34,209 nt of DNA, taken from IMG/VR virus record IMGVR_UViG_3300013099_000007, positions 1-34,209 of that record; one strand, written 5' to 3'. The notes beneath the pieces are model-generated. The model was not told where the DNA came from, did not search any database, and saw only the letters and a list, made by a program, of their open reading frames with translations. This DNA is from a virus. Position numbers and translations under genes: made by a program. Positions 1 through 34,209 of this stretch are shown in pieces (position 1 is the stretch's first letter; every line of letters begins with the position of its first letter).

Positions 1-121
1 AGTTGCAGTTCTAGTTAGAACGCTTTCATGCCATGAAAATCCTAATCCAAAATCATCAACATATTTCTTAGTGATAAGTTCATTATCATTTGTAAAAGAA
101 AATCCTGTAGAATAACTCTGA
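1..121. repeat. 121-bp terminal direct repeat, left copy
   Basis: Bases 1-121 are identical to 34089-34209. The fibre gene that enters the window here continues in frame at 34088, so the repeat joins the two ends of one circular or circularly permuted sequence. It is either the overlap left by the assembler on closing a circle or a short true terminal repeat. The sequence alone cannot separate these two possibilities. Confidence 0.95.
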
Positions 122-378
122 ATACCTGTGTAATCTCGTGTTCCATCTAAAAGTGGAAACGCTGTATGAACTACAGAAGCTGCTGCCCCACTAGTTCCAT
201 CATGACTCACGCTTGAAGCGTCAACCATTGAACTATCAATTAATCCTGACGCATTTAATAAAATCGGTTTTCCGCTATCCCCTGCGCCTGCGCTTGTACT
301 AATAAATTCAGTTGATCCGTAACCATATTTCTCTTCATATGCGCCCGAACTCTCAACAACTAAAAACTTTTCTGTCAT
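1..378 (-). CDS. DUF2793-type tail/head fibre protein, N-terminal part (gene continues across the genome join)
   Basis: First 126 codons of a gene that continues at 34088 and stops at 33102; joined through the repeat it is 1365 nt, 454 aa, with no stop or frame change. The ATG at 378 has an AAGGAGG site four to five bases upstream, inside the end of the preceding gene. This part has a short-residue-rich stretch with 'LITKKYVDD', a phrase common in phage fibre proteins, followed by 'GFSWHESVLTRTAT', which leads directly into the DUF2793 domain encoded at the other end of the window. It is inferred to be a virion appendage protein. The gene is complete in the circular genome and split here only by where the sequence was cut. 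Confidence 0.85.
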   Translation of the reverse strand, partial: MTEKFLVVESSGAYEEKYGYGSTEFISTSAGAGDSGKPILLNASGLIDSSMVDASSVSHDGTSGAAASVVHTAFPLLDGTRDYTGIQSYSTGFSFTNDNELITKKYVDDFGLGFSWHESVLTRTAT

Positions 379-687
379 TTAATCCTCCTTGATAATTTCA
401 CCTGTTTCAGGATTAAATGACCATTTGCCATCAATCCCACATAGGTCTGATAAATTTTTCATATATGCAGTGTGAGCTTTTATCCTCGCCTCTGTATCAC
501 TGCTCTTCTTTTCTATTCTCTTGTTTAAGTCATTCATGCTCAATTGGTAGCTAAGTTGTAGGTTTTTTGCTTCAAGCTGAATATATTTTAACTCTAGTTT
601 CTCCATACTTATTGTAGCATGGTGTTTGTCTATTCTCTGTAGCTCTTTATCGGTTAAACTTGTTTTCTTTTTCTTCCTAGCTGCCAT
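379..687 (-). CDS. Small basic coiled-coil protein, probable virion or assembly protein
   Basis: 102 aa. The N-terminus is lysine-rich (MAARKKKK), followed by a heptad-like helical stretch of roughly residues 12-75, and it ends with 'GKWSFNPETGEI', a tail seen in small phage proteins of unknown role. The stop TAA is directly followed by the ATG of the DUF2793 fibre gene, and its own ATG overlaps the gene before it, so it is translated as part of the capsid-to-fibre string. A trimeric coiled-coil adaptor or fibre-assembly factor is possible from position and composition. There is no recognisable enzyme motif. Confidence 0.7.
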   Translation of the reverse strand: MAARKKKKTSLTDKELQRIDKHHATISMEKLELKYIQLEAKNLQLSYQLSMNDLNKRIEKKSSDTEARIKAHTAYMKNLSDLCGIDGKWSFNPETGEIIKED

Positions 688-1091
688 TATAACCTCACAG
701 TTCTTTGTCCTTTAAGGACGACCATATTACCTGAGTCGAAGGGTTGACCTACTTTTAGCATTATACTTCCAGTAGCACTTGGAGGAGTTGCCGTTATCTC
801 CCCTGCAATTGAATCGCTAAGGAAATATTCTTTAGATTCATCAAGCCCACTAAATATATCGCCGTCTGTAGTTCCCTGAACTCTTATATTACATTTATTT
901 AATGATAGCTTGCTTTCAACAATTCCTATCATGTTTGAATTGGCAAGAGAGTCGGCTTGGGCGTTTACGGCTACCCCCGATATCAGCACCACCACTGCAC
1001 CTTCATAAACACTAGAGTTACAATCAACATTCGTTAATACTACACGAGCGTCTACAAATTCTGGGTCAAAATGTGATCCTACTATTCCCAT
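687..1091 (-). CDS. Small structural protein, possible capsid decoration
   Basis: 134 aa, beta-rich, with no charged clusters and no helical segment. The C-terminal half ('KEYFLSDSIAGEIT' followed by 'TPPSATGS') resembles the repeated modules that occur in phage fibre and decoration proteins. The DUF2793 fibre protein has a similar stretch ('GVTKGDLLYISANDT'), suggesting a shared fold. The ATG at 1089-1091 overlaps the stop of the preceding gene (TAATG). Position just after the capsid gene suggests a decoration or head-fibre anchoring role; that is inference. Confidence 0.65.
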   Translation of the reverse strand: MGIVGSHFDPEFVDARVVLTNVDCNSSVYEGAVVVLISGVAVNAQADSLANSNMIGIVESKLSLNKCNIRVQGTTDGDIFSGLDESKEYFLSDSIAGEITATPPSATGSIMLKVGQPFDSGNMVVLKGQRTVRL

Positions 1092-1468
1092 TAGCTTAAC
1101 TCTTCTACTGCTATTTCGGGAGTACCACTCGCAGATTTAGCATATATAACTATAGTTTCTGAAATGTCATAATATCGTTCCCCACTCGTAGGGATTATTA
1201 ATCCTACATAACCAGAAACACTGTTGTCATAATTTATTTTAATTTCTATACCTGATCTATTCTGTATTGTAAGAGCGTTTCTACTGGCAAGGGGAGATAA
1301 TGGTAATGCCGTCCAAGTAGAATCATTTAAAGTAACCATGGTTATCTCACCACCGTTCTTTAATCCACTAAAAGTAAACTCTCCTGTAGCGGTTGTTCGG
1401 ACGACTGTTTCACCATCATCGTTTGTGGTAAACTTATCTTTTTCTAAATCAAAACGTGTCTTACCCAT
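1091..1468 (-). CDS. Small virion-type beta protein of unknown function
   Basis: 125 aa from ATG 1468. Another in-frame ATG at 1477 gives 128 aa, but the AAGGA site sits right against it and is well spaced (8 nt) for 1468. The core reads 'STWTALPLSPLASRNALTIQNRSG' in two parts either side of residue 55, then 'GYVGL', 'GERYYDIS' and a C-terminal 'EIAVEELS'. This is a pattern I associate with small structural proteins encoded near phage capsid or fibre genes. The start overlaps the stop of the 57-aa gene, so the two are translationally coupled. Likely a single beta-barrel decoration or adaptor domain. Confidence 0.65.
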   Translation of the reverse strand: MGKTRFDLEKDKFTTNDDGETVVRTTATGEFTFSGLKNGGEITMVTLNDSTWTALPLSPLASRNALTIQNRSGIEIKINYDNSVSGYVGLIIPTSGERYYDISETIVIYAKSASGTPEIAVEELS

Positions 1469-1634
1469 GTAGCACATCCTTGAAATACCAAGCTACCCAC
1501 TCGTTCCCATCTTTCTGTATATCAAAGAACTTATGATGAGCGTTTTGCTTAAGGTTTATTTCTAGCATTTTACGAACTAGATCTTTCTTTGTCGATGCTG
1601 TAATGAAAATAGGTACTAAAGTAGGTTTTTCCAT
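1461..1634 (-). CDS. 57-aa hypothetical protein between capsid and decoration-like genes
   Basis: Reads from ATG 1634 to TAA at 1461-1463, 57 aa, beginning MEKPTLVPIF and ending 'FFDIQKDGNEWVAWYFKDVLHG' (split by me at residue 36). The aromatic-rich C-terminal half looks like a folded small alpha/beta unit. The end overlaps the next gene's start by 8 bases. There is no good ribosome binding site directly upstream of ATG. An AAGGAGG lies about 29 bases away in the 5' side of a hairpin. Function unknown; no domain recognised. Confidence 0.6.
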   Translation of the reverse strand: MEKPTLVPIFITASTKKDLVRKMLEINLKQNAHHKFFDIQKDGNEWVAWYFKDVLHG

Positions 1635-1644
1635 AAACTATAAA

Positions 1645-1664
1645 GGGGCCAGTAAACTAGCCCC
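1645..1664 (-). terminator. Hairpin downstream of the major capsid gene (weak terminator or attenuator)
   Basis: On the minus strand GGGGCTAG pairs with CTGGCCCC around a TTTA loop, eight pairs with one T-G wobble. It is followed by TTTATAGTTT rather than a strong T-run. It begins about 20 bases after the capsid stop. Partial terminators are common after capsid genes because they keep capsid mRNA more abundant than downstream mRNA. The AAGGAGG just before the stem could also be affected by folding. Confidence 0.5.
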
Positions 1665-1684
1665 CTCCTTATTTAAAAGGTTAA

Positions 1685-2542
1685 TTAAGCGTGTGGCTCA
1701 ACTAATACTTGTCTTACTCCTGAATCAAGACCACCAAGAGCACCAGCAATGAAGTCTAGTGAATATCTTGTAGCTAAATTAGCTAAGTCTTTTTGCTCGT
1801 CAATTACAATACCTTGAGCGAAGGCGAATCCAACTGCTGATGGATGCCAACCTATGACTGAATCGGCCTCAAACGAATTTGAAACTACGACTTTTAATCC
1901 GTAAATTTTTCCAATAACCCCATTTTGAATCGCTTCGCTGCTTCCATATTTCGAAGAATCAATAAAGTTATCAATTGCTAACATCTCTTTTTCTTTAGCA
2001 GGATGGATACCCATGTAACACTCATTAATGTCAATGTTTTGAGCTTGAAGTAATGCTCTAATGTTTAAAACATCAGCTAATTCAAGATCGTTATTAGTCC
2101 CATCATTGAAATCGATAACATGGTCTGGAGTAGCTGTAGAAGGCCCTCCAAGTAATTGAGCTGCAATTAAAGCGTCAACCGCTAGTGCCATATCTTTTCC
2201 TGCTTTCATAAGCATATCAGAAAGAACTGCTGGAGCAGCTTGTCTTTTAGCAAATTTCTCTACTAAAAACTGAACAACTTTATGGTCAGTTAAAGGGATT
2301 GTATCTGCTGCGTAAGTTACTATTTGAGAATCAACTGCTGTATTTTCAGCTTTGTCACCTACTGTAAAACCACCACTTCTAGGTAAGGAAAGAGACTTAT
2401 CTCCCTCTGATACCAATCCTGAATAATCAGTGATTAGAGGTAATAGTTTTGCTTGTTGTACTAAATAAGACTGTACCAGTGTAGCAATCTTAGCGTTTGA
2501 AACGGCGGTAGACTCTGTACTACCAAATAATGCGTCTGCCAT
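1685..2542 (-). CDS. Major capsid protein
   Basis: 285 aa, preceded by AGGAG six bases before ATG. It follows the scaffold gene by 12 bases, the standard order scaffold-then-capsid. Features seen: a helical N-terminus ('VSNAKIATLVQSYL'), then 'GDKSLSLPRSGGFTVGDK', a strand-rich segment 'TIPLTDHKVVQFLVEKFA' and a long helix 'DMLMKAGKDMALAVDALIAA', with 'GKIYGLKVVVSNSF' near residue 210 and a C-terminal 'SGVRQVLV'. The HK97-fold P-domain/E-loop order fits this pattern; no propeptide is evident because a separate scaffold exists. Assigned from position, length and these motifs, without a direct family search. Confidence 0.85.
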   Translation of the reverse strand: MADALFGSTESTAVSNAKIATLVQSYLVQQAKLLPLITDYSGLVSEGDKSLSLPRSGGFTVGDKAENTAVDSQIVTYAADTIPLTDHKVVQFLVEKFAKRQAAPAVLSDMLMKAGKDMALAVDALIAAQLLGGPSTATPDHVIDFNDGTNNDLELADVLNIRALLQAQNIDINECYMGIHPAKEKEMLAIDNFIDSSKYGSSEAIQNGVIGKIYGLKVVVSNSFEADSVIGWHPSAVGFAFAQGIVIDEQKDLANLATRYSLDFIAGALGGLDSGVRQVLVEPHA

Positions 2543-2554
2543 TTTAGACTCCTA

Positions 2555-3154
2555 TTAATTAAATTGTTTAGCAAGTTCATCTTTTAATGCGCTTGCGATT
2601 TCATTTTTGTTAGTTGGAGTTGTTGTCATATTACCAGTGGCTTGAGGAGCATCAGCAGGAAGAGACTTAGAAACTTTAGGGGTATAGAGTTTCGGATGTT
2701 CCTTCTTAAACTGGTTAGCAACCTGTTCAACACTAGAGGTGTCAACTACTCCGGTTTCTTGGTCTATCATAATCTCATCTACATTTACATAATCGTAGTA
2801 GCTGGGATGATCTACCGTTCCACCTAATTGGTCTCTAAAAGAGGTCAGTTTAACAGCTTTATTAACAGAGTCTTTGTATCCAAGGATCTCTGATTCAAGC
2901 TCTTTAACTTTAGTCTCGCTTCGACCTGCCATCTCTTGCCACTTGCCTTGCTCTTTAAGTTTAACCTCTTCGGCTTCTTCATTAGCATTTACAAGATCGG
3001 CTACCCGTTGCTCCAAACCACGCATTTTCTCTTGATCCGACTTTCGTTGTCCCAAAAGTTTTTTGTGTGTATCATAAGCAATAGTTTCTGGCTTGTTTAC
3101 TGATTCGTCTCGAACGAGTTCAGGTGTGTTACTAACACTGGGTTTTTCAATCAT
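2555..3154 (-). CDS. Capsid scaffolding protein
   Basis: 199 aa, highly charged and mostly helical, with a long coiled-coil region of about residues 30-100 ('HKKLLGQRKSDQEKMRGLEQ' onward) and a lysine-rich C-terminal helix (after 'NKNEIASALKDELAK') typical of the capsid-binding end of scaffolds. A region 'VDHPSYYDYVNVDEI' around 115-128 matches the domain seen in scaffolds of the SPP1/phi29-like kind. It precedes the capsid gene. AGGAG is well spaced before ATG 3154. No protease signature is seen, so it is probably removed or recycled rather than cut by a phage protease encoded here. Confidence 0.85.
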   Translation of the reverse strand: MIEKPSVSNTPELVRDESVNKPETIAYDTHKKLLGQRKSDQEKMRGLEQRVADLVNANEEAEEVKLKEQGKWQEMAGRSETKVKELESEILGYKDSVNKAVKLTSFRDQLGGTVDHPSYYDYVNVDEIMIDQETGVVDTSSVEQVANQFKKEHPKLYTPKVSKSLPADAPQATGNMTTTPTNKNEIASALKDELAKQFN

Positions 3155-3190
3155 TTTTATTCTCTCCTATTTTTATGTTATTTGCAATAG

Positions 3191-3664
3191 CTAAAATTTC
3201 TTTACAAATTTATTAACCATCGCTCTTACTAAATTAACCACTTTTTTATATTCTTTTCTTGATAAATGAAAAAAAGGTCTGTCCATCTTCTCATGATAGG
3301 CAATCATATCGTTGTTCGACACCCCATCTCTACGACCCTCTTTCATGTAGATAACTATTTTACCATTCTTGGTAGTCCCCGACATGGCATCTGTCATTTT
3401 ACCTGTGGCGGTTAGGTTACTTCTTGTAGCACTCTCCCCTTCCAATAATTTACCTTCCTTCTTTTGTCTTTTTCTTGCCTCTACAGTTGAATCTTCTAAC
3501 CTTCTAAATTTATATCTCGCCCCTTTAGACTTGCTAACACCAAAACCTTTCCTCACTCTAACTCTCATCATAGTAGCAAGCTCTTTAGCTATAGGTTTAA
3601 GCCGCTGACTAGAGGTCACTTTATTAATAATTCTTCTATTTATTTTGTCACTAAACTTCACCAT
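3191..3664 (-). CDS. Phage morphogenesis/neck-type protein (HK97 gp10-like or virion morphogenesis family)
   Basis: 157 aa, strongly basic. It has an N-terminal helical region with many lysines and arginines, 'KLLEGESATRSNLTATGKMTDAM' (written across residues 73-95) and 'IAYHEKMDRPFFHLS' near 122-136. The 'LTATG.M' and 'RPFFHLS' elements are what one sees in phage virion morphogenesis and gp10-type minor proteins, where the second closes the fold. It overlaps the preceding gene by 14 bases and lies between portal and scaffold. It could be a minor head protein or a neck protein. Confidence in the family is moderate, in a virion role higher. Confidence 0.65.
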   Translation of the reverse strand: MVKFSDKINRRIINKVTSSQRLKPIAKELATMMRVRVRKGFGVSKSKGARYKFRRLEDSTVEARKRQKKEGKLLEGESATRSNLTATGKMTDAMSGTTKNGKIVIYMKEGRRDGVSNNDMIAYHEKMDRPFFHLSRKEYKKVVNLVRAMVNKFVKKF

Positions 3665-4229
3665 AAACTTCCTCTAACGCTTTCTTAGTCGTTAGTTCCG
3701 CACTAGTAAGAGCTTCGCCCGCTTTTTCTTTTGCTACAAAGTTAGATAGTTTGCTTATATCAACTGACTTTTTTCGTTTCTCTTCGTCTTCTAATGGATA
3801 ATTCTTGAGTATTTTATTTAGTTCTGTGCCATTAATGCCTAAAAAATCTCTAGCCTTGTTACTATTCGCCGTCTTGCTGCCATAAGTCCCTCTTATATTG
3901 CCATCGGCTTTAGCATTTTCTTCTGAACCTTTTTTGTATCCAATCTCAATAGACCTATCTTTTATTTTAGTGTACTCACCTAAAGCAAATAACATATCAC
4001 CACTTAGATTAAGGTTGGCGGCTTGACCTCGCCTTTTGCCAGCGGCTTGAGCTTCTGGAGTTTTAGCATAGGACTTAGAGTAGCCCTTCATGCGTTTGCC
4101 TTCTTTATCTTTTCGCTGTTTAGTACGTTTAACAATATAGTCGATCACATCTTGAGCAATCGACTTTTTTTCGTTATCGCTATACTTTGAGCTTATCTGG
4201 AATGATGTTTTCTGATGTTTCGCTGGCAA
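3651..4229 (-). CDS. Phage virion morphogenesis-like minor head protein
   Basis: 192 aa. The reading frame has no early ATG; the only suitable start is a TTG at 4229 with a GGTGG site six bases upstream, inside the end of the portal gene (50-base overlap). The central part reads 'MKGYSKSYAKTPEAQAAG', then 'LNLSGDMLFALGEY' and 'DRSIEIGYKKG', and later 'ARDFLGING': the order 'YS.sYa ... LtGdML ... I.IG ... FLGi' is that of Mu gpG-like virion morphogenesis proteins. It is paired with the following 157-aa gene, which looks like a shorter relative. Probable role in head completion or tail joining. Confidence 0.65.
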   Translation of the reverse strand: MPAKHQKTSFQISSKYSDNEKKSIAQDVIDYIVKRTKQRKDKEGKRMKGYSKSYAKTPEAQAAGKRRGQAANLNLSGDMLFALGEYTKIKDRSIEIGYKKGSEENAKADGNIRGTYGSKTANSNKARDFLGINGTELNKILKNYPLEDEEKRKKSVDISKLSNFVAKEKAGEALTSAELTTKKALEEVYGEV

Positions 4230-5559
4230 ATCCTTCCACCTTTATAGTTTCTTCTTCGTTAATTTCTTCTAACAATTTCTCTATTTCTTCTTGAGATTTA
4301 TTAGGATAAATTTCTCTCATAGCTAGCTCTTTGGTTATTAACCCTATAGCTAATAATTCCTTGTTACGATTAACTATATCCATTTGAGACTCAATAGGCT
4401 TTGGACTTGCAAAGGTAATAGAAGGCTCAAACGTATCTGTAAAACGTCTCCTGTCTTCTACTAACCCTGCGTCTGCCCAATAATTATGAAGGACTTTAAT
4501 TCTGTCCCATAGATCCTTCTCAACGCTAGTAAAATAAACTATTTGTTCTTTTCTATCGTCAGTAGTATCTATGTTTTTAATTTGAAGGGCAACTCCACTA
4601 GCGGAGGCCTCAGCACTCGCACTGTTGCCCTTTAAGTTTCTACTATTAAGAAACTTCTCTGTTGTCTGGTCTATAAGACCTAAGACTTGCTCTATATCAA
4701 CCTCTGGCTTAATCATACCTATCTCTGGTTTTTTACCATCATCACTTGTGTGGAGATCCCAGAAGGTATCAGGATTAAGTTCTAGATTTACAACATCTAA
4801 ATCAATTCCATAGATGATTGAATTGGTCTGGAATTGGATTGCATACATAAGGTTAGCTAATTTAACATTGATTATAATCCCAAACTGTAAAAGGTCTTTG
4901 TCTGGGTAAGGGGTTAAAAGATGTCTAGATTTATTAACATATGTTTGCGGTAATATACCATAAGGGTTTTCACCTTCATTCTCTTGCATATACTCAGACA
5001 AGATGTTGCCATTTCCATCCATAGCAACAAACTCTGTTGCAGTATAAACAAAGTATATATTTACATCGTTTTTTCTACCCATAAGTTTAACAAATATATC
5101 CATCTTAGTTGGATTAACAATATCTGTTGAGTATGGGATGAATTGGTGCGGTGGGATTACTCTTAGTCTCGGTTTACTATCATCAAGATAAGGCTCAATC
5201 GCTGTGCTTTTCATCGCATTATAGAACTTATTAGCGTCACTCATAGCACTATCAAAGCCCATCTCGGTAATATAGTAATCCATCAACTCTTGATCTGTTG
5301 AATTGTCAGTTGTTCTTACTACAGGAGTAGAATAAATCTTAGATAGTTTGCTAACCATCTGAGAAATAACATTAATAGGAGCTATCTGTTTCCTTGCTAT
5401 TTTATAAGCACGATCAGAGACATATGAATCTCTTAGAGCAACATCAACCTTGTTATATAGTTGCCCCTCTAAAATATCAAAAATGTTCTTATTGACTGTG
5501 GTAGATTCTTCATTCTGTTTAATTTGTTCTACTAACTCTGATACGTTAATTGTTGTCAT
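4180..5559 (-). CDS. Portal protein
   Basis: 459 aa, in the size range of SPP1-like portals. It follows the large terminase by 12 bases and has an AAGGGG site before ATG 5559. Seen features: an N-terminal helical part, 'PYLDDSKPRLRVIPPHQFIP' near residue 125 (wing beta-layer), 'ASASGVALQIKNI' near 315-328, a signature region of the crown/stem transition, then a long stem helix and 'KELAMREIYPNKSQEEI' close to a glutamate-rich C-terminus. Forms the dodecameric DNA channel at one capsid vertex and docks the terminase. High confidence from position plus these motifs. Confidence 0.9.
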   Translation of the reverse strand: MTTINVSELVEQIKQNEESTTVNKNIFDILEGQLYNKVDVALRDSYVSDRAYKIARKQIAPINVISQMVSKLSKIYSTPVVRTTDNSTDQELMDYYITEMGFDSAMSDANKFYNAMKSTAIEPYLDDSKPRLRVIPPHQFIPYSTDIVNPTKMDIFVKLMGRKNDVNIYFVYTATEFVAMDGNGNILSEYMQENEGENPYGILPQTYVNKSRHLLTPYPDKDLLQFGIIINVKLANLMYAIQFQTNSIIYGIDLDVVNLELNPDTFWDLHTSDDGKKPEIGMIKPEVDIEQVLGLIDQTTEKFLNSRNLKGNSASAEASASGVALQIKNIDTTDDRKEQIVYFTSVEKDLWDRIKVLHNYWADAGLVEDRRRFTDTFEPSITFASPKPIESQMDIVNRNKELLAIGLITKELAMREIYPNKSQEEIEKLLEEINEEETIKVEGFASETSENIIPDKLKV

Positions 5560-5571
5560 ATAACCCCTTCC

Positions 5572-6807
5572 CTAAAGTTGTATATTACTAGTTGCTCTCC
5601 GCTTTGGTCTAATTGGTAGCCAATACCATACTCCATATGTATAAGCGTCACTAGCATGAGACAGGTCAATTGTTTTTTCAACCTCCTTGCCGTCTTCTTT
5701 CCATGCTAATAACTCTAAGTCTTTTATTAATGTTTTGCAAGAGGGATCGATTACTAGCTTTTTATGATAAAGATTTGAATTAGCAGCGATTATTCTTTGA
5801 TAAACAGGAGGGTTTCTAACCTTTTGAGTTGACCCAAACCCTAACACCTCTTTAAATATTTCGTAGTTGGTCTTTGTAGCAGCAACATCCCTTTTGTTAT
5901 TACCTGCACTATCACCGCATACAATTACATGGCGGTCATTAGCATACTTTGCCTTGATCTGCTCTGCCATTTTACGAGTACCTTCATACTTTAAATGTTC
6001 CTCTCCAATCGCATATACCATACCATCCCTCTCAAACATATAAACACCACAGTAATTTGCGATGTTATAATCAGTGAAAAAGAATAGTTGATCTTTGTCA
6101 GTTAGCTTATCCCTGCAAGGAGCAACGTGTTTCTCTCTGCTAAACTCATTATAAACACACCCTACATTTAACTGTAATCGCTTGCCTAAAACCTCTTGTT
6201 CAAACAGTCTTGGAGAGTATGAACTTCTCAGGTCTTCTACATACTCGGTTGAAAGAGTTGGATTATCGTATGTTGTTGCTACTATCACCTTTCTAGTTTC
6301 GTTTTTATTTTTGAAAAAGTCTTCCCATATATGGTTATACCCTTTAGGTGATGACGTTACTCTCATTAATTCGGGAGCTATTCTAAGTCTCCCCTTTAAA
6401 GTACTCCATGCTTCCTCTTTATAATAGTCGGCCTCATCGGCATAGATAAAGGATGCATTAATTCCTCTAAAAGAACTATCGAAGTTATTAGCACCCCTAC
6501 AATAAATTTGAGTACCGTTAAAAAACTTTATATCGTTATTAGATTTATTCCAAATATAATGGACACCCTCTTGCATCTCTAACAGTTTTAACACCTTCTC
6601 GACTTCGGATAATGTTGCCATTTTTAATTGCGGAAAATCTCTTGCTACAATAAGGGCCTTAACATTTTTATACTTAAGTGCCATAAGGACTACCCAGAGG
6701 GCACCTACGAAACTTTTGCCTGCCCCTATCCCTGATTGTAGTAAAACGGATCTTTCTTTTGCCTGTAAAAACTCTATTTGTTTTGGAAACAATCTAATGT
6801 CTACCAT
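5572..6807 (-). CDS. terL: Terminase large subunit
   Basis: 411 aa DNA-packaging motor. ATPase domain: Walker A SGIGAGKS at 25-32, Walker B 'FIYADEAD' at 120-127 with catalytic Glu, coupling motif 'TSSPKG' at 151-156. RNase H-like nuclease domain: acidic residues in 'FFFTDYN' (D246), 'VIVCGDSAG' (D299) and 'SHASDAYTYG' (D387). All core residues are present. The ATG overlaps the small terminase stop (TAATG), so the two are co-translated. It translocates DNA through the portal and cuts the concatemer. Circular permutation of the assembly would suit headful packaging, but the cut mode cannot be read directly. Confidence 0.95.
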   Translation of the reverse strand: MVDIRLFPKQIEFLQAKERSVLLQSGIGAGKSFVGALWVVLMALKYKNVKALIVARDFPQLKMATLSEVEKVLKLLEMQEGVHYIWNKSNNDIKFFNGTQIYCRGANNFDSSFRGINASFIYADEADYYKEEAWSTLKGRLRIAPELMRVTSSPKGYNHIWEDFFKNKNETRKVIVATTYDNPTLSTEYVEDLRSSYSPRLFEQEVLGKRLQLNVGCVYNEFSREKHVAPCRDKLTDKDQLFFFTDYNIANYCGVYMFERDGMVYAIGEEHLKYEGTRKMAEQIKAKYANDRHVIVCGDSAGNNKRDVAATKTNYEIFKEVLGFGSTQKVRNPPVYQRIIAANSNLYHKKLVIDPSCKTLIKDLELLAWKEDGKEVEKTIDLSHASDAYTYGVWYWLPIRPKRRATSNIQL

Positions 6808-7163
6808 TAAATATCATCCCATCCTTTAATATTAATATTAATTGCAGCTATCTCTAGACGCTCCTCTCTACGATCAGTCCAACCAAAGCGATTCTTCATG
6901 TTAAATGTCCATGTTGCAGACGGCCCTTTAAATTTACCTATTACTTGTCCTTTGCCAAGATTCTCCCAATAAAGCTGCGATCTTAACCGACCTTTCTTGT
7001 AGGACTCAGAAAAAGTAGGCTTCTCACGCTTCCATTTATGTAGGGTTTCCTCTGTGACATCGATTATAGCACCAAAAGTAACAAAGGAATTACCCTTGGT
7101 CATATGCTTAACCAACATCTCACAAAACTCATCTTTCCATTTAGTCAATCTTCCTGACGGCAT
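6807..7163 (-). CDS. terS: Terminase small subunit
   Basis: 118 aa from ATG 7163. A second in-frame ATG at 7178 would add five residues, but the GGAGG lies between the two and is correctly spaced (8 nt) only for 7163. The N-terminal half is an HTH-like DNA-binding region ('FVTFGAIIDVTEETLHKWKR' at roughly residues 29-48), followed by a helix for oligomerisation, and the C-terminus 'INIKGWDDI' is the usual segment contacting the large subunit. It recognises viral DNA and regulates the motor. Located directly before terL with a coupled start/stop. Confidence 0.85.
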   Translation of the reverse strand: MPSGRLTKWKDEFCEMLVKHMTKGNSFVTFGAIIDVTEETLHKWKREKPTFSESYKKGRLRSQLYWENLGKGQVIGKFKGPSATWTFNMKNRFGWTDRREERLEIAAININIKGWDDI

Positions 7164-7213
7164 AATCATATCCTCCATGATTTATACTTACATAAAATTT
7201 AATTATTTTCAAT

Positions 7214-7486
7214 TTAAACCGTTAAATAAACTCTTCCTAATTCTATTTTAAAATATTTTTCTGTGGTTATAAATTCAGATTCAAATCCGGTTTCCTGTTT
7301 AGAATAAATTTCAATTTTACTAATTTCTACTATTAAAGCGATTTTCTCCTGATAATGCAATTTTAAATAAGTAGGGTTTTTAGAAAATAAATTTTTATAA
7401 TAATTAGAAAAAGATCTAAACTCAGTTATTTTTTCTCCGGATACTATTTGATCGAAAAATTTCTTTTTAATTCGTAGGGTAATCAT
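7214..7486 (-). CDS. ASCH-domain (PUA-like) protein
   Basis: 90 aa. ATG 7486 has AAGGA five bases upstream and overlaps the stop of the preceding gene (ATGA); a longer TTG-started form from 7513 lacks such a site. The sequence opens 'MITLRIKKKFFDQIVSGEKI' and continues 'TEFRSFSNYYKNLF', matching the ASCH pattern 'l.ik..y...I..GeK..E.R', and then beta strands 'ALIVEISKIEIYS'. Known ASCH members belong to the PUA-like superfamily, which binds RNA or modified bases; some are small amidohydrolases acting on N4-acetylcytidine. No function is proven here. Its position next to the putative modification pair and before terS is notable. Confidence 0.7.
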   Translation of the reverse strand: MITLRIKKKFFDQIVSGEKITEFRSFSNYYKNLFSKNPTYLKLHYQEKIALIVEISKIEIYSKQETGFESEFITTEKYFKIELGRVYLTV

Positions 7487-7698
7487 TTTATTCCTTCCAA
7501 TATTTCCTGCCAATTTATTTTAGAAACGTCTATATTATCATGATCATGTCCGAAAACTGCCGTATATAATTCCCAACAATCTTCGTCTGTTTTACAGGTC
7601 AAAAGAACTTTGTATAATTCTTCTGTGTTTGTTAAATGTAAATTAGCGTTCCAAGTTGACCAATTTGACCAACCGTTATACTTTTCTTCTCTTTTCAT
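7483..7698 (-). CDS. NGWxNWxTWN-motif small protein (DUF7249-like)
   Basis: 71 aa. The N-terminus 'YNGWSNWSTWNANLHLTNTE' carries the tryptophan-rich NGW.NW.TWN...L.L.N pattern typical of a widespread family of small phage and plasmid proteins, followed by helices ending 'INWQEILEGIK'. Family function is unknown to me. AAGGGG lies eight bases before ATG. It is the first gene after the candidate promoter and 22-bp repeats and is coupled to the ASCH gene. Confidence 0.75.
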   Translation of the reverse strand: MKREEKYNGWSNWSTWNANLHLTNTEELYKVLLTCKTDEDCWELYTAVFGHDHDNIDVSKINWQEILEGIK

Positions 7699-7726
7699 TT
7701 TAATTTCCCCTTTTTGTTATAAATAC

Positions 7727-7756
7727 CTTATATCATTTAAGTTAATATCTAAACAA
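7727..7756 (-). promoter_or_regulatory. Candidate sigma70-type promoter for the NGW/ASCH pair
   Basis: Minus strand TTGTTT (7756-7751), 18-base spacer, TATAAG preceded by TGA (7732-7727), about 29 bases before ATG 7698. The gene-free gap of 120 bases before this gene supports a local promoter. AT-rich sequence gives such matches easily, so this remains a candidate. Confidence 0.4.
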
Positions 7757-7774
7757 AATAACGAGGTAAGAGCC

Positions 7775-7818
7775 ATTATCTAATAATATTTCTTTAATTA
7801 TCTAATAATATTTCTTTA
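7775..7818. repeat. Perfect 22-bp tandem duplication
   Basis: Two identical 22-bp copies, 7775-7796 and 7797-7818, directly abutting and ending one base before the stop codon of the ABC-GNAT gene. Each copy contains TATTATTAGATAAT on the minus strand. They lie upstream of the candidate promoter of the NGW gene. They could be a regulator site, the scar of an insertion event or slippage. Confidence 0.9.
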
Positions 7819-8952
7819 CTATCCAATCCATTTAAAACTAAACATTTTTACGTTTTTTCTGAACCCGCCCGAAGACTTACCCTTTCCTCTTCCCATAGTC
7901 TTTGATTTAGCCGCTATTTTCCCTGCTGAATCGCCAAAACGTCTTTCTGTTTTTAATTGTCTCCATAATAAAGATTTTTTTCTAGCTTTATACATAGGAA
8001 TAGAACTAAAAGTAGCTCTAATATCATATTTATATTTATCCTTTAAATGTTTAGCACACGAATTAGTCATTTTTAAGCCTAATCCTAATCCAGAATAATC
8101 AGGATGAATAACTACCCTATTTGAATGATATATTGGGATGTTACCTTTCCGAATTGGAACATAATTTGTAAATGCTTGAAATCCGATTTGATCGCCTTCT
8201 TCTGAAAACAATCCATATAAATAGTTTTTACCACCAGCTAACTTATCGCTTAGATAGTGATATTTACTAAAGTACTTCCATGTTTGTCTACTGACTTCTC
8301 TAATTGTAAATTTAAGTTGCTCTGATCGTTTGAAAGTTTGCCAAAGTGACCTCCGATCTAAATAGGTTTGTTTATTGCAATCAATTACCCAACAAGGGTT
8401 GAGCCATTCCATAACATCATAATGACAAGAACAGAGAATGATCTTTTTATTAAATTTACGTGCAAACTTTTGTAAACAGTGGCTCATTGCCTTTGCAACC
8501 GTTCTATCTACGACACTAGTCCACTCATCAATCAATACAACCTCTTGATCACTTGTCATTGCTAGGGCCGATAACGCTCTAAATTTTTGACCATTAGATA
8601 GTGTTTTTACTGGTCTAATCCAACAAGGAACAGACGTTAAACCTATTCCAGACAGTAAAGAGGCACACTCATCATAGGATAAATGTTTTGGGAACTGTTC
8701 AATAATAGGGAGATCCTCATCTATTTTGTTATAAAAACAGTTCTCTCCAAATATATGTTCTATTAGTGTAGTTTTCCCTGATCCGCTAGAACCAACTACT
8801 AGGCCTATTGTATAATCAGTATCCATATCAGCATTAATTTTGATATGATGGATAGATTTTTTCTCAGTATCGATGTCTAATGAGTTAGCAGCTTTTACGC
8901 ACCTAAATCCTGTTGATACGTCGCTTTTAAGGGTTAGCTCATAAGTTTGCAC
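7819..8952 (-). CDS. ABC ATPase fused to Mom-like GNAT acetyltransferase domain; candidate DNA-modification enzyme
   Basis: 377 aa. It starts at GTG 8952 with GAGAGG six bases upstream and overlaps the ParB-like gene by 19 bases. N-terminal ABC-type ATPase: Walker A GSSGSGKTT at 54-62, signature LSNGQ at 118-122, Walker B 'VVLIDEW' at 138-144, H-loop CHYD at 176-179, with no transmembrane segments, so not a transporter. C-terminal GNAT fold: 'SKYHYLSDKLAGG' at 229-241, the acyl-CoA-loop-like 'VVIHPDYSGLGLGLKM' at 280-295, and a basic tail ending 'FSFKWIG'. The YHYLS box plus GNAT and that tail are what I know from phage proteins related to Mu Mom, which modifies adenines. Role in DNA hypermodification is inference. 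Confidence 0.75.
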   Translation of the reverse strand: MQTYELTLKSDVSTGFRCVKAANSLDIDTEKKSIHHIKINADMDTDYTIGLVVGSSGSGKTTLIEHIFGENCFYNKIDEDLPIIEQFPKHLSYDECASLLSGIGLTSVPCWIRPVKTLSNGQKFRALSALAMTSDQEVVLIDEWTSVVDRTVAKAMSHCLQKFARKFNKKIILCSCHYDVMEWLNPCWVIDCNKQTYLDRRSLWQTFKRSEQLKFTIREVSRQTWKYFSKYHYLSDKLAGGKNYLYGLFSEEGDQIGFQAFTNYVPIRKGNIPIYHSNRVVIHPDYSGLGLGLKMTNSCAKHLKDKYKYDIRATFSSIPMYKARKKSLLWRQLKTERRFGDSAGKIAAKSKTMGRGKGKSSGGFRKNVKMFSFKWIG

Positions 8953-9530
8953 TCTAAACCTCTCTCTTTAAATTCATCGAATAGCTCAGCTTGTGCCACT
9001 TCATTTTTACAATCTATAACTACTAAAAATTCATTTATATCAATAATATTATCAATTTCTTCATTTGTGGGTAGTTTATCCTTAAAAAATTCATCTATAA
9101 ATTTGTCATTATCTATACCTTCTAACATAAATTCTTTTTTAAATTCATCTATTGGTATATCAACATCATTAAGGAATTCATATAATCCCTGTCCATCTAT
9201 TTTACCGTAACTTGATGTAATCGCTAATACTAACTCTTTAGCTTCCGATAAACTATCCGCAGGGATAACTACGCAGGGTATTTTAGGGATTACATACCCT
9301 TCTTTTTCTAAGACCAATAAGACTAATCGTCTAGTATGACCATCTAAAATATATACCTTTTGTTCATTTTCTTCCCATACATAAATAGGAATTTTAAAGT
9401 TACGCTTGAGAATAGTTTTTTTAATCGCCTCAAAAGCTGTTTTACTGACTTCTTTTAAATTGCCTTGGATTGGCAATAGATCCTTATAGTCATAGTATTT
9501 AATTTGTAACGATTCTACTTTTAATTCCAT
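8934..9530 (-). CDS. ParB-like N-terminal domain protein
   Basis: 198 aa. Residues about 1-110 form a ParB/sulfiredoxin-type domain: 'KYYDYKDLLPIQGNL' at the start, 'FKIPIYVWEENEQKVYILDG' and then HTRR (box II-like DGHTRR at 63-68), then 'IPCVVIP'. No HTH domain of partition ParB follows. Instead there is an acidic helical part and a short C-terminal alpha/beta unit 'FLVVIDCKNEVAQAELFDEF'. In other phages such domains are found alone or fused to DNA methyltransferases and other modification enzymes. Overlap with the ABC-GNAT gene indicates joint function. Plasmid partition is unlikely because no ParA is present. Confidence 0.75.
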   Translation of the reverse strand: MELKVESLQIKYYDYKDLLPIQGNLKEVSKTAFEAIKKTILKRNFKIPIYVWEENEQKVYILDGHTRRLVLLVLEKEGYVIPKIPCVVIPADSLSEAKELVLAITSSYGKIDGQGLYEFLNDVDIPIDEFKKEFMLEGIDNDKFIDEFFKDKLPTNEEIDNIIDINEFLVVIDCKNEVAQAELFDEFKERGLECKLMS

Positions 9531-9544
9531 AAAATTAATTCCTT

Positions 9545-9772
9545 TTAATAAACGTCTAGACCCTCAGTAGCCTCTTGAAATAATTTGATTAACTCTTCAA
9601 TGACCTCATAAGACTCTTCGCTATCCAAGAGTTTGTTACCATAGCCATGTTTATTATTAGGCCTAAAACATTTCTCCCACACTCCATGGAGAGCCGTTTG
9701 ATACATAGCCCCTTGAAAAGCCGTTCTGGCTTCCTCTTGTTCATCATCATCAAATTCTAATTTAACTTTCAT
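9545..9772 (-). CDS. Small acidic phage protein of unknown function
   Basis: 75 aa. Begins 'MKVKLEFDDDEQEEARTAFQ' and then 'ALHGVWEKCFRPNNKHGYG', ending in an acidic helix with 'EVIEELIKLFQEATEGLDVY'. The DDDEQEEA...A pattern followed by a helix-turn-helix-like arrangement is one I recognise from many small phage proteins without known function. It lies 14 bases before the ParB-like gene, so it may be part of that transcript. No catalytic motif is seen. Confidence 0.65.
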   Translation of the reverse strand: MKVKLEFDDDEQEEARTAFQGAMYQTALHGVWEKCFRPNNKHGYGNKLLDSEESYEVIEELIKLFQEATEGLDVY

Positions 9773-9780
9773 TATCTCGC

Positions 9781-9978
9781 CTAAGATTTATACTTTTTAT
9801 TCTTTAATAATAACTTTCTAATCATATTTCTATCACCATCAAAGCCTCTTTTTAACCATTTGTCTAATTCTGGCTCTGAAATTTTGTAATATTCTTTGAT
9901 TTCTTCTTGTGATTTAAAGTATTTGTTTTGGATACGATATACTGTATCGAATACTTCCCATGAGCTGTGACGTGGCAT
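9781..9978 (-). CDS. Small HTH/NUMOD-like DNA-binding candidate, paralogue of the 60-aa protein at 12043-12225
   Basis: 65 aa from ATG 9978, which has AAGGAG ten bases upstream. The longer frame from 10035 lacks a ribosome binding site. The body 'VYRIQNKYFKSQEEIKEYYK' then 'ISEPELDKWLKRGFDGDRNM' parallels 'TYIVKGVTYYSIEELRRHYD' then 'IHINKMNRWLRLKIDSNGNC' in the other protein: short strands, a helix with 'EE', a turn, and a second helix with W-L at the same spacing. This resembles the NUMOD1-type repeats that add DNA-binding specificity to phage nucleases. Function unknown; regulatory or DNA-binding role is inference. Confidence 0.6.
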   Translation of the reverse strand: MPRHSSWEVFDTVYRIQNKYFKSQEEIKEYYKISEPELDKWLKRGFDGDRNMIRKLLLKNKKYKS

Positions 9979-10044
9979 TGATTTATCACTCCTTGATATA
10001 CAAAAATCTAGATATGGTGGTTTCCTTTCCACCATTTAATTCTA

Positions 10045-10317
10045 CTAGTCTTTTTTAATCATAACAACCTTTGTTTGAGTAATGCACTCCTGACCTACTG
10101 GACAGCATGTCATCATCACGTTATAAAACGCAGGGAATTGGAATCTATAAATTACAATTACTCCTGCTGCTGTATCTCCTGTTCCATAGTCCCAATCGAT
10201 AGGTGCAGCACCACATTCTTCTGCTGCTATAAACCTTACTGAAAAACTATCATTAAACTCATATTCAAATGCTTGCAAACTACTTACTAAAAACATTAAC
10301 GCTAATATTGATTTCAT
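10045..10317 (-). CDS. Secreted small cysteine-containing protein
   Basis: 90 aa. A clear signal peptide 'MKSILALMFLVSSLQA' (cut predicted after A16) precedes 'FEYEFNDSFSVRFIAAEECG'. Mature part has four cysteines (35, 71, 72, 78), including 'MTCCPVGQEC', and no lipobox. It would be exported to the periplasm and could form two disulfides. The start overlaps the upstream CxxC gene (ATGA). It lies in the early region, not with lysis genes, which fits a host-modifying or superinfection-exclusion role, but that is inference. Related in no way I recognise to a known family. Confidence 0.65.
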   Translation of the reverse strand: MKSILALMFLVSSLQAFEYEFNDSFSVRFIAAEECGAAPIDWDYGTGDTAAGVIVIYRFQFPAFYNVMMTCCPVGQECITQTKVVMIKKD

Positions 10318-10628
10318 TTTTTTATCTCCCTTAGAATAATTTCATATACCTCGCCTTCAAGTCCTTTTAAAGCACCTTCTTGGTCGTCGTCAAACTGATT
10401 CATATATTCATTATAGTCTTCACATTCATCTCTATCTTTTAGTGACTTCTTAAGTACGAATTGTGGATACAAATGACCACAACACTCTGTAATAAGACAT
10501 TTACCTAGATTTATCTCGCTGGCTTTTAGTTTCTTAATCTCTACTTGATCCAAATTCTCATAATGCTTAGTAGTATTTCCCACAACTCTAACGCTTGCTC
10601 CGCATAATTCGCAGTTGGTTTTAGTCAT
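10314..10628 (-). CDS. CxxC zinc-ribbon-like small protein
   Basis: 104 aa. 'MTKTNCELCGASVRVVGNTT' gives CxxC at positions 6-9, and 'LGKCLITECCGHLYP' near residue 43-56 provides further cysteines and a histidine that could complete a metal site. The rest is acidic and helical, with 'DRDECEDYNEYMNQFDDDQE'. Preceded by GGGAG with 6-base spacing. A DNA- or RNA-binding regulator is possible. Mu Com, which controls mom, is a zinc-finger protein, but the match is only the metal-binding pattern. Confidence 0.55.
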   Translation of the reverse strand: MTKTNCELCGASVRVVGNTTKHYENLDQVEIKKLKASEINLGKCLITECCGHLYPQFVLKKSLKDRDECEDYNEYMNQFDDDQEGALKGLEGEVYEIILREIKK

Positions 10629-10631
10629 TAA

Positions 10632-10844
10632 TTACTCCCTAGAAACAACAAGGTTTCTCGCATCACCTACCACTAATACATCACCTCTTTCTAATTTAAA
10701 CAACCCTTTAAGATAGTATTTTCCGGTACAAGGTATCGTTACTATGCCTTTGACTTTATCATGCATCCCATGAGTATCTATTGTATGATTAGAATACTCA
10801 ATTATCTCGTTCGTTTGATTAGTTTGTTCATTTTTAGATTCCAT
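10632..10844 (-). CDS. Hypothetical protein with beta-rich C-terminus
   Basis: 70 aa from the second of two adjacent ATGs (10844, four bases after GGGGGA); the first ATG at 10847 is too close to the ribosome binding site. The first 25 residues are polar and unordered ('KNEQTNQTNEIIEYSNHTID'); the rest is strand-rich, 'VKGIVTIPCTGKYYLKGLFK', ending 'GDVLVVGDARNLVVSRE', reminiscent of a small OB- or SH3-type barrel. No family recognised. Confidence 0.55.
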   Translation of the reverse strand: MESKNEQTNQTNEIIEYSNHTIDTHGMHDKVKGIVTIPCTGKYYLKGLFKLERGDVLVVGDARNLVVSRE

Positions 10845-10877
10845 CATTCCCCCTTTAAACTTCTAAATACTCGATTA

Positions 10878-11054
10878 TTAATTGTTTAAACGCTCGCAAC
10901 CTATTAATATCTCATGCTCCAGCCGCTCAATCTCAATCCTCTGCTCCTTCGCCAACTTAAGCATCATCTTTAAATCTCTATCAACTTGCCATATCTCTTC
11001 ATAGTCAGTTGAGATTAACATTTGTTCTATAAGGCTAACTAATTTATCACTCAT
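10878..11054 (-). CDS. 58-aa helical/coiled-coil small protein
   Basis: 58 aa, ATG 11054 to TAA 10878. Starts 'MSDKLVSLIEQMLISTDYEE' and ends 'EIERLEHEILIGCERLNN', with heptad-like hydrophobics and clusters of basic residues ('LKMMLKLAKEQR'). It overlaps the stop of the preceding gene by 4 bases (ATGA). One of several short coiled-coil genes in a row. Function unknown. Confidence 0.55.
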   Translation of the reverse strand: MSDKLVSLIEQMLISTDYEEIWQVDRDLKMMLKLAKEQRIEIERLEHEILIGCERLNN

Positions 11055-11296
11055 TTATTTTCCCCCTTTAATTTTATCAACTCTACAATTATCTCTGACT
11101 CCCTTTCTAAAGCATCTAGCCATCTCTCTTTATATCTATCCGTTACTTTTTTTTGTGTTTCTACTGCTAATCTGGCCATACCTAACCTCTGATCTCTACT
11201 GACAACTCTCTCCTCAAGCTCTTTAATCTCTACCTTATACCTTGCCGCTCTTTCTATCGCATCATTTAGGACGATAACTAAGTCTTCATTATTCAT
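11051..11296 (-). CDS. 81-aa coiled-coil protein
   Basis: 81 aa with no obvious breaks in heptad pattern: 'MNNEDLVIVLNDAIERAARY', then 'KVEIKELEERVVSRDQRLGM' and 'TQKKVTDRYKERWLDALERE'. Nearly all helix by composition, rich in E, R and K. The start overlaps the preceding gene by 8 bases. May form homo- or hetero-oligomers with the neighbouring short helical proteins. Function unknown. Confidence 0.6.
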   Translation of the reverse strand: MNNEDLVIVLNDAIERAARYKVEIKELEERVVSRDQRLGMARLAVETQKKVTDRYKERWLDALERESEIIVELIKLKGENK

Positions 11297-11486
11297 CTCT
11301 TTGCCTTTTTTTCATTTTAAATATCTCATCATGCAAATCACTTATCCTTCCAGACTTATGTTTGCTTATACTCATAAGCTCTTTCCTTTCTTCATTTAGC
11401 TCAAGAACCGCTTGCATAACGATTATCAAGTCATCGTTCTTTGTTTCACTGTATAACTTTCCTAAAACTTCGATTGCTTTTTCCAT
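11289..11486 (-). CDS. 65-aa helical protein
   Basis: 65 aa: 'MEKAIEVLGKLYSETKNDDL', then 'IIVMQAVLELNEERKELMSI' and a basic, helical end 'HDEIFKMKKRQRDE'. The start codon overlaps the stop of the 44-aa gene (TAATG), with GGGG seven bases before it. Part of a four-gene cluster of short helical proteins. Function unknown; possibly host-interaction or transcription-related by analogy with small early phage proteins. Confidence 0.55.
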   Translation of the reverse strand: MEKAIEVLGKLYSETKNDDLIIVMQAVLELNEERKELMSISKHKSGRISDLHDEIFKMKKRQRDE

Positions 11487-11620
11487 TAAAATACCCCATA
11501 TCCTTTTTTAATTTCATGTATAGTTACTTTCAATAGTTCATTCTCTTTCTTTAAGAAATTTTCTCGATCCCTATACGTTTCGATTGTAGTTTTAAACTCC
11601 GTTAATAATCTTTCGCTCAT
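11486..11620 (-). CDS. 44-aa coiled-coil small protein
   Basis: Reads 'MSERLLTEFKTTIETYRDRE' then 'NFLKKENELLKVTIHEIKKG' and YGVF, 44 aa. The ATG directly follows the TGA of the membrane protein gene and its TAA overlaps the next ATG, so tight packing supports reality. Leucine/isoleucine heptads indicate a short coiled coil. Function unknown. Confidence 0.5.
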   Translation of the reverse strand: MSERLLTEFKTTIETYRDRENFLKKENELLKVTIHEIKKGYGVF

Positions 11621-12046
11621 TCACTTATCCCCTTTTAATAATAAACCGTAGACAGGCATTAACCCTACTACTTTAGACGTTTCTGGTTCTAATACAAAAT
11701 CATTCAAATTAATATCTTCCCAATAATACCCCTCAAACACTGGGATGCTGTCTATAAACTTACCTTCACACCATCTAACAATGACTCTAAACTCATCTAT
11801 CTTATTGTAATGAGTATAAGTAACTTCACTGCCTTGAATAGGCCGCCAAACAGGAGGGAAGATCCAATAAGTATATTCCTCCATAGCCTCTGGAACATCT
11901 AGCTTGAAATAATAAATATTCCCTTGTCTTGTATATGAAATTGGACTTGCTGTAGCTCTTCCTAACATAGACGTTAGAAATATTATCAACAAAGAGATTA
12001 CTACTATTAAAAATAATATCCAGCTAGGTTCCTTCTGTTCGTTCAC
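11621..12046 (-). CDS. Single-pass membrane protein of unknown function
   Basis: 141 aa starting at GTG 12046 with AAGGAG five bases upstream; the GTG overlaps the preceding stop (GTGA). A short polar N-terminus (MNEQKEPS) leads into a transmembrane helix about residues 9-28 ('WILFLIVVISLLIIFLTSML'), then a soluble domain rich in aromatics and strands ('YTRQGNIYYFKLDVPEAMEE', 'YTYWIFPPVWRPIQG', 'FRVIVRWCEGKFIDSIPVFEG' partly quoted). N-in topology would place the domain in the periplasm. Being in the early region, a membrane-directed host takeover or exclusion role is possible. No family recognised. Confidence 0.6.
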   Translation of the reverse strand: MNEQKEPSWILFLIVVISLLIIFLTSMLGRATASPISYTRQGNIYYFKLDVPEAMEEYTYWIFPPVWRPIQGSEVTYTHYNKIDEFRVIVRWCEGKFIDSIPVFEGYYWEDINLNDFVLEPETSKVVGLMPVYGLLLKGDK

Positions 12047-12225
12047 TTTTTCTCCTTCATAGTTTTAATCTGTCTTATACAATTGCCATTACTATCTATC
12101 TTCAATCTTAACCATCTATTCATCTTGTTAATATGGATGTCATAATGTCTTCTAAGCTCTTCAATGCTGTAATAAGTAACTCCCTTTACGATATAAGTAA
12201 CCGTCTTTCCTTGCGATTCTGGCAT
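12043..12225 (-). CDS. Small HTH/NUMOD-like DNA-binding candidate, paralogue of 9781-9978
   Basis: 60 aa with a GGAGG four bases before ATG 12225. 'TYIVKGVTYYSIEELRRHYD' followed by 'IHINKMNRWLRLKIDSNGNC' and a basic tail with 'KTMKEKK' match in layout the 65-aa protein 2 kb downstream. The pattern of a strand, a 'YS..E' helix start, a second helix with an R-W-L core and basic tail resembles NUMOD/short HTH units. A DNA-binding role is inferred. It overlaps the membrane protein gene by 4 bases. Confidence 0.6.
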   Translation of the reverse strand: MPESQGKTVTYIVKGVTYYSIEELRRHYDIHINKMNRWLRLKIDSNGNCIRQIKTMKEKK

Positions 12226-12233
12226 CTATCCTC

Positions 12234-12551
12234 CTATACTTGAAAGTAGTCTATCAACGCTCTCTCGTCGCCTATAACTTTCCCTTTCTTAGTATCTAAT
12301 TCAAAAAATGTATTACGATTTAAGAGGCTAACATAAACTATAATATAACCGTTAGTTGTTTTTTTCATGGCCTTTCTTTTGGTTTTGTTCTCGTTATCAA
12401 CTACAATAACATCGCCTATTCCAATCTCTGCGCCTAGGTCTGTAGCAACTTTTTCTAGGCTTTTAAAACTGTAATTAATATTAACTCCTGAAACATAATA
12501 AGCTACAGGTGTCTTCCTCGTTACAGGTGGCCGTCCATTAAAAATACTCAT
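12234..12551 (-). CDS. Hypothetical basic protein
   Basis: 105 aa. The first part 'MSIFNGRPPVTRKTPVAYYV' is followed by 'FKSLEKVATDLGAEIGIGDV', then a lysine/arginine-rich stretch 'NENKTKRKAMKKTTNGYIIV' and a strand-rich end, finishing 'LIDYFQV'. The start overlaps the HTH gene stop by 4 bases (ATGA). Composition and place suggest a nucleic-acid-binding accessory protein, but no family is recognised. Confidence 0.5.
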   Translation of the reverse strand: MSIFNGRPPVTRKTPVAYYVSGVNINYSFKSLEKVATDLGAEIGIGDVIVVDNENKTKRKAMKKTTNGYIIVYVSLLNRNTFFELDTKKGKVIGDERALIDYFQV

Positions 12552-12829
12552 AACGATATTCGATCAAGGATGTCATTTAGCATTGAAGAATCTTTGCCAA
12601 TGATTATTACGAAACCTGAATCTTTCTTAGTTTCTTTTATTGCAACTTTTGTAATTGTTGGTTTTGGAGTTGGTTTTGCTCTAACTGTGCCTTGAGGGAT
12701 CACACCCTCTTTTCTAAGTTGGTGTATTGTTGAATACACTGTGCCTCTTGGTACTTTTAACTTGGTGATTATCTCTGCACCTGAATTTCCTAATAGAATC
12801 ATTTCTTTAACTTGCTCTTTCGTTGTCAT
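12548..12829 (-). CDS. Helix-turn-helix transcription regulator candidate
   Basis: 93 aa. The N-terminus 'MTTKEQVKEMILLGNSGAEI' plus 'ITKLKVPRGTVYSTIHQLRK' forms a winged-helix/HTH of the type that recognises DNA through the 'PRGTVYSTIHQL' helix. A proline/lysine-rich linker ('TVRAKPTPKPTITKVAIKET') joins it to a short C-terminal alpha/beta piece. AAAGGAG lies seven bases before ATG. Probable regulator of early or late leftward genes, a role inferred from its place directly after the replication genes. Confidence 0.6.
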   Translation of the reverse strand: MTTKEQVKEMILLGNSGAEIITKLKVPRGTVYSTIHQLRKEGVIPQGTVRAKPTPKPTITKVAIKETKKDSGFVIIIGKDSSMLNDILDRISL

Positions 12830-12854
12830 GCTTTTTCTCCTTTAGTTTTATGAA

Positions 12855-13229
12855 TTATTTCATAAATTTATCCCCTGGTTTATATATATCGGGACGAGGA
12901 TATTTCTCGTTAAACTCTGTATATTTTTCATTAATAATCTTTCTAAGACCTCTACCACTAAATCCTAACCATTCCGCTGCTGCCCTTCTACTGCCGTTGC
13001 ATTGTTTTAGACCTAAGTCTATATACAGATATTGCAGTAATATTCTTCGTTCTTTACCTGTCATTTTCTTTTTTAATTTTTGTTCTATCGTATTTAATTT
13101 TCCCATGGGATATCTATGCCATGGTTCTAAATTGCCTGTAAAGGCTTTTTTGAATATGATATATAATCTATTTAGTATTATATTCTGCTGTTTAAATTGC
13201 CCTGTAGAGATAAAAATATGTCTAGGCAT
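12855..13229 (-). CDS. Fis-type HTH protein, putative regulator
   Basis: 124 aa. Residues about 76-100, 'QCNGSRRAAAEWLGFSGRGL' plus RKII, match the Fis/NtrC-type HTH_8 pattern (N-G-s-r..AA.wLg.s...Lr.ki), normally at the C-terminus of bacterial enhancer-binding proteins. The preceding 'MTGKERRILLQYLYIDLGLK' is the usual helix before it. No ATPase domain is present, so it is a small DNA-binding protein rather than a full sigma54 activator. The start is uncertain: no strong ribosome binding site is seen at 13229, and ATGs at 13106 or 13064 are alternatives. It is preceded by an 86-base gap that could hold a promoter and operator. Confidence 0.6.
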   Translation of the reverse strand: MPRHIFISTGQFKQQNIILNRLYIIFKKAFTGNLEPWHRYPMGKLNTIEQKLKKKMTGKERRILLQYLYIDLGLKQCNGSRRAAAEWLGFSGRGLRKIINEKYTEFNEKYPRPDIYKPGDKFMK

Positions 13230-13315
13230 GTCTTAGTATACCTAATATGGGTTTAGGGGTATTTCGGGTACATTCTGAGTCTTAGAGAGCGTGTTTAATT
13301 AATATACTAGAGTGA

Positions 13316-13879
13316 CTAATCCGTGGGAAGGTTATCGTGATATAAATAAAAACCTTCTTTTAGCATTAAAATCTTAAAATCAGGGTAAGCTTCTGGCCTA
13401 GTTTTGCCATGTTTGCAGAAACATTTAAAAATATAGTTATTACCCTGTTCGGCTTCGCATTTTAGATTAACTACCCCAACATCATCACACCAATGGCAGT
13501 CCGCTTGACTGACTTTGTTTACAAATTCACTCATTTTTTTAATACTTTCTGGGTTGCCTTTAGTTAGACAATCTCCAATCATCCCAAACCCTCTTGAGAA
13601 CTCCTCTATATCCATAACGTTTTTTGCCATTTTGGCACTTTCTTTTTTATCGTTATTCCATGTATATTCCCTTAATTTAGCTATTTGTGCTCGTATATCT
13701 GCTACTACAACAGGTCTTAGTTGAGTTGATAATAATTCCCTTATAGCCGTTTGGAAGTCTTTAAGTGGTATATGCTTAAACTCTTTAAGCATAATATCTG
13801 CTATGACTGGGGTATAGTTCTTTTTGCCATACCTCTCGCTTAGTAAATCAAATTGAGCACTAAAATCATTAAGTTCCAT
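13316..13879 (-). CDS. Helicase-loader-like replication protein with zinc-binding C-terminus
   Basis: 187 aa. AAGGAGG lies nine bases before ATG. The N-terminal half 'MELNDFSAQFDLLSERYGKK', then 'DIMLKEFKHIPLKDFQTAIR' and 'RPVVVADIRAQIAKL', is the helical arrangement seen in the N-terminal domain of phage helicase loaders of the G39P class. The C-terminal region has CHWCDD (about 136-141), 'VNLKCEAE' and 'FKCFCKHG', enough cysteines for a zinc site. It follows the winged-helix initiator gene directly, as loaders do in lambda O/P-like modules. No Walker A motif is present. Inferred to bring the host DnaB helicase to the phage origin. Confidence 0.6.
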   Translation of the reverse strand: MELNDFSAQFDLLSERYGKKNYTPVIADIMLKEFKHIPLKDFQTAIRELLSTQLRPVVVADIRAQIAKLREYTWNNDKKESAKMAKNVMDIEEFSRGFGMIGDCLTKGNPESIKKMSEFVNKVSQADCHWCDDVGVVNLKCEAEQGNNYIFKCFCKHGKTRPEAYPDFKILMLKEGFYLYHDNLPTD

Positions 13880-13883
13880 AGTT

Positions 13884-14630
13884 TTATTCCTCCTTGGATT
13901 CTCTATGCCTTTTTAGTAATAACTGGCCGGGAGTTAATTCAATTGAATCTTCTATCTCAATATAATCCTCCCAGCAATTCATAAATGTTGAAAAATGTTT
14001 TATGTAAGTATTGGTTTGTTCGCAACGTCTTTTATAATTTTTTATAGCAGTTGAAAGATTGTCATATTCTTGTTGTGTTTTAATATCTCGGAGGAAAATA
14101 GTAAACCCTTTCTTTTTACCTTCCTTCAATGGATAAGACGAATACGTCTTTTCAAAATCAAAAGGCGAGAGAGAGTAATCCGTCTTCTTATTCTTTTCAT
14201 TCTTTACATTCTTTTCATTCTTTACCTTCTTGATAGTTGTTGATTGTTGGTTGGAGGTTGGTTGATGGTTGGTTGATGGTTGGTTAATTGATGGTTGATG
14301 CATGGTTGATGTGTTGGTTGATCCCTGCCACTCGTTCCACTTAACTATAGTAATGATCGACCCTTTGGCGGTTGACTTGATGGTTATTTCGTTGGTTGAT
14401 TTCAAACGATTAATACAAGTTCTAAGTTCTTGCCTCGTAAAGCCTACGCCTGACGCAAGTTTATCGTATCCAAAAGGGAACTGCCCTACCTCTAGCGTTG
14501 TGCCTCGCCACGAGTATCCACTGTGAGAGGCCATAAGTAACATCCTTATCCATATTGCTACCATATTTGGTATACCGGCCCATTCCCAATCTAAAAGTTT
14601 TCTATGTAGTTTTATATATCCTGATGGCAT
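13884..14630 (-). CDS. Replication initiator (lambda O / DnaD-like) with internal origin repeats
   Basis: 248 aa. The N-terminal part 'MPSGYIKLHRKLLDWEWAGI', 'VAIWIRMLLMASHSGYSWRG', 'LEVGQFPFGYDKLASGVGFT' and 'RQELRTCINRLKSTNEITIK' is a winged-helix domain as in O-type and 'replisome organiser' proteins. Residues about 103-150 are low complexity (repeated Q/N/P/S/T then K/V/N/E) because the DNA here consists of iteron-like and AT-rich repeats. The C-terminal domain has 'KTYSSYPLKEGKKKGFTIF' and helices expected to bind the loader or DnaB. AGGA is seven bases before ATG. Acts at the phage origin to open DNA and recruit the host replisome; the phage encodes no DNA polymerase. Confidence 0.8.
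   Translation of the reverse strand: MPSGYIKLHRKLLDWEWAGIPNMVAIWIRMLLMASHSGYSWRGTTLEVGQFPFGYDKLASGVGFTRQELRTCINRLKSTNEITIKSTAKGSIITIVKWNEWQGSTNTSTMHQPSINQPSTNHQPTSNQQSTTIKKVKNEKNVKNEKNKKTDYSLSPFDFEKTYSSYPLKEGKKKGFTIFLRDIKTQQEYDNLSTAIKNYKRRCEQTNTYIKHFSTFMNCWEDYIEIEDSIELTPGQLLLKRHRESKEE
14190..14400. other. Candidate replication origin: GGTTGAT iterons plus AT-rich 9-bp repeats inside the initiator gene
   Basis: Within the initiator gene, GGTTGAT occurs on the plus strand at 14260-14266, 14271-14277, 14293-14299, 14304-14310, 14316-14322 and 14394-14400, with degenerate copies between. Next to it, 14190-14225 is four abutting copies of the 9-mer ATTCTTTWC (exactly two 18-bp units), AT-rich and purine/pyrimidine-biased. 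Iterons followed by an easily melted stretch inside the initiator gene is the layout of lambda ori within O. The assignment is by this layout; function is untested. Confidence 0.7.
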
Positions 14631-14639
14631 AATTAAATC

Positions 14640-14867
14640 CTATTGATAGTGAGCTTCAATAATCCATAGCCCTCTATCTTCCCTCCAGTGATATTTGAGC
14701 TGCGCCCCTAGTTCGTCGATAGGTTCTGAAAGCGTAGATTCTAAAAACTTACTGAATTTTTTTTGTTGTTCTTTCGTCAAGAAAGCATAATCTACTGCTA
14801 AAATTATTTCATAAAAAGACGCATCCTCTACTCTTGTCGACTCAAATTTATCTCTAAATTTAGGCAT
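14640..14867 (-). CDS. First gene of the leftward unit, hypothetical
   Basis: 75 aa with GGAGG four bases before ATG 14867: 'MPKFRDKFESTRVEDASFYE', then 'IILAVDYAFLTKEQQKKFSK' and 'LGAQLKYHWREDRGLWIIEA'. Alpha/beta composition without an identifiable motif. As the first gene after the divergent control region it may be expressed earliest. Role unknown; a regulator of the switch or an early host-interaction protein is possible. Confidence 0.6.
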   Translation of the reverse strand: MPKFRDKFESTRVEDASFYEIILAVDYAFLTKEQQKKFSKFLESTLSEPIDELGAQLKYHWREDRGLWIIEAHYQ

Positions 14868-15058
14868 AATACCTCCATAGAATAAAATCTAAGCCACCGC
14901 TTCTCAAGGGAGATGGCCTAGAATATATAATCGGCTTTTACACCGCTAATAAAATATGTGATTGCTTTTGAGAAGCCTCTAAAAATTATATTAACCAACC
15001 TAAAAAGTAAAGTTAAAAAACTCTTTACAAACCAAATGGCCTAACATAAAAACCAGTT
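14868..15058. promoter_or_regulatory. Divergent control region between the two transcription units
   Basis: A 191-base AT-rich non-coding gap flanked by genes reading outward. It contains perfect TATAAT boxes on both strands (plus 14926-14931; minus 14990-14985, with TTTACT about 15 bases before it), a 9-bp inverted repeat GCTTCTCAA (14899-14907) with TTGAGAAGC (14968-14976), a direct repeat ATGGCCTA (14913-14920 and 15036-15043) and CACCGCT twice (14895-14901, 14941-14947). These are consistent with early promoters and operator sites. The rightward first gene lacks a visible ribosome binding site. Confidence 0.65.
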
Positions 15059-15364
15059 ATGGAACTTAACTTGCGTCTGTTTACTAAAACAGATTACTAT
15101 AAAATTCACGTGGAAAATAATCCAACCAAAATTCGTTATTATGAGAGACAATGGGATAAATATATTAAAGGGTATTTTAATAAGAATCCTTTTAACAGAT
15201 TCTCTCACGATCCTTTTATAGTCAAACTGCAAAAACGTAAATGTAAGCACGCTCAATACTTAATTAATAGTTCCGATGAATGGGTTCCAACTAAATATCC
15301 GTTGTCGGAAAAACAAATGGAGGGCATGGCAGAATGGAAAAAGAATCAGAAAAATTTAACTTAG
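15059..15364 (+). CDS. First gene of the rightward unit, hypothetical basic protein
   Basis: 101 aa, basic and aromatic-rich: 'MELNLRLFTKTDYYKIHVEN', then 'NPTKIRYYERQWDKYIKGYF' and 'PFIVKLQKRKCKHAQYL', with a helical C-terminus 'EKQMEGMAEWKKNQKNLT'. No ribosome binding site is visible upstream of ATG, which may mean a short-leader or leaderless mRNA. It overlaps the ERF gene by 31 bases. Placement before recombination genes suggests a DNA-metabolism or regulatory role. No family recognised. Confidence 0.55.
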   Translation: MELNLRLFTKTDYYKIHVENNPTKIRYYERQWDKYIKGYFNKNPFNRFSHDPFIVKLQKRKCKHAQYLINSSDEWVPTKYPLSEKQMEGMAEWKKNQKNLT

Positions 15365-15954
15365 ATCAGCGAATGTTAAACATTTCAAGTGGGAGTGCAA
15401 AGATACCTAAAAGAGGTAGGAACAACTTCTCTAAGTACAACTATGTATTAGCAGTAGACGTTATAAATGAAGTCAGTAGGCTATTAGTGAAAGAGGGAGT
15501 ATGCCTAAACATTTCACAGCTAGGAGTTAAAAGAGAGCAAGTAGGCAAGAATTGGCACTGTGTAGTCGAGTGTCTAGCCACGTTTTCTAATGTTGATAAT
15601 CCAAAAGAACAAAAGAAAGTTAATTTTTTCGGTATAGCTGCCGACACCCTAGATAAAGATTTATATAAAGCACTTACTAACGGATTAAAATATCTATTTA
15701 CTCAACAGTTTTTAATCGTAACAGACGATGTAATAGACGTTGAGCAAGATAATAAAGCAGAAAAGAACCAGTCTAAGCCAGTATCTATTAATGAATACAT
15801 GATTCCATTTGGGAGACATAGAGGTAAATCATTTAAAGATTGTTCTAAAGAAGATCTAATAAATGATGCTAAGTTTTTAACAAATAACGGAGAGCCAAAA
15901 GGTCAAGCCAAGGAGTTTTGCGACAACCTAAGGAAATATTTAGTACAGAAATAA
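15334..15954 (+). CDS. ERF-family single-strand annealing protein with DUF3820-like C-terminus
   Basis: 206 aa. GGAGGG lies about nine bases before ATG 15334, inside the preceding gene. ERF core about residues 30-135: 'NFSKYNYVLAVDVINEVSRL' then 'LVKEGVCLNIS', a beta-rich centre, and 'FFGIAADTLDKDLYKALTNG' plus 'LKYLFTQQFLIVTDD', the hallmark C-terminal helix. Residues about 157-200 ('IPFGRHRGKSFKDCSKEDLI') match the small 'PFG..kGk...d.....yL' module seen fused to exonucleases. The protein anneals complementary ssDNA in phage recombination, working with SSB and the nuclease encoded downstream. Confidence 0.85.
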   Translation: MEKESEKFNLDQRMLNISSGSAKIPKRGRNNFSKYNYVLAVDVINEVSRLLVKEGVCLNISQLGVKREQVGKNWHCVVECLATFSNVDNPKEQKKVNFFGIAADTLDKDLYKALTNGLKYLFTQQFLIVTDDVIDVEQDNKAEKNQSKPVSINEYMIPFGRHRGKSFKDCSKEDLINDAKFLTNNGEPKGQAKEFCDNLRKYLVQK

Positions 15955-15975
15955 TTATAAACATTGGAGGTAAAA

Positions 15976-16392
15976 ATGAGTTCAGTAAATTCAGTATCAC
16001 TACTTGGTAGGTTAGGGAAAGATCCCGAGTTGACATATATCGCTAGCGGTACAGCTTGTTGTAAGTTTAGTCTTGCAACAACTAAATTGATGAAAGACAA
16101 GGAAGGCAATAGAACGTCTGTTCCAGTATGGCATCAAATAGTTGTGTGGGGGAGACAAGCCGAGTCGTGTGATAAATATTTATCCAAAGGTAGTACTGCA
16201 TATATTGATGGTGAGATTGAATATCAAGAATGGGATGGCAATGATGGGACTAGAAAATATAGAACAGTTATAAATGGTAGAAACGTACAATTTATAGGCG
16301 GAGCAAAAGTAAAACAAGAGGAAGCGGAAGGGACACTCAAACAACCTCAACAAGAGGATAAAAGTTATTCTGTTGCAGATATACCGTTTTAA
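15976..16392 (+). CDS. ssb: Single-stranded DNA-binding protein
   Basis: 138 aa from ATG 15976 (GGAGG with a 5-base spacer; an in-frame TTG at 15964 is not needed). OB-fold features: 'VSLLGRLGKDPELTYIASGT', 'VWHQIVVWGRQAESCDKYLS', 'KGSTAYIDGEIEYQEWDGND' and 'YRTVINGRNVQFIGG'. The acidic linker ends with the SSB tip 'SVADIPF', through which SSBs contact DNA-repair partners. It protects ssDNA during phage replication and recombination; near-complete conservation of the family pattern gives high confidence. Confidence 0.95.
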   Translation: MSSVNSVSLLGRLGKDPELTYIASGTACCKFSLATTKLMKDKEGNRTSVPVWHQIVVWGRQAESCDKYLSKGSTAYIDGEIEYQEWDGNDGTRKYRTVINGRNVQFIGGAKVKQEEAEGTLKQPQQEDKSYSVADIPF

Positions 16393-16440
16393 TAATAACA
16401 ATAAACATGACCATTGGAGAGGTCTAATTAGGAGATGAAA

Positions 16441-16662
16441 ATGACTTCAAATTTAGAATTGATAGTTGATAAATTAGACGAAACAACGCAGCGGTTAGAG
16501 TACACAAAAGAATGGAATGAAGACCTCCAAAGAGAGGTTGATCGATTGTTTGATATTGCAACCGAGTTGAGTAAAGACAACGAGTTACTAAAGGCTTGCT
16601 TAAGACATCCAGAAGTGGAACAATTGATCCATGCTAAAGCTAACCGAGGAACAAATAAATGA
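16441..16662 (+). CDS. Short coiled-coil protein
   Basis: 73 aa from ATG 16441 (GGAG six bases upstream; ATG 16435 is too close to it). 'MTSNLELIVDKLDETTQRLE' and 'YTKEWNEDLQREVDRLFDIA' form a long coiled coil, followed by a basic end 'HAKANRGTNK'. Located between SSB and the nuclease gene, whose start lies inside it. Function unknown; possibly a structural or regulatory partner of the recombination proteins. Confidence 0.6.
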   Translation: MTSNLELIVDKLDETTQRLEYTKEWNEDLQREVDRLFDIATELSKDNELLKACLRHPEVEQLIHAKANRGTNK

Positions 16663-17023
16663 AGCGATTTGTAGCTATCTTAATTATAAAGCGGATGGAT
16701 ACGCTATTAGGATAGCTCCCTCGGGGTTCTTTAAAGACGGTAGGATGCGGAAGCACCGATCTAAATACATAATCAAAGGGGTCTCTGATATATTATATTG
16801 GAGCAAAGGTTTCTTCTTTGCGTTCGAGGTAAAGACCCCCACAGCTCACAAATACATTAAAAAACATGGCGAACGATTAAGAGGATTATCCCCTGTGAAA
16901 TTAAACAAGGGCCAGATCCATATCGTAGAACAAATTAGATTCTTAGAGGCAATTAGGCAGCAAGGGTTTGTTGCAGAATTTGTATCATCAATTGAGGATG
17001 TTAAAACTATATTGGAGTGTTAA
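16631..17023 (+). CDS. VRR-NUC-like nuclease
   Basis: 130 aa, PD-(D/E)xK-type fold: 'GVSDILYWSKGFFFAFEVKT' holds the GvsD and ExK catalytic elements (D near residue 53, E-V-K near 67-69), with 'KLNKGQIHIVEQIRFLEAIR' (the Q-helix) and 'GFVAEFVSSIEDV' as the closing strands. This is the order of VRR-NUC phage nucleases. It could resolve branched DNA or process recombination intermediates. ATG 16631 overlaps the preceding gene by 32 bases and no strong ribosome binding site precedes it. The stop overlaps the next ATG (TAATG). Confidence 0.8.
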   Translation: MLKLTEEQINEAICSYLNYKADGYAIRIAPSGFFKDGRMRKHRSKYIIKGVSDILYWSKGFFFAFEVKTPTAHKYIKKHGERLRGLSPVKLNKGQIHIVEQIRFLEAIRQQGFVAEFVSSIEDVKTILEC

Positions 17024-17178
17024 TGGAAGATAGAATCCAAGAATTAGAAACGGAAGGTATTAAACTCAGAAGAGACTTAGCTGCACTATGGAGTGAGTAT
17101 CAATTACTTAGAGATCGGATGGAAGAAAAAGATCGTATAATTAAAGATTATCAGAATAAAGACCGTCATCGAGAATAA
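17023..17178 (+). CDS. 51-aa coiled-coil small protein, last gene of the rightward unit
   Basis: 51 aa: 'MEDRIQELETEGIKLRRDLA', then 'ALWSEYQLLRDRMEEKDRII' and 'KDYQNKDRHRE'. Strong leucine/isoleucine heptads and alternating charge indicate a coiled coil. ATG overlaps the nuclease stop (TAATG), so it is coupled. Similar in style to the 73-aa protein before it and to the short helical proteins of the leftward unit. Function unknown. Confidence 0.6.
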   Translation: MEDRIQELETEGIKLRRDLAALWSEYQLLRDRMEEKDRIIKDYQNKDRHRE

Positions 17179-17235
17179 CAAATGCCCCCTGGAAGAAAAA
17201 GCATTGAACCCACAGGAGGCAAAAGTATTAACATC

Positions 17236-17262
17236 AAAAAAAACAAAAAGGATATGTTTTTG
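17236..17262 (-). terminator. Candidate intrinsic terminator for the late leftward transcript
   Basis: On the minus strand CAAAAA-CATATCC-TTTTTG forms a 6-bp stem (17262-17244) followed by eight T (17243-17236). It lies 13 bases downstream of the endolysin stop, in the gap where the two units converge. The stem is all A-T except one C-G pair, so it is weak; the T-run is good. Confidence 0.35.
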
Positions 17263-17274
17263 AACTCCTCAAGT

Positions 17275-17700
17275 TTATAAAAGATACGGAGTTAATTCAA
17301 TAGAAATCTGCGATTCTTTAGCTTTTTGTGAGATTTGGAGGTGATAATGAGGGCCTAACGATGCATCATGGTAAACGCAGGCTCTTGGTTTTAAGTCACT
17401 TGCACTAATAGCTGCAATGTTTTTATACTTTTCATTCATATAATCACAGAGTATTTTGGTTTGTTCGTCAGTATGTCCCCACGATCTTATATCACAAGCT
17501 CTTTTTTCAGAGTGAGTTGTACTTGTAGAAACACCCTCTATCTCCTCATCGATTATTCGTGTTATAACAATAGGAGGGCATCCTATTTCTAATGCCTTTT
17601 GTGCGAAATCTAACATCATTATATGCAACACTGTAGGAATATAAAGTAAGTCAAACAACATCGTATTTTTTTTAAACCTTATTTTTGGTATTACATCCAT
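17275..17700 (-). CDS. Endolysin, peptidase M15-like
   Basis: 141 aa. Zinc-peptidase motifs of the M15 family: 'STSTTHSEKRACDIRSWG' gives the S-x-H-x(6)-D element (His63, Asp70), and 'LGPHYHLQIS' gives the terminal HxH (His118, His120). Family members cut L-Ala-D-Glu or D-Ala-D-X bonds in peptidoglycan. It lies at the end of the late unit after spanin-like genes. No signal peptide is seen, so release would require a holin. Start ATG overlaps the preceding stop (TAATG). Confidence 0.8.
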   Translation of the reverse strand: MDVIPKIRFKKNTMLFDLLYIPTVLHIMMLDFAQKALEIGCPPIVITRIIDEEIEGVSTSTTHSEKRACDIRSWGHTDEQTKILCDYMNEKYKNIAAISASDLKPRACVYHDASLGPHYHLQISQKAKESQISIELTPYLL

Positions 17701-17969
17701 TACTCACCATCTCCTATTGTACATCTAGATAATTCACTGTTCAACAACGCTATATAATTATTTAATTTTTTAAAGTCATCTAAATTAATCGCTTGAAATC
17801 CTAAACATTCATCCAATGTAATCTCGTTAATATGGCCATCTTTAACATAAACACAAGAATCATTAAAAACAGTATAAACAGTAATATCAGGAAAAGGGAT
17901 AGATGTTTGACAGCTATACCCGATTAGCAATAGAGAGCTTAATAAGCAATTCTTTATATAATTCTGCAT
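17700..17969 (-). CDS. Small lipoprotein, outer-spanin candidate
   Basis: 89 aa. The N-terminus 'MQNYIKNCLLSSLLLIGYSC' is a short basic segment, hydrophobic stretch and a Cys20 with a lipobox-like LIGYSC, followed by 'QTSIPFPDIT'. It overlaps the previous gene by 56 bases in another frame, the arrangement typical of Rz/Rz1 spanin pairs, and is preceded by GAGG. A lipoprotein in the outer membrane that couples to an inner-membrane partner during lysis is the inferred role; the length is longer than many Rz1 proteins. Confidence 0.6.
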   Translation of the reverse strand: MQNYIKNCLLSSLLLIGYSCQTSIPFPDITVYTVFNDSCVYVKDGHINEITLDECLGFQAINLDDFKKLNNYIALLNSELSRCTIGDGE

Positions 17970-18141
17970 TAAAAGGAACCTCTTCTTTAACTTTTTTCAT
18001 CTCGTTAATTATCTTTTCTCTTTCTAATCTCTTCTTTTCAATAGCAGCAAGAGAGGCTTTAAGCCTGACTTTACGGTATAGCTCCAACAGTTGATTAACT
18101 ATCGAAGCTATCAGCGGCAAAGATTTTAAAAAATTAAGCAC
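17914..18141 (-). CDS. Helical protein with hydrophobic N-terminus, inner-spanin candidate
   Basis: 75 aa, starting with GTG 18141 (ribosome binding site poor) and a hydrophobic start 'MLNFLKSLPLIASIVNQLLE', then a charged coiled coil 'KKRLEREKIINEMKKVKEEV'. The 56-base out-of-frame overlap with the lipoprotein gene and the coiled coil fit an Rz-like inner spanin, though the hydrophobic part is amphipathic rather than a clear transmembrane segment. A small lysis regulator is the alternative. Confidence 0.45.
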   Translation of the reverse strand: MLNFLKSLPLIASIVNQLLELYRKVRLKASLAAIEKKRLEREKIINEMKKVKEEVPFNAELYKELLIKLSIANRV

Positions 18142-18421
18142 CTTTTAACGCTTTATAAAAAGGCATAATAACATCATATAACTTAGTTACAACAATCTGT
18201 GCTTCATTAGCATCAAGGTCTTTTAATTCTTTTAAAACCTCGTCAGACCCTTTAACAGCGTTTACTAGCACTTCATATTCTTTAGCTAAGTCTGCAATTA
18301 ATGTTAAATCACCAAAAGATAATTTTCCATCTTCGAGAGCCTTACCACTAATAGTTAAAATAACTCTTAGTCCGTCAAGTAATTCGAGAATCTCTTTTAT
18401 TCCTTTTTCTTCCGCTTCCAT
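18134..18421 (-). CDS. Helical protein in the lysis cassette, unknown
   Basis: 95 aa, all helix by composition: 'MEAEEKGIKEILELLDGLRV', 'ISGKALEDGKLSFGDLTLIA', 'VLKELKDLDANEAQIVVTKL'. No transmembrane or catalytic features. AGGAG lies seven bases before ATG. Small helical proteins without known function often occur between fibre and lysis genes; it could assist the lysis proteins or be a virion component. It overlaps the next gene by 8 bases. Confidence 0.55.
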   Translation of the reverse strand: MEAEEKGIKEILELLDGLRVILTISGKALEDGKLSFGDLTLIADLAKEYEVLVNAVKGSDEVLKELKDLDANEAQIVVTKLYDVIMPFYKALKGA

Positions 18422-18597
18422 TATATATCTCCTAGTAGTTTAATTAGACCTGATCCCAGCGCACCCGAGCTGAGTGCCATGAATACAAGCTTTAGTAAAT
18501 TATATCTCATCTCTCTCTCTAATTGTTGAATACTTTTTCGATTTAATCGAATCTCTGTCAAAAGCAACTGATGCATTTCTCCGTCTGCGTCTGACAT
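18421..18597 (-). CDS. Small single-transmembrane protein, possible holin or XhlA-like
   Basis: 58 aa from ATG 18597, which overlaps the preceding stop (TAATG); a GTG at 18609 would add four residues without a ribosome binding site. 'MSDADGEMHQLLLTEIRLNR' and 'KSIQQLEREMRYNLLKLVFM' give an acidic/coiled N-terminus and 'ALSSGALGSGLIKLLGDI' completes a C-terminal transmembrane helix. That topology (cytoplasmic coiled coil, one C-terminal membrane helix) is like XhlA-type lysis proteins. Likely helps the endolysin reach the wall. Confidence 0.5.
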   Translation of the reverse strand: MSDADGEMHQLLLTEIRLNRKSIQQLEREMRYNLLKLVFMALSSGALGSGLIKLLGDI

Positions 18598-19286
18598 TAG
18601 TAACCCCACATAGAGTAAAGTAACAATACTTTAGCTTTTAATACTGCATAAGTAGGATCAGTAATAGCTAATATCTCTATCTTAGCAGAAAATAATTGTC
18701 CATCTTTTAAGTAATTAAACGCACTGGCAAAATCTACTTTCATCTGGTCAATCTCTTCTTTAGGGACACTGTTATTGACATTATGTCCTGCGATTAAACT
18801 TAATACCATGGTAGAATAATTATCAATTTGTTTGCCGACCTCTATCTCTGCATCTAGAGCTTGTTTGGTTTCATATTCAGTTGTTATGTCAACTTCAACA
18901 ATTTCATATTCAGCTTTTAAATTTACCCATGTTTGAAATACTGCTGGCACTGGTTCTGTATGGTCTACTACTGGGACTTTGATTACAATTGGATTGTTGT
19001 CCATGTCTAGACTATCTTCGTCTTGGTAAATTATATCTCCATTACCATCTACAGCAAACACGTCTCTCGTTGTTGCCTCTGCGACCTCTTTTTCAAACTC
19101 TGATACTACGAGTATGTCAGCATAGTTTACTTCGTTATCGTATCCCATTCCTTTTTTAGGAACTTGTCTTGCCGGTAACCCCCAAGAGTTGTTGGCAGTG
19201 CAGAGATCAATCCAACTTGTGGGATCTTCCATTGTTGCACCGAATGTTCTATTATTAATAATGTTTGTAATTCGTACTTTTTTCAT
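18597..19286 (-). CDS. Tail-fibre-associated protein, possible fibre assembly factor
   Basis: 229 aa, directly after the large C1q-like fibre gene. 'MKKVRITNIINNRTFGATME' starts like small phage proteins that follow fibre genes. The middle is acidic and beta-rich ('VAEATTRDVFAVDGNGDIIY') and the end helical ('EIDQMKVDFASAFNYLKDGQ'). It resembles no enzyme; a tail-fibre assembly chaperone or a fibre-tip component is inferred from position. AAAGGG lies before ATG. Confidence 0.55.
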   Translation of the reverse strand: MKKVRITNIINNRTFGATMEDPTSWIDLCTANNSWGLPARQVPKKGMGYDNEVNYADILVVSEFEKEVAEATTRDVFAVDGNGDIIYQDEDSLDMDNNPIVIKVPVVDHTEPVPAVFQTWVNLKAEYEIVEVDITTEYETKQALDAEIEVGKQIDNYSTMVLSLIAGHNVNNSVPKEEIDQMKVDFASAFNYLKDGQLFSAKIEILAITDPTYAVLKAKVLLLYSMWGY

Positions 19287-19296
19287 ATTTCGCCCT

Positions 19297-21552
19297 TTAA
19301 TTTAGTAATATCGATGCTCTATTTCTTGATGCTGCTCCCAGAGTAATTGAAGGAAGTGACTCACTAAAAACTATTTCAACAGTATCACCTTTAAAAACTA
19401 CTATTTTGAATGTTATTCCAGCATCGTATCCTCTTGATGTCGCACTTTCACAAACGTCCCTTTTCCCATAATGTTCACTAGCATTATTTATTTTTACATA
19501 AAGGCCATAAGAATTCCCTACCGATGCTGTCACTCCTCCTGTAGACGTTGCAGCGGTTAATGACATAATTCCTGATCTTGGCATTGTAAAAACTCCTCCT
19601 GAATAGATTCCATGAGTATCTGTGTTTACACTATTCCATGTTAAAGTATTTCCGTCTGTTACGCTCTGACCACTAGAATCTTCTACGTCAACAAACACCT
19701 TCTCACTAGCCGTAATAGTTTGTGATCCTGAGTTTTTATGAATAGAAAACATTGTTCTTAAAGTAGTTCCTCCGTAGACACTGTAACCTGAATCATCACT
19801 AGAAGAATAGAATTTTATAATATCACCTTTTGAACATTGTTCGATAACTGTTGCCGATGAGCTAGTTCTAGCATTTGATTCATACGGTAATGTTGCAATT
19901 AACCTAGAACTACCTTTGTAAATTTGAAGGCCAGCATATCCTGCTGTTGATATCCCGCTTGAAGTTATTAGACCCGAAAGTGAATATACTCCCGATTCTG
20001 GAATTATGTACGAGTAACTCCCTTGATCCCATGCATTTAAATTGTCTTCTAAAACTGTGTCTAATTCTAATAGTACATTTCCTGAGGCAGTTATTGCTTG
20101 ATTTGCACTTAAGCGTGCCTTGAAAGCAACTTCTCTATTGCTAGTAGTCTCACTCATAGCAACATTAGATGACCAACCATCAATAGGGACTTTAAAATTC
20201 AAAATTGCATAGTCTCCATTCGCCCAAGTAAAAGGGGAGGTACTTCCTACAAAATTATAGATTTCATTAACCCCAGAATCAGTTAGTTCCATAGCTCGTA
20301 TAGTCGTTGAATTGTCTATGTTCATAGATCCATAGTAGTGTAATAATGAACCAGCGTCACGATATGTAGCAGATCCTACGATATTTCTATTTGATAACTC
20401 TATAACTTTGTCAGAATCTATAACAAGCCCATTAGGCATATCAATTATAAGGTCAGTCGAGTTGGGAGCACCAGCAAGTGCTACTTTAACTGCCACTTCC
20501 AACTCATCCCCTATCCTTTTACATAGCCCAGTATATGTCGTATTGGTCGTCCATGTCCCTGTTGGAGTAAAAGATTCCCAGTCAGTAGAAGGAGTCCCAA
20601 AAGTAGCCGGAGCCGCAGGACTAATCCTCACATTATCAAATCTAATCGCAAACTGATTTGTGTGAGTAGTAGCAACGTGACCGTAAAGCCTATATTGTAA
20701 ACTATCAGTAGCCTGAAAACTTATTTTAATAGATCCATTCTCAACCGCTTGTAATGCACCATCTGGAAACTCTATAATCTTAGCATTAATAATGTCATAT
20801 ATATAAAATACGACATCACCATCATTATAATTATCAAATAGATCAAAAGTATAATCCATTGAGAAGTCAACCATAGAATTTCTGTCAACATAATCGATAG
20901 TAAAGTTAGTTGCGAATCCTTCCCCTTGTGCGTTAGATGCTGGCTTTGATAAGTTAAAAGATCCGTCGCCTCTAAGTACAAATCCTCCCGCTGTTATTCT
21001 TGAAATCTGAACAGTAGTTGATCCGCTATCTGTGCCGTCTGGTTTCTCACCTGACTCATCATTATAAACATACCAATCATCTGCATTTTCTTCTGCATCT
21101 GGATTAGTACAGAAGTTTATTCCAGTTGATCCGCCGCCTGCTCCGCTACCTATTTCTGTCTCGATACCATCATCTGCCATTGTATACCAAAGGTTATTAG
21201 TTTTAGGGTATATTTTCTGGTATCCTGTGGCAGGAGTTGAAGGTATTCCACTCTCTTTAACTATTAAGCTATCGTCGAATGTTTTATTAGTTATTGTTTG
21301 AGCTGAATCCTCGTCTAATTGACTAGACCATGCACCATCCGTGTAATATCTCATTAAATCTAAAGTCGTATTTAAGTAATAATCACCCTCTGCAACTGCT
21401 TCGCCTTTAGCTGCTACATAAGCTGCGTCGTCTGCGAATGTCTGCATCCCTTGGGTTGAATCATTTGCGATAAGTTCTGATCTTATAGAGTTGAACCAAG
21501 AACTTGTGATTCTCTGATTATTTTGCCTTACTGGTATATCTGAAAAACCCAT
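19297..21552 (-). CDS. Tail fibre protein with carbohydrate-binding-like and C1q-like domains
   Basis: 751 aa. The N-terminus contains fibre-like phrases ('QTITNKTFDDSLIVKESGIP'). Around residues 140-320 there is a jelly-roll segment with 'CTNPDAEENADDWYVYNDES' and 'YRLYGHVATTHTNQFAIRFD', in the style of family 4/9 carbohydrate-binding modules. The C-terminal half has two C1q/TNF-like repeats: 'FKARLSANQAITASGNVLLE' to 'TMFSIHKN' and 'SGSQTITASEKVFVDVEDSS' to the end. Such domains form trimeric receptor-binding tips. It ends the late tail operon before the lysis genes, and its ATG overlaps the stop of the collar gene. Confidence 0.75.
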   Translation of the reverse strand: MGFSDIPVRQNNQRITSSWFNSIRSELIANDSTQGMQTFADDAAYVAAKGEAVAEGDYYLNTTLDLMRYYTDGAWSSQLDEDSAQTITNKTFDDSLIVKESGIPSTPATGYQKIYPKTNNLWYTMADDGIETEIGSGAGGGSTGINFCTNPDAEENADDWYVYNDESGEKPDGTDSGSTTVQISRITAGGFVLRGDGSFNLSKPASNAQGEGFATNFTIDYVDRNSMVDFSMDYTFDLFDNYNDGDVVFYIYDIINAKIIEFPDGALQAVENGSIKISFQATDSLQYRLYGHVATTHTNQFAIRFDNVRISPAAPATFGTPSTDWESFTPTGTWTTNTTYTGLCKRIGDELEVAVKVALAGAPNSTDLIIDMPNGLVIDSDKVIELSNRNIVGSATYRDAGSLLHYYGSMNIDNSTTIRAMELTDSGVNEIYNFVGSTSPFTWANGDYAILNFKVPIDGWSSNVAMSETTSNREVAFKARLSANQAITASGNVLLELDTVLEDNLNAWDQGSYSYIIPESGVYSLSGLITSSGISTAGYAGLQIYKGSSRLIATLPYESNARTSSSATVIEQCSKGDIIKFYSSSDDSGYSVYGGTTLRTMFSIHKNSGSQTITASEKVFVDVEDSSGQSVTDGNTLTWNSVNTDTHGIYSGGVFTMPRSGIMSLTAATSTGGVTASVGNSYGLYVKINNASEHYGKRDVCESATSRGYDAGITFKIVVFKGDTVEIVFSESLPSITLGAASRNRASILLN

Positions 21553-22328
21553 TATATAATCCTTATGTAGTAAACTACTTCAATTGATTCTGGTTGCATA
21601 TCCATGCTGTATAATGCCGACTGATCATTGTTTTGGGTTTGGACTGTCGCTCCTTCCATGTCAGTGTAATAATCAGTGGATAATTTACTCACATCATTAC
21701 CATTATTAGTCATTATCCCTCGTCCTGTCTTAGTTGTATAAGTAATAAGAGAGTCATTCCCAGAACCATTAAACGATTCATCGTGGGCCCCGGCAATACC
21801 ATTGTACTGATACCACTGATGGTTATGGTTCCCCATATAGTGCCAGTGATCATGGTCGTGAGTCATATCTTTCATATGACCAGAGTTCCCGACACCTGTT
21901 ATGGTAGATGCTCCGTCTTGCGTTGTAGTATTATTCCCCACTAAATATTTATCTGAAAGGTCAGGTGCATATTTACCATCAAGCAAACTAGAAACAACAT
22001 AAGTATCCCAAGATCCTGCGCCGTGAATTGCATCATAGTTAGTCTCATTTATAACTGCACCAAGACAAGGGAACCAACCCTGGTCGATAGGAACTGCACC
22101 ATCATATGAATGGTGAGGTTTAATATCTCCAGCACTCCAATAACCTGACGCTATGTGAGCTTTTAACCATTCAATAGAAGATGTACCAAGTGTTCCTTCT
22201 AATGTAGTAGCCACTCCCGATGCGTTTCTAGGTACTATATTCTCATTTAAAGCCGCTTTATATTGATTAACATCATCAACTTTTATTACTGTTCCTGTGA
22301 CTTTAGTTACTAAAGTTCCTTCTCCCAT
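21552..22328 (-). CDS. Tail collar-domain protein (T4 gp12 / microcystin-dependent protein-like)
   Basis: 258 aa. Residues around 150-185 read 'GVGNSGHMKDMTHDHDHWHY' and 'MGNHNHQWYQ', a histidine-rich stretch with several HxH motifs, as in the metal-binding shaft of short tail fibre gp12. It is preceded by 'LVGNNTTTQDGASTITGVG' as is typical of collar-domain proteins, and the C-terminus 'MDMQPESIEVVYYIRII' matches the usual '.qPes..v.YiIri' ending. It probably forms a trimeric, metal-stabilised receptor-binding fibre. Coupled to both neighbours by overlapping start and stop. Confidence 0.75.
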   Translation of the reverse strand: MGEGTLVTKVTGTVIKVDDVNQYKAALNENIVPRNASGVATTLEGTLGTSSIEWLKAHIASGYWSAGDIKPHHSYDGAVPIDQGWFPCLGAVINETNYDAIHGAGSWDTYVVSSLLDGKYAPDLSDKYLVGNNTTTQDGASTITGVGNSGHMKDMTHDHDHWHYMGNHNHQWYQYNGIAGAHDESFNGSGNDSLITYTTKTGRGIMTNNGNDVSKLSTDYYTDMEGATVQTQNNDQSALYSMDMQPESIEVVYYIRII

Positions 22329-23554
22329 TAGATTTCCCTCACTTTATAATATATTCGTTCACTTTTCATGTCATAATCTATTGCTATTATTTTAAAGTAG
22401 TCATCAGGTAAGATTGAAAATGCAAACTCTTCTAATGGATACTCAGCTTCTCCGTAAATTGATACACCATAGACAGGTAAAAACCCTCCACTAGCTGGGT
22501 ATGCAATCGTTGGATAGTCTATATTTATTTTATCTAAGATGCTTAATCCTAATCTCTCATGATTAAACTTAGTTGTTATTGTAAGCTCTCGTTTACGGCT
22601 ACTAAACTCGCCTCTAAGGCCGTCTAATACAGTTTGCCTACTTGTACCATTCGTTATGATGTCTAAGCCGATGTCCTTAGTTCTAACCCCAAATAACCCA
22701 ATACTTGTAGTATCTGCTGAAACTAATGAAGTATCATCCCACGTCCAGTGATTAAATACTCTATGTAGTCCACTTCTAAAGTTATCAATACTTTCTATGT
22801 TCTCAATCCCTGCTACTGATGCTTGACCGTAAAAGGTATATTGGTTTTCAGTAGATTCTTCTCTTGGAGATACATATAAAACATTATCTTCTATGTAGAG
22901 TGTCGCATTGGAGACTAATAAAATATCTTCTAATGCCGAACTGACTATTCCATTTTCTAGGTATGATTTATCATCAATTGTTACGTTACTTCCTACTGAT
23001 ATATTACCAGAGCTGACTGTAACTAAGTCACTAAATGGAGATTGGTCAACTAATGCTAAGATTAATTCTTCCATTGTATCGCCATTAGATATATCTGAAT
23101 AAGGAACTATCATTCGTTTAAACAAATACTCTAATCCGAAACATTTAAACTTTATTTTCTGGTCTTTTATACCTTGAGAAGTACCCTCATCGTTTATAAT
23201 CCCTTCAAATAGGGTTACTGCCTCGTCGTTAGTAAGGATAACCGCTCCGGCATTGACTGCACCACATTGTAGTTCGTAGTCGTTAATGTCCCAAATAATT
23301 TTAATTAAAGAATCACTTCTTTTATATTTAAACATTGATCTAAAACTATCAATATCAGAGAATCTTCCCTCTTCATTTGACATGGTAATAGAAAAACTAT
23401 TTATTTTTATAACCCCTACATCATATTCTGTTGAGTCGATTGATCTTCTAAGCTTAGAAATTGATGAAGCATCAACGCATTCAGTAACCTCTTGGTATGT
23501 AGTATAGACTCCATTAATATCAAAAGGTTTAATATAGATCCGTATCCTGCTCAT
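22328..23554 (-). CDS. Baseplate hub / tail-associated protein
   Basis: 408 aa, beta-rich, in the place of a siphophage hub (Tal/gp27-like) directly after the distal tail gene. 'MSRIRIYIKPFDINGVYTTY' is followed by 'SFSITMSNEEGRFSD', 'VTLFEGIINDEGTSQGIKDQ' and 'GLEYLFKRMIVPYSD', phrases expected in hub domains with 'e.GrF' and 'lf.G.i...' loops. It closes the tail tube and connects to the fibres. No peptidoglycan hydrolase domain is attached, so wall degradation during entry would have to come from elsewhere. Confidence 0.65.
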   Translation of the reverse strand: MSRIRIYIKPFDINGVYTTYQEVTECVDASSISKLRRSIDSTEYDVGVIKINSFSITMSNEEGRFSDIDSFRSMFKYKRSDSLIKIIWDINDYELQCGAVNAGAVILTNDEAVTLFEGIINDEGTSQGIKDQKIKFKCFGLEYLFKRMIVPYSDISNGDTMEELILALVDQSPFSDLVTVSSGNISVGSNVTIDDKSYLENGIVSSALEDILLVSNATLYIEDNVLYVSPREESTENQYTFYGQASVAGIENIESIDNFRSGLHRVFNHWTWDDTSLVSADTTSIGLFGVRTKDIGLDIITNGTSRQTVLDGLRGEFSSRKRELTITTKFNHERLGLSILDKINIDYPTIAYPASGGFLPVYGVSIYGEAEYPLEEFAFSILPDDYFKIIAIDYDMKSERIYYKVREI

Positions 23555-24366
23555 TAATCAACTACCTCTACTAACTTAATGTTAATGTCTATTCCTGTTG
23601 TATAAATGTTTGAATACCATTGAGGGATATAATCGTTTGCTGGCCTCATTAAATAAATGTCTTCTTTTCTATATCCAATCCTTTTGAATTGGAACTGATC
23701 CTCGTCACCACCACATAACCAGACTAATACTGGCAATCGATTGACATAAATTTGCTCTATTGCTGTTAAATCCGCATCGTTGTTCCAATATTTGAGCTTT
23801 AAATCGACTTTAAAGCCCCCCACCTGACTAACAAAATTACTTTTACCAGATAACATTTTACTAATTTTTCGGTTTGTCGAGTGGGATGGTTTCTTTATTT
23901 CTGGAAATGCCTCTAATTGTCTCATAGTTTTTAGAATTAGTAGCTGTTTTAGAACCTTGTCTTCGTCAACTGTTTGGCACCCTGTAATTATCAGCTTTAT
24001 TTTGCTTGTTGATACCTCGGTAAAATTGAACTCTGTGGTTGAATCACTGTTAGTTGTTTCACTTATTACAGTTGAAAAATCCTGCCATCCTGCATCTTCG
24101 TATTGGATTGTAAATGATTTAAAGTTATGTCCAATAAGAATGATTGTATCTATCGACTCATGGTCGCCTGTATTGACTTCAATAGTTGTATTTGCTGCAT
24201 CGGTTGAATCTGTAGTCGCCCATGCGCTATTATTACTTCTATTTCTAGTAAAATCTACTATGTCTTGTCCGTTATCGGTTGCTACTGTATCGGTTACTGT
24301 CATAGTTATATTTGGATTATCCATGTCGATGTAATTTTTATCAAATAATTTTATCTGCGAACCCAT
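23554..24366 (-). CDS. Distal tail-like protein
   Basis: 270 aa, immediately after the tape measure gene with a coupled start (TAATG). A galectin-like central portion ('GDHESIDTIILIGHNFKSFT') and 'FKVDLKLKYWNNDADLTAIE' plus 'YVNRLPVLVWLCGGDEDQFQ' near the C-terminus fit proteins at the end of the tail tube. Assigned mainly by place between tape measure and hub. Expected to form a hexameric ring that anchors hub and fibres. Confidence 0.6.
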   Translation of the reverse strand: MGSQIKLFDKNYIDMDNPNITMTVTDTVATDNGQDIVDFTRNRSNNSAWATTDSTDAANTTIEVNTGDHESIDTIILIGHNFKSFTIQYEDAGWQDFSTVISETTNSDSTTEFNFTEVSTSKIKLIITGCQTVDEDKVLKQLLILKTMRQLEAFPEIKKPSHSTNRKISKMLSGKSNFVSQVGGFKVDLKLKYWNNDADLTAIEQIYVNRLPVLVWLCGGDEDQFQFKRIGYRKEDIYLMRPANDYIPQWYSNIYTTGIDINIKLVEVVD

Positions 24367-26585
24367 TAAATACTCCCTGTGCCTAGTGTGCGCCTTTCAA
24401 GAATGGTAGCTTCTATAAATTCCCCGACATCATCCCTGAATGAAAGTTCAATTCCTGTTGTTCCAGAAGCCTGGCCCTCTTCCATGAGGGCTTCCGCCTC
24501 TCGCTGTGCGCGCACCGATCCTATTACTTCTTCAAAATTTTGTCTTGGGGCCACTATTTCCCCTTGTTGCATTAATGCTGGGACTGAGTCTACACCGGCC
24601 CTGCCACCTGTTACTAGGCCACCCGCTGCAAAACCTTTTATCGCTGTTGCTGCTATTGTTGCTACGTTTGCATATCCTGCCGCCTTGGCAACGCCTGCTA
24701 AAGCAACGTTTGGAGCTGGATAAACTGCCAATGCTTGAGCTGCTGCCACGTTGGTTGACACGATTGCTTGAGCTATTGCCGCGGCTTTTGAGATTGCGAA
24801 CGTAAGTTTGTTTTGTTCCCCAGAAATGGCAACGGCTAAGTTACTTAGGTTTCTGGCCAGACTGATATAGTTATTAGCATAGGTCTGTTGGAGTTTTGCT
24901 TTTGCAAGATCCGTCTTTAATTGATCGTCTAATGCTTTTTTATCAGCAATCGCCTTATCTTTTCTTAATTTATCATCAGTATCTTTTTGTAATTTTATTC
25001 TATCTTGTTGGAATTTTTGGTCTTGAGCTAATTTCTGTTCCTTCTTTAATGCATCTCTCTCTAAATCTTCAAAAAAAGCCTGATCTTCAATCTCTCTTCT
25101 GGCTTCAATTTCACCAAATAGTTTTTCCTCTAAGTTTGCTATAGGATCTTCGCCCTCGTTTTCCTCTGGTCTCATTAAACTTATTGGAGTAGCCACGAGT
25201 GACTCTATCTCTTTTTTTAGATCGATTATTTTTACTTTTGTCTCTTCTACAAAAGAGGTATTAAAACGAGCATTTTTTGAGGCGGCTTCAAGGTCTTTTA
25301 TTTTTCTAGTTAAACGCTGTAACTCTGTTATTGGACGTTTTGTTACCTCTGCTAGTTTCTCTGCTGATATTATAGGTGACGTGAAGGCTTTTCCTAATTT
25401 AATAGTACCATTAATAACCGATGCAAGACCCTTCGCTGTTTTAGTAAAGATTGGTGCAAGTTCAATTAAGGCTAACCCAAACTCCTTTATTGAAGGGGCG
25501 AGTTCTTCTCCAAGAGTAATAGCTGCTATTTCAAATTGTTTATTTAATAATTTTAGCGTATTTTCTAAACTCTGAGATTGGTTTGTATATGCATCATTCA
25601 ATGTCGTTGCTGTTTCAGTGTCATTATTAAGGTCAGTTAGAACGCTGTTAAAAGCCTTGCCCTCGTTTGCTGTCAGTGCAAAAATAATCCCCTGCGCTTC
25701 TACTGATCCAAATAATTTAGTTACGGAATCCTTTGTAAATTTAGCGTTGTCAGTTAGTTGACTAAGGAACCCACTCAACCCTTTGCTTCTTAGTGAAGCA
25801 GCGTTGAACTCAATCCCTAGACGTTTAGCTTCTTTTGCAGCATCAGCGGTTGGTTTTGCGATATTTGCCAGGACTGCTTTTAACCCCGAGTAAGCGGTAG
25901 TAGTTTTAACACCTGCCAAAGTAACAGCACTAACGGCACCAAGGAGTTCATTAAGTTCAACACCCATCGCAGCAGCAGAGCTTCCGACAATACCGAAACC
26001 ACTTGCTAACTGTTCGATCGTTGTTTTACCACGTTTTTGCGCAGTAAAAAACTTAGATGCTACTTGCTCTGCATCCTCGGCTTCAAGCCCAAATGCGTTC
26101 ATTGCAGATGTCATACCATCTGTAGCTACTGAGACATTAGTAAGTCCTGCAACAGCTAGTTTAGCAGAAACACCTAATACTTTAACGGCCTGACTAGCAT
26201 CGATCCCTGCTGAAACCGTATCAAATAATGATTTATTTAAGTTACCCATTGCAACAGGTACTTTTCTATTAAGCTCTATAACTTCGGCAGTCATGTCTTT
26301 AAAGCCCTGCTCTAGTCCCTTTGCTCCAAAAGAAGAGTCATCTAAAAGTGTTTTAACTCCTAGTAACTCGTTTTCAAATGTAGCAAACTTTTTAACACTA
26401 AAGGCGATAGAAGCACCAAGTGCAGCAAATGCAGCGGCTCCGACTATTGCAACATTTTTTAATGATTTACCTGTTTTAATTACACTGCTATCAATGTCAT
26501 TAAGGTCTTTGTCGACACCCTTAAGCTGTGATCTAAGTTTCCTAGTGTCACCATCAAATTCAATAATTATTTTATCGTTAGCCAT
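24366..26585 (-). CDS. Tail tape measure protein (TP901-type)
   Basis: 739 aa, consistent with a tail of about 110 nm if the usual 0.15 nm per residue applies. 'MANDKIIIEFDGDTRKLRSQ' opens the protein; the hydrophobic 'VGAAAFAALGASIAFSV' near 48-65 and the conserved TP901 core 'TVSAGIDASQAVKVL', 'DGMTSAMNAFGLEAEDAEQV' and 'LASGFGIVGSSAAAMGVELN' are present. A charged coiled coil around 500-580 and a hydrophobic alanine-rich C-terminus ('AGYANVATIAATAIKGFAAG') follow. It sets tail length and is ejected with DNA. AAGGA lies before ATG 26585, overlapping the chaperone fusion stop. Confidence 0.9.
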   Translation of the reverse strand: MANDKIIIEFDGDTRKLRSQLKGVDKDLNDIDSSVIKTGKSLKNVAIVGAAAFAALGASIAFSVKKFATFENELLGVKTLLDDSSFGAKGLEQGFKDMTAEVIELNRKVPVAMGNLNKSLFDTVSAGIDASQAVKVLGVSAKLAVAGLTNVSVATDGMTSAMNAFGLEAEDAEQVASKFFTAQKRGKTTIEQLASGFGIVGSSAAAMGVELNELLGAVSAVTLAGVKTTTAYSGLKAVLANIAKPTADAAKEAKRLGIEFNAASLRSKGLSGFLSQLTDNAKFTKDSVTKLFGSVEAQGIIFALTANEGKAFNSVLTDLNNDTETATTLNDAYTNQSQSLENTLKLLNKQFEIAAITLGEELAPSIKEFGLALIELAPIFTKTAKGLASVINGTIKLGKAFTSPIISAEKLAEVTKRPITELQRLTRKIKDLEAASKNARFNTSFVEETKVKIIDLKKEIESLVATPISLMRPEENEGEDPIANLEEKLFGEIEARREIEDQAFFEDLERDALKKEQKLAQDQKFQQDRIKLQKDTDDKLRKDKAIADKKALDDQLKTDLAKAKLQQTYANNYISLARNLSNLAVAISGEQNKLTFAISKAAAIAQAIVSTNVAAAQALAVYPAPNVALAGVAKAAGYANVATIAATAIKGFAAGGLVTGGRAGVDSVPALMQQGEIVAPRQNFEEVIGSVRAQREAEALMEEGQASGTTGIELSFRDDVGEFIEATILERRTLGTGSI

Positions 26586-27278
26586 TTTTCTTCCTTGCTA
26601 TGGCGGCCTCATGGGCCTTTTTAATCATGTTATCTTTGTCTTTGTCAATCTTCATGGGGACTACTTCGGTTAGTCTTTTACTTTTTATTGTTTTACCATG
26701 TAGACTTGCCTCTAGTTCCATCCTCATATTCCTTCTATCCAGAATTGATTTAATTCTCCAGTCCACCTCTTTCATAGTCATGGCCCAAATATATTCTGTA
26801 GACCACCCATATTCACTAGATAATAAGTCAAAAATATCACACCAATTTACTTCTTCTTCTTCTTGGTTTTCGTTATTACCTTTTTTTTTACAGACTTTTC
26901 TCTAGGCTCTGGCCTACTTGCTCCAATATTTTCCATTAAAGCATTAACTAGCCCCATTTTTTCTTCCCAACCAGAGACCATATTCCGCAATAACTCTACA
27001 CCGCCTAGTTCCTGCTCTATTTCTTCACCATCTTCGGTAATAAAAGTTACTATTTTGCTTTTGAAAATAAGTTTATCCTCATCTTTTATTAGTCTAAAGA
27101 CAATTCGAGATATCTCTTTTAAATTAACCTCTTCAAATATGGCCATAATCTCGTCGGCACCATAAGTTTCACCAATCCATGCCTCGTCTGCTAGATTAAT
27201 CGGTCTAAGCGTTAGCTCTTTTTTAAGTGCCCTTAATTTTAATTTAGATTCTTTAGGTTTCATTTGCATTAAATTCAT
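26578..27278 (-). CDS. Tail assembly chaperone fusion (GT), made by programmed -1 frameshift
   Basis: Predicted 233 aa: 133 codons in the first frame from ATG 27278, then a -1 shift at the slippery A AAA AAG (26886-26880), then 100 residues in the other frame to the stop at 26578. The second frame has no stop between 26880 and 26578 and reads 'GNNENQEEEEVNWCDIFDLL', then 'SSEYGWSTEYIWAMTMKEVD', a pattern typical of the T part of GT chaperones ('W..iy.m...ev.w'). The MTMKEV... stretch starting at 26781 is thus part of this fusion and not a separate gene. It binds the tape measure protein during tail assembly. Confidence 0.85.
26847..27278 (-). CDS. Tail assembly chaperone (G form)
   Basis: 143 aa, the product without frameshift. 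Residues about 20-110 are the globular part ('LKKELTLRPINLADEAWIGE', 'ADEIMAIFEEVNLKEISRIV', 'EIEQELGGVELLRNMVSGWE'), and the C-terminus is lysine-rich because of the slippery A-run and a GAAG repeat. Lies just before the tape measure gene, as in lambda G. G and GT act together to coat the tape measure protein. The ribosome binding site is weak. Confidence 0.8.
   Translation of the reverse strand: MNLMQMKPKESKLKLRALKKELTLRPINLADEAWIGETYGADEIMAIFEEVNLKEISRIVFRLIKDEDKLIFKSKIVTFITEDGEEIEQELGGVELLRNMVSGWEEKMGLVNALMENIGASRPEPREKSVKKKVITKTKKKKK
26880..26886 (-). other. Programmed -1 frameshift site A AAA AAG
   Basis: Minus-strand heptamer A AAA AAG inside a run of nine A. The zero frame reads AAA AAG here (G-form codons) and the -1 frame continues open into the T extension. 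Same heptamer as the classical dnaX and lambda-like chaperone slippery sites. A downstream structure was not identified by eye. Confidence 0.85.
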
Positions 27279-27280
27279 AT

Positions 27281-27309
27281 TGTTATTCTCTCATGTATTA
27301 AGTTAGTAT
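27281..27309 (+). promoter_or_regulatory. Candidate sigma70-type promoter for the antisense RHH gene
   Basis: Plus strand TTGTTA (27281-27286), exactly 17 bases, then TAGTAT (27304-27309), each four of six consensus bases, 31 bases before ATG 27341. The gene reads against all surrounding late genes, so it needs its own promoter. Confidence 0.45.
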
Positions 27310-27340
27310 TAAACAGAATATTAGTACGGATAAAACAAGT

Positions 27341-27577
27341 ATGACAAAACAAAAATTATCAGAAAGGGTAGAAATTAGATTAAGCCCTTATGAAAAAAAC
27401 TTTATTAAAGGTCTAGCTAACCTATATGCCGGAGGTAATATCTCTTTATTTTTAGTTTATGCTGCCTTTAATTCAGATAGAAAGATGTTGGGCGAAAATG
27501 ATTTAAGAGAGTCTAATAGGAGTCTAAGGAAGGGGCGGCGAACCACCCCTAAGAACAATACTAAACAGTTGGAGTAA
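27341..27577 (+). CDS. Ribbon-helix-helix-like DNA-binding protein, antisense within the tail genes
   Basis: 78 aa: 'MTKQKLSERVEIRLSPYEKN' gives the N-terminal beta-strand and first helix of an RHH fold (RVEIRLS...), 'FIKGLANLYAGGNISLFLVY' the rest, and the C-terminus 'KGRRTTPKNNTKQLE' is basic and unstructured. It has no strong ribosome binding site and overlaps the end of the major tail protein gene by 17 bases on the other strand. It is the only rightward gene outside the 15-17 kb unit. Likely a transcription repressor or accessory 'moron'; MobC-like mobilisation proteins are the alternative, but no relaxase is present. Confidence 0.65.
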   Translation: MTKQKLSERVEIRLSPYEKNFIKGLANLYAGGNISLFLVYAAFNSDRKMLGENDLRESNRSLRKGRRTTPKNNTKQLE

Positions 27578-28448
27578 TGTGTCTAATAGACAATACACCA
27601 TCTCTAGTTGAATCATAAAATGCCTGTGCTGTAATCTCGGCAACAGACCACTCAAACTTAGTAAAACCAAAAGGCATACCAGTTAATTTAGCTCTGTATA
27701 CATCAATTTCAAACATCTCAGATGTTCCACGTTGTTGAGAATAGACCATAAGTCCAACCTCAGGAACAACCGCAGTAGCACCACCAACAACTAAATCCAT
27801 TGACTTGCTGTTTGGAGGTCTAACTTCAAATGTAGCAGTATCACCGGCAGTCATTGCCACTGTTCCACTACCACCTGTTAGTTCAACACCGTAACCGGTA
27901 ATACTAACCGTAGCTCCTGAATCAGGAACAGTTACAGGAATTGCTGTTATCTTAAGAAGATCACTCTCATAAGATCCATCTACTCCTCTAGCAAAGTCAA
28001 CATCACTAGATACATATACATCTACTGTTGTAGTTGTAGCTGCTTTAACAACATACTTACCAAACTTTAATTCATCTTCTTCACCTGTTTCAATGCCTAC
28101 TGAAGCTATACCAGTAGTGGCTTCTACTAATGTACCACTTTTATTAGTAAGAACTGTAACACTACCGTTTGCCTCGGCAGCATTTTCTGTTGGAGCTTTT
28201 CCATATGCTAACTCTAGTAAAAAGTTATCATACTGTCCTACACTTAAAGAAATTTCAGCTGTTGAAGGGCCGTTTTCTATCGCCCAAGGGAATTTCTGGC
28301 TTCCGCCTGTTAATGAAATTAGTTCACTGTTAATCGCTATTGATGAACTGTCTAAAACTTTTGCGATTCCGTAAAATTCACCTGTAGTCCGATTGTATGG
28401 GGCTACTGAATGAATCCCAAAGATCGTTCTTGGATCACTTAATGCCAT
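27561..28448 (-). CDS. Major tail protein
   Basis: 295 aa with AGGAGG five bases before ATG. Located between tail terminator and assembly chaperone, the standard place of the tail tube gene. Begins 'MALSDPRTIFGIHSVAPYNR', includes 'GEFYGIAKVLDSSSIAINSE' (N-terminal strand-loop that contacts the next ring), 'TAEISLSVGQYDNFLLELAY' and, at the end, 'PFGFTKFEWSVAEITAQAFY'. A mid-region beta insert of about residues 85-195 (Thr/Val/Gly-rich) may be an added immunoglobulin-like decoration. Forms the hexameric tube. Confidence 0.8.
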   Translation of the reverse strand: MALSDPRTIFGIHSVAPYNRTTGEFYGIAKVLDSSSIAINSELISLTGGSQKFPWAIENGPSTAEISLSVGQYDNFLLELAYGKAPTENAAEANGSVTVLTNKSGTLVEATTGIASVGIETGEEDELKFGKYVVKAATTTTVDVYVSSDVDFARGVDGSYESDLLKITAIPVTVPDSGATVSITGYGVELTGGSGTVAMTAGDTATFEVRPPNSKSMDLVVGGATAVVPEVGLMVYSQQRGTSEMFEIDVYRAKLTGMPFGFTKFEWSVAEITAQAFYDSTRDGVLSIRHITPTV

Positions 28449-28457
28449 GATGGCCTC

Positions 28458-28934
28458 CTAATTAATTGTTTCTATTATATCAAATGTAAAATCTATTTGC
28501 GTATAAATGAACTTAAAACCATCATCATTATCAAGGAAATTGACCCCACTATCCCCTTCATAAATAATATTCTCACCACTTTTCAACACCCCGAACTTCT
28601 CTGTGGATAGAAAATTATCTCTAATAATAGTAGCATCAGAAAATAATTCTTTTGCCTGTTCATTTATCTGCATACCTATACCATGCACGTCGTAGACAGG
28701 ACGGCATAGGACTACCCCTATTCTTCTTTCGGTCGTAACATAGTTGTTATAAACCGTTTCATCACTAGCAGCTCTAGTGCCACTAAAAATAGCTAAACCC
28801 CACGCATCCTCTAGAAACTTGCTAGGATTATCTTCAACAGAGTGAGCGTTTAGTATCTCTTTCTTTGTATCAAAGCCCGAGTACGTTGGTATTGTTGCTC
28901 TAATTACATCTATCAATTCACTTATAGAAGACAC
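28458..28934 (-). CDS. Tail terminator-like protein
   Basis: 158 aa from GTG 28934, which has AAGGAG nine bases upstream within the preceding gene; an in-frame ATG at 28964 lacks any ribosome binding site. 'LIDVIRATIPTYSGFDTKKE' then 'WGLAIFSGTRAASDETVYNN', 'YVTTERRIGVVLCRPVY' and a C-terminal 'FKFIYTQIDFTFDIIE' fit the small alpha/beta proteins that close the tail tube below the connector. Place right before the major tail protein supports this. Confidence 0.6.
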   Translation of the reverse strand: MSSISELIDVIRATIPTYSGFDTKKEILNAHSVEDNPSKFLEDAWGLAIFSGTRAASDETVYNNYVTTERRIGVVLCRPVYDVHGIGMQINEQAKELFSDATIIRDNFLSTEKFGVLKSGENIIYEGDSGVNFLDNDDGFKFIYTQIDFTFDIIETIN

Positions 28935-29766
28935 CTGTTGATACTCCTTTAGCTTCTCCAACATCTAGTCTAGCGTTGTTGTTTTTATCAGCTCCATAGT
29001 TATTTTTATTTAGTCTCGCATAATATTCTTTGCCTGCTCTAAGAGCATCGTCTTTATAATCATCACCTAAGTTCTTAAATATAACCATTGCTGTTTGAGA
29101 TACACAGGCATCTAATAGTTTACGTCTTTGGAGTAACTGATCTCCTGATATAATCTCACCTTTATTTTCAATATCACTAATCATCAATCTAGATGCTAGG
29201 ATAATTTCTTTTTCCCAGTCTGTTTTACCTGACTCATAATTGGCCCTAAATGTAGAGTTACCAAAGAGTGTGTATTCTCCTACTAAATCAGCATCGGTAC
29301 AAAACTTAGGCCCTAACCAACCTATCTCAGTTAGTGCTGTTAAATCCGCAGAAAACGTTAGCTTTAACCAGTATAAATCGTATATTTCAACTGATCCAAG
29401 GCCATCTACTGATTCATTGCCAGTAGATCCTACAGTATCTTCCATTACCCATGATTCTGTTTTCTTTGGAACCCAAGTTACATACCCACTAGCACCTAAA
29501 CAAGCTCCGGCCAGTGCAGTCTCATCAATTGTTTCAGCTACCTCTTCCCAACTATTGCCTGACCAAAGTGATACAGTCATAACTGAAGCTTCGGTATTTA
29601 CTACATTTAAATCAAAGAATAGTGAGTTAAAAGGTAATCTACTGCCTATATAAATAGCATCTTCACTTGATGTCACGTCAACTACTGCCGATCCAGAGTG
29701 GTAATCTTCAACCTCAGGAGTTTTGTCTGTAAGCGTGCCATCATCTGCAAATAAGAATCGTTTCAT
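28918..29766 (-). CDS. Head-tail connector-type protein with N-terminal beta domain
   Basis: 282 aa. About residues 1-165 are beta-rich ('AVVDVTSSEDAIYIGSRLPF', 'NVVNTEASVMTVSLWSGNSW', 'SVEIYDLYWLKLTFSADLTA') like a jelly-roll. Residues 190-282 are helical: 'WEKEIILASRLMISDIENKG', 'LQRRKLLDACVSQTAMVIFK' and 'DDYKDDALRAGKEYYARLNK', the arrangement of portal-adaptor proteins (gp15/gp6-like helical bundles). The fusion of the two halves is uncommon for a connector. It overlaps the terminator gene by about 17 bases. Confidence 0.6.
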   Translation of the reverse strand: MKRFLFADDGTLTDKTPEVEDYHSGSAVVDVTSSEDAIYIGSRLPFNSLFFDLNVVNTEASVMTVSLWSGNSWEEVAETIDETALAGACLGASGYVTWVPKKTESWVMEDTVGSTGNESVDGLGSVEIYDLYWLKLTFSADLTALTEIGWLGPKFCTDADLVGEYTLFGNSTFRANYESGKTDWEKEIILASRLMISDIENKGEIISGDQLLQRRKLLDACVSQTAMVIFKNLGDDYKDDALRAGKEYYARLNKNNYGADKNNNARLDVGEAKGVSTGVFYK

Positions 29767-30324
29767 TTAATCACCTACTCCTTCTTCTCTATCTGTTTGG
29801 AAAGAAAAAACCTCTTCCCAGTTTTCTTTGTCGTTATAAAATTCCTGTGGATAAATTATGTTATCTCTATATTTATCTAGCGGAGAGTTACCGTCAAATG
29901 CTTTTTGATAGCAGCTCCATATAAATTCACTACAATATAGTGTCTTATTGCCTACTGAAAAGTCATAATCATAAGGTATATTATCGTTAATCATCTCTAA
30001 CCCTATTGTTACAGCATGGTTTCGTTGTCCATTGTCTGCAAATAAAGGTTTAAGAACTACATATCTATCTATTTCTTTTAGTAATTTCTGAATTGAATGT
30101 TGTTCAACCCCTGTAGTTAAAGCAGCATAGGCAACTCCTGACCCTGCTAATAACTCTGAATGTTTCCATCCTCTAATGAATAAGTTCGATAGTTGCCAAG
30201 GGGTATGGGTAAGAATTACATAGCCTGTCAGATCTCCATTAAAAAAGAAATCAAGTTCGTGTTGCCTTATCTTTCTTTTGTAAGGGATGCCTAATCTTGC
30301 TACTGCTTTTACTCCTGCTCTCAT
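29767..30324 (-). CDS. Permuted NlpC/P60 (YiiX/DUF830-like) hydrolase
   Basis: 185 aa. 'DLTGYVILTHTPWQLSNLFI' and 'RGWKHSELLAGSGVAYAALT' (His55) followed much later by 'NIPYDYDFSVGNKTLYCSEF' (Cys131) give the circularly permuted papain-like order His-then-Cys of the YiiX/LRAT-like group. These enzymes act on peptide or lipid amide bonds. Its position among neck genes, not lysis genes, suggests a virion-bound hydrolase or a head-processing role. Start ATG directly follows the previous stop. The hydrolase call is based on motif order and spacing only. Confidence 0.65.
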   Translation of the reverse strand: MRAGVKAVARLGIPYKRKIRQHELDFFFNGDLTGYVILTHTPWQLSNLFIRGWKHSELLAGSGVAYAALTTGVEQHSIQKLLKEIDRYVVLKPLFADNGQRNHAVTIGLEMINDNIPYDYDFSVGNKTLYCSEFIWSCYQKAFDGNSPLDKYRDNIIYPQEFYNDKENWEEVFSFQTDREEGVGD

Positions 30325-30855
30325 TTATAAACTCGCTAGGAAAGTATTTAATTCTGTTTTAATCCACGTTAAATCTTCTGCCCAAATATGAAAAAAGGAT
30401 AGAGGAGCTTCCGCAGGGATGGTATTTTCTCCAACTATCTCTTCGGGGAACCCATAGAGTAATCCATGGAGCGTATCTAAACTACCTTCTTCAAAACAGA
30501 GCATAACACTCGTGCTTTGAACTTCTCCCATTATATTCTTTAACTCAACCCTTCCCATAAGACCTTGTCTTTTCCGATTCATATTACTTATTTCTAGTTC
30601 GTTAATCCTATCTCTACCCCATGCCTTAGTTTTATCTAAAGTTGCCATGTCTAGAAGCTCTTGAGTATAATTTTCAAAAACATCTATATAGTTTCTTAGT
30701 GAAGTTTCTTGTGTAGCTGTCAACTCTAGTTCGGTTATAATTGTTGCGTGTTTCCCTTCTACGATTTCCCCAATAATAGGGATAGGAGAATGTTTACAGT
30801 AGTTACTAAGAGCTATTGAGTTTATTTCAAATTCAAAATTAAATATGTAATTCAT
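30325..30855 (-). CDS. Hypothetical structural-region protein
   Basis: 176 aa from ATG 30855 (GGAG nine bases upstream, overlapping the preceding stop TAATG); a start at 30870 lacks support. 'MNYIFNFEFEINSIALSNYC' opens, then mixed alpha/beta with a central helical part 'TATQETSLRNYIDVFENYTQ' and a C-terminal 'FHIWAEDLTWIKTELNTFL'. No known domain. Between a fibre-like gene and the hydrolase gene, so probably a neck/fibre accessory or assembly protein. Confidence 0.55.
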   Translation of the reverse strand: MNYIFNFEFEINSIALSNYCKHSPIPIIGEIVEGKHATIITELELTATQETSLRNYIDVFENYTQELLDMATLDKTKAWGRDRINELEISNMNRKRQGLMGRVELKNIMGEVQSTSVMLCFEEGSLDTLHGLLYGFPEEIVGENTIPAEAPLSFFHIWAEDLTWIKTELNTFLASL

Positions 30856-32825
30856 TAACTTACTCTCCATTGTTCGAGTCCTGCATTGAAAACAGTTGCA
30901 ACATCACCAGACTGTTCCGGTGCGAACTCCATTTCTAAAAGTATATCGCCGCCGGTATGGTCTATATAATCAAAACCAGAATTAATATGTTTAATATCGC
31001 CCCCTGCATCTTTTGGTTCTACTTCCATCTCTCCAAAAATTACACCGTTCATTTTCCAAGATATTATTATGTTTCTGCTTGCCGTATTTAAAGCCCATCC
31101 TACAGTTGCACCTACCCTGTAACGTCCTGCTGGAGCTGCTGTTACTGTATTTGAGAGATAAATTACAGGAGTAGTTGAACTATTAGTAACTATATCTCTT
31201 CTTTCATCATTACCTGCATAAGTTCCGAAAACATTAACTGTACTAGCATCTGCTTTCCCATCTAACGCTAATTGCAAGTCAGTCTGATTGCTTAATGTTC
31301 CAGTAATCTGACCCCATTGAGCAGTTACGCTAGTCCCTGCTGCTATTATTGATACCGTTATATCTGTCGCTATCCCAGATCGGCTTGATGTACACTGAAA
31401 AGTTAATACCGAACCGGCCGACATTGTTCCGATAACAGGCAATGAACCTGTTAGCTGTGCTGTCGATCCTGACCCTACTTCATAATTATGTGCAGGGCCT
31501 TCTGGAGATCCATTTACCATTCCTTGTAAGGATACGCTAGAAGTTGCAAAGTTATATGTATTTTCAAATGTTACAGACCATTGCACAGTTGCATCGGTGA
31601 AGTCCTCTAATAGAGTTATATTAATTCCAAGGTCTACCGATACTCCTGTAGAATTTACAGGGCCGGCATTTGTATCTTCTTGTGCTTCCGGAGTTTCAGA
31701 TGGTTTAGTAAATGTAATTAATCCATTCTCTCCTATTGTTAGATAAAAGCCTGCAAAGTCAACCGCACTTGGAATTATCATTGCATTAGTGTTAAAACTA
31801 ATAGCGTTAGGAGCATTAAGTTCAAAGTGATTACCAGTCGCTTCTTTTAATATTCCATAAGTCCCTGATCCGTTGTCGAAAGTCATTTCCCCACTAACTA
31901 GAGGATTATTTTTAACTTGTCTTAAATCTAATGCTGTTTGTAAGTCAGTTTGGTTGCTTAATATTCCAGTTATGCTTCCCCATTCTGCTACTAAAGCATT
32001 ACCTGATACGGAAAGTTTAGTATAAATAGAAGTTGCAAAGCCATCTCTAGTTGAGGTTAATTCTAACTCAATAATCTTACCTATTGTAACTACCCCTGAA
32101 TATGGGTAAGAACCTTGTAGTTGAGAGGTTTCATTTCTAGCTACTTCATATTCTATACCAGAGCCTTGAGGAACACCGTCTATTTTCATCTTTAAAATAA
32201 CCGTAGCGGTAGCGTTTTCATCATTCTCAAAAGTAACCCCCCATTCAAAGGTTGGGTCAGTAAAATCTTTAACTAATGTGACCTGTACTCCAAGGTCTGT
32301 GGCAATATTGCTTGTTACGTTTATAGGGCCGGCATTATTGGCGACTAAATCATTAGGAGCAATAACAGGTTTTGTATAAGTTACTAAACCATTTTGCCCT
32401 ACTGTTAAAACATACCCCTCAAAACCTACCGCACTACTTATAATCGTCGCCGGAGCATCATTTATAAGCGCAGTTCCAGCGTGTATATTACAAGCTCCTT
32501 CCAGAGACTTAGAAAATGCCCCATATAAATTATCATCAGAGTCGACCAGTAAAAAAGTATTCTTTGCTGTGCCGTCAGTAGTATCTATTTTTCCATCTAA
32601 TGATGTTTGTAACCCAGTGACAGACGATATAATGTGTTGGTCAGCATCATTTTTGCCAGTAAGGTCATTGTGAACAGTAACCCCTACAGCACTTTTTATA
32701 TTTCCTGCGTCGTCTTTTGTCCAAACGACACCACTAGAATCAACCCAAACATAAACCTTTCCAGGAGGCGCATTACCGATAGGTTCTGTTCTAACTCCCA
32801 TCAAAATTGTTGAATCTTCTGCCAT
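30855..32825 (-). CDS. Fibre-like virion protein with two ~170-residue internal repeats
   Basis: 656 aa. Two repeats at about residues 128-300 and 349-522: compare 'IISSAVGFEGYVLTVGQNGL' with 'IIPSAVDFAGFYLTIGENGL', 'LVKDFTDPTFEWGVTFENDE' with 'LLEDFTDATVQWSVTFENTY', and 'WGSITGILSNQTDLQTALD' with 'WGQITGTLSNQTDLQLALD'. A third related beta domain closes the protein ('APAGRYRVGATVGWALNTAS'). The N-terminus contains 'GLQTSLDGKID', a fibre-style linker. Beta-sandwich repeats linked by short coiled linkers, suggesting an elongated appendage; anchoring place (head, neck or tail) cannot be read. Confidence 0.7.
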   Translation of the reverse strand: MAEDSTILMGVRTEPIGNAPPGKVYVWVDSSGVVWTKDDAGNIKSAVGVTVHNDLTGKNDADQHIISSVTGLQTSLDGKIDTTDGTAKNTFLLVDSDDNLYGAFSKSLEGACNIHAGTALINDAPATIISSAVGFEGYVLTVGQNGLVTYTKPVIAPNDLVANNAGPINVTSNIATDLGVQVTLVKDFTDPTFEWGVTFENDENATATVILKMKIDGVPQGSGIEYEVARNETSQLQGSYPYSGVVTIGKIIELELTSTRDGFATSIYTKLSVSGNALVAEWGSITGILSNQTDLQTALDLRQVKNNPLVSGEMTFDNGSGTYGILKEATGNHFELNAPNAISFNTNAMIIPSAVDFAGFYLTIGENGLITFTKPSETPEAQEDTNAGPVNSTGVSVDLGINITLLEDFTDATVQWSVTFENTYNFATSSVSLQGMVNGSPEGPAHNYEVGSGSTAQLTGSLPVIGTMSAGSVLTFQCTSSRSGIATDITVSIIAAGTSVTAQWGQITGTLSNQTDLQLALDGKADASTVNVFGTYAGNDERRDIVTNSSTTPVIYLSNTVTAAPAGRYRVGATVGWALNTASRNIIISWKMNGVIFGEMEVEPKDAGGDIKHINSGFDYIDHTGGDILLEMEFAPEQSGDVATVFNAGLEQWRVS

Positions 32826-32834
32826 TTTATACCT

Positions 32835-33092
32835 CTATATTACAAGCGAACCTGTTAATGTTAATTGTCCTTTTATTTCAAATCCATCTATGTTAATTAA
32901 CTGCTGATTACTAGGAACTATAACTTCCTTTCCTGCACCTATAACATGAGGATGCGAATACAATAGTTCATCTACTCGCCTATTGCGTAACGCATCCTCA
33001 AATATCTCTTCTGCGATGGCATAGTGTTCAACTGGTCCCCCATATTCAACACTATTCTCTTCCAAGATTGCGAATTTTACTTCGTTAGCCAT
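32835..33092 (-). CDS. Small protein between fibre genes
   Basis: 85 aa: 'MANEVKFAILEENSVEYGGP', then 'VEHYAIAEEIFEDALRNRRV', ending 'IDGFEIKGQLTLTGSLVI'. Alpha/beta with a strand-rich end. It sits 9 bases after the DUF2793 gene and 9 before the 656-aa gene and is presumably part of the same appendage; a linker or assembly protein is possible. No motif recognised. Confidence 0.6.
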   Translation of the reverse strand: MANEVKFAILEENSVEYGGPVEHYAIAEEIFEDALRNRRVDELLYSHPHVIGAGKEVIVPSNQQLINIDGFEIKGQLTLTGSLVI

Positions 33093-33101
33093 CTATATCT
33101 C

Positions 33102-34209
33102 CTATATGTTCTTTTTAACTGGCATAACTTCTACTGCAAGGTCAGTTGCATTTTTAGCTATTCCAACTCTAATTACATAACTCCCAGATGTTGAAGGCAT
33201 AGTAGATACTATAGAACTACCGTCCCAAAAATAAACATCCCCTGCTGTAGCCCCTGATAGAACTGCTGTTAGTACTGTATCGTTTGCCAATGCTCTAACA
33301 GGAGACCCTGCGCCAATTGTCGCAGTCGCAAGTCCAACCGCTTTATGATAAGTAGAAATCGTAGAATAACTAGCTACCGTATCATTAGCTGAAATATAGA
33401 GTAGGTCTCCTTTTGTAACTCCCGCACTAGTATATTCAACTCCTGACTCATCAATAAGACCATAGATCTCACTCAAACAGCCTTCAACATTGACTTCTGA
33501 AGTATTCCCAGAAGAATCCGCCACGACTATGTCAGCGGCGCTTACCTGATTCGCTCCCAAACCCCAGTCAATTTTAAGCGCATTAATCCCATCATCCACT
33601 ACATTTAAAGTTGTTCCAAATTCAATAGTCACATTATCAACTTCACTTGTTTGGATATAATCTTGAGCAAGTTTACCATCAGAAATACTTCCGGCTAACA
33701 TTGCGTCTGTAATACCTAACGCTTTTACTTGTAATGTATCAGTAGCAACTTCAATAGAACTATCGTCAACATTTACATTCATGATTCCGGCTGCATAACC
33801 AAGTCCTGCGCCTGCTAATGTAGGATCGACAGCTATAGTATTACCTGTTTGAGTAAGTCCGTCGCCTGCAACTGTACTTTCGTAAGATTGCGAGATCCAA
33901 TTAGAACCATCAAATCTATATTGGACGGTAGGCTCGTCTGCAACTAATACTGCGTCGCCTGAGTTAGGAACAGTATATATCCAAGCTGAACCACTCCATT
34001 CTGCTAAGGCATCTTCTTGCCCTACCCATGCGCCTGTAGCCGTTGGGATAATTAAATATCTATCGCCAGCACTAGGAGAAACTGGAGGAGTTGCAGTTCT
34101 AGTTAGAACGCTTTCATGCCATGAAAATCCTAATCCAAAATCATCAACATATTTCTTAGTGATAAGTTCATTATCATTTGTAAAAGAAAATCCTGTAGAA
34201 TAACTCTGA
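33102..34209 (-). CDS. DUF2793-type fibre protein, C-terminal part (continues from base 378 through the join)
   Basis: Completes the 454-aa gene whose start is at 378; the coding sequence up to 34088 is unique and 34089-34209 repeats the first 121 bases. The DUF2793 domain lies at the junction: 'PPVSPSAGDRYLIIPTATGA', then WVGQEDALAEWSGSAW. The rest is fibre-like, 'VAGDGLTQTGNTIAVDPTLA', 'EVATDTLQVKALGITDAMLA', 'VGIAKNATDLAVEVMPVKKN'. An apparent ATG at 33782 is internal. DUF2793 is common in phage and prophage fibre/host-specificity proteins and probably mediates assembly or binding. Confidence 0.85.
   Translation of the reverse strand, partial: QSYSTGFSFTNDNELITKKYVDDFGLGFSWHESVLTRTATPPVSPSAGDRYLIIPTATGAWVGQEDALAEWSGSAWIYTVPNSGDAVLVADEPTVQYRFDGSNWISQSYESTVAGDGLTQTGNTIAVDPTLAGAGLGYAAGIMNVNVDDSSIEVATDTLQVKALGITDAMLAGSISDGKLAQDYIQTSEVDNVTIEFGTTLNVVDDGINALKIDWGLGANQVSAADIVVADSSGNTSEVNVEGCLSEIYGLIDESGVEYTSAGVTKGDLLYISANDTVASYSTISTYHKAVGLATATIGAGSPVRALANDTVLTAVLSGATAGDVYFWDGSSIVSTMPSTSGSYVIRVGIAKNATDLAVEVMPVKKNI
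34089..34209. repeat. 121-bp terminal direct repeat, right copy
   Basis: Exact copy of bases 1-121. It lies wholly inside the coding sequence of the DUF2793 fibre gene, which argues against a genuine packaging-end structure at this place and favours assembly closure of a permuted genome. Confidence 0.95.

Follow-up and report, generated by a model that had tools for sequence, protein, structure and literature searches.

The window analysed here comprises the 34,209 bases of IMG/VR virus record IMGVR_UViG_3300013099_000007. Its minus strand carries a pair of overlapping genes, one encoding a ParB/sulfiredoxin-fold protein and the other a fusion of an ABC ATPase with a GNAT domain (hereafter ABC-GNAT). 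The pair sits just upstream of the terminase genes and is followed on its 3' side, in this order, by small ORFs (one of them ASCH-like), the small and the large subunit of the terminase and the portal gene (Table 1). The initial annotation of the window had reported two genes overlapping by 19 bases, and indeed both ORFs were recovered on the minus strand where it had placed them, with positions 8934-8952 common to the two frames. A short plus-strand cluster at 15059-17023, in a genome otherwise encoded on the minus strand, contains genes for a recombination protein of the ERF family (15334-15954) and for an SSB (15964-16392). An N6/N4 methyltransferase elsewhere in the record was also considered as the modifier, and none was found with PF01555.

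Table 1. Features of the ParB/ABC-GNAT locus and its surroundings in the window.
Feature	Position	Strand	Remarks
ABC-ATPase/GNAT fusion gene	7819..8952	-	377 aa, GTG start; ORF; PHROG 11143 member
ABC nucleotide-binding domain, residues 1-203	8344..8952	-	motifs, invariance, VIA-align
GNAT domain, residues 213-377	7822..8316	-	YHYLS motif, acyl-CoA loop (Y)SGLGLG, VIA-align
ParB/sulfiredoxin-fold partner gene	8934..9530	-	198 aa, ATG start; PHROG matches, model, adjacency in relatives
ParB N-domain body, residues 7-108	9207..9512	-	VIA-align to 7ng0; body common to Mom-partner ParBs
C-terminal tail element, residues 168-198 (FLVVIDCKNEVAQAELFDEFKERGLECKLMS)	8937..9029	-	tail HMM; specific to ABC-GNAT partners
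Overlap of the two reading frames	8934..8952	-	19 bases
Putative ASCH-like small protein, downstream of the pair	7214..7513	-	PF04266 E 0.001, below cut-off
Terminase small subunit (context, outside the unit)	6807..7178	-	phrog_309 E 1.4e-12
Terminase large subunit (context, recurrent downstream neighbour)	5572..6807	-	phrog_2 E 4e-47

The ABC-GNAT fusion protein

All motifs that had been quoted for the fusion are present in it, namely GSSGSGKTT at residue 54 (Walker A, 54-62), LSNGQ at 118 (signature, 118-122), VVLIDE at 138 (Walker B, 138-143), CHYD at 176 (with H177 of the H-loop), YHYLS at 231 and VVIHPDYSGLGLGLKM at 280. These motifs are not chance occurrences, because the catalytic residues are invariant across 112 aligned relatives: in the ABC half these comprise G/K of Walker A, S119/G121, D142/E143, S146/D149 of the D-loop and H177, and in the GNAT half Y233, R279, P284 and G288, with G290/G292 of the GLGLG loop nearly invariant in the alignment. 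The protein matches PHROG 11143, a family with no assigned function, over residues 6-366 (E 2e-80), and its AlphaFold model, built from 112 window and locus sequences, has a mean pLDDT of 91.9. Structural comparison with VIA-align matched residues 1-203 to the ABC nucleotide-binding domains of MalK and MJ0796 (Z ~14-14.5) and residues 213-377 to GNATs (1y9k, Z 14.9; RimI 5isv, Z 14.2; Naa10, Z 14.3). Motifs, structure prediction and VIA-align thus agree on an ABC ATPase fused to a GNAT, as the initial annotation had read it.

At least 598 relatives possess the ABC+GNAT architecture; the family is spread over phages of many bacterial phyla, and relatives also occur in contigs of bacterial genomes across many phyla. 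Phages of Oenococcus, Lactococcus and Streptococcus encode the two halves as separate neighbouring genes, and in 12 non-redundant loci a separate GNAT gene lies directly 3' of the ABC gene. Since the halves occur either fused or as neighbours, the two domains appear to co-operate whether fused or separate. In Enterococcus phage 9184 (L019), the gene directly after an ABC gene of this type (4525-5355) is annotated as a DNA polymerase; BFVD entry A0A7L8ZJV7, which bears this name and stems from the same phage, matches the window fusion, so that this 'DNA polymerase' may be a misannotated GNAT half.

The C-terminal half had also been likened to the Mom class. Structural comparison and the acyl-CoA loop uphold its place in the GNAT superfamily; its placement in the Mom family is not supported. 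The Mom profile PF25680 gave no match with the fusion at E<=1 and none anywhere in the window record; as a positive control, the same search gave matches in phages that carry Mom, with strong ones for Mom from Mu and from phages of Porphyromonas, Arthrobacter and Microbacterium. Local hhalign comparison of the GNAT half with 45 Mom sequences reached a probability of 6% in a 51-column match around the HY motif, and hhalign comparison with the ordinary GNAT SpeG (a single sequence) reached 65%. Structurally, the half is nearest to GNATs of the RimI/Naa10 type; the solved Mom structure 8bv8 is absent among the VIA-align matches listed, which says nothing either way. Kinship of the GNAT half with Mom is therefore unsupported by Pfam and hhalign, and the 'Mom class' label is not upheld: the C-terminal half reads and folds, in the model, as a canonical GNAT with an acyl-CoA loop, and no Mom profile matches it.

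The ParB-like partner and its tail

The AlphaFold model of the ParB-like protein (mean pLDDT 85.1) aligns at residues 7-108 with the N-domain of Noc/Spo0J (7ng0; Z 13.3, rmsd 2.0 over 95 residues in VIA-align), and sulfiredoxins are similar. Its best PHROG match is to phrog_498, a family named DNA methyltransferase, of which the N-terminal part is matched (E 1.1e-13), and a further match is to phrog_1033 (3e-10). Pfam PF02195 (ParB) does not match the protein, which has GHxR in place of the GERR-type motif of ParB. The initial annotation had described this protein as a ParB/sulfiredoxin-type partner without a partition HTH or ParA. The fold agrees with this, and PF13614 gave no ParA match in the window record, with matches in 14/14 control genomes. 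No HTH was recognised by Pfam, and the helices after residue 112 align with Noc only at 4.4 A.

The partnership is widely conserved. Among the relatives sampled, which were the best-scoring among the matches listed, ABC-GNAT was preceded by a ParB homologue in 70/83 IMG/VR loci, 61/76 bacterial genome loci and 11/18 annotated phages that had enough upstream sequence (two of these matches consist of the tail element alone, see below). Across 154 non-redundant loci, the ParB gene occupies position -1 in 104/147, -2 in 8/131 and +1 in 1/150. The frames overlap in 101/136 ParB-bearing loci, the commonest lengths being 22 bases (45 loci), 19 bases (19 loci, as in the window), 4 and 16 bases. In 69 non-redundant loci, homologues of the terminase large subunit lie close to the pair.

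The ParBs that accompany ABC-GNAT share a conserved C-terminal element of 30-40 residues, here called the tail, which the tail HMM detected in 138/139 adjacent partners. Furthermore, the tail is encoded as a separate small gene directly before ABC-GNAT in 12 loci that have no ParB (L011, L015, L137, L142, L148, L155, L158, L167, L175, L177, L183 and L187); these genes mostly encode 49-65 residues and overlap by ~4 bases. In Porphyromonas phages 006a and 008a the tail is annotated as a 42-residue gene, labelled 'acr candidate' in 008a. Because it is present in nearly all partners and also stands alone where ParB is missing, it is the tail, rather than the ParB domain, that accompanies ABC-GNAT most constantly, as far as the compared sequences indicate. 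Such a partner is not present everywhere: in the T4-like and marine phages that make up one supported clade of 16 rows, ABC-GNAT has neither ParB nor tail. The T4-like Aeromonas phage AsFcp_2 (L013), with no ParB or tail beside its ABC-GNAT, carries a Mom gene as well; possession of both argues that the two enzymes are not simply interchangeable.

Neighbouring genes

A Formyl_trans_N protein is encoded beside ABC-GNAT in 14 loci (L011, 5122-5595; L015, 5071-5688; L016, L148, L152, L155, L158, L172, L175, L176, L177, L180, L181 and L183). The 13 of these that are in the tree all fall into one fully supported clade of 17 rows, which also contains all ten rows with a stand-alone tail. The associated protein has the motif GYHPSLLP; classical formyltransferases have Asn before the His, where this motif reads otherwise. 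Its presence suggests that the product in this clade carries a formyl group or is made by way of a formylated intermediate.

ASCH or ASCH-like genes are repeated neighbours of the pair, in some loci on the other strand (L018, 5117-5485; L054, 6074-6457; L113, 6073-6369). ASCH is a predicted fold for reading modified bases, and such proteins could be readers of the modified base. The small protein of the window scores 20.2 bits against a PF04266 cut-off of 21.2, and analogy with these loci makes it a possible, if weak, member of the unit.

Shared ParB body and natural exchange with mom

A second group of ParB partners connects the pair with Mom. Relatives of the Mom gene of Microbacterium phage Appa (Appa-type) have a ParB homologue directly upstream in all 77/77 loci with room for it (33/33 when non-redundant). 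These Mom-partner ParBs match the same body HMM as the partners of ABC-GNAT and end in a CxxC knuckle in 32/33 non-redundant cases, a feature absent from 136 ABC-GNAT-partner ParBs; conversely, the tail HMM had no match in any Mom locus. No such ParB accompanies Mu-type Mom genes (0/10 non-redundant). The ParB partner is thus modular at the level of its HMM matches, with a shared body and a C-terminus that switches with the enzyme. The ParB partners of Appa-type Mom (L224, L225, L306-L385) are annotated as partition proteins or nucleases.

Genome comparison within two phage groups indicates that one and the same genomic slot can hold either ABC-GNAT or Mom, each in place of the other. In ten Porphyromonas Mu-like phages the last phage-tail gene is common to all (80-100% identity), and the flanking DNA is shared up to the end of this gene and again in the last ~90 bases. 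The right-end slot, the end at which Mu itself carries com-mom, holds tail peptide, ABC-GNAT and formyltransferase in 006a and 008a and a PF25680 mom gene in 012a, 013a and 015a, and in 010a (L395) it is empty of either enzyme with flanks 94-95% identical to those of 008a. ABC-GNAT matches were also found in 007a, 009a and 011a, and none of the Porphyromonas-group records checked has both enzymes together. In similarity to 008a the two types are interleaved (91.6% for 013a, a carrier of Mom, and 91.1% for 007a, a carrier of ABC-GNAT), a pattern suggestive of repeated exchange of mom and ABC-GNAT among these phages. Similarly, Arthrobacter phage EastWest carries a ParB with tail and ABC-GNAT where Wyborn and StevieBAY, with the same neighbours and syntenic flanks, carry a ParB with CxxC and Mom. 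The ParB body of EastWest is 62% identical to that of Wyborn over 118 residues and 53% to that of StevieBAY over 133, with no alignment beyond. As a slot may hold functionally unrelated accessory genes, such replacement supports rather than proves a shared function.

Proposed function and alternative explanations

The initial annotation had proposed that the pair modifies viral DNA, and we consider this probable on the strength of the replacement of mom by the cassette and of the ParB-Mom gene pairs. Since relatives replace mom at the same genome site, the pair probably decorates the phage's own DNA against restriction enzymes: the two proteins would form one hypermodification complex that acylates a base, and the packaged genome would resist host restriction. 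In such a complex, the tail would dock the ABC-GNAT enzyme, and the ParB body would recruit or load it on DNA. ATP-driven dimerisation of the ABC domain would then clamp or distort the DNA and expose a base (by analogy with Rad50/SMC-type ATPases), to whose amine the GNAT domain would move an acyl group from CoA. Acylation would precede packaging, so that it is the modified genome that is packaged and withstands host restriction.

Several observations argue for modification of DNA. In addition to the replacement of mom by the cassette in Porphyromonas and Arthrobacter phages, ParB has a different C-terminal element according to the enzyme, the ParB of the window is nearest to the N-terminal region of phrog_498, and the catalytic residues of both the ABC and the GNAT half are invariant in the 112 relatives. 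The pair also lies just before the terminase in many phages, with ASCH-type genes recurrent beside it. Finally, acyl base modification by a GNAT with an ABC ATPase has been predicted in print (in a passage of PMC7824862), and DpdB offers a precedent (PMC12839542). Against this count the closer resemblance of the GNAT domain to ordinary protein and small-molecule acetyltransferases than to Mom, the clade of T4-like and marine phages that is devoid of ParB and tail, and the presence of both enzymes in AsFcp_2.

In one alternative explanation, ABC-GNAT would serve host takeover by acylating a protein, be it host RNA polymerase, a ribosomal protein or a packaging protein of the phage, with ABC and ParB positioning it on nucleoprotein. 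In its favour, RimI, Naa10 and other ordinary GNATs are the nearest structural matches of the GNAT half, phiKMV-like phages have GNATs such as Rac that modify RNA polymerase (PMC7824862), and the best NCBIfam match of the ABC half, far below threshold, is a ribosome-protection ABC-F model. Nevertheless, we regard protein acylation as unlikely, since it leaves unexplained both the replacement of mom in two groups and the ParB body common to Mom partners. The mom replacement is equally unaccounted for if the pair is an accessory of DNA segregation, condensation or packaging of the Noc/SMC kind, acting before the terminase and regulated by the GNAT. Although the Noc- and Spo0J-like fold of the ParB N-domain and the terminase neighbours would fit, there is no ParA family match in the record, the GNAT residues are invariant, and in Mu-like phages the pair also occurs at the right end, apart from the terminase, which renders this role quite improbable.

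The annotation of many relatives as ATPases of siderophore or hemin transporters would fit an ordinary transporter ATPase, or an unrelated fusion, that a phage acquired without any function as a unit. This is hardly credible, and the neighbourhood data speak strongly against it: ParB, not a permease, is the conserved neighbour (104/147 non-redundant loci), a GNAT is fused or adjacent in distant phages, and both active sites are strongly conserved. DNA modification might also serve regulation or the marking of self and non-self rather than anti-restriction, as the relatives in bacterial genome contigs of many phyla and the ASCH-type candidate readers beside the pair could suggest. We consider this very improbable, because terminase and portal are among the most frequent recognisable families near the planctomycete loci scanned, many of which therefore look like prophages, and no nuclease family recurs there. 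A cellular restriction-modification system of Planctomycetes with a nuclease neighbour was rejected, no recurrent nuclease family having been found among the scanned neighbours, as was a known anti-phage defence system, for which PADLOC gave generic ABC matches only (e.g. mad3 over 68 residues).

A more far-reaching version of DNA base acylation is put forward tentatively, as possible rather than probable. The ParB/Srx body would be a general, swappable DNA-targeting subunit whose C-terminus acts as a docking code for the enzyme (tail for ABC-GNAT, CxxC for Mom), and ABC-GNAT would be an ATP-driven DNA base acyltransferase whose base is distinct from that of Mom and whose product, in one clade, is further tailored by a dedicated formyltransferase.

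Comparison with known systems

A fusion of an ABC ATPase with an acetyltransferase is known from archaea (COG2401). In phages, a GNAT coupled with an ABC ATPase was earlier predicted by Iyer and colleagues (2013) to make an uncharacterised acyl DNA-base modification, according to a passage of a jumbo-phage paper (PMC7824862, 2021), which cites QAX98348.1 as an example protein. This protein is the ABC-GNAT of Aeromonas phage AsFcp_2 and aligns with the window fusion at 29% identity. The novelty that the initial annotation had implied for the fusion does not, therefore, extend to its architecture, which is common, equals PHROG 11143 and had its role in DNA-base acylation predicted in that passage. 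What is new here is the tail of the partner, the way it is exchanged together with the enzyme, and the natural swaps with mom, on none of which a report was found in the literature searched; the same search, which was incomplete, found no tested function for the ABC-GNAT family. The mom swaps and the enzyme-linked tail make a vague prediction directly testable in collection phages (EastWest versus Wyborn and StevieBAY; Lactococcus P335). If true, the proposal implies that a new DNA nucleoside, a DNA acyltransferase dependent on ATP and a modular targeting subunit common to unrelated enzymes of DNA modification are there to be found, and the ParB-like 'partition' and 'siderophore transporter' annotations of many phages would need correcting.

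With the GNAT+ABC-ATPase family (PHROG 11143) the window fusion shares domain order and full-length homology; unlike the jumbo-phage examples examined, it has a ParB/tail partner. DpdB of the 7-deazaguanine Dpd system, a ParB-like ATPase described as driving preQ0 insertion into DNA (PMC12839542), resembles the ParB-like protein, as far as that description goes, in being paired with a predicted DNA base-modifying enzyme, but its partner is a transglycosylase. Residues 7-108 of the window ParB share the fold of the N-terminal domain of ParB/Noc/Spo0J and of sulfiredoxin, whereas the protein differs from ParB/Noc/Spo0J in having no ParA match in its record, no recognised HTH and an enzyme-specific tail. 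With Mom (PF25680), ABC-GNAT has in common membership of the GNAT superfamily, a similarly placed histidine-tyrosine motif, the same genomic slot in two phage groups and the possibility of being preceded by a ParB-body protein. It differs from Mom in showing neither a Mom profile match nor convincing profile-profile similarity, in its canonical G-x-G acyl-CoA loop and added ABC ATPase, and in the different C-terminal element that its ParB partner carries.
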